Origin: Bdellovibrionia bacterium
GTDB lineage: Bacteria > Bdellovibrionota > Bdellovibrionia > Bdellovibrionales > JAGQZY01
DNA length: 64,000 bases
Direction of reading: 5' to 3'
Assembly (NCBI GenBank): GCA_030427805.1
Contig: JAUICP010000003.1
Coordinates: forward strand, 62,001-126,000
Part shown: in pieces, positions 1 to 64,000 of the stretch
Layout of the letters: the number at the start of each line of letters is the position of its first letter
Position numbering within the stretch: the stretch's first letter is position 1
The notes under the pieces: model-generated
Database searches by the model: none
Told to the model about the DNA's origin: nothing
What the model saw: only the letters and a program-made list of their open reading frames with translations
Translations under genes and position numbers: made by a program

Positions 1-27
1 TTTCGTTTTCCATAACCTAAATTTTCC

Positions 28-1506
28 TCAATCTTTGAGTTTCAGTCCCACTTTAGAGGGTAATCCTTTACTTTTATTATAATTCGCATTCATCAGATCG
101 TGCTGCGACTTAACAAATAGCAGACTTAAGTTAATTTGCTGGGAAAGCTCAGAGGTCATCTCAGCAATTTTCTCGGCATTGGCTTCTTTGGAGATAACTC
201 GGTCCTGGAGCATGTGCAGCTCAAAGAGCTGACCCGTCACACGATTTAAGCGCTCGTAGAGAGGAAGATAGTATATTTGCTTTCTAAACTCTCTTGATTT
301 CATTTGTTCAAAAAGTTCGATGAGTTTGTTTTGGCGTTCGAGCCAATTGCTCGAAAACAGTCCCCAAGACTTTCGGTCTTCATTAGTAGATTCTTTTACG
401 AAACTATCGATACTCGTCTTATATTGAGTTCTTAGCGAGTCAACGACATCGGCGATCTCGTTGAGCTCAAGGCGAGCATTCTGTCTGGTTTGTTCATGAA
501 AGCTTCGCAACTCAGCTTTGTAAGACTCATGATTTTCAACTCCGAAAAGATAGCGATGCTCATAGAGATCCTGATCTCCTTTTGCACATGACGTACAAGT
601 CACTTTAACATCGTAAAAACCTGCAGGGATAAACTGCCCTGTGACTTCGCGAATCGGCTGAGTTTGGAATATTTTTGAACTCAAGCTCAACTCGATCACT
701 TTTTGAAAACGATGGGCACCGAGTAGAGTCGTTGGATCGCCACTAATTTGAATACGAACCTGAGAACCCACTGGCAAGTTAGTTGCCGCCATTAATACTG
801 GATCGCGAAGACTCGAATCCTTTTCGATGAGGGTGAAACTCGCTTTTTGTGTTGTTTCTGGGAGTTGACTTACTGAGTATAGCTTTTGCTTTACATCCGA
901 GGGGAGCTCATCAACAAAGCTTTTCTCCGGGCCACTGGTAACAAGTAAAGTCACTCCAATAACGAGGGTCATGATAAAAAGAATCATGGACGCTCTTCTG
1001 TAGAGCCATTCACGGCGGGACATACCAACCGAACTCACCATTCGATCAATCTTAGCCATGTAAGGCGCAGGAATTTTTCCTTTAATCTTCTCGATAATAG
1101 GGCTCTGCACGACTTCGTCGATGATGGTCTCAACACCTGTTTGAACTTGATTCGTAAAACTCAAATCATTTTGATTTTGTTCAAATTGAATTCGATCGAT
1201 TGTTCCGACTCGAGCCGCTCGAGAGAAATCATTGTCGTTCATATTCTTGATCACTTCCGAACCACAGGCCCGGAAACATTCAATTTCTTTAATTTTAGTC
1301 CACTGGGAGAAGCCCGGTCGCCAAATAAAGTGATCGATGGAAATCCACTTTTTAAGAAGATAGCGACTCACCTGTTTTGAGCTTAAAGGGCCGAAATGTC
1401 GCTCATCGCGAAAAATAAACCAATCACTCAACTGGTGACCGTCTTCGATCACTTGTTGATTTACAGGCGAAACAATATGTTGGGTTTCGGAACTTAGTCT
1501 ATCCAC
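28..1506 (-). CDS. GYF_2 (DUF4339) domain membrane protein, function unknown
   Basis: Encodes 492 residues. Residues about 28-75 match the GYF_2 pattern: an aromatic start (WFIFRDERHFGPLS), a central GP and a late W-R-x-G-x-x-x-W segment (IWRPGFSQW). An acidic/polar linker follows, then one hydrophobic helix at about 171-191, and some 300 residues that would lie outside the cytoplasm if the N-terminus is inside. That outer part has a CxxC pair (CTSC) and charged helices. GYF_2 domains are thought to bind proline-rich or membrane partners; the function here is unknown. The start is GTG with no convincing Shine-Dalgarno, but the GYF_2 domain needs this upstream start because the next in-frame ATG lies beyond it. 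It stands alone, followed upstream by a 1 kb repeat-filled gap. A second GYF_2 protein is at 23.5 kb. Confidence 0.75.
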   Translation of the reverse strand: MDRLSSETQHIVSPVNQQVIEDGHQLSDWFIFRDERHFGPLSSKQVSRYLLKKWISIDHFIWRPGFSQWTKIKEIECFRACGSEVIKNMNDNDFSRAARVGTIDRIQFEQNQNDLSFTNQVQTGVETIIDEVVQSPIIEKIKGKIPAPYMAKIDRMVSSVGMSRREWLYRRASMILFIMTLVIGVTLLVTSGPEKSFVDELPSDVKQKLYSVSQLPETTQKASFTLIEKDSSLRDPVLMAATNLPVGSQVRIQISGDPTTLLGAHRFQKVIELSLSSKIFQTQPIREVTGQFIPAGFYDVKVTCTSCAKGDQDLYEHRYLFGVENHESYKAELRSFHEQTRQNARLELNEIADVVDSLRTQYKTSIDSFVKESTNEDRKSWGLFSSNWLERQNKLIELFEQMKSREFRKQIYYLPLYERLNRVTGQLFELHMLQDRVISKEANAEKIAEMTSELSQQINLSLLFVKSQHDLMNANYNKSKGLPSKVGLKLKD

Positions 1507-1686
1507 TCCACTATTTTAGATCGGGAGGTCTAAAGTGGCTATGGCCCTCGACCTATTCAGATCCAAGGTACTTATTTATTTTTAGCGCCATTTTTTTGAC
1601 ACAAAATCGAGAAGAAACAGCACAGGATCAAAGGCTGTTTGAGTCGCTGAGCTTGGCGAAGAAGTTACCTATGGCTCAGGATTAAA

Positions 1687-1872
1687 GGCTGTTTTGCTGG
1701 CTGGGCATGATGATTTTAGTTATGGCTTAGAGTCGCGGTTTTTTTGCTGGTTGGGCGTGATGATTCTAGCTATGGCTTAGAGTGCCAGTTTTTTTGCTGG
1801 TTGGGCATGATGATTCTAGCTATGGCTTAGAGTGCCAGTTTTTTTGCTGGTTGGGCATGATGATTCTAGTCC
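1687..1872. repeat. Tandem array A, 50-bp unit, about 3.5 copies
   Basis: The motif TGGGCATGATGATT recurs at 1702, 1752, 1802 and 1852, an exact 50-bp period, with the intervening TATGGCTTAGAG also conserved. The later copies are nearly identical while the first (about 1687-1740) is more diverged. A still weaker copy may precede it near 1624 (GGATCAAAGGCTG). No open reading frame of interest runs through it. It abuts array B directly. Confidence 0.85.
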
Positions 1873-2120
1873 AAGCTCATGGGCGACGTTCCTACCGATT
1901 CTAATCGACGGAGGCGTCGAAGCTCATGGGCGACGTTCCTACCGATTCTAATCGACAGAGGCGTCGAAGCTCATGGGCGACGTTCCTACCGATTCTAATC
2001 GACGGAGGCGTCGAAGCTCATGGGTGACGATCCTACCGACTCCAATCGACAGAGGCGTCGAAGCTCATGGGCGACGTTCCTACCGATTCTAATCGACGGA
2101 GGCGTCGAAGCTCATGGGCG
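1873..2120. repeat. Tandem array B, 47-bp unit, five copies plus a partial
   Basis: AAGCTCATGGGCGAC begins at 1873, 1920, 1967, 2014, 2061 and 2108, an exact 47-bp period. Every unit contains two small inverted repeats: CGATTCTAATCG, and CGACGGAGGCGTCG, which could fold with a GAGG loop. Copies alternate GACGGAGG and GACAGAGG at the same position (G, A, G, A, G), so the array probably grew partly in 94-bp steps. The fourth copy carries extra substitutions. Confidence 0.9.
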
Positions 2121-2239
2121 AAGGCCGTTGCGAGAGCTTTTTCCGTCATAAGGCTTGAAAAAACCGGATCAAAGCATGCCTTTAATAATTCTTAAGAAGG
2201 CAAAGTGATTTAGACTAAAATTAAGACTATTTCGTGACC

Positions 2240-2383
2240 TCCGCTGGATCCTTAATACGAGTGGCTCGCTGAATCCTAATAACTATTAGTCCGCAGGACC
2301 CTAACTAATAGCTCGCTGGATCCTAACTATTAGCCCGCAGGCCCCTATTAACTATTGGCCTGCCGGTTCCTTAATACCTGTAG
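2240..2383. repeat. Degenerate array C, about 22-25 bp unit, six copies
   Basis: Six imperfect units follow the pattern C-CGCTGGATCCTAACTATTAG, with alternating GCTGGATCC and GCAGGACCC forms, from 2240 to about 2383. Together with arrays A and B it fills most of the 1011-base gap between the first gene and motA. About 130 bases remain between it and motA, which must hold the motA promoter. I could not assign -35/-10 boxes there with confidence. Confidence 0.65.
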
Positions 2384-2517
2384 TGACTCAATTTCTTCTA
2401 AAACCCGTCGCTTAACTTAGACTTTTATCGGGCTGGCGCCCTAAATAGCACCAAACTGGACTCTAAACGGGTTCGAGAACTTCCGATATTTTAAACAGAA
2501 GAAAAGGGAGCTAAATC

Positions 2518-3345
2518 GTGAATGTATCTTCGCTTTTAGGATTAATACTCGCACTCGTGGTGTTCTTAATCGTGGCATTGACCTCGGTAAAGAATCCCGT
2601 GGTATTTCTGGATTGGCACGCAGGCTTGATTGTGATCGGTGGTACTTTCGCAGCCACACTTCTTAGTTTCTCTGGGAAGAACATGATTAAACTCATGAAA
2701 ATCTTCTTAGTGAAAATTCTTCGAGGCAATCAGCAGCAATATGCAGATCTGATTAACGAGATCGTCGATTTAGCCAAGGGATATCGCGAAAACGATGCTT
2801 ATCTGGCGCAAGCTGCGGAAAATATTAAAAACCCCTTTCTCAAAGAAGCTGTTGAATTAATTTCTGAAGGTGGTCTCACTTCTCACGAGATTGACCAAAT
2901 TTTAGTGAAACGTGCAAAGACGACGAACAAGCGCTATGAGGAAGATGCACATATGTTCACAACGCTCGCAAAGTTCCCGCCTGCGTTCGGACTTCTTGGC
3001 GCCGTGGTCGGGATGGTTTCGTTAATGCAGAACTTAGGTGGAGCGGACGCAATTAAAGGTGTTGGCCCCGCCATGGCCGTTGCCCTCGTTGCCACCCTTT
3101 ACGGGATTGCAATCGCCAACTTTATTTTTATTCCACTTGGAGAGAACCTCTCTAAGTTTAATAGGCAAGACAAAACGATGCGTACAATGGTCATCGACGG
3201 CATGAAAATGGTTCGAGCCAAGAAACACCCCCTACTCGTCGAAGAAAATATTAAAAGTTATATTTTACCGAGTGAAAGGGAGCTGTTCGAACAAGCGAAA
3301 GCTGGAGCCGGTGGCGACACCCCTTCGGACCAAGAGGCCGCATAG
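2518..3345 (+). CDS. motA: Flagellar motor stator protein MotA
   Basis: Encodes 275 residues, usual for MotA/PomA. With MotB it forms the ion-conducting stator that drives flagellar rotation. Hydrophobic helices lie at about 3-22, 33-52, 150-172 and 182-204, with a cytoplasmic loop of about 95 residues between helices 2 and 3. The helix 3 segment (KFPPAFGLLGAVVGM) and helix 4 segment (GPAMAVALVATLYGI) are the family signature, including the conserved proline of the GPAMAVA motif. The start is GTG, supported by AAGGGAG at 2504-2510. motB follows in the same direction but 310 bases away, separated by a direct repeat array, which is unusual because motA and motB are normally adjacent. A stator using H+ or Na+ cannot be told apart from this sequence alone. 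Confidence 0.96.
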   Translation: MNVSSLLGLILALVVFLIVALTSVKNPVVFLDWHAGLIVIGGTFAATLLSFSGKNMIKLMKIFLVKILRGNQQQYADLINEIVDLAKGYRENDAYLAQAAENIKNPFLKEAVELISEGGLTSHEIDQILVKRAKTTNKRYEEDAHMFTTLAKFPPAFGLLGAVVGMVSLMQNLGGADAIKGVGPAMAVALVATLYGIAIANFIFIPLGENLSKFNRQDKTMRTMVIDGMKMVRAKKHPLLVEENIKSYILPSERELFEQAKAGAGGDTPSDQEAA

Positions 3346-3360
3346 TGATTTTGCTTAATT

Positions 3361-3552
3361 GAGAACTCGTTGAATCGGGTTCAGTTGATTTGGGACTCGT
3401 TGAATCGGGTTCAGTTGATTTGGGACTCGTTGAATCGGGTTCAGTTGATTTGGGACTCGTTGGATCGGGTTCAGTTGATTTGGGACTCGTTGGATCGGGT
3501 TCAGTTGATTTGGGACTCGTTGGATCGAGTTCGACTGGTGAGGGACTCGCGG
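3361..3552. repeat. Tandem array D, 30-bp unit, six copies, between motA and motB
   Basis: The unit reading ACTCGTTGAATCGGGTTCAG plus TTGATTTGGG repeats exactly every 30 bp from 3361 to 3540, with a partial copy after it. The first three copies read TTGAATC and the next three TTGGATC, so a block duplication or gene conversion is likely. The array ends in the 14-bp palindrome CGGATTTAAATCCG (3550-3563). Because 30 is divisible by three, several frames stay open through it, but these are not believable genes. The remaining bases to motB hold only its ribosome binding site. Confidence 0.93.
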
Positions 3553-3655
3553 ATTTAAATCCGACAAACAGGACGGGGCCTCACTAGCGATACAGAGTAC
3601 GTGATAGATAAAAAAATAGTCGGAACATATTTCGACTCAGGAGTAAAAAAGGCAA

Positions 3656-4363
3656 ATGTCAGCATTAGAAGATCAAGAATTTGAAGATGATGCCCTCCTC
3701 GATGACGAGGATGACGCCCCTAAGGAGCACGACACCGAAGGTGTATGGCTGATAAGTTACGCGGATATGATGACTCTGCTAATGGGCTTCTTCGCTCTTC
3801 TTACTTCAATGTCTTCTTTTAACGAAGAACAGTTCAAAGAAACGGCCGAAGAGGCAGCCCTCTATTTTGGTGGAGAAGTGGTTTCTGCCTACGAAAACCT
3901 GGGAAAAGCCATTGAAAAGTTGATCGCCAAAAAGGGACTCGAAGAACAAGTTCAAATTAAGGTGAGCAAAACGGGTATCACTCTCACCTTTGAGGGAACT
4001 CTCTTTTTTAGTTCCGGTTCATTTCAGTTGAGAGAAGGCGCTACCCTACTCATGGATCAGCTCCTGCAAATTCTCGATCAAGAGGCTCACAATAAAAAAT
4101 TTCTTATCGAAGGTCATACAGATGATGTTCCTATTAACAAGGGTATCATCCGCAGTAACTGGGAATTGAGTTCGCTTCGAGCGACAGCCGTCGCCCGTCT
4201 ATTTGAAAAATACCAGTTTAAGCGCGACCAAATCCTCACTATTGGTTTTGGAGAAACCCGCCCGGTTCTTCGCAATCGCGATGAACAAGGGAAAGCGATT
4301 TCTAAGAACCAAGACCAAAACCGCCGAGTCGTTCTCAAGGTTATGGACACCCTGCCGTTCTAG
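3656..4363 (+). CDS. motB: Flagellar motor stator protein MotB
   Basis: Encodes 235 residues. A very acidic cytoplasmic tail (1-28) leads into a single helix (about 30-50) that starts with WLISYADMMTLL. D37 matches the proton-carrying aspartate of MotB. The C-terminal half (about 118-230) is an OmpA-like peptidoglycan-binding domain with the signature IEGHTDDVPI and later GFGETRPV and NRRVVL. It anchors the MotA/MotB stator to the cell wall. The start is backed by CAGGAG about 11 bases upstream. It lies 310 bases after motA in the same direction; whether both share a transcript through array D is open. No plus-strand terminator is visible after it. Confidence 0.96.
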   Translation: MSALEDQEFEDDALLDDEDDAPKEHDTEGVWLISYADMMTLLMGFFALLTSMSSFNEEQFKETAEEAALYFGGEVVSAYENLGKAIEKLIAKKGLEEQVQIKVSKTGITLTFEGTLFFSSGSFQLREGATLLMDQLLQILDQEAHNKKFLIEGHTDDVPINKGIIRSNWELSSLRATAVARLFEKYQFKRDQILTIGFGETRPVLRNRDEQGKAISKNQDQNRRVVLKVMDTLPF

Positions 4364-4370
4364 TTGCATT

Positions 4371-4454
4371 AATAAAAAAAGCCCCGACAGAGCGACGTAA
4401 TAAAAAAAGCCCCGACAGAGCGACGTAATAAAAAAAGCCCCGACAGAGCGACGG
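4371..4454. repeat. Tandem array E: 28-bp unit, three copies of half a terminator
   Basis: AATAAAAAAAGCCCCGACAG followed by AGCGACGT is repeated at 4371, 4399 and 4427. Only the third copy continues into CGGGGC and so completes a hairpin. The duplicated unit is therefore the A-tract plus one arm and loop of the minus-strand terminator described next. The copies are essentially identical, so the expansion looks recent. Confidence 0.9.
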
Positions 4455-4457
4455 GGC
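4430..4457 (-). terminator. Rho-independent terminator read on the minus strand
   Basis: The plus strand shows seven A, then GCCCCG (4437-4442), a nine-base loop and CGGGGC (4452-4457). Read on the minus strand this is a GC-rich stem followed by seven T, a textbook intrinsic terminator. No minus-strand protein gene lies immediately to its right, which raises the question of what transcript it ends. Confidence 0.75.
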
Positions 4458-4520
4458 CTAAGAGAGAGATGATGGTTGTGCTGAGGAACTCATCCTTACT
4501 TTTTCTCCAGCACAAAAGGT
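4430..4520 (-). ncRNA. Candidate small RNA ending at the minus-strand terminator
   Basis: On the minus strand, upstream of the terminator, an 8-bp inverted repeat TTGTGCTG/CAGCACAA (4476-4483 and 4508-4515) could form a second stem-loop, separated from the terminator by a pyrimidine-rich single strand. Two hairpins with a terminal T-tract and no coding gene is the layout of many bacterial small RNAs. I found no convincing -35/-10 pair upstream, so the 5' end is unknown and the call is tentative. A leaderless antisense transcript is an alternative. Confidence 0.3.
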
Positions 4521-4793
4521 TCACGAGAGGGGTAGAGGTCAATCCTTGACTTGAACCTAGATTACCAAAAAGAGTGTAAAGCCACTGCAAAAGCCTCATT
4601 TTGTAGCCGTTAATTTACAATGGCCATGCTTTTTAAACTAGAATCCGTTGAGAACTTGTTACCATCGACTCAATCTGAAGACTGCCCTGGCGTGTTAAGA
4701 TGTTGTCCATTCACGAGTCCCACAACAACGAATCCCTGTTTTCGTATTCATCACTAAAAATTTAGTTCAGTTCTACAAAAAAACATTTCTGTT

Positions 4794-5462
4794 TTGACAT
4801 CGCTGGTTTATTATTCTATATTCTCAAGTAATTTGAAAAATCAGACGAACTTTTTTAAAAACTTAGAGACGAACCCTGGTCGGATTAAGGGAAAGCAGGG
4901 GGCGAAATCCAGAGGACGACCTCGAATCCGTCCTCCTAAAAGCTTTGGGGGCTCTTATTTTAAAAACTATAACCCTAGAGAACAGCGACCTATCAATCAA
5001 AATCAGGCACTACACCTTGTTCTCAAATCGTCTCAAGCAACGGGGGTTCGCTCTTTCAAAAACAAAAAATTCGAAATAAAAATTTGGCAAATCATCAAAA
5101 AACATGCTCAAAAGAACTCTATTAAAATCTACGAGTACGCCAATGCGGGAAACCATCTGCATCTCTTAATTCGGGTTAAGAGAAGGGACTTTTATAATAA
5201 ATTTATTCGAACGATCACCGGGTTAATTGCAAGGCTTGTTAAATCCATCGAAAACGGGGCACCAATAGTGAAATCATTTTGGGACTCTCGCCCTTATTCA
5301 AGAATCGTTGGTTTTCGAGGTCGAGAATTTAAGATGGTTAAACTTTACCTCACGAGAAATACCTTCGAGGCGATCGGATTTATACCCAAAATAAAGCGTT
5401 CTAAAAAACTAAACTCGGAATGGAAAGAGTTTTGGTATCGCCTCGTCTCAGTTCCGGGCTAA
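4794..5462 (+). CDS. REP-associated / IS200-like tyrosine transposase (Y1_Tnp family)
   Basis: Encodes up to 222 residues. The HxH pair of the HUH endonuclease fold is seen at H121 and H123 (NAGNHLHLLIRV), and a candidate nucleophilic tyrosine is Y185 in the later helix (VKLYLTRNTFEAIGF). This spacing fits single-stranded DNA transposases of the IS200/RAYT type. The N-terminus (PKSFGGSYFKNYNPREQRPI) has the R/P-rich look of chromosomal single-copy members. The start is uncertain: the longest form uses TTG at 4794 with no clear ribosome binding site. No insertion sequence ends or target duplications are visible, so it is more likely a domesticated RAYT than a complete mobile element. Whether it relates to the repeat arrays around it is unknown. 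Confidence 0.8.
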   Translation: MTSLVYYSIFSSNLKNQTNFFKNLETNPGRIKGKQGAKSRGRPRIRPPKSFGGSYFKNYNPREQRPINQNQALHLVLKSSQATGVRSFKNKKFEIKIWQIIKKHAQKNSIKIYEYANAGNHLHLLIRVKRRDFYNKFIRTITGLIARLVKSIENGAPIVKSFWDSRPYSRIVGFRGREFKMVKLYLTRNTFEAIGFIPKIKRSKKLNSEWKEFWYRLVSVPG

Positions 5463-5839
5463 AACCAACAGTCACTCGCTCTTTGCTATCTTGCGACGAC
5501 GCCGACTCCGCTCAAAAAAACACCCCCCCTGCACCAAGTGCCATTAGCAACCGCACCAAGCGCTATCAGTAACAGCTCGAAGTGTAGCCAGTCCAAACAC
5601 CACGTGAAATGACTCTCGGCCATCGGCGACCACTAAAGAACAGCAACCGCTCGAAGCGGAGCCACCCCACCAACACGCAACCATCCCTACCCACCGCCCA
5701 ACCACCCCTCCAGATCAATGCCAAAGAGCGACAAAAAGACTCCCCTTGAAATGTAAAAAACTATTACGTGGCTTTTACAGGGGATTTACACGCTTTTCTA
5801 AAATCCTGTGATATTTTTTATACTTACAGGAGGTATTTC
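5463..5839. other. Non-coding gap with a C-rich, G-poor plus strand
   Basis: No credible gene. The stretch 5641-5720 is strongly C-rich on the plus strand (many CACC and CCACC runs). Two related segments, CAGCTCGAAGTGTAGCCA near 5573 and CCGCTCGAAGCGGAGCCA near 5647, may be degenerate palindromic repeats of the kind that sit beside RAYT genes. The last 80 bases before 5840 are AT-rich and should contain the promoter of the response regulator. TATACT at 5819 is too close to the Shine-Dalgarno to be a persuasive -10 box. Confidence 0.4.
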
Positions 5840-6640
5840 ATGATAAATTTAGCATTCAATCAGTCCACAAACGGTTTTGGACAAATAGAGCAAGACGCAG
5901 ACTCGAAAGGACTCAAACCCATGAGCGATAAGCGCCGAATTTTAATAGTTGAGGATGAAGATTCAATCGCCCAAGGTCTGATTGATGTATTTGTTTTTCA
6001 CGGCTTCGAAGTAGACCGAGTCGCCGATGGAGGCGAGGGTTTACAAAAAGCTCAATCTGGCAATTACGACCTTTTACTTCTAGACGTCATGTTGCCGACG
6101 ATGGATGGTTTCACAATTTGTAATAACATTCGAAAAGAAGATCGCAGCCAACCCATCATAATGCTCACAGCAAAAACCTCCGAAGAAGACATTATCACGG
6201 GACTCACTCTCGGTGCCGACGACTATATCTCCAAACCATTTTCAGTCAGAGAACTCGTTCTTCGAGTCGAAGCTGTTCTTAAAAGAACCAGCAAAGAAGA
6301 AAAAGTATTCGATGAAATTCAGATTGGTAATTACCTCAAAGTCGATGCCGTTAATCTTAAGGGTGAGTATCTTGACGAAACCGTCACTGAAGAAGCCATA
6401 TTTACTCGTAGAGAAGTTGATATTCTCAAATACTTGGCCCAAAACTCTCACCGCCCCGTCGGTCGCGATGAACTTCTTGAAAAAGTTTGGGGATACGCCA
6501 GTGGTTCAAATATCGAAACTCGAACAGTTGACATTCACATCGCCAAACTTAGAAAGAAAACAGAACCACAGCCCAAAGAACCCGTTCACCTTATAACGGT
6601 TCGTGGCGAAGGTTACCGACTGATTTCGAGTCAGACTTAA
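5840..6640 (+). CDS. OmpR/PhoB-family response regulator
   Basis: Encodes 266 residues from ATG 5840, which has a near-perfect Shine-Dalgarno (AGGAGG, 5829-5834). An alternative ATG at 5921 (MSDKRR) is preceded by AAAGGA and would give the usual family length and start. The receiver domain begins RRILIVEDEDS; the phosphoacceptor aspartate is D82 from the first start (LLLLDVMLP). The lysine of the active site is in the ISKPFS segment. The C-terminal half is a winged helix with RREVDILKYL, the recognition helix region RTVDIHIAKLRKK and a final RGEGYRLIS. It likely binds DNA when phosphorylated by the histidine kinase encoded at 7190, its downstream neighbour. The last eight codons, including the stop, form the first unit of a long repeat array. 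Confidence 0.93.
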   Translation: MINLAFNQSTNGFGQIEQDADSKGLKPMSDKRRILIVEDEDSIAQGLIDVFVFHGFEVDRVADGGEGLQKAQSGNYDLLLLDVMLPTMDGFTICNNIRKEDRSQPIIMLTAKTSEEDIITGLTLGADDYISKPFSVRELVLRVEAVLKRTSKEEKVFDEIQIGNYLKVDAVNLKGEYLDETVTEEAIFTRREVDILKYLAQNSHRPVGRDELLEKVWGYASGSNIETRTVDIHIAKLRKKTEPQPKEPVHLITVRGEGYRLISSQT

Positions 6641-7043
6641 GGGCGCCGAACGAGTCCCAACTGATTTCGAGTCAGTCCTAGGGATCCCGAGCAAGCCCCC
6701 GACTGATCTCGAGTCAGTCCCAGGGGCACCGAACGAGACTCAACTGATTTCGAGTCAGACTTAAGGGCGCCGAACGAGACTCAAGCGCTCCGAGCGAGCC
6801 CCCGACTGATTTCGAGTCAGACTCAAGGGCGCCGAACGAGACTCAGGGGCACCGAACGAGACTCAAGCGCTCCGAAAGAGCCCCGACTGATTTCGAGTCA
6901 GTCCTAGGGATCCCGAAAGAGCCCGACTGATTTCGAGTCAGTCCTAGGGATCCCGAACGAGTCCCGACTGATTTCGAGTCAGACTTAGGGGCACCGAACG
7001 AGCCTCAGGCGCGCCGAACGAGACTCAACTGATTTCGAATCGG
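6617..7043. repeat. Modular array F seeded from the 3' end of the response regulator gene
   Basis: CTGATTTCGAGTCAG, or a one or two base variant, occurs about nine times between 6620 and 7043 (near 6620, 6661, 6703, 6744, 6806, 6887, 6927, 6968 and 7029). The common spacing is about 41 bp, made of this 15-mer plus a GGGCGCCGAACGAG-type or GGGATCCCGA-type module. In places an extra 20-bp module (GACTCAAGCGCTCCGAACGA) is inserted, giving 61- or 81-bp steps. The first copy is coding: it encodes the last residues RLISSQT and the TAA stop of the response regulator. The array fills most of the 549-base gap before the kinase gene. Confidence 0.88.
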
Positions 7044-7066
7044 CCCTAAGTCGAAGACTGAGTTGA

Positions 7067-7141
7067 CAGACCGACTTACCAAAAGTCAGTCTGAAAAAAT
7101 AAACGGCAATAATCCTCTAGCTGAGTCCATTCAGCTAGAGG
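7067..7141 (+). promoter_or_regulatory. Two stem-loops in the leader of the histidine kinase gene
   Basis: The first inverted repeat (7067-7093) pairs CAGACCGACTT with AAGTCAGTCTG with one mismatch and a short loop. The second (7114-7141) is a perfect 11-bp stem, CCTCTAGCTGA with TCAGCTAGAGG, and a 6-base loop. Neither is followed by a T-tract on either strand, so they are not clear terminators. They could be an attenuating or stabilising leader structure or the 3' end of the regulator mRNA. Confidence 0.5.
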
Positions 7142-7189
7142 AAAAGTTTAGAAGGAAAAAGGACTGCCGCAAAATCGAAAGCAGTCGAA

Positions 7190-9637
7190 ATGATGGCTTT
7201 AAGAGAATTATTTTTTAAAACTGGATTTCTAAATCTTCAGAAAAGCAAAAGAAGCCTGCAGGTCACCCTCGGGCTTCTTGCTGTTTTTCTCATAATCCCC
7301 ATCTTCTTTCTCATTTCTCAAACCTACTCTCAACTCGAGCGCGAAGCTTTCTTCATGCAGAGAACAAATGCCGAAGGTCTTCTAGCACAAATTGATCAAC
7401 GGGCCTACGAACTCATTCGACTCGAGGAAGAACGTAAATTCGAAGACTATTCTTTCTTGCACTTGAGCCGAACCGGCCAGTCGGGATATCTCCGGCTTTC
7501 TCCCTTGGCTAGTATTCCACCCATCACAGCCATTCCGGGAGTCATCGGCTATTTTCAGATCGAACCCGACGGACGCATGAGCTCTCCGATCCTCCCAGAA
7601 GATGTGATCGATGCGCGCAATTATGGAATTTCTCGCGAAGAGTACCGGCGAAGACGTGAGCTTATCAACCAAATGAAGTCTATTCTCACCAGTGGACAGT
7701 TTCTATCACAAAATGCCAAACAAAGAATTCTGCAGACTCCAGCTATCCCACAAAAAGAAGTAGACGCCGTCTTTGACGAAACAGCTTTTGATGAACCTGC
7801 TTTGAAAGAATTAGAAGAAGCCCTTTCTCCTGGCAAAAATCAAAAGTCCTCACCAAAAGTATTTAACAACGGTAATAACAAAAATCGCACAAAAGTCTCT
7901 GACCTTGAATTGGATTCCCCCATCCCCGAAGACGATGTGGCTGAAATGCCCGAGGCGAACTCGAAATGGAATTACCGCGCTAAAAAACGTCCACAACGAA
8001 AAACCCGACAAATCGAAGTCAGTATAGTGCGCCAGCGAATTCAGATCAAAAATGGTATAGAAACTCGAGAAGTCGGCCGCGGTAAGCTTTACTTCCAACC
8101 GCGCCAAAGAAAACTCAAGGGTCAAAATGAGGGCGCACCTTCTAGCCGAACGCAACGGCAATCAGTTGCCCTCGACTCCTCGAGAAATGGAAAAGTCGAC
8201 TCGACAAGAGACTCTAAAAAAGCTGAAGCCTCGCAATGGAATTCAGGAAAAGCTTCCCAGTCGAATCGCTCCCAGTGGAAACCCTACCCCACTTCTAATG
8301 CCAATTCATCGAATCGACTCAACAACAGTGGACAGAATGAATTGGCTGAGGATATGCGAATCAATCGTCCAAAGCTCCCTGGTTCAAGCCCTATTTTTAA
8401 ACCTATGAACCCCGAGCAGTGGTCTAAGGATAATCAAATTTTGAAGTTCAAGGGTGAGATGGACCCTTTTCAATTGACCCTTTTAGATTCGGGTGAAGTG
8501 ATTTTCTATCGAAGAGTTTGGCGTGACGAACAACGATTCATTCAAGGGTTTATTCTCGACCGCAAAAGCTTCCTCAATACTTTATTTGAGCAAAGCTACC
8601 TTAATAGTGCGCTCTCAAAGTCGACGGACCTTATCCTAGCCTACAAAGGCGGCGTTCTTAAACGCTTTGAATCTGAACCCGAGAAAAGTCACTTTCAGGC
8701 GAAGCCTTCAAAAAAACGGGAAATCCTCCTGCTTCGCAGTAGTCTTTCTCCACCTTTCAACGACCTCGAAGCCCTATTCACCATCAAAGATCTTCCCAAT
8801 TCTCCAGGTCATAAGGTCGTTAACCTCCTGGCAACTATCGTTGTCCTTGTGCTTTTAGGAGGGCTATTTTTTATCTACCGCCTCGCACTTAATCAGTTGG
8901 AATTTGCAAAACAAAGAAGTGACTTTGTTTCGGCGGTTTCTCACGAATTAAAAACACCCCTGACTTCTATTCGCATGTACGGAGAAATGCTGAGAGATGG
9001 CTATGTCAATGATCCTGAAAAACAAAGGGGTTACTTTGACTTTATCTACTTTGAAAGCGAACGCCTTTCTCGTCTCATTAGCAATGTTTTGCAACTCGCA
9101 AAACTCTCCAACGAAGAACCCAAACTTGATCTGCAGTCGACCACACCTAAAGCCATAATGGACTTCATTACATCAAAGGTTCAACCTCAGGTGGATGCGG
9201 CCCAATTTAAACTCAATGTTAAAGTCGATGAAGAAGACCTAAAGCGCGGATCAGAAGTCATTTTTGATTGTGAAAACGACGCCATCTCGCAAATATTTAT
9301 TAACTTTATTGATAATGCGATAAAGTTTAGTCGCAAAGTAGGCGCAAACGAAGTGGATATTGGTTATCGCATTAAGGGCCAAGCCAATCCTGAAGTTATT
9401 TTCTTTGTACGAGATTACGGCCCGGGTGTTCCCAAAGACCAACGAAAGAAGATTTTCCAACTCTTCTATCGGTCGGGAGACGAAATGACGCGAACGACTC
9501 CTGGAACGGGAATTGGTCTCGCTCTAGTGAGCCAACTCGCCCAGGGTTTAAAGGCCAATGTGGACCTTAAAAATCAAGACAAGGGCGCTGAGTTTCAGAT
9601 TAAGTTTTCATCTCACCGCCCCGAAGCTAAAGCCTAA
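7190..9637 (+). CDS. Membrane sensor histidine kinase with a very large sensor region
   Basis: Encodes 815 residues. A first membrane helix lies at about 26-46 and a second at about 542-566, leaving some 495 residues outside the membrane. About 180-440 of that span is low-complexity, rich in R, K, Q, N and S, and looks disordered. The cytoplasmic part starts with a HisKA helix (SAVSHELKTPLTSIRMYGE), where H585 is the phosphorylation site, followed by an HATPase domain with NFIDNAIKFS (N box), RDYGPGVP (G1) and GTGIGLAL (G2). It probably phosphorylates the response regulator encoded upstream; the two are separated by array F and two hairpins rather than directly coupled. The ribosome binding site is weak (AAGGA about 35 bases upstream is too far), so the exact start is less certain. 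Confidence 0.92.
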   Translation: MMALRELFFKTGFLNLQKSKRSLQVTLGLLAVFLIIPIFFLISQTYSQLEREAFFMQRTNAEGLLAQIDQRAYELIRLEEERKFEDYSFLHLSRTGQSGYLRLSPLASIPPITAIPGVIGYFQIEPDGRMSSPILPEDVIDARNYGISREEYRRRRELINQMKSILTSGQFLSQNAKQRILQTPAIPQKEVDAVFDETAFDEPALKELEEALSPGKNQKSSPKVFNNGNNKNRTKVSDLELDSPIPEDDVAEMPEANSKWNYRAKKRPQRKTRQIEVSIVRQRIQIKNGIETREVGRGKLYFQPRQRKLKGQNEGAPSSRTQRQSVALDSSRNGKVDSTRDSKKAEASQWNSGKASQSNRSQWKPYPTSNANSSNRLNNSGQNELAEDMRINRPKLPGSSPIFKPMNPEQWSKDNQILKFKGEMDPFQLTLLDSGEVIFYRRVWRDEQRFIQGFILDRKSFLNTLFEQSYLNSALSKSTDLILAYKGGVLKRFESEPEKSHFQAKPSKKREILLLRSSLSPPFNDLEALFTIKDLPNSPGHKVVNLLATIVVLVLLGGLFFIYRLALNQLEFAKQRSDFVSAVSHELKTPLTSIRMYGEMLRDGYVNDPEKQRGYFDFIYFESERLSRLISNVLQLAKLSNEEPKLDLQSTTPKAIMDFITSKVQPQVDAAQFKLNVKVDEEDLKRGSEVIFDCENDAISQIFINFIDNAIKFSRKVGANEVDIGYRIKGQANPEVIFFVRDYGPGVPKDQRKKIFQLFYRSGDEMTRTTPGTGIGLALVSQLAQGLKANVDLKNQDKGAEFQIKFSSHRPEAKA

Positions 9638-9673
9638 GAGTTTTTGGTTTGGTATCTAATCACTCCCAAAGCC

Positions 9674-9694
9674 CCTGTCTAATCATTAGACAGG
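9674..9694. promoter_or_regulatory. Perfect 10-1-10 inverted repeat after the kinase gene
   Basis: CCTGTCTAAT and ATTAGACAGG flank a single C. As RNA it would form a short hairpin, but no T-tract follows, so it is a weak terminator. As DNA its symmetry fits a dimeric operator. It sits 36 bases after the kinase stop and about 135 bases before the next gene. Confidence 0.45.
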
Positions 9695-9828
9695 ACACCC
9701 AATTCGTCTTTAATAGGGTTAAGCTATGAAAGTCTCTTCGAAACTTGCACCCCAGCTCAGAGCCATTCCCTCTTTATTTTTATTTCAGAGTCTACACAAC
9801 GGCACAAGCTTTGTATTTAAGGGCAAGT

Positions 9829-10200
9829 ATGCTCGTGTTACTGACTTCATTTTTAATTCTAAGTTTTAACGTTTTCGAACTCGCCCATCCCGATTGGATG
9901 GAGCGCCTCACGATTAAGTCCTGGGAAAGCATCGTTCTCAAGGGTGAAGATTCTGAGAAAGAAAATCTAAAAATAGCATGTGAAGATAAGAAACTGGTTC
10001 GATCCATCAAAGAAAAGAGCAAAAAGCCAGTTCTTAATTCAGTTAAAACACTCAATAATATACAAAGCCCCTACCAAGCCATCATTGAGTTTCGCGATGA
10101 AGATGATCAGCAAAAGAAACCCGAGCGCATTTACATCCCAAAAACCGCCGACTGTTTAATTCATAGAACGATCATAAACCGTCCTGGAGAGAACTCATGA
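9829..10200 (+). CDS. Small exported or membrane-anchored protein, unknown
   Basis: Encodes 123 residues from ATG 9829, preceded by AAGGGCAAGT. The N-terminus is hydrophobic (MLVLLTSFLILSFNVF) and would act as signal peptide or anchor. The remainder is charged and has two cysteines (IACEDKK, ADCLIHR). A longer TTG start at 9745 is possible. A 45-codon frame starting ATG 9726 also overlaps this region, has a modest ribosome binding site and may be a leader. Its TGA overlaps the ATG of the next gene (ATGA), so the two are translationally coupled. I recognise no family. Confidence 0.65.
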   Translation: MLVLLTSFLILSFNVFELAHPDWMERLTIKSWESIVLKGEDSEKENLKIACEDKKLVRSIKEKSKKPVLNSVKTLNNIQSPYQAIIEFRDEDDQQKKPERIYIPKTADCLIHRTIINRPGENS

Positions 10201-10523
10201 GATACCTACTTTTATTTATAAGCCTTTCGACCGCTGTTATTTGGTATTCGTTCAACGCCGATAAACTCCATGCCGAAGAAGATCAAAGTCCCGTGGTACT
10301 CTACAAAGAGGCCGGAAGCTCAACCATTGCAGCGACGATCTACTGTACTTCGCAGTCGGTGATGAACTACCTTCGAAACGAAGTGGTTTCCAATCCCGTA
10401 TTCAAAGCCCATCAAAAAACCCTCGACGGCAGCTCACAGGTCTATTTCAAAGTTGCTGGGCAAAACCGACAAATTGATCTCGGCCCCGAAAGCGGCTGTT
10501 TGATTACCCAGATATTTAATTAA
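10197..10523 (+). CDS. Small secreted protein, unknown
   Basis: Encodes 108 residues. A signal peptide is clear (MRYLLLFISLSTAVIWYSF to about residue 26). The mature part is short, with two cysteines (TIYCTSQ and ESGCLI) that could form one disulphide. The start overlaps the stop of the preceding gene by four bases, suggesting a two-gene operon of exported proteins. No family is recognised. Confidence 0.72.
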   Translation: MRYLLLFISLSTAVIWYSFNADKLHAEEDQSPVVLYKEAGSSTIAATIYCTSQSVMNYLRNEVVSNPVFKAHQKTLDGSSQVYFKVAGQNRQIDLGPESGCLITQIFN

Positions 10524-10530
10524 AACGTAA

Positions 10531-10726
10531 ATCAATCTCTCTACAGCTGGATCAACATCGTCCTACGAGCGCTCCCTTGATCAATCTTATTACAGCTGGA
10601 TCAACACCCTCCTACGAGCGCTCCCTTGATCAATCGGGTTGCGTGAAGATCAACATAGCTTTACCAGCGCTCCCTCGATCAGTCGGGCTACATGAAGATC
10701 AACATAGCTTTACCAGCGACCCATTG
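10531..10726. repeat. Tandem array G, 49-bp unit, four copies
   Basis: Units begin ATCAATC/ATCAGTC at 10531, 10580, 10629 and 10678, an exact 49-bp period. Copies 1 and 2 resemble each other (CAGCTGGATCAACA, CCTACGAGCGCTCCCTTG), and copies 3 and 4 share a different middle (GAAGATCAACATAGCTTTACC). Small palindromes TTGATCAA and GAGCGCTC lie in the units. It begins eight bases after the stop of the preceding gene. Confidence 0.88.
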
Positions 10727-10851
10727 CTGTAGCTCAAATGTTTTTAAAACCAAACCTAAATATAAAACGAAAAACCCTCACTTTTTGCAAAACTCCTTGT
10801 CATTACCAACAGATTCTCATCAAATGTTGGGTATTGAGCAAAGGAGAACCC

Positions 10852-11271
10852 ATGAGCATACTCTCATTACTATCAGCCTTGTTTTTATCAGCCCACGCAA
10901 GCCCGGCTCCCGATTTTTCGAGCCTCAACTGTGAAGCCTTTGATCAATCCATGAGAGTGACAGCAGAACTTCAAGACTGCCAGGATACACGCTATCAAAA
11001 ATGGAATCGCAGGGGTTGCTACCGAGTCACGGCGACTCAGGGCTCAACAGTTCTTCTCGATAAAGAAATGCTACGGGATTTTATCAGAAAAGAGAGTCAG
11101 CAAGGATTTTATGCCCTCTATTCTTACGATAACGACACTTGGATCCTCAATGGCATGATCATTCGACTCACCGAAAACAAAGGTGGTGGTCACGAGTTTC
11201 GACTCGATCAGAGAGGCCAGCGCAAGGAACAAATGCTAGTTATGGCTCGTGGTCTGTGTGACATTGATTGA
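10852..11271 (+). CDS. Small secreted cysteine-containing protein, unknown
   Basis: Encodes 139 residues from ATG 10852, chosen because AAGGAGAACCC sits just upstream and the protein then begins with a signal peptide (MSILSLLSALFLSAHASP). The mature protein has four cysteines (LNCEAF, LQDCQD, RRGCYR, RGLCDI), consistent with two disulphides, and a compact beta-rich look. An upstream in-frame extension to 10738 exists but has no start signal and runs through array G. Family not recognised; probably periplasmic or extracellular. Confidence 0.75.
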   Translation: MSILSLLSALFLSAHASPAPDFSSLNCEAFDQSMRVTAELQDCQDTRYQKWNRRGCYRVTATQGSTVLLDKEMLRDFIRKESQQGFYALYSYDNDTWILNGMIIRLTENKGGGHEFRLDQRGQRKEQMLVMARGLCDID

Positions 11272-11390
11272 TCTGACCCCGCGGTGGTAATTTAAATGAA
11301 TCCAATGGTTGCTAATATTTAATTTAAGCCCGCGGTGCTAACCCAGGCGGGTCTGATCCCACGGTGCTACCCCTGGCAGCTTTAAGCTGA
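11272..11390. repeat. Degenerate repeat H after the secreted protein gene
   Basis: Three related segments contain CCGCGGTGGTAA (near 11279), CCGCGGTGCTAA (near 11330) and CCACGGTGCTAC (near 11360), each preceded by a TCTGAcCC- or TTTAAGCC-like stretch. It is much less regular than arrays A, B, D and G. The rest of this 454-base gap (to 11725) shows only isolated palindromes. Confidence 0.45.
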
Positions 11391-11561
11391 TTGAATTAAA
11401 AAACACTCAAAGTCTCCAGTAAAACCGGTTTACACCGCTCACCCGAAGAAACTCTCTCTAGCCTATCTCCTATCTACCGAGTCGCAATCACTTTGGCTAT
11501 TTCCAATTTAGAATAAAAGAACACCTGGGTATTCATTTTTAGAAATGAGCTGCCTTCTAGT

Positions 11562-11575
11562 AACATCTAGATGTT
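11562..11575. promoter_or_regulatory. Perfect 14-bp palindrome upstream of the cupin fusion gene
   Basis: AACATCTAGATGTT is fully self-complementary and lies 150 bases before the start of the cupin/haem-oxygenase-like gene, in otherwise unstructured sequence. It may be an operator for that gene. No regulator can be named from the sequence. Confidence 0.35.
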
Positions 11576-11725
11576 TCTCACGAAAATACTGAGCAAGAAA
11601 AGAGAGTTTTCAAAGATGATAGTGCCGTCACCTTTTATTTCGCTCCTTTTCACAAATTTGTAGGCCAGCAATTAATCTGCCATAAACAACTTGAATGCTT
11701 GCTTTAAAACTCAGAGGAGAAACCG

Positions 11726-13279
11726 ATGATTAGTTTAGATATTCAAAGCGAAACAAAGTCCCACTACCCCGTTGAAAAGGTACTTGCGACCTATCCCAAG
11801 CAAATGGACACCCGACGGGTTCAAGTCATCCCTCGTTGCGAAATAGCTGGCATCAAAGAAATGAATGTAGAAGGTGAAAAAACTTACCTCGGTGAAGTCA
11901 GGAACTTCAAAAACAATTCGTTTCTCAACGAAAATCTGCCTAAGGACCTCTCGATCAGCTGGACAAGAATGCCAGCCCAAAGAGAGTTACCCGCCCACTA
12001 CCACCCCTGCGCAAGTCTTATTCTCGTCACTAAAGGAGAAGGTCAATCCACGGGGGACACGGTCGCTGACATTTCTACCGGCGACATAGTACACATACCA
12101 GAGTGGAACCTCCACGGCTTTAAAGGAAAAGGGCACGATGGGTTCTCAGCACTCTCGATTCAATTTCAAGAAACCGCCATATTTTCATCCGAAGATCGAC
12201 CCGAGACCACATACATTGATCGCGAGAGTATTCCTCTTGCAGAAAGGGAACTCAAAATCATTTCGCGAAACTCTCTTCTGGAACTCAATGAGATTTCGCA
12301 AAATGGCCAGAAGAAAAACCTGGGAATCGTCAAAAACTTTGCAAGCCACTCGCTCATGAAAGAAAAACTTCCCTCCTACTTTTCGGCCGCTTGGGTTCAC
12401 CTTAACCCTGGAGAAAGACTTGAAACCCACGTTCACGATACCGACAGTATGATTATCTTGACCGAAGGTTTCGGCAGCCTCCAAGGTGATCTTAATCAGC
12501 CACTGCAAGAAGGTGATACGGTCTATGTTCCCGCTGGCTATTCCCACGGCTTTACTGGTGCAGGAGACAAAGGATTTTGGGCACTTTCCATTCAGTTTCA
12601 AAGTACCAGTCTCTACGAAGATTCTTTAAACCCTCAAGTTCAGTTCATCGAAGACGAAAAAATTTCTTTCGAAAACTTTCTTAAGCTCAACGAACACTAC
12701 GTACAAAAATTTTTAGAAAATCCGATATTTAAAATTAATCCCCAGGACCTTCGCGATCGGCCTGAGAAAAAGAAAAAACTCATGGATTGCTTACAAGTAA
12801 TGAGCGACTCCTTCCAAAGACTTATATTTAGTCGAATCTCTCTCTGTGACGACAAAGCCTATCGCCCTATTTATCTAGAACATTTTCTCGATGAACTTGG
12901 CCACGATACCGATTTGCAAAAAGAGCGAGGCGACGATCAACTTCTATGGGACCCCATTCTCCATGCCTCTTGCAGTTGGTTTTACAGTAAGAATTTTCTC
13001 ATCGATCACCCCGCTCGAATTGTAATGGTGCAAATGGTTCTAGAGCGAGGTGCCTTCTTCTTTTACAGTCACTACAACCAAATTTTAAAGGATGGATTAG
13101 AAAGTGATCATATCAGTGAGCACAGTGTCGCCGATGAAGGTCACGACAAATTAGGAGTTGAACTTCTCAAAGAAGAATCTCCGCGGAAGCTCTACACCTA
13201 TACAAAACTCCTTGAGCAAAGTTGGGACATGTTGGGACAATTTCTCAAAAGAACCGAGGAATTATTAAGCAAAGAATAA
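11726..13279 (+). CDS. Double-cupin protein fused to a haem-oxygenase-like (HDO-type) domain
   Basis: Encodes 517 residues with no signal peptide; AGAGGAGAAACCG precedes the ATG. Cupin 1 (about 60-150) has metal ligands H91 and H93 (LPAHYHPCAS) and H130. Cupin 2 (about 200-295) has H235 and H237 (LETHVHDTDS) and H274. The two halves are similar, so they arose by duplication. Residues about 315-515 are helical and carry the pattern of haem-oxygenase-like di-iron enzymes: YLEHFLDELGHD (E385, H386, E390, H393), an isolated E440, and HISEHSVADEGHDKLG (H462, E465, H466, D470, H473). Families with this fold include TenA/PqqC-like and di-iron oxidases that cleave or N-oxygenate small amines and fatty acids. 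The substrate here is unknown. It stands alone, with no other biosynthetic genes beside it. Confidence 0.8.
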   Translation: MISLDIQSETKSHYPVEKVLATYPKQMDTRRVQVIPRCEIAGIKEMNVEGEKTYLGEVRNFKNNSFLNENLPKDLSISWTRMPAQRELPAHYHPCASLILVTKGEGQSTGDTVADISTGDIVHIPEWNLHGFKGKGHDGFSALSIQFQETAIFSSEDRPETTYIDRESIPLAERELKIISRNSLLELNEISQNGQKKNLGIVKNFASHSLMKEKLPSYFSAAWVHLNPGERLETHVHDTDSMIILTEGFGSLQGDLNQPLQEGDTVYVPAGYSHGFTGAGDKGFWALSIQFQSTSLYEDSLNPQVQFIEDEKISFENFLKLNEHYVQKFLENPIFKINPQDLRDRPEKKKKLMDCLQVMSDSFQRLIFSRISLCDDKAYRPIYLEHFLDELGHDTDLQKERGDDQLLWDPILHASCSWFYSKNFLIDHPARIVMVQMVLERGAFFFYSHYNQILKDGLESDHISEHSVADEGHDKLGVELLKEESPRKLYTYTKLLEQSWDMLGQFLKRTEELLSKE

Positions 13280-13415
13280 TAATTTAGCCTCTCACCTAAT
13301 TTTTAATAGTTAATGCCATACATTATTTCTAAGAAAAACAGCTGTTTACCTGACCTTTCAGCTAGTTTGGTGTTAGATTTTTGTTCTGGCAGGGACGCCA
13401 AGGGAGGGGAATTTA

Positions 13416-14744
13416 ATGAACTTATCAAAGCTTAAGGCTTTTGGTCCTTACAGATTAGCAGCACTCGTTTTTCTTATCGCTTTCAATATGAATATGAAAT
13501 CAGCGGTAGCTTCGCCAGTAACCATTGTACCGATGGACTCTGTTGCGGAATCCAGTATTTTTTCTGGTCAAGTCATAGAATTTGAAAACCAATGGGTTAT
13601 CAACAAATCACCATTGTGGCATACCGAAGGTCGCGATCTTCATATCATCCAACTTCCGGGATTCACTGGACAGGCGATGTTTGAAGCACTGAGTGCCTAC
13701 GGAAAAGTTTGGCACTTTCAAGAGGGCGAGTTTGCCGTTATGTCCCTCCCCGATCCCGAACTCAAGTCAGAACTCTCTTCTGCTCTTCACCGAGTTGGAG
13801 GAACGTGTGGTGCCATGCGATTCATGGACGGAAGTTCCGTCGGTGAATTTCGAGTCAATGCTCCACAGCCGATCATTAGCGGTCTTGAAAACTCACATTT
13901 CGAAGATTACAAGAGAATCGTTGATTCAGTAGATATCAATAATATCCAAAGAACCATCCGTGAAATGGAGTCTTGGGGAACTCGATATCATAAACATGCA
14001 GAAGGCCAATTGGCTGGCCACAAAGTTGCGGCCCTCTACGAATCAATGGCAATGGCTGCCGGTCGTGGCGATGTTTCTATTAACCTTTACGATCACTCTG
14101 GAACTCCTCAGAAGTCAGTTATCGTGCGCATTCCTGGAACGACCATGGCCGATGAGGTTATCGTTTTTGGTTCTCACCTGGACAGCATTAACCGCAGCAC
14201 TGGTAATAACTTTGCTCCCGGAGCCGATGACAATGCCTCTGGAACTTCAACAAATCTCGAGCTCTTCAGACTGATGCTCAAGTATAATTTGAAGCCCCAA
14301 AGAACCATTGAAATTCACGCCTACGCGGCCGAAGAAATTGGTCTTGTCGGTTCGAATGAAATTGCTCGCGCCTATAAAAAAGCTGGCGTTAACGTAGTGG
14401 CAATGATCCAACACGATATGACAGCCTACTCTGGAATCCAGAGTGATAAAATTTGGTTTGTTTCAAACAAAACAGACAGCCAATTGACGGGCCAACTTGG
14501 TGAACTCGTTGATCGCTATGTCGGAGTCCCTTGGGGAACAGCTCCTCTTTATTTCGGTTCTAGTGACCATGCTTCATGGAATCGCCAGGGTTATCCAGCG
14601 GCCTTTCCATTTGAACCACCGAGAAACACAAACAGAGCTATTCACACTTCGGATGATTTGTTTGATCGCCTCAACGCTTGGAACCAAGCTACGGCCTTCG
14701 CCAAAGTCGGTATCGCCTACATTCTCCACTACGGTGGCTTCTAG
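13416..14744 (+). CDS. Secreted M28-family zinc aminopeptidase
   Basis: Encodes 442 residues. A signal peptide occupies about 1-32 (AALVFLIAFNMNMKSAVAS). A propeptide-like region (about 35-170) precedes the catalytic domain. The two-zinc site of M28 peptidases is complete: H254 (GSHLDS), bridging D271 (GADDNASG), catalytic E306 and ligand E307 (AAEEIGLVG), D334 (QHDMTAY) and H410 (AIHTSDD). The layout resembles the Aeromonas/Vibrio leucyl aminopeptidases. It likely trims N-terminal residues from peptides outside the inner membrane, suiting a proteolytic or predatory lifestyle. The start is supported by GGGAGGGG. A strong terminator follows, so it is a single-gene unit. Confidence 0.93.
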   Translation: MNLSKLKAFGPYRLAALVFLIAFNMNMKSAVASPVTIVPMDSVAESSIFSGQVIEFENQWVINKSPLWHTEGRDLHIIQLPGFTGQAMFEALSAYGKVWHFQEGEFAVMSLPDPELKSELSSALHRVGGTCGAMRFMDGSSVGEFRVNAPQPIISGLENSHFEDYKRIVDSVDINNIQRTIREMESWGTRYHKHAEGQLAGHKVAALYESMAMAAGRGDVSINLYDHSGTPQKSVIVRIPGTTMADEVIVFGSHLDSINRSTGNNFAPGADDNASGTSTNLELFRLMLKYNLKPQRTIEIHAYAAEEIGLVGSNEIARAYKKAGVNVVAMIQHDMTAYSGIQSDKIWFVSNKTDSQLTGQLGELVDRYVGVPWGTAPLYFGSSDHASWNRQGYPAAFPFEPPRNTNRAIHTSDDLFDRLNAWNQATAFAKVGIAYILHYGGF

Positions 14745-14786
14745 ACGGAAGCTTCCTTTTAGGAGCGTTCTCGTATTAAATAAAAA

Positions 14787-14814
14787 AAGGAATCCTCTCG
14801 GATTCCTTTTTTTT
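14787..14814. terminator. Bidirectional intrinsic terminator between convergent genes
   Basis: GGAATCC (14789-14795), a TCTC loop and GGATTCC (14800-14806) are flanked by A-rich sequence on the left and eight T on the right. It can end the aminopeptidase transcript rightward and the metalloprotease transcript leftward. Confidence 0.9.
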
Positions 14815-14854
14815 ATTCTATTCCCTCAGGCTTGAGCTGAGGCTTTGGGACAAC

Positions 14855-15853
14855 TTACCAGTAAGGACCATCTTCAACTTGTGGGTTGATTTCAGCATTG
14901 ATAACAATTTGGTCTTGGAATGGCCACCAACGCTTCCACCAAGGCTTGCGAGGCTCTTCTTCTTTATCCTTAGCCACAGGCGGTTTGAACCAACAAAGTG
15001 GACGAACCCCACGAACATGACCATCAGCTCTTGTACACGTTCCCTCAGAGTAATCAGAGTCTGAGAGCTCGACACCTACATCCTGAGTACAAAGTGCACC
15101 TTGATAATAAGAGTCTAAACGACATTGTGTATCCGGATGGCGATCATCTGTAGAGCTCACTTGAATCGTATCAGGAGTATTATACTCAGGAGGGTTTCGG
15201 TCTCCTCGAAGCTTTTGGAACATCTTTCCTACAGAAAGGGCCGCCATGGCTCCTCGATAACAGGCCACTTGATCGTCGCGATCTTGCCACTGAAGATCAC
15301 ACTCAAACTCAACCGTTGAATCAACATCGTTTTTCGCAAACCACTCAGTATTGTCAGCGGCATCGAATAGTTTTCTAAAACACTTAAGTGTCGCATAGTA
15401 ATCGGATTGTCCTTCGTTTGACGCCCATGATGAAGGCTGCCAGGTGCTTGAAATTTTAGGAGCGCCAGCCAGGTGATGACCAAGCTCATGGCATGCCACG
15501 AGAGTGAATCCATCGCGAGTCACCTCAGGGTGACGAGCTAAACCACCATACATATTAATGATGACTTGAGTTCCTCTGCGAATGGCAGAAGCATTAACAA
15601 CTCCGTCTGACCATCTTCTATTAATAACCAATGTATCACCGTCAGCAGCGATTTCAGGGCCGTAAACGTCCTGAACGAGATCGAGAACATCATCAAACTC
15701 ATCTTGATCAAGTCCGCCGGCTGTTAGTTGAAATTCCGAGATGTAAAGATCGTTTTCAGGCAAGAATCCCTGACAAAGCTCGTGATTGTGATCCGTAAAA
15801 GTGAAGGCTACAAGTGCGCTAAGCAATCCTAGCAACGCAAACAATTTCTTCAT
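14855..15853 (-). CDS. Secreted HExxH zinc metalloprotease, cysteine-rich
   Basis: Encodes 332 residues with a signal peptide (MKKLFALLGLLSALVAFTF). The active site is VACHELGHHLAG, with zinc ligands H122 and H126 and catalytic E123. The downstream NEGQSDYYA (E147, D151) is the likely third ligand. Many cysteines in the second half suggest a disulphide-stabilised exported enzyme. The tail is basic and tryptophan-rich (KPWWKRWWPF), which may bind membrane. The start has AGAGGGGA just upstream. It faces the aminopeptidase across a shared terminator. The exact peptidase family is not certain. Confidence 0.87.
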   Translation of the reverse strand: MKKLFALLGLLSALVAFTFTDHNHELCQGFLPENDLYISEFQLTAGGLDQDEFDDVLDLVQDVYGPEIAADGDTLVINRRWSDGVVNASAIRRGTQVIINMYGGLARHPEVTRDGFTLVACHELGHHLAGAPKISSTWQPSSWASNEGQSDYYATLKCFRKLFDAADNTEWFAKNDVDSTVEFECDLQWQDRDDQVACYRGAMAALSVGKMFQKLRGDRNPPEYNTPDTIQVSSTDDRHPDTQCRLDSYYQGALCTQDVGVELSDSDYSEGTCTRADGHVRGVRPLCWFKPPVAKDKEEEPRKPWWKRWWPFQDQIVINAEINPQVEDGPYW

Positions 15854-16177
15854 AATATCCCCTCTGAATAAATTTGTCCCCAGAACTATCCTAATAGAAA
15901 CCTGACAAATGCGAATCAGCCAGCCGGACCCAGGCCCGGGAAATGCTTAAAATTTGGGCCTAAGTCCCTCTATAACAAGACGTGTTGATAGCTTTATTTA
16001 GTGTTTACTGTAATTTATTAACTCAGGATGACTCTGCTTATTAGGCCTAAAGCCGCCACTGTAGCCTCTTTCCAGGAACGAAATTTCTTATCTCCAAAAC
16101 TCCTCTTTGCTGTTCAAATTTACTTGAACTCACCCGTTTTTAGTGGGATATCTTTCAAGAATCATAAGGAGGTTCCA

Positions 16178-16774
16178 ATGAAGTCACTTAGCCTTTCCCT
16201 ACTCGTATTACTTCTCTCTTTTCAATCCAATGCCTTTGCTTCTGGCCAAAAAATGCCTTTAAAAACTGTGGATCAGGTTGAATTGGACGCCTACCTCGGA
16301 TTGTGGAAGGAGATTTACCGAATTCCAAATTTCTTCCAGGACGAAAAAGATGGTGACCTCGATCCTTGCTTCAACACCACTGCTGAATACGCTCTTAAAG
16401 AAAACGGTAAAATATCTGTGACCAATACCTGCGATCGAAAGAACCGCGAGACGGGTGAAATCATTCGCGACTCTGGACTTGGAGAGGCAAAGATTGCTAA
16501 CACCACTACCAATGCCGAACTCAAGGTGACTTTTATTCCAATCCCATGGATTAAGTGGTTATTCACTGGAGACTATAACGTGATCGGTCTTGGTCCGAAG
16601 AATGATGAAGGCCTTTATTCGTGGGCCATGGTGGGTTCAAAAGATCGTAACTACGCTTGGATCCTCGTTCGCGAAAACAATTTACCAGAAGCAAAGATCA
16701 AAGAGCTTCTCGACCGTTTCGAGGACTTGGGTTTTGATTCAAGCCGACTCATTCCCATTCAAAACGACCTATAG
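16178..16774 (+). CDS. Blc-type bacterial lipocalin
   Basis: Encodes 198 residues from ATG 16178, which has AAGGAGG upstream and begins a signal peptide (MKSLSLSLLVLLLSFQSNAF). The lipocalin start motif is YLGLWKEIYRIPNFFQ (G-x-W). The later strands NVIGLGP, YSWAMVGSKDRNYAWILVRE and the C-terminal LLDRFEDLGFDSSRLI match the Blc family signature. Blc proteins bind lysophospholipids or fatty acids. Unlike E. coli Blc there is no lipobox cysteine after the signal peptide, so it should be a soluble periplasmic protein. A single-gene unit with its own terminator. Confidence 0.93.
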   Translation: MKSLSLSLLVLLLSFQSNAFASGQKMPLKTVDQVELDAYLGLWKEIYRIPNFFQDEKDGDLDPCFNTTAEYALKENGKISVTNTCDRKNRETGEIIRDSGLGEAKIANTTTNAELKVTFIPIPWIKWLFTGDYNVIGLGPKNDEGLYSWAMVGSKDRNYAWILVRENNLPEAKIKELLDRFEDLGFDSSRLIPIQNDL

Positions 16775-16813
16775 GGTCCAAGCTTTCTTTGCTCGCCAAG
16801 CGGTACTAACAAG

Positions 16814-16848
16814 AGAAACTTCTTTCGGTGAAAGAAGTTTCTTTTTTT
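16814..16848 (+). terminator. Strong intrinsic terminator after the lipocalin gene
   Basis: A perfect 13-bp stem, AGAAACTTCTTTC with GAAAGAAGTTTCT, closes a GGT loop and runs into seven T (16842-16848). Confidence 0.9.
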
Positions 16849-16909
16849 AAACTCCGGAAAACTCCTAAATCCATGAAATCTGGCACTGAAAACGCAATGT
16901 ACTAGGTTA

Positions 16910-19900
16910 ATGGAATCTAAGTTCTTTAAGGGCTTGCTCCTTTGTATTGGGCTCCTGATTTTTCCAAATTGGGCCCAGTGTTTAGAGACTTGCCAGCTTT
17001 ATTATAACGAAAATCCGGCCACCCTCGATGGTCATGCGGACCGGTTCTTCCAGGGGCTTTTTCGAGCTGGTAGAAGCCTGGTTACCTTGGGTAATGACAA
17101 TGACGTGGATTTTCTCAGCCGGGACCTCTCGCCAGAAGAACTTCAATCACTTACCGCGAAAAACTATCAACTGAACCCAAAAGACAAGCTCACCTTTACC
17201 GCTCTTGGCTTGATCGTCTTACAAGAAAGTTATGATTTTGCCCTGAGGAAACATCAAGATCAGTTCCAAATCTATTTTACCTTTGAAGAGAATGGACGAA
17301 AATTTCACTCTTTCTCGGCTGAGACGGCAGACGCCCTTCCTTCTTGTGAGGAAATCAAATCTCAAGTCGATAGTTATCGAAGCTTAAGACCCTATGTTTT
17401 ACGGGCTCTCGACGAACGAAAGAAAGAGGATGGACTTCTCGGACCCGAAATTATTCTATGGGAGTCCCTTGAATCACAAAAAATGGGATTGGGAATTCCC
17501 AGTTCCAGTGTCGACCGAGCTCTGGAGAGCTATGGTGATCTAATGACTTCACTTAAGGATCTTGTAGAGACCCTTGGACAAAAAAATGACCTCCGCGACC
17601 TTACAAGCGAAGAACTCCTTGAAACTCTCAATCGACTGCGGACTCAAATTCTGAGGCATGGTCTCACAAACTATGGCCGGGGAAGAGCTTCGATTGCCAA
17701 CTACTTCAATGGTGAAGCGGCCAATTGTGTGGCTAATTCAGCCATTATCTTTTCACTTTACCTGGACCTTAATTTAATTCTTCCCGAATCTATGGAATTC
17801 GGAGTCGAAGTCTTTACCAATCATGTCCAGCCGGTATTAGTCGATCGAACTGGAGAACGGGTTATTAATTTACTCACAAATGAAATCACCCAGGGCCTGC
17901 AATCAACTGTTATTTCACGCAGTGGTTATGAAAAGCTTTTATTATTGCACGCCCGCAGCTTTTTAAGTTCCTACGATGAAATCGATGTCAATTTACTTAC
18001 GGCTAGCGATTACATTCTTGGTTTTGAATCTCGTAGCACGGAATTTAACTCTGTCGACCTTGAAAACCTCGCAGAGCGCTCCGTTGAGGATCCACTCTAT
18101 CAAGCTCTTCTCAACACCAGAATCGATGTCTTTGCTTGGAATTTTGTAGGGGCTTCTGAAAGTGCTCCAGGGGAAACTCCCTTTTCGACAAACAACTTGG
18201 GCCTCCTCGATGCAGAATACCGAACAACCGAAGACGGTGGCCAAGGAACTTCTCAACAAGAAGGTACCAATAGCCCCATTCACTTTGGACTCAATGAAGA
18301 TATTTTGAATCGAGTGACAGACGTGATGCTGGCAGAAGAACTTCACGATTACAGATTACTACTTGCAGGTGAAACTCCACTCAACTCATACGACAACTAT
18401 ACAACCTTTAACTTAATTCGAAGGCTCACTGGAACACCCCCTTCCCAAAATGCCGCTAACTTTTTGCTGCACCCCCTCGAATTTATGAATCAAGATGAAG
18501 CTGAAACCTACGATCACTCCTTTGATTCCCGGTTTCAATTTACCCCCATGAAACTGGAAGTTCCTGGTGCGAATGGAAACACTATAACTGTATACGCAAT
18601 CACTATCGGCGAAGAAGAGGCTCACCTTTTCCGAAATCGACCAATTATCGAACAGTACGAAAATCTTATCGCCCGTTCTGACTCTCAGTTTTCAAAACTC
18701 AAAGAAGCCAGTCTTCGAGTTAAACAGGCTCTTGAAACCTCTGACTCAATTTATGAACTCGTCTTCTCTGATTCAGAGTTCAATCTCTTTCTCGATGACT
18801 TTGCCGAATGGTTCAACAGCTGGAAAGAAAATCAAGAATCCATTCGCGATGAAAACCATTGGCTCAACGCCTACGTTGGTGGCTCTAACATGGAATTTTT
18901 TGCGCAAAGAGGGTTCCCGCTCATAAGTTTACGCAACCAACTGATTGCCAGTTACAACCAATTCTTTGACAAGGCTTATCCCAAACTTAAACAGAGCATT
19001 AGTTCCATCGATCAACTGGATGAGGAACGACTGCATCGCTTTGTAAAACGATTTAGACTTGTTGGTGAATTTGTCGAGCAAATGAATCAACTCTACCTCC
19101 ACTACCAACAAACGAATCCAAACTCTGAACGGGAACTTTCTTTGAAACTTTCTCTTCAGACCGCTCTCTACGAGTACTTCTTGCGCAACAAAAGGTTCTT
19201 TTTTACGACTGAACTTTCTGAGAGTGAGAAATCTCGATTCGCTCCTTTTGGCCTCACTGAGGTATGGGGAGATCCAACCAACTTACTATCAAGTAGTGAT
19301 ATGGAGTTTCTAGGTCCGGAGATTAACCTCCCGCAGGTTGATTTTGGAGATTATTGCCAAAGACACTCCGGTCCTACGTGGGTCGGAAGCATTGTAATTA
19401 ATTGTCCTCGGGTTGAAGTCCCAACCCAGGCCCAGGACTTTATCGATGTTCGAAGACAACCGGTCTTACTTAAACCGCAAACCATGGCTGCGATTATCAG
19501 TTTAGCATCTTGGGATGAAATATTAGAAACACCTAATCTATTAATGCTCTTCTATTCTATTCGAGAGTCCGTCCTCCCCTACCTTTACGATGACCACTTT
19601 GGATTTTGGGGAGACAGTGAGCTCCACCTCTATTCAGACGGCACTGAGAGAGTTGCTTATCTCTACATCAACCTTATAGAAATATTGAGCAATAACTTAA
19701 GCTACGCTCGGCAGGACGAACTTCACACGGCAATGAATCTCGAATCTCCTCAAGTTGATTTGAATACGACGATCGAAACGATTATCCAACAAGTGGTCCT
19801 CTCCCATGGGGGCGCATGGTCTCAAGGGCAAAGCTTTAGTGCCGAGGAGCTTGAAGATTTACAGCAGGATAGTCAATTTAATCAAATGACCTATGAGAGA

Positions 19901-20503
19901 ATGATCGAAGAAAAATCCCATGATCTCCCACCGTGGATTCGTGCGAATCCCTCCTTTGAACCCGCCTACCGATTTATTAGAGAGATTCTTTTCGAGTCGA
20001 ATATAGCTCCATCCTTTCCCATCGAAACCCTGGATTACATAGATCACGAGCGGAATTTCTACGCCGTTCTCGATCCCGATTGGCGAGGTAAAATGCAAGT
20101 TCAAGGTTTCGAAAGTGGATTGGATCGCATTACTGGAATGTTAAGGAACACAAGTGTCGACCAGCGCCCCCTCCTTGAGATCTCAACTCAATCGGAGTTC
20201 GCAAGTACCTATCGGCGTGGAACCTTTTGGGACCAAGGACAACTGTTTGTTCTGAACCGGTTTTTCTATTTAAACAATACACAATACCAAAGCTATTCAA
20301 TGGTAATGAGCCAGCCCTTAGGAGTCGACACGCCAGAGGAGGTTCTACAGGCTCTTAAAAACGGACAACTATTTAGCATTGTTCTTCCAAGCACAAGCTT
20401 AATGACAAGAGACTATTTCAATAGCCGCTACCTTTTAGAGTCATCTCACCTCGGCCCCACTGATCGAGACTCGATCCTCCACCACGAATCCAATATTTGG
20501 TAA
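16910..20503 (+). CDS. Large secreted protein with a transglutaminase-like Cys-His-Asp triad
   Basis: Encodes 1197 residues with a signal peptide (about 1-24, GLLLCIGLLIFPNWAQC). Around 250-320 a cysteine-protease or transglutaminase-like core is suggested: C273 in GEAANCVANSAIIFSLYLD, H305 in TNHVQPVLVD and D312. This Cys-then-His-then-Asp order and the long helix after the cysteine fit that fold, but the assignment is mine by eye. The remaining 850 residues are mostly helical and acidic with no recognised domain. No membrane helix besides the signal peptide. The ribosome binding site is weak (AGG close to the ATG). It sits between a terminator and a convergent mltA, so it is expressed alone. 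Its size suggests an envelope or secreted factor of a lineage-specific type. Confidence 0.8.
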   Translation: MESKFFKGLLLCIGLLIFPNWAQCLETCQLYYNENPATLDGHADRFFQGLFRAGRSLVTLGNDNDVDFLSRDLSPEELQSLTAKNYQLNPKDKLTFTALGLIVLQESYDFALRKHQDQFQIYFTFEENGRKFHSFSAETADALPSCEEIKSQVDSYRSLRPYVLRALDERKKEDGLLGPEIILWESLESQKMGLGIPSSSVDRALESYGDLMTSLKDLVETLGQKNDLRDLTSEELLETLNRLRTQILRHGLTNYGRGRASIANYFNGEAANCVANSAIIFSLYLDLNLILPESMEFGVEVFTNHVQPVLVDRTGERVINLLTNEITQGLQSTVISRSGYEKLLLLHARSFLSSYDEIDVNLLTASDYILGFESRSTEFNSVDLENLAERSVEDPLYQALLNTRIDVFAWNFVGASESAPGETPFSTNNLGLLDAEYRTTEDGGQGTSQQEGTNSPIHFGLNEDILNRVTDVMLAEELHDYRLLLAGETPLNSYDNYTTFNLIRRLTGTPPSQNAANFLLHPLEFMNQDEAETYDHSFDSRFQFTPMKLEVPGANGNTITVYAITIGEEEAHLFRNRPIIEQYENLIARSDSQFSKLKEASLRVKQALETSDSIYELVFSDSEFNLFLDDFAEWFNSWKENQESIRDENHWLNAYVGGSNMEFFAQRGFPLISLRNQLIASYNQFFDKAYPKLKQSISSIDQLDEERLHRFVKRFRLVGEFVEQMNQLYLHYQQTNPNSERELSLKLSLQTALYEYFLRNKRFFFTTELSESEKSRFAPFGLTEVWGDPTNLLSSSDMEFLGPEINLPQVDFGDYCQRHSGPTWVGSIVINCPRVEVPTQAQDFIDVRRQPVLLKPQTMAAIISLASWDEILETPNLLMLFYSIRESVLPYLYDDHFGFWGDSELHLYSDGTERVAYLYINLIEILSNNLSYARQDELHTAMNLESPQVDLNTTIETIIQQVVLSHGGAWSQGQSFSAEELEDLQQDSQFNQMTYERMIEEKSHDLPPWIRANPSFEPAYRFIREILFESNIAPSFPIETLDYIDHERNFYAVLDPDWRGKMQVQGFESGLDRITGMLRNTSVDQRPLLEISTQSEFASTYRRGTFWDQGQLFVLNRFFYLNNTQYQSYSMVMSQPLGVDTPEEVLQALKNGQLFSIVLPSTSLMTRDYFNSRYLLESSHLGPTDRDSILHHESNIW

Positions 20504-20512
20504 AAACTTCCT

Positions 20513-20570
20513 TCGGGTACCAAGTACCTTTTGGTAGCGCAGGACCGTACGGAAAGGTACCAAGTACCTA
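20513..20570. repeat. 40-bp spaced direct repeat between convergent genes
   Basis: GGTACCAAGTACCT occurs at 20516 and again at 20556, each able to fold as GGTAC-CAA-GTACC. The second copy ends inside the stop codon of the minus-strand mltA gene. There are only two copies, so it may be a young or decaying version of the arrays seen in the first 11.4 kb. Confidence 0.6.
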
Positions 20571-21836
20571 GGGTGTCTGCGCTGTGGTGCGGAGGAGAGA
20601 TTTGGGGAAGAAGTAGTAGAGCTTTGCATCGCGCTTCATGACGCCGGCTGATCGCCGGGCCATTTCTCCAAGTCCCAAGTAAAGGTCGAGACGGCCTGGG
20701 CCTCGAATGGCTCCTCCCGTGTCTTGATCGACAACAATTCGGTGCGAAGGATTCCAAGCGATGGGCTCTTCACTTTCGGTGGTGAACTCTGGCATTTCGT
20801 GAACCAGATAGGCCAGGGCCCCTTTTGGAAAAAAGCTTCGATCCGTGGCCACGGTTCTTCCTGGAACTGTTGGCGAGCCAAAGCTCGTTATTGATCGATC
20901 CTCTAACTCCGTAAAAAAAACATAACTTGGGTTTTCATTGAGAAGCTCATCCACAGCTTCAGGAGGAAGACTGCGCAGATGGGTCTCAATGGCCTGCATA
21001 CTCATCTTCTCGCGAGGTATGACATCGAAAAGAAATTTTCCGATGGGCACATAGGGGTGCCCATTTTGTGAAGAGTAACCAACGCGAAAAAGTTTTCCGT
21101 CCTCAAGCTGAACCACCCCTGAGCCTTGAATCTGCAGAAAAAAGGAATCGATGGGATCGACGTAGACCATCTCAAGGCCCATCCCTTTTAACTTCTCATC
21201 AACATCAATTTCTTTGCGATCGTAGTAAGGAACAACCAACGGCCGGCCATTGTCCATTTTGGTGAGACGACCTCGTAAAACAGATTGTGCCGACTTCTGC
21301 TCAGTGAGCAGTACACCCTCGGGCTTTAGCTTGGGGTAAATTTCAAGAAAACCCTGATAGTCAATTGTAATAAGGTCTTCGGGTGCTTTGTAAAGGGGCC
21401 TTGAGAACTTCTCTGTTTTCTTGCGTCGCCCCTGAATCATGGGTTCAAAATAGGCCGTCATAAAAATCTCTGACCAATCTTTAGTGCCATAGACTTCTAA
21501 AACATCGAAACTCGTTTGTATCCGCGAAAAAATTAACTGCTTGGCCTGCTCTTCATCCGAAGGTAGGTCCTTTAAAAGATTTTCCAACTCGTCGGCGTAC
21601 TGAGCTTGGGTAATTTAATAGGGACCAAATCGCATGAATTCTTCAGGTCGTATTCGCAGGTGACTAATGTTTTCTGATAGAACTTGGTGAAGACTCTTAA
21701 AATCGAGATCATCCCTAAATTTTAGTTCTTCATCCGAAAGGCGCAAAGCACGCACAGGGTCCTTGAGGGGACTTCTCGCACAAGAGATCAACAACAAACT
21801 ACTAAGAATTAAAAAATATAAAACGCTCTTCATCAT
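20568..21836 (-). pseudogene. mltA: mltA-like lytic transglycosylase interrupted by an in-frame stop
   Basis: The minus-strand frame from ATG 21836 to the stop at 20568 spans 423 codons, but codon 74 is TAA (21615-21617). The first part is a lipoprotein N-terminus (LLLISCARSP). Directly after the TAA the same frame continues for over 300 residues as the MltA domain (SAQSVLRGRLTK, PIDSFFLQIQGSG, RVGYSSQNGHPYVPIG) and the 3D barrel (IVVDQDTGGAIRGPGRLDLYLG). No frameshift is needed; one base change would restore it. MltA cleaves the peptidoglycan glycan strand. As read, a full enzyme needs stop-codon readthrough, or restart near TTG 21587, which loses the lipoprotein signal. Sequencing error is the simple alternative. 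The gene overlaps the stop of the SDR gene by four bases (ATGA). Confidence 0.85.
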
Positions 21837-22696
21837 AGGCTACGTGCTGGCTTACCACTCTTTATCTTTAACACCATCATCTTATCAAGAAAACGATCTG
21901 GCGCCCACTTTTTCATTACCGAAACAAAGCGACTCGAGGGCCCTACTAAATATCTCGTCTTCGGACGCTCACTGGTCATAGCGTGAACAATTTTTTCGAC
22001 GACCTTTTCTACAGGAACCGCTGATTTTTCAGTTTCAACGATAGCTTTTTCAAAACTCTCCATCATTGGGCCATAGACGCCAAGGGCTTCTTCACTGGCA
22101 CCTTCCAAAAATTCTTCTTTGCGACCGAGAGACTTTTGCCAAATCGGAGTTTGAATAGGCCCCGGCTCAACAATAGATACTTTAACATTGTACTGCATGA
22201 GTTCCCTGCGTAAAGCATCGCTTATGGCTTCGACGGCAAACTTTGAACCACAATAGGGGCCGAGAAAAGGTGTGGCAAGAAGGCCACTGATAGAACTTAT
22301 ATTGACCACTCGCCCCTCGGCTTTTCGAATCTGTGGCAAAAAGGCCTGGGTCGTAGCAATTAATCCAAAAACATTAACTTCAAACTGTTCACGAAATCTC
22401 TGCATAGGCAAAGTCTCAATGGGACCACCGATGGCAACACCAGCATTATTAATCAGTCCCCAGAGAGGCTCCCCCGATAATTGATTTTGAATTTCGCGAA
22501 CCGCAGAACTAATAGAGGCCGGGTCAGCGACATCAATGCGAATGGGAACAAGATTTGGATTTTTAAAATCCTGAATCTTTCTTTCGTCTTCAGTTTTGCG
22601 TACACCCGCAAAGACCTTAAGAGTTTTACTTAATTCAATGGCACTCGCTAATCCGATTCCGGTCGATGCCCCTGTTATCAAAACCGCTTTTTTCAT
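21833..22696 (-). CDS. Classical short-chain dehydrogenase/reductase
   Basis: Encodes 287 residues. The Rossmann motif TGASTGIG near the N-terminus, NNAG in strand 4, and the catalytic Ser and Tyr-x-x-x-Lys (ISSISG and YCGSKFA) are intact. The PGPIQTPIW segment follows as usual. Length and the C-terminal extension resemble the retinol/17-beta-hydroxysteroid dehydrogenase-like subgroup, but the substrate cannot be deduced. It is the first gene of a two-gene unit with mltA, whose ATG overlaps its TGA. Confidence 0.9.
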   Translation of the reverse strand: MKKAVLITGASTGIGLASAIELSKTLKVFAGVRKTEDERKIQDFKNPNLVPIRIDVADPASISSAVREIQNQLSGEPLWGLINNAGVAIGGPIETLPMQRFREQFEVNVFGLIATTQAFLPQIRKAEGRVVNISSISGLLATPFLGPYCGSKFAVEAISDALRRELMQYNVKVSIVEPGPIQTPIWQKSLGRKEEFLEGASEEALGVYGPMMESFEKAIVETEKSAVPVEKVVEKIVHAMTSERPKTRYLVGPSSRFVSVMKKWAPDRFLDKMMVLKIKSGKPARSL

Positions 22697-22971
22697 TATT
22701 CAACTCAATTACTAGTGCAAGATTAGCCGCCACCGGGCCCTCGGTCTAGAGGCATCGCAGTCGGATTTCTTGATTTTTGGGGGTCCCATAAGGAAATTTT
22801 TTAGGTCTGGATTGGCCAATGGTCTCAGTCACTTACGGACTTTCCCCCGACTTTATGCCGCTCTGACTCATTTTTTTTTAACCATCCCCGGCCTTTGTTG
22901 AGTCTTGTTCTCCGAAGGGCGATGAAGCCCGCTAAAAAAACAAACAGCTTTTTGAGCTAGGAGGGCACAAA

Positions 22972-23406
22972 ATGATAAGAGAAATTTTTGTAAAAACCGG
23001 ATTATCTAAAAGAGAAGCAGAAGTCGCTGAGTTAGTTGCTACGGGACTTTCAAACAAAGAAGTGGCGAGTCGCCTCTTTGTTACTGAAAAGACCATCAAG
23101 TTTCACCTGACTAACATCTACAAAAAAATGAATCTGACTTCGAGAACACAACTGATCGTATGGAGCCTTCCTCACATGGGCTTTGTAGACGCTGCCCAAC
23201 CAGCTCCCACTAGAGATCAACAAGTCCTACAGCGCAATGGAGCCCTTTACGGCCAACAATCTGGCTTCCTCAACCAAAACCAATATCAAGGTGGAAATGA
23301 GCAAGCTGGAGGCGGCAACACCTCAGGTGGAGACGCTGAAAACCAAGATCAAATAAATGCGATACCCGCAGGAATAAATCCAATCAATAAAGCTAATGCG
23401 TCATAA
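22972..23406 (+). CDS. LuxR/GerE-type HTH protein without receiver domain
   Basis: Encodes 144 residues with GGAGGG upstream of ATG. Residues about 10-66 form a LuxR-type HTH (LSKREAEVAELVATGLSNKE, then VTEKTIKFHLTNIYKKM). There is no receiver or sensor domain in front. The C-terminal 70 residues are rich in Q, N and G, without predicted structure. It is likely a small DNA-binding regulator in the manner of stand-alone GerE-like proteins; its targets are unknown. The gene has its own terminator. The 275-base gap before it shows no clear promoter box that I would defend. Confidence 0.88.
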   Translation: MIREIFVKTGLSKREAEVAELVATGLSNKEVASRLFVTEKTIKFHLTNIYKKMNLTSRTQLIVWSLPHMGFVDAAQPAPTRDQQVLQRNGALYGQQSGFLNQNQYQGGNEQAGGGNTSGGDAENQDQINAIPAGINPINKANAS

Positions 23407-23415
23407 CCCGATTTT

Positions 23416-23442
23416 AGCCCTGCTCCCGAGCAGGGCTTTTTT
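23416..23442 (+). terminator. Intrinsic terminator after the LuxR-type gene
   Basis: AGCCCTGCTC (23416-23425) and GAGCAGGGCT (23428-23437) form a perfect stem, followed by six T. Confidence 0.92.
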
Positions 23443-23531
23443 CGTATTTTGCACCTAATGGACCAGAGCTTAGATAAAGGTCCATATACTATTCATCCTC
23501 CCGGACCGATAAATCTTTGGGAGGATTTTTC

Positions 23532-25124
23532 ATGGCATCCGGTAAACAATCAGTATTTTACGTTTCCCATAATGGTGAAGAACAAGGTCCATTCGACATT
23601 CAAACGATCGTCGATCGCATCGAAGCGAATCAACTTTTCGATCTCGATTACATGTTTGTAGAAGAAAAAGAAGATTGGGTTGCCATTGGCGAATATCTCG
23701 TCGCAGAAGGCATTAACTTTAAACCGGCCGATGTCACCAACAACAACCTCCTCGAAAGCGTTCCTCAGGCCTATGGCGATACGACTCCCGAAGAAAGCCA
23801 GCAACAAAGTCATGAAAATGGAATCGATACAAACGCCGTCATGGAGACCGAAGAAGAAATCAAAGCTAAGGAAGAAGCCAACCTCCCCGACCCTTCTTCG
23901 ATGCCAACGGACGAAAGCGAAGAGTTAAACCATCGACAAAAAATTAATTTGGCAGATATAGCTCCTCCAAGTGATGACCAACTCGAACAGGGAAAAGTCG
24001 TTTTAACGCAAATCGAAGAGCAGCAAACTCAGGCAAGTGTCGAAACTCCTGATATCAACGAACAATATGAGCAAGAGTTCAATGATGAAGACACCCATCC
24101 GAGTATCCAATTCGAAGAGTCGGCGCGCAGAGCGGCACCTCCAGAAGCCCCAGCCCCTATCGCCAAAGAAGAAGAAATTGATGATGCCAGTGAAGTCGTT
24201 GCAGAGACAACGCAAGTTGGTTCCATCGAAGCTGATAGTGACGTGAGTGAATCGACTCAGCCAGAAATCAATTTAGCGGCTCTAGAAAAGCAGGAACAAA
24301 AAGACCTCGCCGAGCAAGTCACAGCCGTAGGAATTCCTGTCGAACCCGTTCAACAAGAAAATCAGGCCGAGCCCGAAGAAGAAGTCGCGGTCCATGCACA
24401 AGAAAACAAATTAGAGGCGACCGAAACTGCCTCAGAAAATGCGAATTCGAATTCTGAAGAGCCTGAAGAATCAACTGAGTCTAATGAGTCTATAGCTGTT
24501 GCGAGCACTGATAACGAAATGCTCAGCCAAGAAGTCGATATCAAAGATGGCGAAGCTTCGGTAGAAATCGATTCCAATTTTGCAGGTAAACTCGAATTAA
24601 GTCTTTCAGGAAATGACCAAGTCGATCTCAGCGACTCCAAGCAGGTCGATGTAGCTTCGGGTCGGGCCTCAAAAATCGTTTTATTCGGACCGAGCGAAAT
24701 CGAAGCTGGAAAACCTATTACCCTAAACTTCCTTGCCCACGACGACTACGGCAATATCGATATTCAATTTGAAGGTCAGATCAAACTCGATTCAAAAGAT
24801 TTCTTTGAAATTCCTGGGGCCCTTGCCCTCAAAAGCGGTGTTGGGTCCATGAGCTTTACCATTAACGAAGCAGGGATAAAACATATTAAAATCCTCGCCG
24901 TCGATCACGACCTCGAGTTGCCAGAAGCCTTTGATTTAGAAGTGTTCCCGGGCCCGGCTCATCAACTCGTTATCGATACTCCCGAAGAACTTTCGGCCGG
25001 AGAGACCTTAAAAGTCAAAATCCGCGCCGTTGACCAATTCGGAAATCCGACTAAGAATTTCAGTGGAAAAGTAACTCTAAACATCAAGGGCTCTCTTGAG
25101 CCCGTCCTGCAAAAACAAGCTTAG
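23532..25124 (+). CDS. GYF_2 domain protein with acidic linker and Ig-like repeats
   Basis: Encodes 530 residues from ATG 23532, chosen because GGGAGG lies just before it. Residues about 6-55 are a GYF_2-like domain (VFYVSHNGEEQGPFDIQTIV with a later DWVAIGEYL). Residues about 60-350 are highly acidic, E/Q/S-rich and probably disordered. Two Ig-like or invasin-like repeats end the protein: SKIVLFGPSEIEAGKPITLN with AHDDYGNI, and HQLVIDTPEELSAGETLKVK with AVDQFGNPTKNF. Such repeats are usually extracellular, but no signal peptide or membrane helix is visible, so the location is a puzzle. Its stop overlaps the stop of the convergent acylase gene. Confidence 0.8.
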   Translation: MASGKQSVFYVSHNGEEQGPFDIQTIVDRIEANQLFDLDYMFVEEKEDWVAIGEYLVAEGINFKPADVTNNNLLESVPQAYGDTTPEESQQQSHENGIDTNAVMETEEEIKAKEEANLPDPSSMPTDESEELNHRQKINLADIAPPSDDQLEQGKVVLTQIEEQQTQASVETPDINEQYEQEFNDEDTHPSIQFEESARRAAPPEAPAPIAKEEEIDDASEVVAETTQVGSIEADSDVSESTQPEINLAALEKQEQKDLAEQVTAVGIPVEPVQQENQAEPEEEVAVHAQENKLEATETASENANSNSEEPEESTESNESIAVASTDNEMLSQEVDIKDGEASVEIDSNFAGKLELSLSGNDQVDLSDSKQVDVASGRASKIVLFGPSEIEAGKPITLNFLAHDDYGNIDIQFEGQIKLDSKDFFEIPGALALKSGVGSMSFTINEAGIKHIKILAVDHDLELPEAFDLEVFPGPAHQLVIDTPEELSAGETLKVKIRAVDQFGNPTKNFSGKVTLNIKGSLEPVLQKQA

Positions 25125-27394
25125 TTTTTTAGAAGTAAATGATCTTTAAATCCCTCTTTAACTCGATCGATTTCCAGTGGGATTTTCATGTATTGACCCT
25201 TTCGCCAGAGGTCAACTTGGTCATCGAGATGGGGGTTCTTCAGCCAACCATCCTGGCCACCTAGAAGGACAAAATAATTTTCATTGATATTGGACATATC
25301 ACTGATATGGCGAGCATTCGCTCCATAGGTTACATTGGTTTCTTCTTCAGAAAAACGGTGGGCCGCCTTCATTAGGGTATCGTTTCCACCACTCGTCTCG
25401 TAAGTCTGGAGTTGATAGCGTTCACCTACCACCGGTACGAAGCCTAGAGGATGCTGAAATATCTGTTTGTGCATCTCTCCCCAACTCTTATATTTTTTAA
25501 ACTGCTCTGCTCCCGATTCCAAAGCACTTACCAGTTTTTCTCTTAAAATTTGAGGTTCTATTTTCTTTAGCTTTTCCAACACAATGGGTTTCCAGTAATC
25601 ACTTCCCTTGTAGAAATTCTTCAACTCTTCAGACTCTAAGCTCTCTAGTAAGATGGAGTCGGTCAAATGGAAACTTAAAATTTCAAAAGCAACGGCCCCT
25701 CGGCTTTCTTTAAGGTAATGACCGTCCCACATGCGGAAAGCCTGCCAGAAACCTGCGGCCTTATCACTGACTTGAAGAGCCTCTCCGACTCGCCGAACGA
25801 GCTCTTCTTTTATTCGAAAAGAAGACTTACTAAAAACATCTTGTTGAAAGCCCTTCAGCTCTTCGAGGCCAACACGCCCCGCCTGACCCATCAACTCTTG
25901 TAATCGTTCGACTCGATCATTGTTCGAATAGGTATAAGCGAAAGGAATTTTATCTTCGGTCGGTTTATTATTGGCCGAAGCTATAAATCCCGACTGAGGG
26001 TTGTAGGCATGGGGAAGTTCTGTCGACTTCCGATAACGGCCCGTAAACTCAGAACTTGGTTTGATCAGCTTTAACTGGTTATTGTTATTCTTTAGGAGGG
26101 GCTGGCGATAGGCTAATACATGACCGATATTACCTTGGCTATCGGCGTAGAGCATATTTTGAGCTGACACCGCATACTCTTCAAATGACCTTCTGAATTC
26201 TTTGAAATTCCTCGATCGATTGGCCTTAAGAAATGCTGACAGTTCATGGGTGGCCTGGTGACCCAACCAATTAAAGGCTATGGGGTTTTCGCTGGAGAAC
26301 AGAGGAACATCAGAGATAATGGGGCCGTATTTAGAGTCGCGGACTTCGATTTCTTCGTCAAACCACCACCTCACTTTTATTTTTTCTTTTCTCGTTGTTA
26401 CACCTTTTAAGTCCTCTTTTGTCAGTTCAAAAAGATGGGTTGAGATGGTACGCATATTTGTCCCGCCCCAGGCAATGTCTCTATTTCTTCCGACACCAAT
26501 AAATGGCAGGCAGGGTAACATCAAGCCGACCATGTGATAACTCGGTGATTTGATTCCGACAAGAAGCCAAATATTTGGCGCGAAGATTCCTAAGTGAGGA
26601 TCATTAGCCATGAAGGCTGAAGATCCCTTTGCCCTTTTCTTGCTAACCGCAAGAGAGTTACTACCGGATTTAGAAAATCCCATGATGAGGTTTTCAAGAC
26701 TCAGAAATGAATCATTAGAAAAGCTAGGCGTTGAGTTCTTGCCGATCTCCAAATACTTGTTAAAGGCCTGCTCCCAGCCTTTTTTTTGTTTGAACTGAAT
26801 AAACTTGAGATAAAAAGCCCACGTAATATCCACCGAAGCGAGGCGACCTACGCGAAGCACATCCACAACCGTCCATGGACGTTCTGGAATATTAAGGACC
26901 TCCATTTCAATGGGGCGCTTTCGATCACGGCTTTTATAGGCATTAATCCCGTCGACGAAGGCTTCAATCCAAACCCTTGTTTTTTCATCCATGGTTCGAA
27001 TTTGCTCATCGACCGATTTAGAAAAGTTAATCGTTCTTAGAGCTCGATCGATATCAGTAGCGAAGGGCCCTGCCATTTCGGACAACCGAGCTTCTGATAC
27101 CATTCTAAATATTTCTATTTGTCCGAGTCGCAAATGGGCCTGAACCATTCCCAAGGCAAAAGCTGCGTCTCGATCGGTTTGTGCCTCTATAAATGGAACT
27201 CTATAATCATTCCAGTAGATATGGATCGGTTTTTCAACTGGTAAGCCCGAGGTGGGGAATAAATCAAGTCGGTGTGTCGATTGTACAAAGACGGGACGAT
27301 TATTGAGAACAGTACATGCACTTAAAAGAAAAACCAGCGAAATGACCTTAAAAACAAATACCAAAGGTCCCATTTTACTCTTCAAAAATTTCAT
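25121..27394 (-). CDS. Penicillin acylase-like Ntn hydrolase lipoprotein (S45 family)
   Basis: Encodes 757 residues from ATG 27394. A lipobox ending LLSAC at residue 27 makes it an exported lipoprotein. The S45 pattern is present: the alpha-chain part (NDYRVPFIEAQTDRDAAFAL), then SGSNSLAVS, where S245 is the expected autocatalytic N-terminal nucleophile of the beta chain. It is followed by FMANDPHLG and later GRNRDIAWGGTN. The region before the serine would be the linker removed on maturation. Relatives hydrolyse penicillins, acyl-homoserine lactones or other amides; the substrate is not evident. The start lies inside the end of the upstream transporter gene (20-base overlap), so they are co-transcribed. 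A longer TTG start at 27424 is less likely since it breaks the lipoprotein N-terminus. Confidence 0.88.
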   Translation of the reverse strand: MKFLKSKMGPLVFVFKVISLVFLLSACTVLNNRPVFVQSTHRLDLFPTSGLPVEKPIHIYWNDYRVPFIEAQTDRDAAFALGMVQAHLRLGQIEIFRMVSEARLSEMAGPFATDIDRALRTINFSKSVDEQIRTMDEKTRVWIEAFVDGINAYKSRDRKRPIEMEVLNIPERPWTVVDVLRVGRLASVDITWAFYLKFIQFKQKKGWEQAFNKYLEIGKNSTPSFSNDSFLSLENLIMGFSKSGSNSLAVSKKRAKGSSAFMANDPHLGIFAPNIWLLVGIKSPSYHMVGLMLPCLPFIGVGRNRDIAWGGTNMRTISTHLFELTKEDLKGVTTRKEKIKVRWWFDEEIEVRDSKYGPIISDVPLFSSENPIAFNWLGHQATHELSAFLKANRSRNFKEFRRSFEEYAVSAQNMLYADSQGNIGHVLAYRQPLLKNNNNQLKLIKPSSEFTGRYRKSTELPHAYNPQSGFIASANNKPTEDKIPFAYTYSNNDRVERLQELMGQAGRVGLEELKGFQQDVFSKSSFRIKEELVRRVGEALQVSDKAAGFWQAFRMWDGHYLKESRGAVAFEILSFHLTDSILLESLESEELKNFYKGSDYWKPIVLEKLKKIEPQILREKLVSALESGAEQFKKYKSWGEMHKQIFQHPLGFVPVVGERYQLQTYETSGGNDTLMKAAHRFSEEETNVTYGANARHISDMSNINENYFVLLGGQDGWLKNPHLDDQVDLWRKGQYMKIPLEIDRVKEGFKDHLLLKN

Positions 27395-29582
27395 TAAAAT
27401 CGATCTCTTCACCGGCGAGGACAAAGAGTAAACGTGGAATCGTCGCTGTTTTATCGATCATCGTTTGCAAATATGTTTTGTAAGCTTCTTTTGACATATC
27501 GTCGGGGCGCTTTAAGCCTACGAGAACCAAATCAGCACCCTGACTATAAGCATTGACTCCCGTTGCAAGGCCTTCGATATCTGGCCTGTGATAAATTACT
27601 GTCTCGGCTTTCATACGAGCCTTTTTTAAGAACTCTTTAAGAAAGTTTTCAACACCTTCTTCTTCTTCTTTTGATTCGACGATTGAGCGAATGCTAATTT
27701 TAGTGCGCACCCATTCGGTTGAGGTTTTTAACAAAAAGGCCAGGGCTAACATTAAAGAGCTGTTATGATCCTTATCACTGCGCCAGACATCAATTCGCTT
27801 GCCCTTATGCTCGGTCTTGGTTGCGGTTGCCAGCCCCTCATTGGAATGACGAACTAAAAGTAAGTTCTTTTTGGAGTGGTAAACGGATAGCATTAAACTG
27901 AGAAGTTCATCGGAAACGGGCTTCTCTGTTGGTTGTCCGAGGATCACCGTATTGGGACTCATGGGTCCAATACCATAATGTCGAACAATCGACTTAGCCG
28001 ATTGAATAAAGTCGTCCTCAGAATAAATTTCGACCAAGCAGTTAACACCTTGTTTGGTTGCAAACTGGCGCATTGAATCTTCCATAGAACCGAGGCGCTC
28101 TTCGGTGAGGTCTTGATTGACAACGATAACAATAATTGAAATCAGTCCTTCTCCGTGCACCAGTGAGTGAGCGAGTTCAACCAGGTGCCAACGTTGTTTC
28201 GGAGAACCTGTGAGGAGCAAAATTTGCGGGCGCCAAGATTTCGCATCGGGCTTTCCTTGGGCCAATTTGTAAATCATTTGGGTTCCGAGGGTTTGATAAA
28301 GTGAACGCCTAATATCCGACCACTGCCCTCTAAGGTTTCGCTTGCGCATGATTGAGTAAATGAAAATAGAAAGAAGACCCGCCATAAAGGTCGCACCGGG
28401 GGCAATCATAAACATACAGGCGATACAGCCACCAAAGCCGGCAATTGAGAGAACCCATGGAGTACGAATACTGGGGCGCCAGCTCGGATTACCAATAAAG
28501 CCTTCGATTCCCGCCGCCAAATTAAGCGCACCGTAGGCCGTTAAGAAAAACATCGATAAGATCTTCGCGATTTCATCGAGGTCCCCCAGTAGAATTCCTA
28601 CAAGTGCAATTGCAAAGGTCACAATCGTCGCACGACGAGGTTCGTCGGCAGCCCCCTCCCCTTTACCAATAAAAGATGGGACGACCCCGTCTCTGGCGAG
28701 AGCCTGTAAGGTTCGTGGTCCACCAAGTAGAGCCCCTAAGCCTGAAGACAATGAAGCCATCCATAAACCCAAGGGAATCAAGAAGCCAACGGCGGCAATA
28801 TTAGTCATAATCAATGGTTCTTTAATGAGAATATCAGCCGGTACATAGGCGTCGAGAAAGACCGGTATCGCGATGTAAACGATGGTACCAACAAGGACGG
28901 CAGCGATGGTTCCCAATGCGAGTGAGCGCCCCGGATTTCGTAAATTTCCACTCAAGGCGACACCGGCCTCGATTCCGGTCACCGCGGGAAAGAAGACCGC
29001 GAAAACTGCCCAGAAAGGGACTTTTGAAATTGCCGTTTCACCCATAACCCAATCCTCATTGGGTTCTCCTCCTAAAAAGAAAGAAATAAGGGAAGCTATA
29101 ATAGTAATGAAAATAAAAATTTGTGCACGAAGAGCTAAATCAGCTGACTTGAAGGCGATGAAAGCGAGAAACAACAATGTCACCACACCGATGACCTGCA
29201 TGGGGATTTCCGGAAAATAAAAACGAACCGATTCGGCGAAACCTGCCAAGTAAAAAGAAACACCGAGTGCTTGGGCAAAATAAAGGGGAACACCGATCGC
29301 TGCTCCCGTCTCGAGACCGAACGAGCGCGATAGCATGTAATAGGTGCCACCTGCCTTTACTTTCATATTGGTCGCGCTCGCGGCAATAGACAGCCCCGTT
29401 AGAAGGGTAATTGTACTCGACATAACAACAATCAGAATCGTCTGAAAGAGTCCCACATTACCCAAAACCCAACCCGTTCTGAGATACATGATCACACCGA
29501 ATATGGTCAGAATGCTGGGAACGAAAACCCCTTTAAAGGTTCCAAACTTTCCTTCTTGCGCATTTTCGTTTTCTTTAGCCAA
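27375..29582 (-). CDS. Cation-chloride cotransporter-like (SLC12/APC) transporter
   Basis: Encodes 735 residues. The first two thirds hold about 12 membrane helices of the APC fold, opening with FGTFKGVFVPSILTIFGVIM and VKAGGTYYMLSRSFG, which strongly resemble the SLC12 (NKCC/KCC) family. The soluble C-terminal domain (about 460-735) has the family's PQILLLTGSPKQRWHLVELA segment. Bacterial relatives are reported as amino acid or cation/chloride transporters, so the ion is uncertain. It is the first gene of a unit with the acylase lipoprotein, whose start it overlaps. AAGAAAACGA precedes the ATG as a weak ribosome binding site. Confidence 0.9.
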   Translation of the reverse strand: MAKENENAQEGKFGTFKGVFVPSILTIFGVIMYLRTGWVLGNVGLFQTILIVVMSSTITLLTGLSIAASATNMKVKAGGTYYMLSRSFGLETGAAIGVPLYFAQALGVSFYLAGFAESVRFYFPEIPMQVIGVVTLLFLAFIAFKSADLALRAQIFIFITIIASLISFFLGGEPNEDWVMGETAISKVPFWAVFAVFFPAVTGIEAGVALSGNLRNPGRSLALGTIAAVLVGTIVYIAIPVFLDAYVPADILIKEPLIMTNIAAVGFLIPLGLWMASLSSGLGALLGGPRTLQALARDGVVPSFIGKGEGAADEPRRATIVTFAIALVGILLGDLDEIAKILSMFFLTAYGALNLAAGIEGFIGNPSWRPSIRTPWVLSIAGFGGCIACMFMIAPGATFMAGLLSIFIYSIMRKRNLRGQWSDIRRSLYQTLGTQMIYKLAQGKPDAKSWRPQILLLTGSPKQRWHLVELAHSLVHGEGLISIIVIVVNQDLTEERLGSMEDSMRQFATKQGVNCLVEIYSEDDFIQSAKSIVRHYGIGPMSPNTVILGQPTEKPVSDELLSLMLSVYHSKKNLLLVRHSNEGLATATKTEHKGKRIDVWRSDKDHNSSLMLALAFLLKTSTEWVRTKISIRSIVESKEEEEGVENFLKEFLKKARMKAETVIYHRPDIEGLATGVNAYSQGADLVLVGLKRPDDMSKEAYKTYLQTMIDKTATIPRLLFVLAGEEIDFNEIFEE

Positions 29583-29670
29583 TAGAAAAATTCCTTTGGC
29601 TGTAGACTATCAACTATGAAGGAGAAAAAGAACGATCGGAGCTAAAATAAAAGTAATTTACGCAGAGAAT

Positions 29671-29697
29671 AAAAAACCCCCTGGAAAATCCAGGGGG
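29671..29697 (-). terminator. Intrinsic terminator of the PA14-like lipoprotein gene
   Basis: Plus-strand CCCCCTGGA (29677-29685), AAA loop and TCCAGGGGG (29689-29697) are preceded by six A. Read on the minus strand this is a stem followed by six T, just after the lipoprotein stop. Confidence 0.9.
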
Positions 29698-29737
29698 GGA
29701 TGGTGAGGATATCTCGCATTGGCGAGTAGTGAGCAAA

Positions 29738-30889
29738 TTAATCGTTTAGGTAAACGCTGGGACCTACTTCTCTCCCCAGATTGTGGCTCATCGACACCGG
29801 CTTCACCTCTAGACTGGTCTCTTTAGCGTCTAAACCCGGTGCCTTAATCTTTATTTCATGTTCAAATCTTAAAATATTGTCTGATTCAACGAGGTGTTGA
29901 TCGTTATTTTCGAGATTATTCACGAGCAACTGTGAACTCGATTTTGCTTTAGTCTTCCAAGAAACTGTGACGTCACCATTTTCGTCGACCTTTTCTGCGA
30001 CATCATAAATGTCCGGACGATCACCCTCGGTACAAGGATTGTAAGAGAAAACCAAAGGTAAATTAAAATTTTCGGCAGGGATGACTTTCCAGCCCCGCTC
30101 CATAAGATCGGTGTATGCCTTTTTAGGTGCGGACCCTTGAGTGTAATCAAAAAACATTTTGTTACCCTGTTTTCCACACTGCTTATCGCCTCCCGGCTCT
30201 TCTCCGTCATTGAGTTTTCGCATCATTGCGACCAAGGCAATATGGTGCCTTGGGCCCTGGTAGTATTTGATTCGCATGGGTACTTCTGAACTTTCGTTGA
30301 GATCGAGGGCCACAGATGAACAGCCCATTCGAGTCATATGAATGCCATCTTCATTGATTAACTCTTTATACTTTCCGTCTTGATCCCGAAATTCCCATAC
30401 AACGCCATCATCCGCGAGAACAGAAATCTCATAGCGACCCGGAGCTTGATCTTTTCCCAATTTAAAAATGGTACGCATATCGAGGGCAAAATCCTCTATC
30501 AAAACTTCTCCGCCATCATCGAGGATGGCCTCGCCAAAGGCATTTATAAAGCCCTTTTCAAATCTTCGAGTCGGTACATTCATTTGACTTAGAAAGAGAG
30601 TTTGCTCCTGCTTGTCTCCAAGATCAAAATAGTCTTGAACTGAAGAAAAGTTACTTCCACTCGGTGCGGAGTAGAGGCTCGCGCGAATGCCTCGATGGAA
30701 GGATTCTGATTCTTGCTCGGTAAAGGGATCACATATCGTTTTAGTGAGTGGGTGAAAATTCATATCGAAATTCGAGTACTCTACAAAGTCTTCTTCAGGA
30801 ATAGGAGTGCCATTTTCATTATGCCCACCACCACATGCACTCAGTGCAAGCGACAATGATATGAAAATGAAAAAATGCACGAACCTCAT
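29738..30889 (-). CDS. PA14-like domain lipoprotein, unknown
   Basis: Encodes 383 residues. The N-terminus is a lipoprotein signal (SLSLALSACGGG). Residues about 120-235 look like a PA14-type carbohydrate-binding beta domain: PGRYEISVLADDGVVWEF, and MRIKYYQGPRHHIALVAMM with an MTRMGCSS segment between. The C-terminal 80 residues resemble a fibronectin-type beta domain (GDVTVSWKTKAKSSSQLLVN). Probably an outer membrane-attached surface or periplasmic binding protein. Single-gene unit with its own terminator. The PA14 assignment is from pattern only. Confidence 0.72.
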   Translation of the reverse strand: MRFVHFFIFISLSLALSACGGGHNENGTPIPEEDFVEYSNFDMNFHPLTKTICDPFTEQESESFHRGIRASLYSAPSGSNFSSVQDYFDLGDKQEQTLFLSQMNVPTRRFEKGFINAFGEAILDDGGEVLIEDFALDMRTIFKLGKDQAPGRYEISVLADDGVVWEFRDQDGKYKELINEDGIHMTRMGCSSVALDLNESSEVPMRIKYYQGPRHHIALVAMMRKLNDGEEPGGDKQCGKQGNKMFFDYTQGSAPKKAYTDLMERGWKVIPAENFNLPLVFSYNPCTEGDRPDIYDVAEKVDENGDVTVSWKTKAKSSSQLLVNNLENNDQHLVESDNILRFEHEIKIKAPGLDAKETSLEVKPVSMSHNLGREVGPSVYLND

Positions 30890-31063
30890 CCGGGACTCCC
30901 AAAATCCTTAGACCTTGAACTAGGCTATTCAATTGGGAGCAAAAAAGGAATGAAATTTAGAAAATGGAATCGAATTAAAACTCTAAAATTTCAACACTTT
31001 AGGCAAGATTTAAAAATGAGCCACAAATCGCAAAAGAGTTTGTCACTTTCTCTGACTTTTTAA

Positions 31064-31843
31064 CTATTGGCCAATACTTGAGGAGACTAAGAGTAAATCT
31101 TCACTTCGAAGTCGATCGAGTGCCGTTCGCAGCTGAATGTACTGCTCTTCAATTCTTATGTTACTCGGAAGCTTAGAGAGCCGATCATTGAGAGCAACCA
31201 ATTTTTTTTGTGCGATCACTTCAATGGAATTTTTGACTTGGTTTTTAACAAGGTAGTTAACAACTGCTTCGGGCCTATAATCTTCGAGCATTTGTAAACA
31301 GAACACATACCAGTGTACGATTTGCATTTCTTCATTGAGACCGACCTCTTGGCGCAACTCCGCAGGGACTCGAACTGATTCCGGCAAATCCATTTCTTTT
31401 CGCTCGCGCGCTTCGAGGTGTGATTTATAAATGAGACCGACTCCAATGGAGATCATCGACTCAACAGTTTGTGGAGCCAAGCTCATGTCACTGGTTTTTG
31501 CCGAAACAATTTCGAAGAAACAGTCGTAATAGGACTTGGTTTCGATCGCCACACAGTTGTTACTAGCGGTTTCAATATTGGATTCTCTTCTCAACCAAGA
31601 AATGAACTCGACTTCTGATTGAACCTGATTTTTGAGGGCTTCTCGAGCTGGGAGCTCAACTTCGATCACATAGACTGAGCCGAGCGCGAATAACACGAGA
31701 GCGAGAAAATAGAGCACCACAGAGAGTTGTGGGATCCGGTACTTATAAAGCCACCTCAAGCGCTTCATCTTCGCCTGATGCTTCTTTTTGACCTTATCGT
31801 CTCTAAATACTTCCTCTGGGTGAGGCCCCATAATGGCAGCCAT
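31064..31843 (-). CDS. Single-pass membrane protein, unknown
   Basis: Encodes 259 residues. A basic N-terminus (KVKKKHQAKMKRLRWLYKY) precedes one helix at about 40-62 (VVLYFLALVLFALGSVYVI). The remaining 195 residues are helical and charged, likely periplasmic, with three or four cysteines. AAGGA lies five bases before the ATG. No family is recognised and it stands alone between an unrelated lipoprotein and a PIG-L deacetylase. Confidence 0.75.
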   Translation of the reverse strand: MAAIMGPHPEEVFRDDKVKKKHQAKMKRLRWLYKYRIPQLSVVLYFLALVLFALGSVYVIEVELPAREALKNQVQSEVEFISWLRRESNIETASNNCVAIETKSYYDCFFEIVSAKTSDMSLAPQTVESMISIGVGLIYKSHLEARERKEMDLPESVRVPAELRQEVGLNEEMQIVHWYVFCLQMLEDYRPEAVVNYLVKNQVKNSIEVIAQKKLVALNDRLSKLPSNIRIEEQYIQLRTALDRLRSEDLLLVSSSIGQ

Positions 31844-32035
31844 ATTTTCCTTCCCTCTATACCTAATCTGTTTAGGAGCAAGCCCTATTCCATTAAATGC
31901 CTTCTCTCACATCGAGACCCCCCATATTCAACTGAGAGATCAAGTATTTAGCATGCTTCATAGAGACACGTTCAAAAGAAAACGACGAACTTTTTAACAA
32001 CGTATAAAACTTTGTAGCTTCAATTTGAAATTTTC

Positions 32036-32758
32036 TTAAATTGATTCGTCAGAAAAATAGGCCGCAAAGAAGTTCTCGACGAGGTCTGAAAGGGGCCGAG
32101 CCTTCAATAGAGGGAGGATTCCCTGGTGGTAGTTGATTTTCTCTTCACCTGAGAGAACATTCGTTTTTAAAAACTGATAAATGACTTCAGCCTCTTCGTA
32201 GCCAATTCTCGAAAAGGACTCTGTCGATGTAATAGGTAGAAGATTATAAAATCTCCGGGTCTCCAATTTGTATATTTCAGTCAAAACTTTGGCCTTCTTT
32301 TTAAACTGCGCACTTTGCAATAAAATATGCTCGTCGGCCGGAATATTAAAAGCGACACTCATAACGGGAATGCCGTGCTTTCCTTCAAAAAAAGAGTGAC
32401 AAAAGTAACTGCAATCTTGGTGATGGGAATGACCATATTCTCCCAGAGCGCTATGAGTATAGACTTTGCCGTAGCGAGAACCGAGCGTCTTTTCAAAAAG
32501 TTCAAATGCTGATTCTTGATTCAATCCCAATTTAGGATCGTCTATGAGTCCACCGTGAATGACTTTACGAATTCCCAACTGTTCACCGGCGCGCTCTAAT
32601 TCGCGGGTTCTTTCCCCTTCTCGCCCATCGGTTTTTCCACTGGTTAAGCACAGAAGATCGTACTTGATATCCTTAGCCGTCAGAATCAAACCTGCAAAAA
32701 ATAAGGACTCATCATCAGGATGTGCAGTTACAATTAAAGAGTTCTTTTCTGGGGTCAT
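32036..32758 (-). CDS. PIG-L / LmbE-family deacetylase
   Basis: Encodes 240 residues. The hallmark AHPDDE lies at 12-17 (zinc ligands H13 and D16, catalytic D15). CLTSGKTDGR and the later ALGEYGHSHHQD supply the third histidine ligand. PIG-L enzymes remove acetyl groups from N-acetylglucosamine derivatives; relatives act in mycothiol, bacillithiol and glycolipid synthesis. No companion genes here identify the substrate. No signal peptide, so cytoplasmic. It lies 43 bases downstream of the NhaC-type antiporter gene in the same direction, perhaps as one unit. Confidence 0.9.
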   Translation of the reverse strand: MTPEKNSLIVTAHPDDESLFFAGLILTAKDIKYDLLCLTSGKTDGREGERTRELERAGEQLGIRKVIHGGLIDDPKLGLNQESAFELFEKTLGSRYGKVYTHSALGEYGHSHHQDCSYFCHSFFEGKHGIPVMSVAFNIPADEHILLQSAQFKKKAKVLTEIYKLETRRFYNLLPITSTESFSRIGYEEAEVIYQFLKTNVLSGEEKINYHQGILPLLKARPLSDLVENFFAAYFSDESI

Positions 32759-32801
32759 ACCATCATTATGGAATTAACTGCTCCAGATATCAAAATTTCT
32801 T

Positions 32802-34502
32802 TCAATCCGCTTTAATTGGTCCAGGATTTTCGACTTTACGTCCTAAAAATCGAAGAACAGCAACGAGACAAAGGCCAGCTAAGCCATACTGGAGCCACGT
32901 AGGAAGCTCTAACGTCGCTGGCAAATATCCAAAAACCAAGGCAACGGCTCCTACCAAAAGGCTGTAGGGCATCTGTGTTTTGACGTGATCCATAAGGTCA
33001 CACTGACTGGCTATAGAACTCATTATCGTTGTATCTGAAATCGGAGAACAATGATCTCCCATAATGGCTCCATCGAGAATGGCCGCTAAGCAAATTGCCA
33101 ATAAAATGCCTTCATTTCCCCCTTGAAGGTGGAGTGCCAAGGGCGTGATCGTCGGAATGAGTATTGCCATGGTTCCAAAACTCGTTCCTGTGGCAAAGGC
33201 GGTTGCCGCCGAGATAAGAAAGACAATTAGTGGAAGAACCGAAGCACTTATATGGCGCCCGATACTCTCTGTTAAAAACAAGCCTGTTTGCAAGTCATCA
33301 CAAATGACTTTTAAAGACCAAGCCAATACGAGGATTCCGGTGGGAAGAAGGGCTCCCTTGAGTCCTTTGTACAAAGATATTCCCAGGAGCTTGCCAGGAA
33401 GCCGAGCCAGAACTTGAGAGCAAATGACGGCGAGTACTAAACAAAGGCAGGCCCCGTAAAATAAAATCATAACTCCATTCGAGGAGGATTTTAGGGCCTC
33501 AAACCATGTTCCGAAAGAGAAGAGTCCAAGGACACCATTGTTAAACCCACCACCGTCATAAAACATGGCTAAAAAGACAAAACTCAATAGAGATGCCAAG
33601 GGCAAAATCGCCGTCATCAGATGATGCTTTACTTCCATCGCAGGCTCGATCTGTTCAAAACTTGTCGTTGCCGAAAGTTTTGCTCCTTTGCGACTGACTT
33701 CACCTTTGTGAAAAGCCCTGTGCTCGGCCCGTGCCATCAACCCAAAATCACGACTCAGAAAGGCGTTGGCAAAAACAAAAATCAACATAAACCAACAGTA
33801 AAAACGAGAACTCAGTGCTTCAAAAAAAAGGCCATAGCCATCGGCATTGAGACTGTATTGCTTAGATATTTCCTCAAACAAGCCCACCTCGTAACCGATC
33901 CAAGTGCTGACAATAGCGAGGCCTGCCACAGGAGCACTTGTCGCATCCACAAAAAAAGCTAACTTTTCGCGACTCACTTTATAGCGATCGGTAAAACCGC
34001 GCATGCTCGCGCCAACAATCATCGTATTGGCGTAATCATCAATAAAAACGAGAAAGCCCATAATAACCGTCACAACCTGACTGGATTTGCGTGAGCTTAT
34101 ATGCTTTTGCATACTCTCAACCATCGCTGCGATTCCACCCGATACGATAATTACCGAAATCGCCATAAGAAGAACAAAAACAAAGCCCAAGACTTTCAGG
34201 TTCTCAACATCTGTAATAGACTGCCAAGCGAGTGAAACTGGATAAATAACGGCTCTTCCGTAGTTTCCAATTTCTCCAACCCCGGCCGGCACAAAATGTA
34301 GAAAAGAGCCAATTACGATCGCTAGAATCAAACTCAAAAATATTCGTTGAGTCAGAAAGGCTAAGCTAATGGCAAAAAGGGGCGGAAGGATACTGTACCA
34401 GGCCCCTCCTCCGGCACTATCAGCAAAGTAGGCCAAGCCGAGGCAAAGCAGCATCATAAAAAGTGAAATTATAAATTTTAAGCCCCGAAATTGTGATTCC
34501 AC
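32802..34502 (-). CDS. NhaC-type Na+/H+ antiporter family protein
   Basis: Encodes 566 residues, almost entirely hydrophobic with about 12 helices. The family pattern is visible in FIDDYANTMIVGASMRGFTD with DATSAPVAGLAIVSTWIGYE, and in the C-terminal half FATGTSFGTMAILIPTITP and AAILDGAIMGDHCSPISDTT. These repeats are the substrate-binding halves of the NhaC superfamily. It probably exchanges Na+ for H+ or carries an organic cation/acid substrate; related proteins include malate/lactate and arginine transporters. The PIG-L gene follows 43 bases later. Confidence 0.92.
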   Translation of the reverse strand: MESQFRGLKFIISLFMMLLCLGLAYFADSAGGGAWYSILPPLFAISLAFLTQRIFLSLILAIVIGSFLHFVPAGVGEIGNYGRAVIYPVSLAWQSITDVENLKVLGFVFVLLMAISVIIVSGGIAAMVESMQKHISSRKSSQVVTVIMGFLVFIDDYANTMIVGASMRGFTDRYKVSREKLAFFVDATSAPVAGLAIVSTWIGYEVGLFEEISKQYSLNADGYGLFFEALSSRFYCWFMLIFVFANAFLSRDFGLMARAEHRAFHKGEVSRKGAKLSATTSFEQIEPAMEVKHHLMTAILPLASLLSFVFLAMFYDGGGFNNGVLGLFSFGTWFEALKSSSNGVMILFYGACLCLVLAVICSQVLARLPGKLLGISLYKGLKGALLPTGILVLAWSLKVICDDLQTGLFLTESIGRHISASVLPLIVFLISAATAFATGTSFGTMAILIPTITPLALHLQGGNEGILLAICLAAILDGAIMGDHCSPISDTTIMSSIASQCDLMDHVKTQMPYSLLVGAVALVFGYLPATLELPTWLQYGLAGLCLVAVLRFLGRKVENPGPIKAD

Positions 34503-34788
34503 AATACCCCCTAGTCCTTCTTAAGTCATAGTTCCCCGCCCAGTTTTTGACAAGAAGGTTTTGGCTCCATAATGAAACCACCACTTAGATTTCGACCAAA
34601 TCTGCAGCTTAGAGGTACCCATTACGTCAACAGGATTTATTGACATCACACTCATGCTGAATCTGAACTGTTTGAGGTGGGATATTCGAAAGATCGTTCA
34701 ATGTGAAATGGCATTTTGGTTGCAAATTACCTGAAGTATATCCTTGTTACGAAATGACGTTTTTTGCTTTTAAATCGGAAGGCCCGAG

Positions 34789-36348
34789 ATGAAATACTTG
34801 CTAATGATACTATTGTGTTCAATTTTTTGCCTACCTGGCTTTGCTCAAGAGACTCGGAACGGTCTCTCCGATGCACAAAAAAGAAGGTTGATCCACGCAG
34901 CCCTTGCTGAATTCCCAGATACCTTGGGGCTCTTGTACGACAGATTTCTTGCCAGTGAGCTCAATAATCAAGACCTCGATTATCGATTGCAAGTTATTAA
35001 AAATTTGGCAGAGCTTGGCAGCAACGAAAGCGGCCCTAGCCGAAGAAACGCCATGGAAAAAGTTGCTGCGGAACTCCTGGCATTGAACACTATGGGGCAA
35101 AATGACCAGACCACCTTGTTTATAAAAAAGATCATTGAGCTTCTCGGTCATACTGAAACTGAATCGGTACAAAGCTTTTCATTGGTATCACTGGTTAAAA
35201 TTATTGAGGATATGAAAAATATTGAAAGCGAGAGTGACCGTTTGGCCGCGATCGAGGAGCAAACGGCAAACATTCAACGCGCCATTGAGTCAGCTGAGAA
35301 GTTAAGCTCTGACAATCCTGAAAACAACAACACCTACTCCCCTCTCAATGAGTTTTTGAAGCTGAATCGCGAATCATTGATGACGGCGGAAATTTTAGCG
35401 GGATTTTTTCGAGGCATCACAACTCATCTCCACAGTGGAACTGTAGATGTCATTTATGGAATTCTCGATCAGGATGTTTATAAGCCGGTTCTCGATTTAC
35501 TCCTCGGAAACAAGCCTATTATGATCAATGGACAAGAGTTTCGGTATCGCCAAGAAATTCGCCAGAAGTTCAATCAATGTTTGGCTCATCCACCAACTGC
35601 CATTGTTTGCGTGGGAGTGATCCTCACGGCATTCACGGCTCCTTACTTCGTTGTTGCCATATCGGTGGTTGGGTTATTTTCAGATCGCATCATTGCCTAC
35701 ACCGGAACGAGTTTAATTCGCAAAGGGATCAAGCCACTTCTCTTTGTTATCGATTTTACTTTTAATGGTGGCGTCCACGCTTTTGCAAAGCTTTCGAGCG
35801 AAGAGATGGCAAAATTCTTCTATGAACTCAAAGAAAAGGGTGTACTTAGAATCATCAACGAACGTAAGAATGTCATCTTAGCCAATGGTCAAAACCAATT
35901 GGGACGTTGGGGGGCTAACCTTATGAGTCGGGCACGAAACATTCAAGTGCCTATGAGCCTGTCAGAATTGTCACAGGGATTAATTTCTCAGGGTGCTGGA
36001 ATTGGTGAGCTTTATTCTGGATTCCTCGACACACTTAAAAATAGTCGCGATGGCATTTCTGAAACTGGTGTCGGTGTTTTACAAACCTTACAGCTCCTTC
36101 TTAATAATGATATTCCAGACCGCGAAGACACAACGGGTCCCGACGCCAGTCGAAGCTTTACTCGCTTTCTTGCAGAAAAAGCCGGTAGTGCTCTTTCTGG
36201 GTCTCGAAATATTTTAAATCGAACCGGTGATGGCATTTCATCGGGGACTGATGCAGTAACGCAAACATGGCTTGACCTTACTCGAGAGGTTTTTGCTTCA
36301 CAAAATGGCTACCGCTGCGAAAACGCAGTGAAGTCTCTTCTGCATTGA
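34789..36348 (+). CDS. Secreted helical protein, unknown
   Basis: Encodes 519 residues with a signal peptide (MKYLLMILLCSIFCLPGFAQ). The protein is mostly helical. One strongly hydrophobic stretch at about 267-295 (TAIVCVGVILTAFTAPYFVV) could be membrane-inserted or a buried hairpin, so an envelope or pore-like role is possible but unproven. The C-terminal third contains repeated GI/GV-rich segments separated by about 35 residues (GIGELYSGFLDT, GISETGVGVLQT). GGAAGGCCCGAG precedes the ATG. A 286-base gap before it contains a TTGACA at 34557 and, 15-17 bases on, CATAATGA, a possible promoter though far from the start. No family is recognised. Confidence 0.78.
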   Translation: MKYLLMILLCSIFCLPGFAQETRNGLSDAQKRRLIHAALAEFPDTLGLLYDRFLASELNNQDLDYRLQVIKNLAELGSNESGPSRRNAMEKVAAELLALNTMGQNDQTTLFIKKIIELLGHTETESVQSFSLVSLVKIIEDMKNIESESDRLAAIEEQTANIQRAIESAEKLSSDNPENNNTYSPLNEFLKLNRESLMTAEILAGFFRGITTHLHSGTVDVIYGILDQDVYKPVLDLLLGNKPIMINGQEFRYRQEIRQKFNQCLAHPPTAIVCVGVILTAFTAPYFVVAISVVGLFSDRIIAYTGTSLIRKGIKPLLFVIDFTFNGGVHAFAKLSSEEMAKFFYELKEKGVLRIINERKNVILANGQNQLGRWGANLMSRARNIQVPMSLSELSQGLISQGAGIGELYSGFLDTLKNSRDGISETGVGVLQTLQLLLNNDIPDREDTTGPDASRSFTRFLAEKAGSALSGSRNILNRTGDGISSGTDAVTQTWLDLTREVFASQNGYRCENAVKSLLH

Positions 36349-36388
36349 ACGTTGACAGTCCTCGAGTAAAACGATCTAAATAATATTT

Positions 36389-36997
36389 ATGAAACCAGAG
36401 GAACTACCGGCCTCCCCTGCGGCAGACCGAAATAAAAGTTTTATACTCGAAGAGTTAAAAAAAAGAATCCCTGAACTAACGCGACTTATTGAAATCGCCA
36501 GTGGAACGGGCCAACACGCCCAGTTCTTTGCCGAGAACTGCCCTCAATGGGAGATTCAAACTTCGGATCGTGAACTTGAAAGTATGGGACTTAAAAAAAG
36601 AGTGGCTGGTGCTGGTTTAGAAAACTTACTGACTCCCATTGAAGTCGACGTCACTGAGGAACTCCCCGAGGGTCTCAAAACCTTTGATTTTCTTTATGCG
36701 GCTAACTGCATGCATATTATGCCTTGGTCGGCAGCCCCTCATTTTTTTGAAAAGGTCCAGCGCTTACTGGTTCCGGGCGGACAAGCTTTTCTCTATGGAC
36801 CCTTTGAATTTGACGATATTACGACAGCCCCGAGTAATCTCGATTTCTCGGCCTCTCTCAAATTAAGGGACCCAGACATGGGTTTGAGACACTTCAATCA
36901 AGTTTCAGATGAAGCTGCAAAAAATTCGTTGCGCTTTCAAGAACGGGTTTCGATGCCCGCCAATAATTTTATTTTGACCTTTAAGAAGGACGGCTAG
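36389..36997 (+). CDS. DUF938-family SAM-dependent methyltransferase
   Basis: Encodes 202 residues. The start PASPAADRNKSFILEELKK and the SAM-binding IEIASGTGQHAQFFA match the DUF938 family. YAANCMHIMPW, LLVPGGQAFLYGPF and the final NNFILTFKK complete the class I methyltransferase fold. The substrate is not known. No clear ribosome binding site; the AT-rich leader suggests weak or leaderless translation. Its stop meets the stop of the convergent DoxX gene two bases away. Confidence 0.92.
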   Translation: MKPEELPASPAADRNKSFILEELKKRIPELTRLIEIASGTGQHAQFFAENCPQWEIQTSDRELESMGLKKRVAGAGLENLLTPIEVDVTEELPEGLKTFDFLYAANCMHIMPWSAAPHFFEKVQRLLVPGGQAFLYGPFEFDDITTAPSNLDFSASLKLRDPDMGLRHFNQVSDEAAKNSLRFQERVSMPANNFILTFKKDG

Positions 36998-36998
36998 C

Positions 36999-37421
36999 TT
37001 ACTTTAAAAGCCATGCTAAAAAGGGAAATTTCGAGTTGGAATTAATTTTTAGCATGTTTTGAAGCGAGTACTTGCCACTGCCCATAAATAAAAGTGCGAC
37101 ATAGGCAGATAGAAAGAGTATCGCCATTTCTTTTTTCTGAAACGGATCCGCTCCATGAATAATAAAGGCGGCCACAAGCATTGTTATAATCAAGGGAATG
37201 GTCGCAAGCCTGGTAAAAAGCCCCAAAATTAAGAGTAATGCCGCAAAGACTTCAGCTCCAACGGCAAGAGATAGGGCCACCTGGGAGCCCATACCAATGG
37301 GGTCAGGAAATTTACCACTCAGCTCAGAAAATTTCGCCAGTTTTGGCCAACCATGGGAAAAAAGCATCAATCCGCCAAAGCTCAAGCGCAGTATAAGTGC
37401 TCCCAAATCAAAATGTCCCAT
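36999..37421 (-). CDS. DoxX-family membrane protein
   Basis: Encodes 140 residues from ATG 37421, chosen because GGGGAGGAAATTC precedes it; a longer version to 37463 is disfavoured. Four membrane helices are visible, and the start GALILRLSFGGLMLFSHGWPKL is the DoxX signature. DoxX-like proteins are linked to thiol homeostasis and oxidative stress, and this gene diverges from oxyR, so a peroxide-responsive role is plausible. Only 113 bases separate the two start codons, so they may share a control region. Confidence 0.9.
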   Translation of the reverse strand: MGHFDLGALILRLSFGGLMLFSHGWPKLAKFSELSGKFPDPIGMGSQVALSLAVGAEVFAALLLILGLFTRLATIPLIITMLVAAFIIHGADPFQKKEMAILFLSAYVALLFMGSGKYSLQNMLKINSNSKFPFLAWLLK

Positions 37422-37534
37422 GAATTTCCTCCCCGAACATTTCAAGTAGAACTTTTTCAACAAACAAGGTCAACAAAAGAGCTAAAAACCACGGCCAAAT
37501 CCTGCTAAAGTCCCTTCTATTGGGAGAGTCATCT

Positions 37535-38497
37535 ATGAATGCTAATCTGACCTTAACGCAAATTCGCTATGTATTGGCCGTTGACCAATTTAAGAATTTC
37601 CAAAAAGCCGCTGACGATTGTCATGTCACCCAACCGACCCTCAGCATGCAGATTCAAAAGCTGGAAGACAGCCTCGATGTTATGATTTTTGACCGCAGCA
37701 AAAAACCCGTGCGCTCGACACCCCTGGGTGCTCAACTGATTCTCCAATTGCGGAAAATCATTCAAGAGGTCGAAGTTCTCGAAACCATCATAATGAATGA
37801 GCGGAGTGAGGTGGCTGGGCCCTTTCGCCTCGGAGTTATTCCCACCATTGCTCCCTATCTAATCCCACTTTTCGTGACTCATTTGGCAGAGGCTTACCCA
37901 AAACTTCAACTGACAATCTACGAGGAACAAACCGAACAAATTATTAAGAGTATTCTCGAGAATCGCCTCGATGCGGCTCTGTTGGTGACTCCGCTGCACC
38001 AAAATTCCATTAAAGAAATGGTTCTATTTTACGAACCCTTTGTTTTTTACGGCCACGATCAACATAAATTTCTGAAGAAGAAAAGTATTAAGGCCAAGGA
38101 CCTCTCGGGTGAAGATGTATGGCTGCTCAACCAGGGACATTGCTTTAGGGATCAAGTTTTAGAACTCTGCCACGAGTCCTCGAGGGCGCAAAACACAGTT
38201 TCGAATCTTCACTTTGAAAGTGGAAATCTTGAAACCCTAAAACAGTTTGTGGATCGAGGAACGGGGTACACGCTCCTCCCTCGTCTCGCCCTACCCCACG
38301 CGCGGAGCCAGTGGCCCAAGAAAGCCAAAGAATTCACCCCTCCCGTTCCCTTAAGAGAGATTAGCCTGGTCTATCACGAATCCTTTATTAAGTTTTCAGC
38401 CCTCGAAGCGATCAAGAACGAGGTTTTAGCCCACCTCCCTAAGGATCTGGGGCCCGAAAAGGGTGCAAAAGACTTCGTCGTTCCCATAAAAATCTAA
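37535..38497 (+). CDS. oxyR: OxyR-type LysR-family hydrogen peroxide sensor
   Basis: Encodes 320 residues from ATG 37535 (GGGAGAG upstream). The N-terminal HTH is typical LysR (NFQKAADDCHVTQPTLSMQI). The effector domain holds the redox cysteine pair C203 and C212 in QGHCFRDQVLELCHES, with the same nine-residue spacing as C199/C208 of E. coli OxyR. The later VDRGTGYTLLPRLA is also OxyR-like. Oxidation by peroxide would form a disulphide and activate target genes. It diverges from a DoxX gene, a likely target. I could not find a clear OxyR box between them. The hydroxybutyrate operon starts 95 bases after it. Confidence 0.93.
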   Translation: MNANLTLTQIRYVLAVDQFKNFQKAADDCHVTQPTLSMQIQKLEDSLDVMIFDRSKKPVRSTPLGAQLILQLRKIIQEVEVLETIIMNERSEVAGPFRLGVIPTIAPYLIPLFVTHLAEAYPKLQLTIYEEQTEQIIKSILENRLDAALLVTPLHQNSIKEMVLFYEPFVFYGHDQHKFLKKKSIKAKDLSGEDVWLLNQGHCFRDQVLELCHESSRAQNTVSNLHFESGNLETLKQFVDRGTGYTLLPRLALPHARSQWPKKAKEFTPPVPLREISLVYHESFIKFSALEAIKNEVLAHLPKDLGPEKGAKDFVVPIKI

Positions 38498-38591
38498 AAC
38501 TTTCGCATCAAGTCAAAAAACTTTTATTGCGTTTGCAATAATTCTGATCGAAAAAGAAGAACAATCTTTCTCATTCGGACAGGTGGTTAAA

Positions 38592-39371
38592 ATGGAAAGT
38601 AAAGTTGCACTCATAACTGGCTCAACCAGCGGAATTGGTCTCGGCATCGCAAAAAAACTGGCCCATGAAGGCTACAATATCTGTCTCAATGGTTTTGGTG
38701 ACGCCACTGAAATCGAAAATATACGGCAAGCCCTCGAAACAGAAACCGGTCGTAAGGTTATTTATCACGGGGCCGATATGACTGATCGTGCTCAAATTGA
38801 AGATTTGTTTCGCACCATTGACCAAACTTTTAATCGCCTCGACGTTTTGGTGAACAATGCCGGTATTCAATTTGTCAGTCCGGTTCAAGATTTTCCGGCC
38901 GACCGTTGGCAAAAGATTATTGAACTCAATCTCACTTCGAACTTTCACACGATTCAACTGGCCCTTCCCCGAATGGAAAAAAATAGCTGGGGACGCATTA
39001 TCAACATCGCTTCGGCCCACGGACTCGTTGCCTCACCCTTTAAATCAGCCTACGTTGCCGCCAAACACGGCGTTCTCGGGCTCACAAAAACAGTGGCTCT
39101 CGAAGTGGCTGAAAAGAATATCACGGTCAACTCTATTTGCCCGGGATACGTTCGCACTCCCCTCGTAGAAGCTCAACTTGAGGATACGGCCAAAGCCCGT
39201 GGAATTAGTGTGGCTCAAGTACTCGAAGAAGTTATTAAGGGTGCACAACCGACAAATCGTTTTGTTGAAGTTTCTGAGGTGGCCGATCTCACCCACTTCT
39301 TAACGACCCACGCCGCCCGGAATATGACGGGTTCCAGTTACTCTATGGATGGTGGCTGGACCGCTAAATAA
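38592..39371 (+). CDS. bdhA: D-3-hydroxybutyrate dehydrogenase (SDR)
   Basis: Encodes 259 residues from ATG 38592, chosen for the AGGTGG spacing; a GTG nine bases earlier is possible. The SDR motifs are intact: TGSTSGIG, NNAG, the catalytic serine (ASAHG) and tyrosine-lysine (YVAAKHG). SICPGYVRTPLVEAQ and the C-terminal YSMDGGWTAK match 3-hydroxybutyrate dehydrogenase, which interconverts D-3-hydroxybutyrate and acetoacetate with NAD+. It is followed by a patatin and a hydroxybutyrate-type permease, a gene order that supports this substrate. It leads a three-gene operon. Confidence 0.93.
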   Translation: MESKVALITGSTSGIGLGIAKKLAHEGYNICLNGFGDATEIENIRQALETETGRKVIYHGADMTDRAQIEDLFRTIDQTFNRLDVLVNNAGIQFVSPVQDFPADRWQKIIELNLTSNFHTIQLALPRMEKNSWGRIINIASAHGLVASPFKSAYVAAKHGVLGLTKTVALEVAEKNITVNSICPGYVRTPLVEAQLEDTAKARGISVAQVLEEVIKGAQPTNRFVEVSEVADLTHFLTTHAARNMTGSSYSMDGGWTAK

Positions 39372-39424
39372 GCCCCCATTTTTCTCTAGTAGCAAATCTT
39401 TAGGACGGTATCATAGGAGCGATT

Positions 39425-40474
39425 ATGTCCACGAAAAAATCTGTGAATTTAGCACTGCAAGGAGGAGGAGCCCATGGAGCCTTTGGCTGGGGGGTACTCG
39501 ATAAAATCCTTGAGGATGGGCGCCTTTACATCGAGGGAATATCAGCCACATCCGCCGGCACAATGAATGCATTGGTTTATGCTTCGGGCCTGGAGAACTC
39601 TGGCAAAAAAGGGGCTCGTGAAGCCCTCGAATATTTTTGGCGCCAGGTCAGTTATCTCGGACAAATGAGCAATCCACTTTCTTACCTTCCATGGATGAAC
39701 CTCCCCCAGTTCAAACACATGAATGAAAACTATCAAAAGTTTAACTATTACTTTCACGAGTTTGTGGGCCGGGTTATTTCTCCCTATCAACTCAACCCCA
39801 TGGGCATTAATCCACTTCGACATTTGCTAAAGTCGGTCATAGATTTCGAAAGTATCCAAAAATGTGATGGGGTGAAACTATTTATTAATGCGACCAACGT
39901 GAGAACGGGGCAAACTAAAATTTTTCATAACAATGAACTCGATGCCGACGTAGCAATGGCTTCAGCCTGCCTGCCCTATATGTTTCACGCCGTACAAATC
40001 GATGGAGAAACCTACTGGGATGGAGGTTATACGGGAAACCCTGCCCTCTTTCCATTGTTCTACAACACCGTATCTAAAGACATTGTTATCCTGCATATCA
40101 ATCCCGTAGAAAGAGAACAAATACCAGTCACAGCCCAAGCCATTAACAATAGGATCAATGAAATTAGCTTCAACGCTTCTCTCGTCAATGAGTTAAGAGC
40201 CGTTTCATTTGTCTCTAAATTGTTAAAAAACCACTGGCTGCAAACTGATTATCAAAAACGCTACAGAGAAATTCTGGTTCACTCCATTCGTGCCGATGAG
40301 GCGATGAGGAGCTACAGCCTCTCCAGTAAGTTTAATACTTCCTGGAGCTTTCTTAAAGAGTTGCGAGACCTTGGCAGAAATGTCGCTAGTCGATGGCTTG
40401 AAAATAATTTCGATCAAATTGGAAAAAACACCACTTGTGACCTAGAAACTGAGTACTATACCCGGAGTTCTTGA
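39425..40474 (+). CDS. Patatin-like hydrolase of the hydroxybutyrate operon
   Basis: Encodes 349 residues with ATAGGAGCGATT before the ATG. The oxyanion-hole motif LALQGGGAHGAFGWG and the nucleophile segment ISATSAGTMNA (a T in place of the usual first G of GxSxG) begin the patatin fold; the catalytic aspartate is in WDGGYTGN. Many bacteria encode such a patatin, often ending in a DUF3734 domain as here (C-terminal 130 residues), between 3-hydroxybutyrate dehydrogenase and its permease. It may be an esterase acting on hydroxybutyrate oligomers, but this role is inferred from gene order. Cytoplasmic, no signal peptide. Confidence 0.9.
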   Translation: MSTKKSVNLALQGGGAHGAFGWGVLDKILEDGRLYIEGISATSAGTMNALVYASGLENSGKKGAREALEYFWRQVSYLGQMSNPLSYLPWMNLPQFKHMNENYQKFNYYFHEFVGRVISPYQLNPMGINPLRHLLKSVIDFESIQKCDGVKLFINATNVRTGQTKIFHNNELDADVAMASACLPYMFHAVQIDGETYWDGGYTGNPALFPLFYNTVSKDIVILHINPVEREQIPVTAQAINNRINEISFNASLVNELRAVSFVSKLLKNHWLQTDYQKRYREILVHSIRADEAMRSYSLSSKFNTSWSFLKELRDLGRNVASRWLENNFDQIGKNTTCDLETEYYTRSS

Positions 40475-40525
40475 CCCTCATCCCAGGCTGGCCTACATAG
40501 GTCCTTTGCTTTTCAGGGAGAACTA

Positions 40526-41920
40526 ATGGGGACTTTTGGAATCATCCTATCCTTAGCCGGACTCATGTATTTAGCCTATCGAGGAATCAATGTTTTGGTG
40601 CTCGCTCCGCTCATGGCTTTATTGGCAGCTAGCTTTGACTCTACGGCTCCACTCCTCGGCTCCTACACCCAGATATTTATGCCAGCCCTTGGCTCCTATC
40701 TTCTAAAATATTTCCCCCTGTTTTTATTGGGCGCTATTTTCGGTAAGCTCATGGGAGACTCTGGTGCCGCCGAAGTCATCGGCGAAAGTATTTCTAAAAA
40801 AATTGGAGCTCATCGTGCGGCTCTTGCCATCGTTCTATCCTGCGCGCTACTCACCTATGGCGGCGTCTCTCTTTTTGTCGTTGCCTTTTGCATTTATCCA
40901 ATTGCCCAGAGTTTGTTTAAACAGGGCAAGGTTCCCAAGCGCTTTATCCCGGCGAGTATCGCTCTCGGCTCATTCACTTTTACCATGACCGCACTCCCTG
41001 GAACTCCCGCCATACAAAACGCCATCCCCATGCCATTTTTTGGAACCACGGCTTTCGCTGCCCCAGGCTTGGGCCTACTTGCCGGACTCATTATGTTTGG
41101 CGGCGGGATGATCTGGCTCAATCGTCGAATTAAATCGGCCCAAGAAAAGGGTGAAGGATATCTCCTCCATGGTGAAATCGAAGTGAACCCCCAGCAAGAG
41201 TCGAGCGACTCCAAGAGACCCAACCTTTGGATCTCTTTAGCGCCTCTCCTTCTGGTTCTCATTTTAAACTTTATTTTCTCTAAATATATTATTCCTTCGT
41301 GGGATACCGAGTACCTTTCCCAAGAGAAGTTTGGCGGAATTCCACTAAAAAATGTTCTCGGTCTCTGGTCCATCATATTGGGTATTTTTGTATCGGTACT
41401 CGTTCTCCTGGCACTGCAGTGGAAGTATTTAAAGTCACCACTTGATTCTATTAACCAAGGGACAATGGGCAGCTTGCTCCCGATATTTAACACAGCATCG
41501 GAGGTCGGCTATGGGGCGACGGTGGCCTCACTCGGCGCTTTTACTGCTATTAAAGATGCGGTTCTCGGAATTCTACCTCAGTACCCTTTGGTGAGCGAGG
41601 CCATTTCGATCAATGTTCTGGCCGGCATTACCGGCTCTGCAAGTGGCGGTCTCAGTATTGCTCTCAAGGCTTTGGCAGAAAATTACCTGGCCATGGCTGA
41701 AAAGGTTAACCTTTCACCTGAACTTCTCCACCGAGTGGCTTCCCTTGCTTGCGGAGGTTTTGATACCCTCCCCCATAATGGAGCGGTCATTACTCTTCTC
41801 ACCATATGTGGTCTTACCCATAAAAAAAGTTACTTTGATATCTTTATGGTGGCCGTGGTCTTTCCATTTATAGCAACAATCAGTGTCGTCATAGTTGGAA
41901 GTCTTCTAGGAAATTTTTAG
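40526..41920 (+). CDS. GntP-family permease, probably D-beta-hydroxybutyrate
   Basis: Encodes 464 residues with about 12 hydrophobic helices. The GntP pattern is visible: YAYRGINV-like opening, LGAIFGKLMGDSGAAEVIG, LPGTPAIQNAIPM and a C-terminal segment SASGGLSIALKALAENYL followed by SLACGGFDTLPHNGAVITLL. Members of this branch next to hydroxybutyrate dehydrogenase are annotated as hydroxybutyrate permeases, which supports import of the substrate. AGGGAGAA precedes the ATG. It is the last gene of the operon, convergent with the HTH-FHA-like gene with a five-base gap. Confidence 0.92.
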   Translation: MGTFGIILSLAGLMYLAYRGINVLVLAPLMALLAASFDSTAPLLGSYTQIFMPALGSYLLKYFPLFLLGAIFGKLMGDSGAAEVIGESISKKIGAHRAALAIVLSCALLTYGGVSLFVVAFCIYPIAQSLFKQGKVPKRFIPASIALGSFTFTMTALPGTPAIQNAIPMPFFGTTAFAAPGLGLLAGLIMFGGGMIWLNRRIKSAQEKGEGYLLHGEIEVNPQQESSDSKRPNLWISLAPLLLVLILNFIFSKYIIPSWDTEYLSQEKFGGIPLKNVLGLWSIILGIFVSVLVLLALQWKYLKSPLDSINQGTMGSLLPIFNTASEVGYGATVASLGAFTAIKDAVLGILPQYPLVSEAISINVLAGITGSASGGLSIALKALAENYLAMAEKVNLSPELLHRVASLACGGFDTLPHNGAVITLLTICGLTHKKSYFDIFMVAVVFPFIATISVVIVGSLLGNF

Positions 41921-41925
41921 TTTTT

Positions 41926-42831
41926 TTACTTAGCTTTGGTCAAATAGAAATTAAAGTCACCGAATCGGCCATAGACTGGAGTCTTTAGTTGGATTCCCGT
42001 TTCATCGATGGGCTGCCAATCTCTTTTAATTCGCAAAGGATGCCTGGCCAACTCTACCGTAGAATCAGCCGTGTGATTATCCCAGGTCGCTAAAAATTGA
42101 CTTTCATCGTCTGGGTTGGCCGGGGCCCAATAACAGCCCGTTGAAGACCCGAGATCCTTCATATGCACATGATCTTCATCGATCCACTCGACGATCCCAT
42201 GTCCATCGGGACCACCTTCTTTGGGTCGACTCAAGGTTCTTTCTGGATAGTAAAACAAGGCCGCCCGCCTTCCATACTGAGATTCCAAATACTGTTCAGT
42301 GGGCCTATAAGTATCTGCCTGGGAGGGCCTGCCAAAAATGACCTTGGCGGGAATTTCATCTTTTGGGATACAAAGTGCGAGGAGAGGATGTTGAACCGTA
42401 GCGAATGTCAGGTGAAACATATTCGCTATAAAGCCCTTGTTCACATTACGAATTTGCCAGTTAACGGCCCCTAAACGAGCGGGATAAAAAAGCCCCCCAA
42501 TGTTTTGAACCAGGCCGCCACCCATAATGAGGCTTTCAGAGCCCATCAAAAAATATTCCGCGCGAATGTTCTTATAATTATCTTCTTCGCCGGGTTCGAT
42601 TTTTATTCCATCGGGGGTAAAGTATTCAACTTGAATGGTATTATCTATGGTGAACTCTTTGAGATCCCGGTAAATGGTTCTTCGAAAATTCTTGTCACCA
42701 GAGTCGATATCTAAAGCTAAAGCCACGCCCGTAGCGATATCATCGGCAGTACATCGTCCTTTTCTTTTAAGAACTTCGTAGACTTGAAGCATTCGACTGG
42801 CTTTGGTGACGTTTCCGACCTGTTTGGGCAT
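41926..42831 (-). CDS. HTH regulator with FHA-like domain
   Basis: Encodes 301 residues. Residues about 8-60 resemble the DeoR/WYL-type winged helix (ASRMLQVYEVLKRKGRCTAD, then FRRTIYRDLKEF). The middle (about 90-160) is not recognised. Residues about 163-260 look like an FHA phosphothreonine-binding domain: KVIFGRPSQAD, a following R-x-S-R stretch (ERTLSRPK) and VHMKDLGSSTGCYW, which parallels the DLGSTNGT turn of FHA domains. The fusion of an HTH with FHA suggests transcription controlled by Ser/Thr phosphorylation. No kinase gene lies nearby. It could be a non-FHA beta domain, so the second call is moderate. Confidence 0.68.
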   Translation of the reverse strand: MPKQVGNVTKASRMLQVYEVLKRKGRCTADDIATGVALALDIDSGDKNFRRTIYRDLKEFTIDNTIQVEYFTPDGIKIEPGEEDNYKNIRAEYFLMGSESLIMGGGLVQNIGGLFYPARLGAVNWQIRNVNKGFIANMFHLTFATVQHPLLALCIPKDEIPAKVIFGRPSQADTYRPTEQYLESQYGRRAALFYYPERTLSRPKEGGPDGHGIVEWIDEDHVHMKDLGSSTGCYWAPANPDDESQFLATWDNHTADSTVELARHPLRIKRDWQPIDETGIQLKTPVYGRFGDFNFYLTKAK

Positions 42832-43095
42832 AGATCTATGATACTAATTGGCTCTAATGCTGTCAGTGCTAGAAGAAGAGCCTCCTCGAATCCTCGACTT
42901 TAATCGATGATTCCCGCGCGGCAAAGACTGACGCCCCTAGAGCAATCGGATGGCAAAGACTGTCACGAAGAGGAGGCATTCTGTATATGCAGATGCTGAA
43001 GCGGATTTTCGATCTGAGGCTAGGAAAGCTCACTCTCGATCTCGATTTCACTCTCATCTCGCTTTTATTAACTAATGTAATCCCGAGACCAAACC
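42832..43095. other. Intergenic gap without a recognisable gene
   Basis: No credible coding frame or array here. The sequence holds two copies of GGCAAAGACTG (near 42919 and 42951) and a run of CTCGATCTCGATTTCACTCT-like pyrimidine sequence near 43035. It would contain the promoter of the HTH-FHA-like gene reading leftward, but no boxes stand out. Confidence 0.35.
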
Positions 43096-43125
43096 AAAAG
43101 GCCGTGATCATCCAATCACGGCCTT
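43096..43125 (-). terminator. Intrinsic terminator after the desaturase gene
   Basis: A 12-bp perfect stem, AAAGGCCGTGAT (43096-43107) with ATCACGGCCTTT (43114-43125), has a 6-base loop. On the minus strand it lies just after the desaturase stop and ends in TTTTGG, a rather weak T-tract. It may also work rightward. Confidence 0.72.
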
Positions 43126-43153
43126 TACTTATTCCTAATTTAAAACTGAATAA

Positions 43154-44371
43154 CTAAATTGACGCTTCAACAAGCTGAAGATTTCGACAATATCTTCTCC
43201 ACTGTTTGTACACCATTTTAATTTCTTGTCTGGCATACTTGAATTCAGCCTTGAGCGCTTGCAGGTTTTCTTGCATCTGTTGGCTCATCTGCCCCATACT
43301 CGGAGCTTGGAGTTTCAAGTTGTCATATTCCTCTTTGATCAAACGAAATCGCTCTTGAGCCTGTGCGAACTGTTGGCGAAGATAATTTAACTGCTCTTTA
43401 AACTCAGCTTGAGCTTTTGCCGTTCGCGAAGTCAACTTCTGCTGGGCTCTCTTTTCATCCATCTTCATCTTAGCGGCAATAATGACATCTTCTGGAATCA
43501 TTTTTAAATTCTTGGCTCCTCCAAAAAACTGAAGGCAACGAATCAACCATTTGGTTGGATCATAATCATACCAACGGATTCCATTTCTGTAGTCATTGGC
43601 AAATTCGTGATGAAAGTTGTGGTAACCTTCGCCATAGGTAAAATAGGCAAGAACGGCGTTATCTTTGGCCGTATGGGAATCTGAGTAAGTCTGACGACCC
43701 GTAAAGTGAGCCGCTGAATTAATAAGAAAGGTCAAATGGTGAACGACCACCATTCTTAGAAAACCGGCGATCGCCAATCCTCCGAGCCAAGACCCGAAGG
43801 CCCAACCAATTAATGCGGGTAAAACCCAACCCATAAAAACAGCAACCCAAGCATAGTATTTATCTTGATAATAGAGAATGGGATCTTTTAACAAATCCTT
43901 GGCCCAATACTCGTACTTGGGCCTTTTTGCTTTCAAATACATCCACCAAATATGGGAATAACCCAATCCCTTTGTCGACGAATAGGGGTCGCGATCTGAA
44001 TCGACGTAGCGATGATGGGGCCTGTGATCAACAACCCATTTGATAACAGAATTTTGAAAAGCCGCTGCGCCAAAGAGAGCAAAAAAGAGTCGTGTGAAAA
44101 ATCCGGCTTCATAGGCTTTGTGAGCGAATAACCGGTGATAACCAGCCGTGATACTCAGACCCGTCGCATAGTAAAAGAAGACAAAAAGTCCAACGGTCCA
44201 CCACTGAAAGGGTTCGGTCATGAAGTACCAAACAGTCAGCGCGATGGCGATGGGCGGTGTTACACTGAGGAAGATGGCCGGACCCCAGTCGGTACGTTTC
44301 CAAATCGAACCTTCGTAGTGTTTATGATAGCGTCGTGATTCAATATTTTTACTCACTTTATTTTGTTCCAT
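43154..44371 (-). CDS. Membrane acyl-CoA / fatty acid delta-9 desaturase with coiled-coil tail
   Basis: Encodes 405 residues. The three histidine boxes are complete: HRLFAH (79-84), DHRPHHRYVD (H116, H119, H120) and EGYHNFHHEF. Four to five membrane helices surround them. Such enzymes introduce a cis double bond at C9 of saturated acyl chains using di-iron and electrons from a reductase. The last 115 residues after MIPEDVIIAAKMKM form a charged helical extension (AQAEFKEQLNYLRQQFAQAQ) typical of coiled coil and absent from most bacterial desaturases. A terminator follows. It faces away from the lipoprotein gene at 44787, and the 415-base gap between holds palindromes. Confidence 0.93.
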   Translation of the reverse strand: MEQNKVSKNIESRRYHKHYEGSIWKRTDWGPAIFLSVTPPIAIALTVWYFMTEPFQWWTVGLFVFFYYATGLSITAGYHRLFAHKAYEAGFFTRLFFALFGAAAFQNSVIKWVVDHRPHHRYVDSDRDPYSSTKGLGYSHIWWMYLKAKRPKYEYWAKDLLKDPILYYQDKYYAWVAVFMGWVLPALIGWAFGSWLGGLAIAGFLRMVVVHHLTFLINSAAHFTGRQTYSDSHTAKDNAVLAYFTYGEGYHNFHHEFANDYRNGIRWYDYDPTKWLIRCLQFFGGAKNLKMIPEDVIIAAKMKMDEKRAQQKLTSRTAKAQAEFKEQLNYLRQQFAQAQERFRLIKEEYDNLKLQAPSMGQMSQQMQENLQALKAEFKYARQEIKMVYKQWRRYCRNLQLVEASI

Positions 44372-44586
44372 TTGTACGCCCCTAAAGACTCAATCAATTT
44401 CTTTGAAATGTGATCTCGATTCGAGAGAATCAGCTACAACCGAGTACCACCAACGGTTTCCAATACTAATTCCGTCTCTATAATAATGCAAAACAAGTCT
44501 TTATTAACAAAGTCCAATTGTTAGTGGAAGTAAAATAAGTGCTGATTAAATTCTAGTCAGATTTAAGAGCCTGACACTTTCTTACA

Positions 44587-44601
44587 TTCTCATAATGAGA
44601 A
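44587..44601. promoter_or_regulatory. Perfect 7-1-7 palindrome between divergent desaturase and lipoprotein genes
   Basis: TTCTCAT A ATGAGAA is a perfect inverted repeat, the geometry of Fur/PerR/Zur-type operators though not their consensus letters. It lies about 215 bases from the desaturase start and 190 from the lipoprotein start, so it could serve either. Confidence 0.35.
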
Positions 44602-44685
44602 AGCATAATAAAATCAATAGCTCACAGAAGGGCCTTTGCTGCCAAAAATGGCATTTTATTTGTAATAAATAAAAGGGTAATGGGG

Positions 44686-44725
44686 TCTAGTGTAAAAAAA
44701 CTGTTCAACACTTTTTCACACTAGA
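44686..44725. promoter_or_regulatory. Long imperfect inverted repeat upstream of the lipoprotein gene
   Basis: TCTAGTGT (44686-44693) pairs with ACACTAGA (44718-44725), and the adjoining AAAAA and TTTTT extend the stem after one mismatch, leaving a 12-13 base loop. It sits about 60-100 bases before the lipoprotein ATG. It may be an operator or mRNA structure; no T-tract follows. The rest of the 415-base gap is AT-rich without a gene. Confidence 0.4.
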
Positions 44726-44786
44726 AAATAGTTAGGTCTTAAGAAGTCATCTTGGAACAACTATATACTTAGACGGGGTAGTAGTA

Positions 44787-45803
44787 ATGATAATTCAAAA
44801 GTTCTTAAACACGTGCATTCTCGGTTTAGCCATGGTGGCACTTTCTGCTTGTGGTGACTTCCAACTCGATCAAAAATTCAAAGTCGATGGCTCAAATGAA
44901 CAGAGTTCAAATAATGGCGGTACGGCTCCGAACCCCAACCCTGCTCCAGTTCCTTCGGGTGGCCCTGTAGGTAGCCTCTCGGCCATCACGGTGGCTGATA
45001 TGGAATTAGGTCAAACCCAGACAGTGAACTTTACGATCACTGCTGAAGACGATTATTCGGGCCTGGTAACCCTAGCCATCGATCGCACCGCACTTTCAGG
45101 CGTTAATGGCAACGCCGATGTCACATTTGAGTTTAACCCGGCCCAAGTTCAACTCGTCGCCGGACAGGTATCACAAAATATCGAACTGATTATTACATCT
45201 AAAGTCAGTGCTCCTTCATTTAACCGAATTAACGGATTAAAGGTTCGAGCAATCAGTGAAGACGGAGATAGTCGCTCTTCAGAGACATCATTTAGCATCA
45301 TGGTAAAGCCGGAAATCACCATTGAAATGTACGGTCTACAAGATGCCATGGGGAACGATATCCCTCCGGCAGAACGCTTTAATAGGCCTCAAGTTATGAA
45401 CTTCAGAAGCCACTCAGGCAATCTTAGGTTGAAGTTTGTTAATATGGACACCCAGGCCACTCACATCGTTCACGGGAATAACCCGATCGCCCATGGGTCC
45501 ATCGCCAATCCACTGACCGTCGCTGCTGATGCCGGTGGTGGAGAAGTCACACCTGGCGGCAGCCACGAGCCTGAAATTGAGCCCACGGACAACAACACAG
45601 GATCTTACTACTACCACGGTGAAGAAGCTGCAGGCCTAGCTCGCACCATGAATTTCCATCAAGCAAACCCGAGTGCTGCTTCGGTCTTAAGCTTAACAGA
45701 ACACGAAATCATCGCGACCAATATTCGTATGCTTCAAGCACAAAAACTGGGCGACCAGGGAGTGCCCTGCGATGAAGATCCTAACTTCGTCGGTGGCGAA
45801 TAA
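44787..45803 (+). CDS. Lipoprotein with Ig-like and histidine-rich C-terminal domain
   Basis: Encodes 338 residues. Lipoprotein signal ends LSACGD. A proline/asparagine-rich linker (GGTAPNPNPAPVPSGGP) leads to a Calx-beta or Ig-like domain (about 65-180). The C-terminal 150 residues contain TQATHIVHGNNPIAHGS, PGGSHEPEIEP and SYYYHGEEAAG, a histidine-rich, cupredoxin-like arrangement that might bind copper; the copper idea is inference. Function unknown; probably at the outer membrane. Convergent with the DUF3299 gene at 45818. Confidence 0.78.
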   Translation: MIIQKFLNTCILGLAMVALSACGDFQLDQKFKVDGSNEQSSNNGGTAPNPNPAPVPSGGPVGSLSAITVADMELGQTQTVNFTITAEDDYSGLVTLAIDRTALSGVNGNADVTFEFNPAQVQLVAGQVSQNIELIITSKVSAPSFNRINGLKVRAISEDGDSRSSETSFSIMVKPEITIEMYGLQDAMGNDIPPAERFNRPQVMNFRSHSGNLRLKFVNMDTQATHIVHGNNPIAHGSIANPLTVAADAGGGEVTPGGSHEPEIEPTDNNTGSYYYHGEEAAGLARTMNFHQANPSAASVLSLTEHEIIATNIRMLQAQKLGDQGVPCDEDPNFVGGE

Positions 45804-45817
45804 GCTGAATCTGTCGT

Positions 45818-46306
45818 CTATTTATCTTTTTTGAATTTATAGGGTTCAACGTCGGCTCCTTTTAACTGGAAGCCGACTTTGCCGTATTGGGACTCTGTGA
45901 CTTCTATCTCAAGTGGAGCTTCAACCCACACCGGACCAAAACTTCTCTCAATATTCATCGCTTTGTCCAACTTAACATAAATCATTTGATTGGGCGGTGG
46001 CGGAGGTGCGTGAATACAGGCCATTGGATCTGGGACTAAGAGAAAGTCTTTAAACTTTGATAGATTGTCAGTCAGGGGAACAACAAAGCCGGGGATCTTC
46101 ACCCGTTTACCCTTAAGCTCAATAAGCTTCGGACTCAGCTCACCCGTTTGTGGGTTCATGCCCATGAGATCGGGCCAGGTTACCACTTGAGCCCCTGTAC
46201 TAAATACGCGCATGGAAGTCGGAAAAAGGCCCATAAATTCTGCGGCCGCCATTCCGAGAATGAAAAATATAACAAGGCCAAAAAGAGTTTTCTTCTTTCC
46301 CTTCAC
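45818..46306 (-). CDS. DUF3299 family periplasmic protein
   Basis: Encodes 162 residues. One N-terminal helix (about 8-27) is a signal or anchor. The family pattern is visible: VTWPDLMGM, KRVKIPGFVVPLTDN, and FLLVPDPMACIHAPPPPPNQ, whose cysteine-histidine and proline run is the DUF3299 hallmark. The function of the family is not settled; it often occurs near metal or cofactor transport genes. It lies just downstream of the D15-like gene in the same direction (12-base gap), so they are probably co-transcribed. Confidence 0.88.
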   Translation of the reverse strand: MKGKKKTLFGLVIFFILGMAAAEFMGLFPTSMRVFSTGAQVVTWPDLMGMNPQTGELSPKLIELKGKRVKIPGFVVPLTDNLSKFKDFLLVPDPMACIHAPPPPPNQMIYVKLDKAMNIERSFGPVWVEAPLEIEVTESQYGKVGFQLKGADVEPYKFKKDK

Positions 46307-46318
46307 CGGGCATCCTTA

Positions 46319-47404
46319 CTAGTAGGCTTCATCAAAAACAAAGTAAAATCCTGACTGATCACCTGCGATTCCAAAGTCGATGCGAATTCTCGTTTTAGAT
46401 TCCTGGTTTATGACATAACGAACACCGAAACCAAGACTATAACGGTCATCTTCTTCACCCAGGTCCCTGAGGCGCGGAGCCACGCGACCAAGCCCTCCAA
46501 ACAAAGCATATTTCCAGCGCTCGGTCAGCTCGGATCGGTATTCTGCCTGAAAAAAGGCCCTAGATTGGTCTCTGTAACGCCCTTTATAAATACCCCTGAG
46601 GATATTTCGGCCACCGAGGCGCAATAGTTTCTGAAAGGGAATAAAATCACCTTCTTGCTCACCAAAACCCAGCTGAAGAGCCACCGTAGACTGCTCAAAA
46701 AGAGGGAGATAGGTCCGCGCATCCACATCCCATTGGCGATAAAAGTAACTCTGGCCTCCCACCGAAAAACGGGAAAGGTGGGAAATTTCTAAATAGGTCC
46801 CCACTTCCGGGGACAATTCACTATCTCTCGAGTCATAGACGAGATAGGGGCCAAAACCCAATTCGGATATATTCAGCTCCCTATCCAAAAAACCCAAATC
46901 GGTAATTCGCTCATCGGAGTCCGTTATTTCTCTAGAATCATAATCCAGTTTTAGGCCACCATAGATGGCATCGACCCAAAGCCTACGAGTTTCAAACTCC
47001 ACTCCATGATAGGTTTCGTTGTATTCTTCTTGGTCAGATTTTTGTGTTTCATTCCCCTGGCCATAATAATACTGGGGAAAAATCGAGGCGTATACTTTAG
47101 TTTTAACCTGGGATTGGCCTTCGTTAAAGTAAGAGTTTAGAATCACATCCGCATAGACCTGTTGTTGAGTCGTAACAAGGGCGGCAGATCTCAACTGACT
47201 AATCCGAGGGACATCTTTTTTGCCTAAGTTCTTCAATAAAAAAATTCCCGTCGCTAATGACGTTTCGGGCGTGTAATAGACAAAAGGTATCCATCGAGAC
47301 TTGTTAAAGCTATTTTCAACGGCATCGACTTTATCTTGACCGTAGACGACACCGGCCATGAGACAAACGAGAACACAAACGGAGAAACTTCTAGCTGCGA
47401 ACAT
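46319..47404 (-). CDS. BamA/D15-like outer membrane beta-barrel protein
   Basis: Encodes 361 residues with a signal peptide (SVCVLVCLMAGVVYG). The body is a run of amphipathic beta strands typical of outer membrane barrels. YDSRDSELSPEVGTYLE, LRGIYKGRYRDQSRAFFQAE and the C-terminal RIRIDFGIAGDQSGFYFVF match the bacterial surface antigen (D15) domain. There are no POTRA domains, so it is a short barrel-only member rather than BamA itself. Its role could be lipid or protein transport across the outer membrane or a plain porin-like function. Next gene downstream is the DUF3299 protein, upstream a small acidic-basic protein, all on the minus strand. Confidence 0.87.
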   Translation of the reverse strand: MFAARSFSVCVLVCLMAGVVYGQDKVDAVENSFNKSRWIPFVYYTPETSLATGIFLLKNLGKKDVPRISQLRSAALVTTQQQVYADVILNSYFNEGQSQVKTKVYASIFPQYYYGQGNETQKSDQEEYNETYHGVEFETRRLWVDAIYGGLKLDYDSREITDSDERITDLGFLDRELNISELGFGPYLVYDSRDSELSPEVGTYLEISHLSRFSVGGQSYFYRQWDVDARTYLPLFEQSTVALQLGFGEQEGDFIPFQKLLRLGGRNILRGIYKGRYRDQSRAFFQAEYRSELTERWKYALFGGLGRVAPRLRDLGEEDDRYSLGFGVRYVINQESKTRIRIDFGIAGDQSGFYFVFDEAY

Positions 47405-47444
47405 ACTTTCATATTTCTATTGCTTCGATGGGATGACAAGACTT

Positions 47445-47864
47445 TTATTTAAATGCTTCAAGAGCCCGATTGCGCTCCTCGATCAGGGCTTTTTTACGCT
47501 CTTCAAAGGACATTTCTCTCACCTCTAGACGCTGACCGCTGCGAGTAAAATTGACTTTACTGGGCTCAGAAAAGGTGTTTCGCCCGCGAACGACGCGATT
47601 CTCACTACGATCCCGTGTGGAAGTTCCTGGGCCACTAAAGCGAGAAGCATTGCGTTTACGGGCGCCTCCACGACTCACAACTGGCGGCTCGTCGGGCTCT
47701 TCTGCAGGTTCCTCGTAGTCGCCTTCATCGGGGCCTTCACCATAATATTCCTCCTCGGCCTCTTCCGAAGCCGGTTCCTCTTCAAAGTCTTCTTGTGCAA
47801 TCACAGGGCTCTGAATGAGGAAATTGATGAAAATTAAAGTGATTATTGCCATAAAAAAGCGCAT
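47445..47864 (-). CDS. Small secreted protein with acidic and basic halves
   Basis: Encodes 139 residues. A signal peptide (MRFFMAIITLIFINFLIQSP) is followed by a strongly acidic stretch (EEEPASEEAEEEYYGEG) and then a basic RG/RS-rich stretch (SRGGARKRNASRF). The C-terminal end is a charged helix. Low complexity; no family. It precedes the D15-like gene in the same direction and may belong to the same unit. Confidence 0.65.
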   Translation of the reverse strand: MRFFMAIITLIFINFLIQSPVIAQEDFEEEPASEEAEEEYYGEGPDEGDYEEPAEEPDEPPVVSRGGARKRNASRFSGPGTSTRDRSENRVVRGRNTFSEPSKVNFTRSGQRLEVREMSFEERKKALIEERNRALEAFK

Positions 47865-47948
47865 ATAATGATTTCGGTACGAAATGAGACAAACTAAAGT
47901 AAAATAAGTCGAGATCAGCCAAAAGATCCGCTGGGAGTGTTCTAGTTC

Positions 47949-48794
47949 ATGCTGGCCTATAAAAAAGTTCGAGTCCAGAGCCCAGGAAACCTAGACTTTC
48001 TATTAGAGACTCTGTTTCGCCTCAATAAACAAAAAGCAAGCTATGCACGCGAACGTGGCCATGTTTTTGTCGACGACCGAATTAGCCTCAGTAATCGAAG
48101 ACTCGGCCCGGGGGCCGAAATTAAACTGATTACTGAGTTTGGGCGTCCCAATCAAAAATTTGCGAGCATTGAAGCGGTCGAAAACTCTTACTTAGTCATC
48201 AATAAAAAACAAGGGGGGCCCACCGAGCTGGCTGACTCGCAAGATACTCGAAGCCTTCAATCATGGTTATTGAGCTATCTTCTGCGACAAAACCCCAAAC
48301 AGTTTCCCTATTGCCAGGCGGCTCACCGCCTCGACTCAGAAACCACGGGACTCATAATTTTTGCTACAAAAAAGTCGGTGCGGAAAGAACTCAATGACTA
48401 TTTCGAGAAACGGCAAATACATAAAACCTATCTTTGCGTGACTCGTCCGTTTTCGAGAGATGATTTTAAAGCCAATGAAAAGCTTCTAAAAACTGACTCC
48501 AAAGTGATAGTCCACGAAGAGGGAAAAGAAGCTCTGACCCAGGCTCGGTGTTTAAAAAAAGGAGATAACTTCTGGCTCTGGAGCGTTCGCCCAAAGACCG
48601 GAAGGAGTCACCAAATTAGAGTTCACTTTGCCCATAGAGGGATCCCATTACTCGGAGACAGCCTTTACGGCGGAGAAAAAGCAGAGCGCTTATTTCTTCA
48701 CTCCCATAAAATTGAAATTCCTCAAATTAAAAAGACCTATCAAGCGGCTCCTCCTAAAGACTTTCTTCAGGCCTTAGAAGAAAATAGAAGCTGA
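47949..48794 (+). CDS. RluA-family RNA pseudouridine synthase
   Basis: Encodes 281 residues. The catalytic motif AHRLDSETTGLIIFATK carries the essential aspartate of RluA/RsuA-type enzymes. KTYLCVTRP, PKTGRSHQIRVHFAHRGIPL and LLGDSLYGG are the other family motifs. The N-terminal 60 residues look like an S4 RNA-binding domain (FRLNKQKASYARERGHVFV). The target uridine in rRNA or tRNA cannot be told. Its end overlaps the convergent ATP-grasp gene by 28 bases. Confidence 0.92.
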   Translation: MLAYKKVRVQSPGNLDFLLETLFRLNKQKASYARERGHVFVDDRISLSNRRLGPGAEIKLITEFGRPNQKFASIEAVENSYLVINKKQGGPTELADSQDTRSLQSWLLSYLLRQNPKQFPYCQAAHRLDSETTGLIIFATKKSVRKELNDYFEKRQIHKTYLCVTRPFSRDDFKANEKLLKTDSKVIVHEEGKEALTQARCLKKGDNFWLWSVRPKTGRSHQIRVHFAHRGIPLLGDSLYGGEKAERLFLHSHKIEIPQIKKTYQAAPPKDFLQALEENRS

Positions 48795-49630
48795 GAAAAT
48801 TTCTCGATGCTTTCGGGAAAATATTCTAAGAACAAAAAGGGCTCGATCAACTCCAACTCAATCAGCAAAGCACCCTGTTGAGAAGCAACGAGATCAACCC
48901 GGGCGTAAAGCGGAACTTCCGGTAAAGACCCTACAATTGAACGGGCGGCATGTAACATCTGTACCGAAGGACTTTTCAAAAGACTCTTGCCGCCATATTC
49001 TTCCTGCACGCGAAAGTCCCCATTTTTTGGGCTTTTTAAAATTGCGTGGCTAAAATCTCCAGCGAGAAACACCAGGGACCACTCACCTTCTTCAACAATT
49101 TCTCGTGCAAATTTCTGAATCAGAATATCCCGCCCCCGTAGCTCATTAAAGGCATTTTTTAGGTCTGCCTCACTAGCATCCGAAGATAAGAGAAAGGTTC
49201 CGTGGGCCGAAGCAGAGACGCGGGGTTTAACGACGATTCCTTCCTTCTGATTTTTACAATAAAACTCCCGCAAAGTTTCTTCACTGTCCAGTCGAACAAA
49301 TTCAGTTGGATAAACTGGAAGTGATTGATCCATCATTTCTTTGAGGTAAATTTTGTCAGCATTCCAACGAACTAATGAGAGCGGATTGTAAATTTGATTC
49401 CCATTGACTTCAAGCGCTTCAAGTCGAGCTAAAAAGGACTCCAGGTGTTGGTGGTAATCCCAAGTGGAACGAATCAAGAAGCACTCATTTTCTACAGAAG
49501 CCAAGTCAGAAAGGTCCCAAGGCTTAATTTGAACATGGAGTCCTCGGTCTTCGCAGGCCTTTGCCAATAAAAGGTCCTCGTGGTTTTTTTGGCACTGTTC
49601 ACGATTCGAAAGAAAATAAATGGACTTCAT
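48767..49630 (-). CDS. ATP-grasp domain protein
   Basis: Encodes 287 residues from ATG 49630; a GTG at 49672, directly after the upstream kinase stop, would add 14 residues. The central ATP-grasp features are EGIVVKPRVSASAHGTFLL (glycine-rich loop and lysine), EEGEWSLVFLAG and the metal-binding end YARVDLV with ELIEPFLFLEYFP. The N-terminal Rossmann-like part (FLIRSTWDYHQHLESF) matches a family of ATP-grasp ligases of unknown substrate. It probably joins a carboxylate to an amine or thiol, but its partner is unknown. It follows the PAS kinase gene, possibly co-transcribed. Confidence 0.85.
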   Translation of the reverse strand: MKSIYFLSNREQCQKNHEDLLLAKACEDRGLHVQIKPWDLSDLASVENECFLIRSTWDYHQHLESFLARLEALEVNGNQIYNPLSLVRWNADKIYLKEMMDQSLPVYPTEFVRLDSEETLREFYCKNQKEGIVVKPRVSASAHGTFLLSSDASEADLKNAFNELRGRDILIQKFAREIVEEGEWSLVFLAGDFSHAILKSPKNGDFRVQEEYGGKSLLKSPSVQMLHAARSIVGSLPEVPLYARVDLVASQQGALLIELELIEPFLFLEYFPESIEKFSQLLFSSKA

Positions 49631-49671
49631 AGGGTTTACTTGCCAGGTTTTTATCGACTGGGCAAGTCTCA

Positions 49672-51594
49672 CTAGGCCGACATTTTGCTTTTGTCTTCGT
49701 CGATACTCTCGCCGACAGATCTATGAAGTTTGAGCTTCAAGACAAATTCCGTATTGGCATTTTCAGGGTTGTAATTGAGATCACCGGACATGGACTCCAT
49801 AATGGTTTTGGAAATTGATAATCCCAGCCCTGTTCCTTTGCCAACTTCTTTGGTCGAAAAGAAGGGCTCCATCATTCGTTCATGGATTTCTTTGGGAATT
49901 CCCGAGCCACTGTCGGCAACCCTGAGGAGGATACTCTGACCTCGAATTTCAGTTGTCAACTTTATCCACTTTTCGTCGAGATCGCCGATCGCGTCGTAGG
50001 AATTATTAAAAAGATTCAAGAGAACTTGCTCCATTTGAATGCGATTTACCTCAACCTCTTGATCGCCGTCAAAATCACTAAGAAGAACTTGAACCCCGTG
50101 ACTCATAAATTTCTCAGAGCACATGTCGATCACATTGGCCACTAAGTCTGAGAGTTGATAGTTGTGAATCTCGTCGCTTTTGAGCCCTTGGTTAGAAAAT
50201 CGCAAAAGCCCCGAAACAATTCGTGCAATTCGATTAATGGTTTTCTTCGACATTCCTACGAAGTGCTCTAACTTTTCTTCGGTAACCTCCTTACGGCTGA
50301 GCATTTTATCTAGGTTATGGGCTGCCCCCATAAGAATGGCCAAGGGGTTATTAATTTCGTGAGCGACTCCCGCAGCCATCTCTCCCAGTGCTGCCAAACG
50401 AGAACTCTGATAGGCTTTAGCGCGCTCTACTTCGATTTGTTGCTGCATCTTTTTTGACTCGGTAATGTCACGCATAACCGAAGTGAGGTAAATCAGCTCA
50501 CCATCATCATTGTATACACCATTCACGACGACGTTGACAAATTGACCTCGGTTCGACAATTTACTGAGTTCGATTTCTCCTTGCCAAAGACCATTCTCTT
50601 TTACAGCTGGCAGTACAACCTCAAAGAAAAACTTTCGTTCCTCCCTCGAAGCGCGCTCCCACATATTCTCATACTTTTTTCCCTTGTCGATTCCTAGGGC
50701 TTCACAGTACTTATTATTCATTTCTAGCACTTCACCATCGGGATTGAATAGAACAATAAAGTCAGGAGAGTTATCAAAAATCTCCTTGTAAATCTTCATT
50801 TGATTGTGGGTTACTTTTTCTTCGTGAATATCTCGACTCGCCCCCACAATTCTTCGATAGTCACCCTTCTCATCTTTGACCGCAAACATCGAGTGGCGAA
50901 ACCAACGATACTCACCACTCTTCATACGCACCCGAAATTCTTTTTCTACACGAGGAGATTCGGCAAAGACCTCATCAATCCCCTCTTTTCCGAAAATTTT
51001 AGATTGATCTTCTGGATGAATGAGTGAAAGAAAATGAGAAACTGACGGTTCGACTTCGGTTTGATCATAACCCAAGAGTTCGAAAAACTTAGAACTCCAA
51101 TAAACGGTATCCGAATCAACGTCGACCCAGTCCCAAATCCCAACATCTAAACTCTTTACAGTTAGAGTCTGACGTTCGTAACTTTCTTCTAGGGCCGACT
51201 CGACAAATTTCTTCTCAGTGATATCCGTCAAAAATGCAATGACTCCCCTAACATTTTTTTTGTCGTCGTAGTCGGGAACACAGTTTTCGTCAAAGTAGGA
51301 CTCACCATGGGGTAGAGAAATATTAGTTTCAAAATTACAAGACTTTCCCCCGAGAGCTTTATCAATGGACGGCTTGAGTGCTGCAAACGAATCAGCCCCT
51401 AGAATTTCTTCTATGGGTTTACCCAGTTGATCCTCTGATACATAGTGAAAGTAATCAAAGAAGCTTTTATTCACATAGGCGAGTTCATAGTTCGGTGTGA
51501 TATACATGAGAATGAATGGTCCCTCTTTGGCGAAGGCACCAAACCGGTCTTCGATTTCTTTGAATGAAGAGGCTTTTGATTGATTACTGCTCAC
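49672..51594 (-). CDS. Soluble PAS-domain sensor histidine kinase
   Basis: Encodes 640 residues with no membrane helix. Three PAS domains with PAC ends are seen: about 15-135 ([27 protein letters not shown]), 140-265 ([31 protein letters not shown]) and 270-385 ([27 protein letters not shown]). The HisKA helix has the phosphorylated histidine in [17 protein letters not shown], and the ATPase domain has [21 protein letters not shown] and [12 protein letters not shown]. It senses an internal signal through PAS ligands. No receiver domain or adjacent response regulator, so its partner is elsewhere. The ATP-grasp gene follows immediately. Confidence 0.93.
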
Positions 51595-51769
51595 AGCTTT
51601 ATATCGACAAAATCGACCTAAATACTGAGGAATGCTAAGGAAAAATAGGCACTTATTAAGACCTTGTTAAGATGGATAACGAATTGCGTTGAGGTCCGTT
51701 TTCTATCGAGGCAAAACTAGACCTTCTCCCTTCGCCAAGTTATTTTGCTTCTTTAACGGAGGTTCGAAA

Positions 51770-52021
51770 GTGGATCGAAAAGAAGCAATTGATTTATTTG
51801 AAACACAACTACAAGGCATTGTCGTTAAAGATTATGGTGATTTTCGTCGGAAGGTAAATACTTACTTTGAACGCCTCCTCGAGTCTCTCGATGAGACAGA
51901 TCTTAAGAAAGGTCGCGAGCTAGAACAAATTAAAGCCAAGCTCGTTCAGGTGACCAACGGAGAAATTGAACAGGACCGCCTCCAGATATTACAATTATTT
52001 AATGAGTTTAAAAAGAAATAG
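51770..52021 (+). CDS. Small coiled-coil protein, unknown
   Basis: Encodes 83 residues from GTG 51770, chosen since GGAGG sits seven bases before it; the reading frame extends further left to 51689 but without a start signal. Sequence is charged and helical (KVNTYFERLLESLDETDLKK) with heptad-like spacing, no membrane segment. Function unknown. Its end overlaps the next gene by 20 bases, and a lipoprotein protease follows, so these three look like one operon. Confidence 0.7.
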   Translation: MDRKEAIDLFETQLQGIVVKDYGDFRRKVNTYFERLLESLDETDLKKGRELEQIKAKLVQVTNGEIEQDRLQILQLFNEFKKK

Positions 52022-52703
52022 AATCTCGAAGTCATTCTTGCTCGTTTTTTTGCTAGCGTTTTTTTCAGTGGGCACTGGCTTGCGAGCTCAGAACCAGGTC
52101 AGTCTCCCCCTGAGTGAAAAATCCTCTTGGAAGGTTTTAAACTTTTCTAAGATTCCTGCAAACAGGGTGAGTTTTACTGAGGACGGTCTACTCATCGATG
52201 TTCAAAAGTCCTCAAGCCCACTGATCTTCCCCCTTCCCTCTAGCCCAAAGATAAAGTCTTTTACGGTCAAAGCTCAACTCCTAGAAGGGCAATTAAAAAT
52301 ACCAAAAGATAAAAAGCAGGGCGAAAAAGGAGCCGATGACTTCCTTTTTAAATTAGGTCTTGTCGAAAAGGGTGAGCGCAAACTGAATTGGATGCAAAGA
52401 CAGATTGCGGCGGATTGGGTCCTTCACTTATTTAAACTAGCAAAAGATACGAGTGGTGTTTCCAAAATTCGCTTCTTCAACCTGGTCAATGATCAGAGCC
52501 GAGTCGGAGAGTCGCGAACCCACCCTCTCAGCGATTTAATTTTCGAAAAGAACATTGCTCACTACGAAAATAAAAATATCGAAATCAATTATCAGCTTTC
52601 AGAGGCCATTGATAGTCTCGCTTTTTGGCTCAGTCTCGATGGAGATGACAGTGACTCAAGCTTCAAAATACTGGTCAAGGAAATCACCTATACCACCGAA
52701 TAA
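52002..52703 (+). CDS. Secreted protein, unknown
   Basis: Encodes 233 residues from ATG 52002, which overlaps the end of the preceding gene and begins a signal peptide (about residues 10-30, SFLLVFLLAFFSVGTGLRAQ). The mature protein looks beta-rich with a long charged loop (PKDKKQGEKGADDF), perhaps a sugar-binding or jelly-roll fold. No family recognised. Middle gene of the small operon that ends in the metalloprotease lipoprotein. Confidence 0.75.
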   Translation: MSLKRNRISKSFLLVFLLAFFSVGTGLRAQNQVSLPLSEKSSWKVLNFSKIPANRVSFTEDGLLIDVQKSSSPLIFPLPSSPKIKSFTVKAQLLEGQLKIPKDKKQGEKGADDFLFKLGLVEKGERKLNWMQRQIAADWVLHLFKLAKDTSGVSKIRFFNLVNDQSRVGESRTHPLSDLIFEKNIAHYENKNIEINYQLSEAIDSLAFWLSLDGDDSDSSFKILVKEITYTTE

Positions 52704-52746
52704 ATCCACGCCGAATTTGGGGCTCTATTTTGCTTATTAAGTAGTA

Positions 52747-53832
52747 ATGATGAGTCTGGCAAAAGCTCGTAATCTCATAGCTTTGAGTTCAGTAGGAATT
52801 CTCCTGTTGATGGCAGCCTGTGCGCCAAAAGATGACGCAAAAAATGTCGATGAACCAGAGGTTCAACAGGAGAAACTAAGGACTAATTGCCTCCAAAAGT
52901 TGAATGAAATTACCTGCGTGATCAATGACAATGGCGTCTGCAGTGGCGATGGCACCAAGTACACCCGTCAATTACGAAAGATCTATGAGTTCTATCCCGA
53001 CGAATTAAAGGCGATGTTTTGTAAACTCGACCGGATTCAAATCGACCCCGAACTGTATGAATTGGGACAATTTCACCAAACCTTTTCGGAGACCTCTGAC
53101 AATGTCCTGATGAGAAAAATTAGTCTACGAAAAACTCTATTCGAAGAAGAACTCACTGTCTCGGCAATGTTGAGCCTCGAGGAGCAACGTTTTTTTGGCG
53201 AGGAGGGCAAAGGCCGTCTCAGTGAACAAAATTGGACTGCCGGTGGCGACCTCAGCCGTGGTCCCATTATCGACGCAGAAGTACCTGCTCCAGAAGGAGT
53301 TCACGCTCCCCTACTCCTGGTGCTTACCCACGAACTTGGACATCTCGTCGACGCCCACTTCGAGATTTACCTCACCGAAGACTGTCGACCCAGTTTAGAC
53401 CTGGGCATCCCTCACTGCCCGGTCAATCCAGGAGAATTTGCCGGACTCAGTTGGGCCGAATATGATCGTCCCCTTAAAAAACCGGAGCTCATTTATCGTA
53501 GACAAGTTAACGCCCTTTACAATGGCGACGAAGAGATCTTTATCCCACTTGACGAAGCTGGAAATTATTATCGCAGCCTCTATCAGAGCCGCTTTGTCAC
53601 AAGCTATTCAGCTCGCTCACCTGCCGAAGACTTTGCTGAGAGTTTTCTTTATTACTTCCTTGAGCGCTACTATCCGGAGTTTTACTACCGAGTTCAAGTG
53701 CAAGGTGAGAGCTATTCCATGCGACAAAAATTAAACAGTAAAGTTTTTTCGGCGAAAAAACAAAAAATAGAAGAAATTTTCAATCTACTTGCTGAAGAAA
53801 TTCAGGAAGATGATCTCGATTCTGAAGAATAA
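52747..53832 (+). CDS. HExxH zinc metalloprotease lipoprotein
   Basis: Encodes 361 residues with a lipoprotein signal (LLLMAACAPK, C25). The active site is LVLTHELGHLVDAH with ligands H195 and H199 and catalytic E196. The later SARSPAEDFAESFLYYFLE supplies the likely third ligand and glutamate of the zincin-type fold. Several cysteines in the N-terminal part suggest disulphides. It lies 43 bases after the secreted protein gene, so it ends a three-gene unit. Its 3' end overlaps the convergent SIS-protein gene by 53 bases, unusually long. Confidence 0.87.
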   Translation: MMSLAKARNLIALSSVGILLLMAACAPKDDAKNVDEPEVQQEKLRTNCLQKLNEITCVINDNGVCSGDGTKYTRQLRKIYEFYPDELKAMFCKLDRIQIDPELYELGQFHQTFSETSDNVLMRKISLRKTLFEEELTVSAMLSLEEQRFFGEEGKGRLSEQNWTAGGDLSRGPIIDAEVPAPEGVHAPLLLVLTHELGHLVDAHFEIYLTEDCRPSLDLGIPHCPVNPGEFAGLSWAEYDRPLKKPELIYRRQVNALYNGDEEIFIPLDEAGNYYRSLYQSRFVTSYSARSPAEDFAESFLYYFLERYYPEFYYRVQVQGESYSMRQKLNSKVFSAKKQKIEEIFNLLAEEIQEDDLDSEE

Positions 53833-55321
53833 TATCAAAAGTTCTAATGACTAGGGCCTGCTCACTGGCTTCCTTTTTTAAAACCGCTTTTAGTATTTTT
53901 GCAATATCACCCTTTGTAAGGTTGATACTCTCCTCTAAAAGTAAGTAGTTGATATAGCGAATCGATCGGTCGATGAGTTTAGCATTAGATGGCCGAACAT
54001 AGGTCATGACATTGCTTTTGGCTCTCCCCATTAGTGTCATTAAAAGAGTCGAATGGGCATTTAGAAGAACTTTTAAAAAGAGATTATTTAAAAGATTACT
54101 AGAGAGACTTCGAAAATTAATTTTAATTTTTGGACTCGTCAGCTCGATACCTTGGCCTTGTAGTTCAATTCTAAAATCATGGCTTTGAGAGGGCAGACTC
54201 TTTTTTCTCGATATCATTCCCTCTTCACTCATATCGAAGCCGAGATAGGCTTCTCCCCGACGATACTCCAACTCTGGCCAATCCAAAGCTCGTACAGGCC
54301 GCCGCAAAACATTTTCCCATGCACGTTTTGCCGAGTGCGTACCCGGAACAAAAAGGTAACACCATGAGAACTCGTCTCCTTCAAAGCGACTGTTCTCGAA
54401 GGACGTTAAGCTAAATGTCGGCGACCGTTCCGTCGTATCCGTTAATACAGTCAAAGAGAAGCTTCCAGAAATATAATTAACGAATTCATTTCTTTTGTAA
54501 ATTTCAGATTCCTCTCGGGTTAAGGGAACCATTTTTGTATAGTTTTCTTCGGTCAAGTTGGACTTTAACTCGCCAATCCAGTCGGCCAGCTTCTGATCAA
54601 GCTCTCTTTGCAATAAATAAGCTCCAACGAGAGTCAGTACGGTTGTCGCTTGAAGACGAGTACTCCCAGAAAGGGCCATGGGACTCTTACCCAGAGAAAG
54701 GGAGTGAATCCCCTTGTTTTGCAAAACACTCGCACTTCGCTCAATGTTTTCTTCGAGCAAATCTGCTGGGTTACAAAATAGAAAAATCACTTTTCCCGGT
54801 GATAATTCCGCAGCCTTCTCTGTCGCACCGATAACATAGGGAGTCTCTCCCCCTTCAGTAAAACTTATGAGGTAATCTCCCGCTCGATATCCCACTTCGA
54901 GCAAATGCCTAGCGCCTAAACCGGGATGATCCTCCATCCCTTCAACAGAGCGAACCAAAGCATAATCGCCTCCAGCCATGAAACTCAGTATAGATTCACC
55001 TTCTGGAAAATGCTCCTTGCTCCAAGATTCTAGAAATAAAGAAAGTCGTCCCGTCGCTCCACATCCACACAAAAAAACGTTCCTGTTTTCGACAAAGGCT
55101 TTTTGCACAACTTCCCTAAGGCGATCGATGTGAGACTCGATTTCTAACAGGTAATCTAAAGCGTCGTGATCAATATCGCGGAACATTGCGAAGGCTTGAT
55201 CCAGTTTCTGACGAGCGACTTCAGCTAAACCAATACTTTTAGGATGACTCTGTTCCGTCGGTAAAAAACCAAGATCAAATTTTTCGGGGTGGTTGAAGTA
55301 GATATCCCAAGCTGACTGCAT
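53780..55321 (-). CDS. MurQ/GckR-like SIS-domain protein
   Basis: Encodes 513 residues. The first half matches the MurQ etherase / glucokinase regulatory protein family: FLCGCGATGRLSLFLES, MAGGDYALVRSVEGMEDHPG, ISFTEGGETPYVIGA and MALSGSTRLQATTVLTLVG. MurQ is about 300 residues; the extra 200 here resemble a second, diverged SIS domain, as in GckR. MurQ cleaves the lactyl ether of N-acetylmuramic acid 6-phosphate in cell wall recycling, while GckR binds sugar phosphates without catalysis. Both are possible. Convergent overlap with the metalloprotease gene. Confidence 0.8.
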   Translation of the reverse strand: MQSAWDIYFNHPEKFDLGFLPTEQSHPKSIGLAEVARQKLDQAFAMFRDIDHDALDYLLEIESHIDRLREVVQKAFVENRNVFLCGCGATGRLSLFLESWSKEHFPEGESILSFMAGGDYALVRSVEGMEDHPGLGARHLLEVGYRAGDYLISFTEGGETPYVIGATEKAAELSPGKVIFLFCNPADLLEENIERSASVLQNKGIHSLSLGKSPMALSGSTRLQATTVLTLVGAYLLQRELDQKLADWIGELKSNLTEENYTKMVPLTREESEIYKRNEFVNYISGSFSLTVLTDTTERSPTFSLTSFENSRFEGDEFSWCYLFVPGTHSAKRAWENVLRRPVRALDWPELEYRRGEAYLGFDMSEEGMISRKKSLPSQSHDFRIELQGQGIELTSPKIKINFRSLSSNLLNNLFLKVLLNAHSTLLMTLMGRAKSNVMTYVRPSNAKLIDRSIRYINYLLLEESINLTKGDIAKILKAVLKKEASEQALVIRTFDIILQNRDHLPEFLQQVD

Positions 55322-55462
55322 GAATGTTTGGCCTCAAGAAATTAAATTTACGCTAGTTTAGCACCGCAAAGTGCTTCGTGAAATTGAAAAATTAGACAAA
55401 GATCTCTAGACCAAAATCGAGTTTGCAGTGATGTTTTAGATTAAAAAATCCGATGTATTCAT

Positions 55463-57223
55463 ATGCGCAAATTAATCCTTTTTTGTTTCGTACTCGTTTC
55501 TTGTCAGTCTCCTGGGATCAGGCAGCCGGCCTCCTTGGGGAACCGACTCGCGCCGCCCCAATCATCTCTCAATGATTACCTGAAATGTAGTCTCGACAAA
55601 CTTCAGGATCGCGCCCCCGAAAATGATATTTGCCCACAGCTCAATAAATGGAAGAGTTCCCAGTGCGAGGACTTTATTGGCCAACTGGCGGCAACCTTAA
55701 ATATCGAAGCCAACAATTATTTCGCACTGAGCGCCCGCGAAAAAAGACTCTTTAGAACCCATCACGGAAATGCCGTTGAATACTGGGCTCAAATCAATAA
55801 AGAACTCGAGGCAAGAGTCAAAAAGAAGGTGGGAGAAACAAGTTTTCCCCAGGCTAAATCCTGCCTTTCAGCCCATCTTCATTTTATACAATCGACAGAT
55901 AGAGCCTTCTTATCCCTCGCCGAAGCCCATCTTTGGGTCCGATCGGGCTTAACCCCTCCTAGCTCTGCTCAACAAAGACGGATTAAAAAAAGGGACACCG
56001 TCGAACAAGTTCTCCGAATTTCTCGCTTACACGGACAAAGACAAGTCACTGAATCAGTCTTTAAAAAGACAAGTTTTCTCCAGAATTCGATTCCTCACAA
56101 TACGGCCTATCAAACAATAAACGACTTTCAGGATGGAGACCTGGTTCTAATAACTTCTCAAGAAGTTCTCACGGCGAGCCTGAGCAAGATAATTAATATA
56201 AATTCGATTTACGATCTCATCGGCATTGTTAAAATCGATCAAACCCGTCGACAGGAACTCGCCCGAGTTTACCCAAAGGTCATTCCTTGGCCAGAAATTA
56301 AAAAGACAACCTATGTTTATTACGCCAGCCCACAAAGCGGACTCGTTCGCACCAGTTTTTATGATCTCGAACAAAAAGTAACACGTATGACGACCTTGCG
56401 CTGGTACGACAACACAGACAAGGGCAAAAAGTTTTCAGAAAAATTGGCAGAATACGCGACAGAACTTTTCGCCAATCCGTCGAGTACCGGTTTTGACTAC
56501 CAACAGAGTGCAGAAGTTCAGGGCTCAAAATTGAGTCAGTGGAGTTTCATATACAAAGTAATTAAAGACAAGTTGACCTCAGAAAACTACTACGACTTAC
56601 TTGCGAAGCAAAGCAAGAAAACTTTTATGGCTGACTCCTATGCCTCTCAGCTTTCACCATTTCTGTGGTCCAATCACTTCGCCACTGAATCGACCCGGCA
56701 AATTGACGAATTTCGTGTAGACCCCCATTTCACGACTGTGTCTGAATGGATTAATTTTAGAAAAACAGAGTCTCAGAAAAACTTCGACCTCATTCTAGAA
56801 ATCATTCAAAGCTGGAAAGGAAAAAGCTATTCCTTTAACACGAGTCTCTCAAGTCAGGATTTGAGTCGCATTCAGCAGTATAACTTTATTCAAGCCCCTT
56901 CTGTTCTAGGTCAGGAGTTCTTCTTTGAAGTCCCACAAAACCTTTCCGGAAATCCGGAAAAATCTCAGGATTTAAAGTTGTTGCAACTCCTTGTCGTTCA
57001 TCTCGCAAGAAACCTAGAAGCTTTTCGCAGGAGCTTTCAAAAAGAAAACAGAAAAATCCCGACTTTGACACAAAAAAAGGATTTTCTCGAAGAACTCCGG
57101 AGCAAAGAGTGGGAATTACTGGTTAAGAAAAAGGAAAATACCCAGGTTAATTTAATCCGCCAACTCGTGGACCCAACTGACCATCCTATTCACTACCTTT
57201 TTCGCCCCAACCAAATGAACTAA
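55463..57223 (+). CDS. Lipoprotein with possible degenerate permuted papain-like domain
   Basis: Encodes 586 residues. Lipoprotein-type N-terminus (LFCFVLVSCQSP). In the middle (about 210-330) the series DFQDGDLVLITSQEVLTASL, YDLIGIVKID and YVYYASPQSGLVRTSFYDLE resembles the YiiX/NlpC-like permuted papain fold, but the expected cysteine and histidine are replaced (S and D/L at those sites), so it would be inactive. The assignment is tentative. Other parts are helical. No ribosome binding site stands out. It is followed 51 bases later by selO. Confidence 0.6.
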   Translation: MRKLILFCFVLVSCQSPGIRQPASLGNRLAPPQSSLNDYLKCSLDKLQDRAPENDICPQLNKWKSSQCEDFIGQLAATLNIEANNYFALSAREKRLFRTHHGNAVEYWAQINKELEARVKKKVGETSFPQAKSCLSAHLHFIQSTDRAFLSLAEAHLWVRSGLTPPSSAQQRRIKKRDTVEQVLRISRLHGQRQVTESVFKKTSFLQNSIPHNTAYQTINDFQDGDLVLITSQEVLTASLSKIININSIYDLIGIVKIDQTRRQELARVYPKVIPWPEIKKTTYVYYASPQSGLVRTSFYDLEQKVTRMTTLRWYDNTDKGKKFSEKLAEYATELFANPSSTGFDYQQSAEVQGSKLSQWSFIYKVIKDKLTSENYYDLLAKQSKKTFMADSYASQLSPFLWSNHFATESTRQIDEFRVDPHFTTVSEWINFRKTESQKNFDLILEIIQSWKGKSYSFNTSLSSQDLSRIQQYNFIQAPSVLGQEFFFEVPQNLSGNPEKSQDLKLLQLLVVHLARNLEAFRRSFQKENRKIPTLTQKKDFLEELRSKEWELLVKKKENTQVNLIRQLVDPTDHPIHYLFRPNQMN

Positions 57224-57274
57224 GAATTAGCTCTTGTTAGTTGTTTTGCCGTTTAAAGTGTACTAAAAACAATT

Positions 57275-58681
57275 ATGACTTATCGATCTACCCCCATTAT
57301 TTATAAACTGGGGCCCGATTTTTACGATCCCGTTCAATGCGCAGATTTCCCTCAAGAGAAACTTGTCTATTGGAACAAACGTGCTGCTAGTACCATCGGT
57401 CTCGAACAACTGATTGACGAAGAAATCCGCAATCACTTTGCCCGCTTCAAACCCTTCCCTGACAACATTGAAACTCCATTGGCTCTGCGCTACCACGGTC
57501 ATCAGTTTAGGCATTACAACCCCGATCTTGGAGACGGCAGAGGGTTTTTGTTTGCACAGTTTAAGAACGAGAAGGGACAAGTTCTCGATTGCGGAACCAA
57601 GGGCAGTGGAAAAACTCCCTATTCCCGTGGAGGAGATGGACGCTTAACCCTCAAAGGAGCTGTCAGAGAGATACTCGCCACAGAATTCTTAGAGTCACTT
57701 CAAGTCGACACCTCTAAAACTCTCAGTGTCTTTGAGACTGGTGAAGCACTCCAAAGGAATGACGAACCTTCTCCCACTCGTTCGGCGGTTCTCGTTCGAC
57801 TCAATCGGGGTCATATTAGAATTGGAACCTTTCAAAGACTCAAATACTTCGAGCAAAAACAAAATATTGAAAAGCTACTCAATTACTGTATTGAAAACTA
57901 TTATCCGTCAATTTCTGGCATCACCTATCAGGAGAAAATTTCTGCTTTTCTCAAAGCAGTCAGCCAAAGTACTGCTCGAACTTGCGCACAGTGGATGGTT
58001 GCGGGCTTTGTTCACGGTGTTCTCAATACGGACAATATCAATATCTCAGGAGAGAGTTTTGATTATGGCCCCTATCGTTTTCTCCCCTATTACGATCCCC
58101 ACTTTACGGCCGCCTATTTTGATTCCCAGGGACTCTACAGCTTTTCTAGGCAGCCAGAATCTGTTTTCTGGGCTCTCCACCAACTCGCTCTGTGTTTTAC
58201 CGATTTCGACAACGAAAAAAATCTTATCAAACACCTTGATGGTTTTTCTGACGAACTCAACCGTGAATTTTTGCATGGCTTTTTAAATCGGATGGGCCGG
58301 AGTCTGTCTACGAGTGATCTCAATGAAGAAGTTATAGAAAATTTTATCAGCCTTTGCTTTAGTTTCCTTCAAAAATCTAAAATCTCCTATCCACAATTTT
58401 TTCACGATCTCCGTAGATATCAAAGCTTGGCTGATGCTCAGGCACAAAGTCCTGCCGCCGAGGCTTGGGCCATGGCTCCTGACCTGTTTGACAAAATCAA
58501 AGCATTTCCGTCGAAAGACACCCATCCCTATATTGTAGAAAATAAAGAGGCCCTCCACCTCCATATTGATCGCATTGAAGAGATCTGGAAGAAAATAAAT
58601 GACGGTGATGACTGGAAAATGTTCAATCAGACCATTCAATCCTTTCAAAGCTTTCGCAATCTCGACCTTAGTATGAGTTAA
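57275..58681 (+). CDS. selO: SelO (YdiU/UPF0061) pseudokinase-type AMPylase
   Basis: Encodes 468 residues. Family motifs are clear: RYHGHQFRHYNPDLGDGRG, CGTKGSGKTPYSRGGDGRLT, GAVREILATEFLES, RLNRGHIRIGTFQ and GFVHGVLNTDNINISGESFD. SelO transfers AMP from ATP to protein hydroxyl groups and takes part in the redox stress response. The usual C-terminal Cys/Sec-Ser-Ser tail is absent: the protein ends FRNLDLSMS and is somewhat shorter than many members. No convincing ribosome binding site. Near an unrelated lipoprotein gene; regulation is not visible. Confidence 0.94.
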   Translation: MTYRSTPIIYKLGPDFYDPVQCADFPQEKLVYWNKRAASTIGLEQLIDEEIRNHFARFKPFPDNIETPLALRYHGHQFRHYNPDLGDGRGFLFAQFKNEKGQVLDCGTKGSGKTPYSRGGDGRLTLKGAVREILATEFLESLQVDTSKTLSVFETGEALQRNDEPSPTRSAVLVRLNRGHIRIGTFQRLKYFEQKQNIEKLLNYCIENYYPSISGITYQEKISAFLKAVSQSTARTCAQWMVAGFVHGVLNTDNINISGESFDYGPYRFLPYYDPHFTAAYFDSQGLYSFSRQPESVFWALHQLALCFTDFDNEKNLIKHLDGFSDELNREFLHGFLNRMGRSLSTSDLNEEVIENFISLCFSFLQKSKISYPQFFHDLRRYQSLADAQAQSPAAEAWAMAPDLFDKIKAFPSKDTHPYIVENKEALHLHIDRIEEIWKKINDGDDWKMFNQTIQSFQSFRNLDLSMS

Positions 58682-58776
58682 TATTTCTTTGCCTAGCCAT
58701 AAAAATATATGAATGAATTCGACTAACCCTCAAGTGGATCTTCGCTGTCTACTATGCAGGACGAGGGAGGTCCGAA

Positions 58777-59052
58777 ATGAAAAAACTTATTGCACTCATT
58801 CTACTTTTTTCAATTCAAGCCATGGGGTCAGAGGATTTGGCCGTTGTTGAAACCGTGAATTCTTGGAATTCGCTCAACAACCCCGAATTCGTACAAAAGA
58901 AGATCCTCAAACAAGATCAAGAAAGCGACGTGATCGCACTTAAGCTTCTTAAGAAGATCAAGAATAAAGATCGCTCAGTGACCGAGTACAAGGCACTGCT
59001 AAGAGGCGAAGATCTGTACAAAACAAGTTCGATTCAAACATTAGAACCTTAG
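58777..59052 (+). CDS. Small secreted protein, unknown
   Basis: Encodes 91 residues with GGGAGGTCCGAA before the ATG. A signal peptide (MKKLIALILLFSIQAMGS) precedes a charged helical mature part of about 73 residues. No cysteine and no recognisable family. Single gene; the sequence after it up to the convergent minus-strand gene holds no clear terminator. Confidence 0.72.
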   Translation: MKKLIALILLFSIQAMGSEDLAVVETVNSWNSLNNPEFVQKKILKQDQESDVIALKLLKKIKNKDRSVTEYKALLRGEDLYKTSSIQTLEP

Positions 59053-59119
59053 TAATAGAGTCATGACCAGGATGGTCTAATTTCTAAGACAGAGGGCTTC
59101 AGGACGAAAAACTCTTAGT

Positions 59120-59677
59120 CTATTTCTTAGGTTTCTTTCTCTTTTTTACTTTTGAGTTTCGGGGTTTAAAACAATTCATCATACGGAGGGCGGTTTTAGA
59201 GGGGCGTCCTCCGTATACTCTATTCACACATGATGACCAGTCTTTGTAACTTTGGAGTCGTTCCTTAGAACTTAATTTTTTATTGCCGGGCAAGGGGACC
59301 CCTCGGCTCGATTGATAAAGTTCGTAAAAATGGGGCCAACAGCCGTCTAAAGACTTTTTTGCAAGATCATTGGTCGGAATAAACTGGGGTAAAAACAATT
59401 GTACAAATTGACTCTCAAAACTTTGAACTCTTTTTTGTTCAGAATACCATTCCATGTATTCCTCTGCTTTCCACGATTTCAGCTTCTTTTTAATTTTCTT
59501 CTCATTCCTTGCGATCGGGTCGGATTGTCCCTTGAAAGGACACTGTCGAAAAAAATCTTTTTCATCAAGACCCACTTGAAATTGGGTTTGCGAATTGATC
59601 TCTTGCGAGAGACACAGTGCCACCAGCAAAGTGAAACTCGATAAAAATCTCTTTTTAAATATCAGAGTCCAAGCCAT
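59120..59677 (-). CDS. Secreted basic protein, unknown
   Basis: Encodes 185 residues from ATG 59677, chosen for GGGAG five bases upstream. A signal peptide lies at about 10-30 (FLSSFTLLVALCLSQEINSQ). Four cysteines (RQCPF, DGCWP, SSCVN, MNCFK) suggest disulphides, and the tail is very basic (KVKKRKKPKK). The start codon overlaps the stop of the SLT transglycosylase gene, so they are translationally coupled, and a role near the cell wall is possible. Family unknown. Confidence 0.72.
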   Translation of the reverse strand: MAWTLIFKKRFLSSFTLLVALCLSQEINSQTQFQVGLDEKDFFRQCPFKGQSDPIARNEKKIKKKLKSWKAEEYMEWYSEQKRVQSFESQFVQLFLPQFIPTNDLAKKSLDGCWPHFYELYQSSRGVPLPGNKKLSSKERLQSYKDWSSCVNRVYGGRPSKTALRMMNCFKPRNSKVKKRKKPKK

Positions 59678-61305
59678 CATTGCTCCCACCCCGGCTCATC
59701 ACAACGGCCATTGGGATTTTCTCCCAATTGGGAATCCAAGGTAAATTGCCCTGGCTCCATGCAGTCGCGTATGCTTTGCATGTGGGCCCGCGTTTCAGCA
59801 AGCCTCCCCGTTTCTCCTAGATAGGCCAACCACTGATCGAGGTTCACACCTCGGGCCATCATTTCAGAAACTCCACCGGGCCCCGCATTGTAGGCCGCCG
59901 CTACCAATAATAGAAAGTCTCTCGGCATATCGTTAAGGCTACGAGTTATAACATCCATATCTCCACCCGACCCCTGCACCATCGCTTCTAGGGCCCTTTG
60001 GTCATTGGTATAAATTGAATTTTCTTGGGTAAACAAGGCTGGCTCGGACCAATCGTATTGGTAGCGATGATCGAGCTCCATCGTGAGATCTTTAAGATAA
60101 AGAGCTGACGCCGCCATGGACCAAAGCGGATTATTGTATTCCCAGTTATCACACCGGGTTTCGCTAAAATTAGGGTGCTCACGGTACTCAACATCAGGAC
60201 AACTCGCCGAAGGGGTTCGCTCTTCAAAACGGCCATCTCGAATAACTGTCCTTTGGGAGACTGCGGCCCCATTACTCGCCAAGCAAACTTCGAGCTGAAC
60301 GGCATAGGTTTCTTCACCCGCACAAAAACCTTGGGGATCTAATTGTTGTGGATAAACTTGATAGGGGTCATTTGTAGCACCAAGGGCCGTTGTCATTTCC
60401 CGCCAGTCGGTATAGAGGAGATCCCTTCTCGCCCGGCTCTGTAGAATTCGACGCATGTAACTGATGTCCCGTTCCCACTGGGCAAACCGAGGGTCCCCCG
60501 GCTGTGGCGCGTTTTCGAGAAGAGCCTGAAGGCGCAACTCTTCATGGGTGCGATTCGATGTCCGCGACATCAATCTCTCGAGATCGAGCATGGTATCGAA
60601 TTTAAACTGACCAATTCCACGAGCATCAGAACCACTGACAGCGTCGGCATCAAAGCGAGATTCACGCCACCACTTACAGGCCAAGAAGGCATAGGGCAAG
60701 CCCGTGACTTCGGAGACAATTTCAATTTGATCTTCCACTTGTCGATAGAGATTCCAGCCATTAGCTCCGTCGGCATCATTAAGGCTTCCTTGGCCTTGGG
60801 GATTGGTAAAGCACCACATCCATCGGCGAAGCTCCTCGCGACTTTTCATGCGAATCCCCGAAAGCCCCAATAACTGAAAAACATCGGTCTCAAGGTCGCA
60901 ACGTTGAACGGCCCTGCCGGGATCTAAATAGTCTTGATAGGGATTCAACATCATATCGGTACGAGGCCCATCGATTTCATCAAAACGACTCGTCCCTTGG
61001 TAGGTGGCCGCAATCCAACAACCGCTCTCAGGACAACTTAAGCCCGATTGATCAGCTAAGCGCAACCAAAGGTTGCCAGAAGCGTCTTCATCGCGACCGA
61101 TGACCGTGATAACCGATCCCGCCGGAACCTCTACTGGAAGTCGAACACCGTTGGTCGTGGGCCCTGAACGCATGGGAATATCCATATCCACGTTGCTACG
61201 GTAGTAACCGAGAATCTCCTCTTCAGTACTTACTGCTAAAGGAAAAATCAGAATTAAAGCTAATCCAAAAATAACGACCACTCTCACAATAATTAGATCG
61301 GTCAT
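59677..61305 (-). CDS. SLT lytic transglycosylase with N-terminal SH3-like domain
   Basis: Encodes 542 residues. A signal peptide or anchor (about 5-25) precedes an SH3-like segment (about 31-100: DIPMRSGPTTNGVRLPVEVP, VITVIGRDE, WLRLADQSG). The lysozyme-like SLT domain begins near 190. Catalytic E215 is in ACKWWRESRFDADAV, followed by GSDARGIGQFKFDT, and AAAYNAGPGGVSEM closes the fold. A long insert between these parts (about 240-450) is unusual. It should cleave peptidoglycan glycan strands in the periplasm. The small basic secreted protein gene follows with overlapping stop and start. Confidence 0.9.
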   Translation of the reverse strand: MTDLIIVRVVVIFGLALILIFPLAVSTEEEILGYYRSNVDMDIPMRSGPTTNGVRLPVEVPAGSVITVIGRDEDASGNLWLRLADQSGLSCPESGCWIAATYQGTSRFDEIDGPRTDMMLNPYQDYLDPGRAVQRCDLETDVFQLLGLSGIRMKSREELRRWMWCFTNPQGQGSLNDADGANGWNLYRQVEDQIEIVSEVTGLPYAFLACKWWRESRFDADAVSGSDARGIGQFKFDTMLDLERLMSRTSNRTHEELRLQALLENAPQPGDPRFAQWERDISYMRRILQSRARRDLLYTDWREMTTALGATNDPYQVYPQQLDPQGFCAGEETYAVQLEVCLASNGAAVSQRTVIRDGRFEERTPSASCPDVEYREHPNFSETRCDNWEYNNPLWSMAASALYLKDLTMELDHRYQYDWSEPALFTQENSIYTNDQRALEAMVQGSGGDMDVITRSLNDMPRDFLLLVAAAYNAGPGGVSEMMARGVNLDQWLAYLGETGRLAETRAHMQSIRDCMEPGQFTLDSQLGENPNGRCDEPGWEQ

Positions 61306-61461
61306 TCAAGGGTCCAGGCTAAGGATTTCAGGTCATTAAGTGGCGGATTTCATAAAGATTTAGGCATCTTATCTCATTTTGAAACAGGGACTGACAGCCT
61401 TGATTTGTCCAAGCACTTTACAGACTCTGCCCATTTGTGACCAAACGAGAGGAGGCCAGAA

Positions 61462-61590
61462 ATGCAAGGCCCAATCTCAGTATCAAATCCATTTTATAGC
61501 ACTCTCGACGGCTCATTTAGAGAATATCTGGCCCCGGGCTTGCTCTACTCTATAAATGACTCGCTTATCTTATTTTGTTTTAATGTCTGA
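61462..61590 (+). CDS. Small 42-residue open frame with a strong ribosome binding site
   Basis: ATG 61462 is preceded by AGGAGG (61450-61455) at ideal spacing, one of the best Shine-Dalgarno sites in the window. The frame runs 42 codons (beginning MQGPISVSNPFYSTLDG) to TGA at 61588, 49 bases before the LysM/barrel gene. It could be a small protein or a leader peptide of that gene. No homolog is known to me, so coding is uncertain. Confidence 0.4.
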   Translation: MQGPISVSNPFYSTLDGSFREYLAPGLLYSINDSLILFCFNV

Positions 61591-61639
61591 GAGGAATTCA
61601 GACGGGAGCGGGTTACGGGTGACCATTAGGAGTATATCA

Positions 61640-63004
61640 ATGTATCGACACAGCTTATTTAACGCAAAAACCACTCAACCGCTTTTTATTCTTTTTCTTC
61701 TTTTCGCAATTCTTGTTTTCACACCAGGGATTGGCGCCGTTGAAGTGATTCGCTATATTCCCCACGAGATCAAGAGTGGAGATACCATCACCGGCATATT
61801 AAAGAAAAAGGGGATCAAGAACTACAATTCGAAGAGCAAAATAAGTAAGATGATCGAACTCAATCCCCACGCCATAAAAAATAAGGGTCGCAGGCTTATT
61901 CCTGGCCGAGTTGTGCGCATCCCAATGCAGTGGAAAGACGAGAAGAAGTCACCCCGTTACGTAAAAAGAAATGTCATAGACACTCCGATTGATTCTGAAA
62001 TCGTCGCCGTCAATGAAGGTGGCAAAAGTGTCGCCATTGATATGAGTCAATCAGAAACCACCAGTCCCCTAAAGACCGGACCGGTAGTTGTTTCTCCTGA
62101 TATTGTAGAAAAAGACAAGACAAATGCCCTTAAGGCAGCCGGTGAAACGGCGGCGGCAACACCGCTACTCAACCAAAACGACTCTTCAACACCACTTATT
62201 GAAGAAACTCTCAAGATAGATAGCTCAGAGGGCAAAAAGAAAATTCCTCGGAGTCTTCCCGCACGAAAAGTCGTTAAAAATGACTATGTCGAAGATCAGC
62301 AGATTCTAAAAAGTTCGAGCCAGCTTACGACTTCAACCAGCAGCGTATACTCGCCCCGCGAAACAGACCGAAGAGCCTCGATCGAAACTGGAATCAACTT
62401 AACAGAAATTAAAGTCTTCCTCATTGAATACCCCGAACTCCTTCAACTTCAATCAGATGCGGGCTTCCGAATTCACGGAGACTTTTCTTGGGATTGGAAT
62501 AAAAACTGGCAAAGCCGCATTGGCTACGGTTATCGACAGTTAAAATTTAAAGATAAGGATCAACTTGCCGTTCAACAGGAGAGTACCGATTATTTTGAGT
62601 ATCGGTTTGAGTTGAGCTATATGACCAGCCCCAACTGGCGCTTCAGTGTCTATTCAGAAACCAGGCAAGAAGTTCATGCTTTCTACATCGAACCCAAGGT
62701 ATTGGGTCTCGATCGAACGTGGCAGAATCGAGCCGGTGGCCAGGTTGAATTTACAACAGGGCTCCCCGGACAACTTCGTTTCCTCGCTGGAGCTGGCGGG
62801 GCGATGATCCTTCCCCACTCGGTGGCGGGCAAACAGCTCCGCGCGGCAGCCCTTGGATCGGCACAGCTCGGCCTGGTGATTCCTATCGATCGCAGCGATT
62901 TGTCCATTAGCGCCGGATTTCAAGCCTACAATCAAGAAGGCGACATTTCATCTCAGGATACTCTCAGCGCCCAGGGCCAGATTAATTGGGCACAAAATTT
63001 CTAA
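61640..63004 (+). CDS. LysM-like periplasmic domain joined to an outer membrane-type barrel
   Basis: Encodes 454 residues from ATG 61640 (TAGGAGTATATCA upstream). A signal peptide (about 13-34, LFILFLLFAILVFTPGIGAV) is followed by a LysM-like segment (about 35-85: YIPHEIKSGDTITGILKKKG and ELNPHAIKNKGRRLIPGRVV). About 85-245 is a low-complexity linker rich in S, T and K. The last 200 residues are alternating beta strands (FSWDWNKNWQSRIGYGYRQL) ending in INWAQNF, typical of an outer membrane barrel. It may link peptidoglycan to the outer membrane. A gene with an upstream small open frame that may be a leader. Confidence 0.8.
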   Translation: MYRHSLFNAKTTQPLFILFLLFAILVFTPGIGAVEVIRYIPHEIKSGDTITGILKKKGIKNYNSKSKISKMIELNPHAIKNKGRRLIPGRVVRIPMQWKDEKKSPRYVKRNVIDTPIDSEIVAVNEGGKSVAIDMSQSETTSPLKTGPVVVSPDIVEKDKTNALKAAGETAAATPLLNQNDSSTPLIEETLKIDSSEGKKKIPRSLPARKVVKNDYVEDQQILKSSSQLTTSTSSVYSPRETDRRASIETGINLTEIKVFLIEYPELLQLQSDAGFRIHGDFSWDWNKNWQSRIGYGYRQLKFKDKDQLAVQQESTDYFEYRFELSYMTSPNWRFSVYSETRQEVHAFYIEPKVLGLDRTWQNRAGGQVEFTTGLPGQLRFLAGAGGAMILPHSVAGKQLRAAALGSAQLGLVIPIDRSDLSISAGFQAYNQEGDISSQDTLSAQGQINWAQNF

Positions 63005-63077
63005 AATGGCTCAATCAGTAAAAACTTGATTGAGCCCCTATTTTTGCGCACACTGCATTCTCAACCAGGAGACGAGA

Positions 63078-63362
63078 ATGTCTGATAAAGCTAAAGTAGA
63101 AATCCACCTTGATGCAGAAATCCACAAAATCGAAGTCGATCGCGATGAAACCATTCTCGATGCAGCCTTAAAAAACGGAATCGACGCCCCCTACTCATGC
63201 ATGTCTGGCACTTGTAACTCATGCCAAGCCACGTTGACCAAAGGCGAAGTCTACATGGAAGAATGGGATGCCTTAACGGAAGACGAGGTCAAAGACGGAG
63301 AGATTCTCACTTGCCAAGCCAAGCCCCGCGCCGATGAACTCGTTATTCAATGGCCCGAATAA
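63078..63362 (+). CDS. Plant-type 2Fe-2S ferredoxin
   Basis: Encodes 94 residues from ATG 63078, preceded by CCAGGAGACGAGA. The cluster ligands are C41, C46, C49 and C79 in the pattern SCMSGTCNSCQA and ILTCQA, the spacing of plant-type ferredoxins (C-x4-C-x2-C). The protein is acidic, as is usual for electron carriers. It may supply electrons to a desaturase or oxygenase, but no partner gene is adjacent. A bidirectional terminator follows. Confidence 0.94.
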   Translation: MSDKAKVEIHLDAEIHKIEVDRDETILDAALKNGIDAPYSCMSGTCNSCQATLTKGEVYMEEWDALTEDEVKDGEILTCQAKPRADELVIQWPE

Positions 63363-63412
63363 GCTTTTAAGTAAGATCCTCCGAAATGAGAGACCGTTTT
63401 AAAGCAAAAAAA

Positions 63413-63438
63413 AAGAACCCTTTCGGGTTCTTTTTTTG
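63413..63438. terminator. Bidirectional intrinsic terminator between ferredoxin and FKBP genes
   Basis: GAACCC (63416-63421), a TTTC loop and GGGTTC (63426-63431) are flanked by A-tract on the left and T-tract on the right, so both convergent genes can end here. Confidence 0.9.
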
Positions 63439-63458
63439 TTTAATATGAAAACTCTCTA

Positions 63459-64000
63459 CTACTTCTTTTTAGAGTCTTTCTTATCCTTTTTCATCTTTCC
63501 CATCATTTTTGAGAAATCTGGCATCTTTGGAGCTGGAGCTTCACCAAGGATATCAAGGAGCTCAACTTCAAACTTAAGAGCAGCACCTGGCTTAATGTTT
63601 GGTGGCGCACCACGATCGCCATAAGCGAGCTTAGGAGGACAATAGAGTTCAGCTTTTCCACCCTTTTTGATCTTCTGCAAACCTTCAGTCCAACAAGGGA
63701 TCACTCGGTTCAACGCAAATTCAGCTGGCTTTCCGCGATCAACAGAAGAATCAAAAACTTTTCCGTTGCGAAGAGTTCCGTGATAGTGAACTTTTACTTT
63801 TTCAGTCGCCTTAGGCATGGCACCTTCACCGGCTTTGACTTCTTTGATCATCATACCGGATTCAAGTTTTGTAATGCCGTCTTGCTTGGCCATTTTTTCG
63901 AGGAAGGCTGTAGAAGCTTCTTCTTCTTTCTTCTTCATTTCCTCAGTTCTTTTTCGAATCATAGCCGTAATTTTCGGAAGAAATTCTCTTTGCTTGATGG
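63459..64000 (-). CDS. FKBP-type peptidyl-prolyl isomerase, cut by the window end
   Basis: The frame stays open to the right edge, so the N-terminus is missing; an internal ATG at 63962 would give 167 residues, but the upstream codons (IKQREFLPKITA) continue the FKBP_N dimerisation helix. The FKBP core is complete: KVKVHYHGTLRNGKVFDSSV, then FALNRVIPCWTEGLQKIKKG, LYCPPKLAYGDRGAPPNIKP and LKFEVELLDI. It resembles FkpA/Mip-type isomerases that assist folding of periplasmic proteins. A lysine-rich tail ends it. Terminator at 63413-63438. Confidence 0.92.
   Translation of the reverse strand, partial: IKQREFLPKITAMIRKRTEEMKKKEEEASTAFLEKMAKQDGITKLESGMMIKEVKAGEGAMPKATEKVKVHYHGTLRNGKVFDSSVDRGKPAEFALNRVIPCWTEGLQKIKKGGKAELYCPPKLAYGDRGAPPNIKPGAALKFEVELLDILGEAPAPKMPDFSKMMGKMKKDKKDSKKK

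Follow-up and report, generated by a model that had tools for sequence, protein, structure and literature searches.

A conserved bacterial protein that joins two cupins to a predicted haem-oxygenase-like di-iron oxidase domain

What might a protein built from two cupins and a helical domain of the haem-oxygenase type do, and does it do so on its own? The question is raised by an open reading frame (ORF) in the 64,000-nucleotide stretch of a Bdellovibrionia genome analysed here, to which we refer as the window. The reading-frame check of the window gives an ORF that starts with ATG and encodes 517 amino acids on the forward strand (Table 1). A chance ORF is ruled out because the gene is carried by 11 genomes of its own phylum and because its codon differences to the copy in the same genus are mostly synonymous (14 synonymous and 5 non-synonymous), a pattern as would be expected under purifying selection. 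The order of the protein is cupin-cupin-HDO (haem-oxygenase-like di-iron oxidase), as delineated by Pfam matches and by the strands and helices of AF2 models. The sequence-only reading had described a double cupin joined to an HDO-type domain, and both halves of this description are borne out, the first by the Pfam search that it had proposed, in which Cupin_2 matches the ORF twice (E 3.8e-18), and the second by the haem-oxygenase fold recovered with AF2 and Foldseek. The protein is a genuine, conserved and uncharacterised bacterial enzyme with two cupins and a predicted HDO domain. A promoter and terminator scan returned fewer matches than in shuffles and was uninformative.

The two cupin repeats align with each other over their full length at 35% identity, and each carries the HxH motif and third histidine that had been read from the sequence (H91/H93/H130 and H235/H237/H274), which places both in the three-His type of cupins. 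In the alignment, both triads are invariant among the two-cupin forms of the family and the single triad is kept by all one-cupin forms, which argues for working metal sites; each cupin likely forms a single-metal site. The single cupin of the Pseudomonas relatives is about equally similar to both repeats of the window protein (38-41%), which fits either a tandem duplication on the way to the two-cupin forms or a loss elsewhere. Among the matches listed for the full-length protein, Foldseek returned only bicupins and seed storage cupins, and for this reason a model of the HDO domain by itself was made and searched.

The C-terminal 40% of the ORF has no Pfam or NCBIfam match of its own. Predicted in isolation by AF2, with six homologues, the helical domain reached a pLDDT of 82 and a pTM of 0.81, and all 50 matches listed by Foldseek in the PDB are haem-oxygenase-fold proteins. 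The best placed are TenA, AetD, CADD/CT610 and PqqC (E about 2e-3, the best value being a modest 1.7e-3; TM up to 0.70), with 3dde and haem oxygenase itself also among the 50 listed and SznF absent from them. At the level of sequence profiles, the first, six-row alignment of the domain found no match in Pfam, NCBIfam or PDB sequences, and a ten-row profile matched only CADD/CT610 among PDB sequences, weakly (E 0.73) and with the H-x3-D-x2-H motifs aligned. The window domain has no match to PF14518 (Haem_oxygenas_2); a no-cupin Pseudomonas homologue (L035) passes the cut-off of this family (31.0 vs 28.9 bits), and a search of the same phylum with the family profile picks up, weakly, ordinary proteins of HDO size (about 220 residues), one of them a clear PF14518 protein. 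By its predicted fold and its motif, the window domain is a member of the HDO superfamily. The window's own genome also encodes a second, ordinary PF14518 protein of about 204 residues (L063, G000:C1:563270-563707).

Six residues had been named as candidate metal ligands (E390, H393, E440, H466, D470 and H473), and all six are invariant across the 17 rows of an alignment of 16 family members, which are 25-58% identical to the window HDO domain, and one ordinary HDO. Their placement in the AF2 model agrees with the helices (alpha-1 to alpha-3) from which, according to a review of HDOs (PMC13108848), the ligands come; together with the haem-oxygenase fold, this placement lends indirect support to the predicted clustering of the six residues at a metal site. 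The last three fall in the segment 461-473, within the region around residues 460-480 where model confidence for the domain is lowest, and a flexible alpha-3 has been reported for apo HDOs (PMC13108848). No further invariant carboxylate is found near the expected place in the 17-row alignment, E400 being replaced by Q, M or D in relatives, so we predict a ligand set of three histidines and three carboxylates (3H/3C).

Table 1. Features of the cupin-HDO gene, in window coordinates.
Feature	Position	Strand	Basis
Whole ORF, double cupin and HDO-like fusion protein, 517 aa	11726..13279	+	Reading frame; 11 phylum genomes; codon comparison
Cupin repeat 1, aa 33-146	11822..12163	+	Cupin_2; AF2 beta barrel; bicupin Foldseek matches; His invariant in two-cupin forms
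Repeat 1 His triad	H91 11996-11998; H93 12002-12004; H130 12113-12115	+	Alignment
Cupin repeat 2, aa 177-290	12254..12595	+	Cupin_2; AF2 beta barrel; bicupin Foldseek matches; repeat alignment
Repeat 2 His triad	H235 12428-12430; H237 12434-12436; H274 12545-12547	+	Alignment
HDO-like helical domain, aa 312-516	12659..13273	+	AF2; Foldseek PDB matches; PF14518 match of close relative
Predicted di-iron ligands E390 and H393 (E-x2-H, helix 380-401)	12893..12904	+	Invariant in 17 rows; AF2 helix
Predicted di-iron ligand E440 (helix 429-449)	13043..13045	+	Invariant; AF2 helix
Predicted di-iron ligands H466, D470 and H473 (H-x3-D-x2-H)	13121..13144	+	Invariant; weak CADD/CT610 profile alignment

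The family is sparsely distributed and comes in three architectures. In the window's phylum, 11 of 369 genomes have a strong match, which in each case is a two-cupin protein. A one-cupin form is found in five Pseudomonas genomes (P. frederiksbergensis, P. orientalis, Pseudomonas sp. R5(2019) and two further Pseudomonas) and in one Embleya, where it sits on a 5.7 Mb plasmid, and a form with no cupin is found in two Pseudomonas genomes, which indicates that this domain does not necessarily rely on a cupin. The family was not found in 397 other Pseudomonadota genomes, nor were relatives found in the viral and phage collections searched. In a tree of the HDO domain, the one-cupin and no-cupin forms cluster (84/98) separately from the two-cupin forms; the deep nodes are poorly supported, and the tree has some long branches. 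One two-cupin gene (G191, L009:679-2136, the same as L040:6971-8428) has an in-frame TGA in its second cupin where relatives have Trp; we rejected it as a different architecture and take it as a pseudogene or an assembly error.

Within the window, the gene content shows no pathway beside the gene, whose neighbours are a small secreted-type protein upstream and an M28 peptidase downstream. Further away, a secreted protein on the reverse strand (14855-15853) has a HELGH metalloprotease-like motif and no confident Pfam match; its relatives lie near a cupin-HDO gene in another genome (L041:9026-9817 and 15272-16717), possibly as weak synteny or as members of a common family. An ORF at 4794-5462 resembles, by eye, a REP-associated tyrosine (Y1) transposase.

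In relatives, the surroundings are of another kind. Five Pseudomonas genomes share, in one order, genes for an ATP-grasp ligase, the cupin-HDO protein, an ABC transporter, a protein of unknown family, a PhyH-type oxygenase and a class IV aminotransferase (L019:8363-16794, and likewise in L018, L020, L037 and L038). This six-gene operon looks like a natural-product cluster, and we found no description of it in the papers searched. Its transporter is a CydDC-like fused ABC transporter, and the protein of unknown family is without a Pfam match. In a genome from the window genome's own order (G1041, L060:2027-7091), the cupin-HDO gene comes first in a tight operon and is followed by a P450, an MFS transporter and a UDP-glycosyltransferase, and in the genome G1000 it is followed by a 2OG-Fe(II) oxygenase and a CHMI-family isomerase. 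Related LysR-type regulators are adjacent and divergent in four genomes (Pfam-checked in one), the Embleya copy adjoins a zinc dehydrogenase and a PaaZ-like protein, and the no-cupin copies (L035:9962-12476 and L036:9858-12370) lie beside a styrene-monooxygenase-like (Smoa_sbd) protein and a MarR-type regulator. In one locus (L059:1099-6179), siderophore-type IucA/IucC and lysine/ornithine N-monooxygenase genes precede the cupin-HDO gene by about 2.4 kb, with three genes between, and a secreted protein of the Spondin_N family is encoded directly 3' of the gene in two genomes (L040:8445-9083 and L061:10497-11126).

This variation between lineages suggests that one reaction type is used in several pathways, and the substrate may vary too. 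The first reading of the sequence had seen no neighbouring pathway and proposed that the enzyme acts by itself. The gene is indeed an orphan in the window, but independent action is not supported, because relatives occupy compact, pathway-like operons (in Pseudomonas and in G1041).

Given these observations, our proposal, which we hold to be about an even call, is that the protein works as a multi-site oxidase in specialised metabolism: oxidation by the HDO domain would be followed by a step at a cupin metal, by analogy with SznF. The protein would be a cytosolic metallo-oxidase of specialised, patchily distributed metabolism, whose HDO domain would hold a di-iron cofactor through E390, H393, E440, H466, D470 and H473 and, with O2, would oxidise a small and probably amino-acid-like substrate, a substrate class suggested by the ATP-grasp and aminotransferase neighbours in relatives. 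At one or both of the three-His cupins, a single metal, probably iron, would be bound, and there the product of the HDO domain would undergo a second reaction, in the way known from the cupin of SznF; a tandem duplication of a unit of roughly 145 residues would have given rise to the second cupin. SznF, in which an HDO domain and a three-His cupin work in series and histidine mutants accumulate the HDO product, counts as a precedent for such a relay, and a reversed and expanded fusion of this type probably serves multi-step oxidation toward a small specialised molecule. The single likeliest reaction class would, tentatively, be N-oxygenation or N-N chemistry. A relay over three metal sites, in which the di-iron HDO domain and two mono-metal cupins would act in turn, in three steps, on a single substrate derived from an amino acid to yield an N-oxygenated or rearranged product, we consider unlikely; if true, it would mean a new product in Bdellovibrionota and a so far undescribed natural-product pathway in Pseudomonas.

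The main rival to the two-step oxidase is that the HDO domain alone is catalytic and the cupins are structural, oligomerising, ligand-sensing or substrate-holding. We regard this as possible, if on the doubtful side: the HDO domain is also found without any cupin, the cupin parts also match AraC-type ligand-binding profiles, and a neighbouring 2OG oxygenase or P450 could provide further oxidation steps, but every cupin in the compared forms retains its three histidines, both duplicates included, and the same triad is catalytic in SznF (PMC11705231). That the cupins would instead be a catalytic dioxygenase or isomerase, as in bicupins such as quercetin dioxygenase, for a ring compound other than an amino acid, the HDO domain taking the step before or after them in catabolism or detoxification rather than in biosynthesis, seems to us quite improbable. 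The exporter, glycosyltransferase and ATP-grasp neighbours appear biosynthetic, no complete catabolic pathway is seen, and the bicupins that appear among the full-length Foldseek matches, YxaG included, are of low identity (11-15%), although the divergent LysR regulators in four genomes, the CHMI-family isomerase downstream in L059 and the PaaZ-like protein near the Embleya copy would suit such a role. Very improbable is a helical domain that is a metal-free enzyme of the TenA/PqqC type or a self-sacrificing p-aminobenzoate synthase of the CADD type rather than a substrate-oxidising HDO, since, even with all three among the best structural matches, a metal-free enzyme would not need the full 3H/3C set, which is invariant. 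The CADD mechanism uses Tyr27 and Lys152 (PMC13108848); the alignment of ten HDO-domain sequences has neither an invariant Tyr nor an invariant Lys, and a p-aminobenzoate synthase of the CADD/NePabS type was rejected.

The proposed multi-site oxidase is of wider interest as validated functions are known for only about a dozen HDOs. The family has the two kinds of catalytic module that SznF has, arranged the other way round and with a duplicated cupin, and it also comes with one cupin or with none; it constitutes a natural experiment on the cooperation of the two kinds of metal site, and the conserved six-gene operon in culturable Pseudomonas offers a route to the product.

How does the protein compare with known systems? 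The bicupins OxdC (oxalate decarboxylase), MncA and YxaG (quercetin dioxygenase) share its double-cupin scaffold and are its best full-length structural matches, but they lack an HDO domain, are 13-15% identical to it and reach a TM of about 0.35 of the query. On the HDO side, 1) the nitrile synthase AetD, UndA, BesC, HrmI and CADD have the 3H/3C pattern and the haem-oxygenase fold in common with the window domain (Foldseek TM up to 0.70 for AetD and 0.6 for CADD), yet AetD and other 3H/3C HDOs are single-domain proteins with about 15% identity and neighbours different from those of the window family, and 2) PF14518 proteins such as L056 and the PDB entry 3dde align with it in their ligand residues but are without cupins.

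The closest parallel in architecture is SznF/StzF, the N-nitrosourea-forming enzyme of streptozotocin, set apart from the other characterised HDOs by its C-terminal cupin according to a 2026 review (PMC13108848); GrbD and ChmM likewise consist of an HDO domain followed by a cupin (PMC13108848, PMC11705231, PMC10849742), and all three share with the window protein the fusion of an HDO domain with a three-His cupin. In SznF, two hydroxylations of a methylarginine by the HDO domain are followed by a rearrangement of the product at the three-His cupin, and substitution of H407, H409 or H448 leads to accumulation of the dihydroxylated intermediate (PMC11705231). The two proteins have in common the H-x3-D-x2-H motif and the spacing of the triads, in which HxH is followed after about 37-39 residues by the third histidine (H407/H409/H448 in SznF, PMC11705231; H91/H93/H130 and H235/H237/H274 here). 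They differ in domain order (HDO then one cupin in SznF, two cupins then HDO in the window protein), in the N-terminal dimerisation domain of SznF, none of which is seen in the window protein, and in the ligand set, which is 3H/4C in SznF and predicted as 3H/3C here. Searches of PDB sequences, where according to the literature SznF has entries, gave no match to it, and the window protein may resemble SznF in its working at most by analogy. The earlier statement that no characterised enzyme has this exact architecture holds within the reviews consulted, but the fusion of cupin and HDO itself has a precedent in SznF, GrbD and ChmM.
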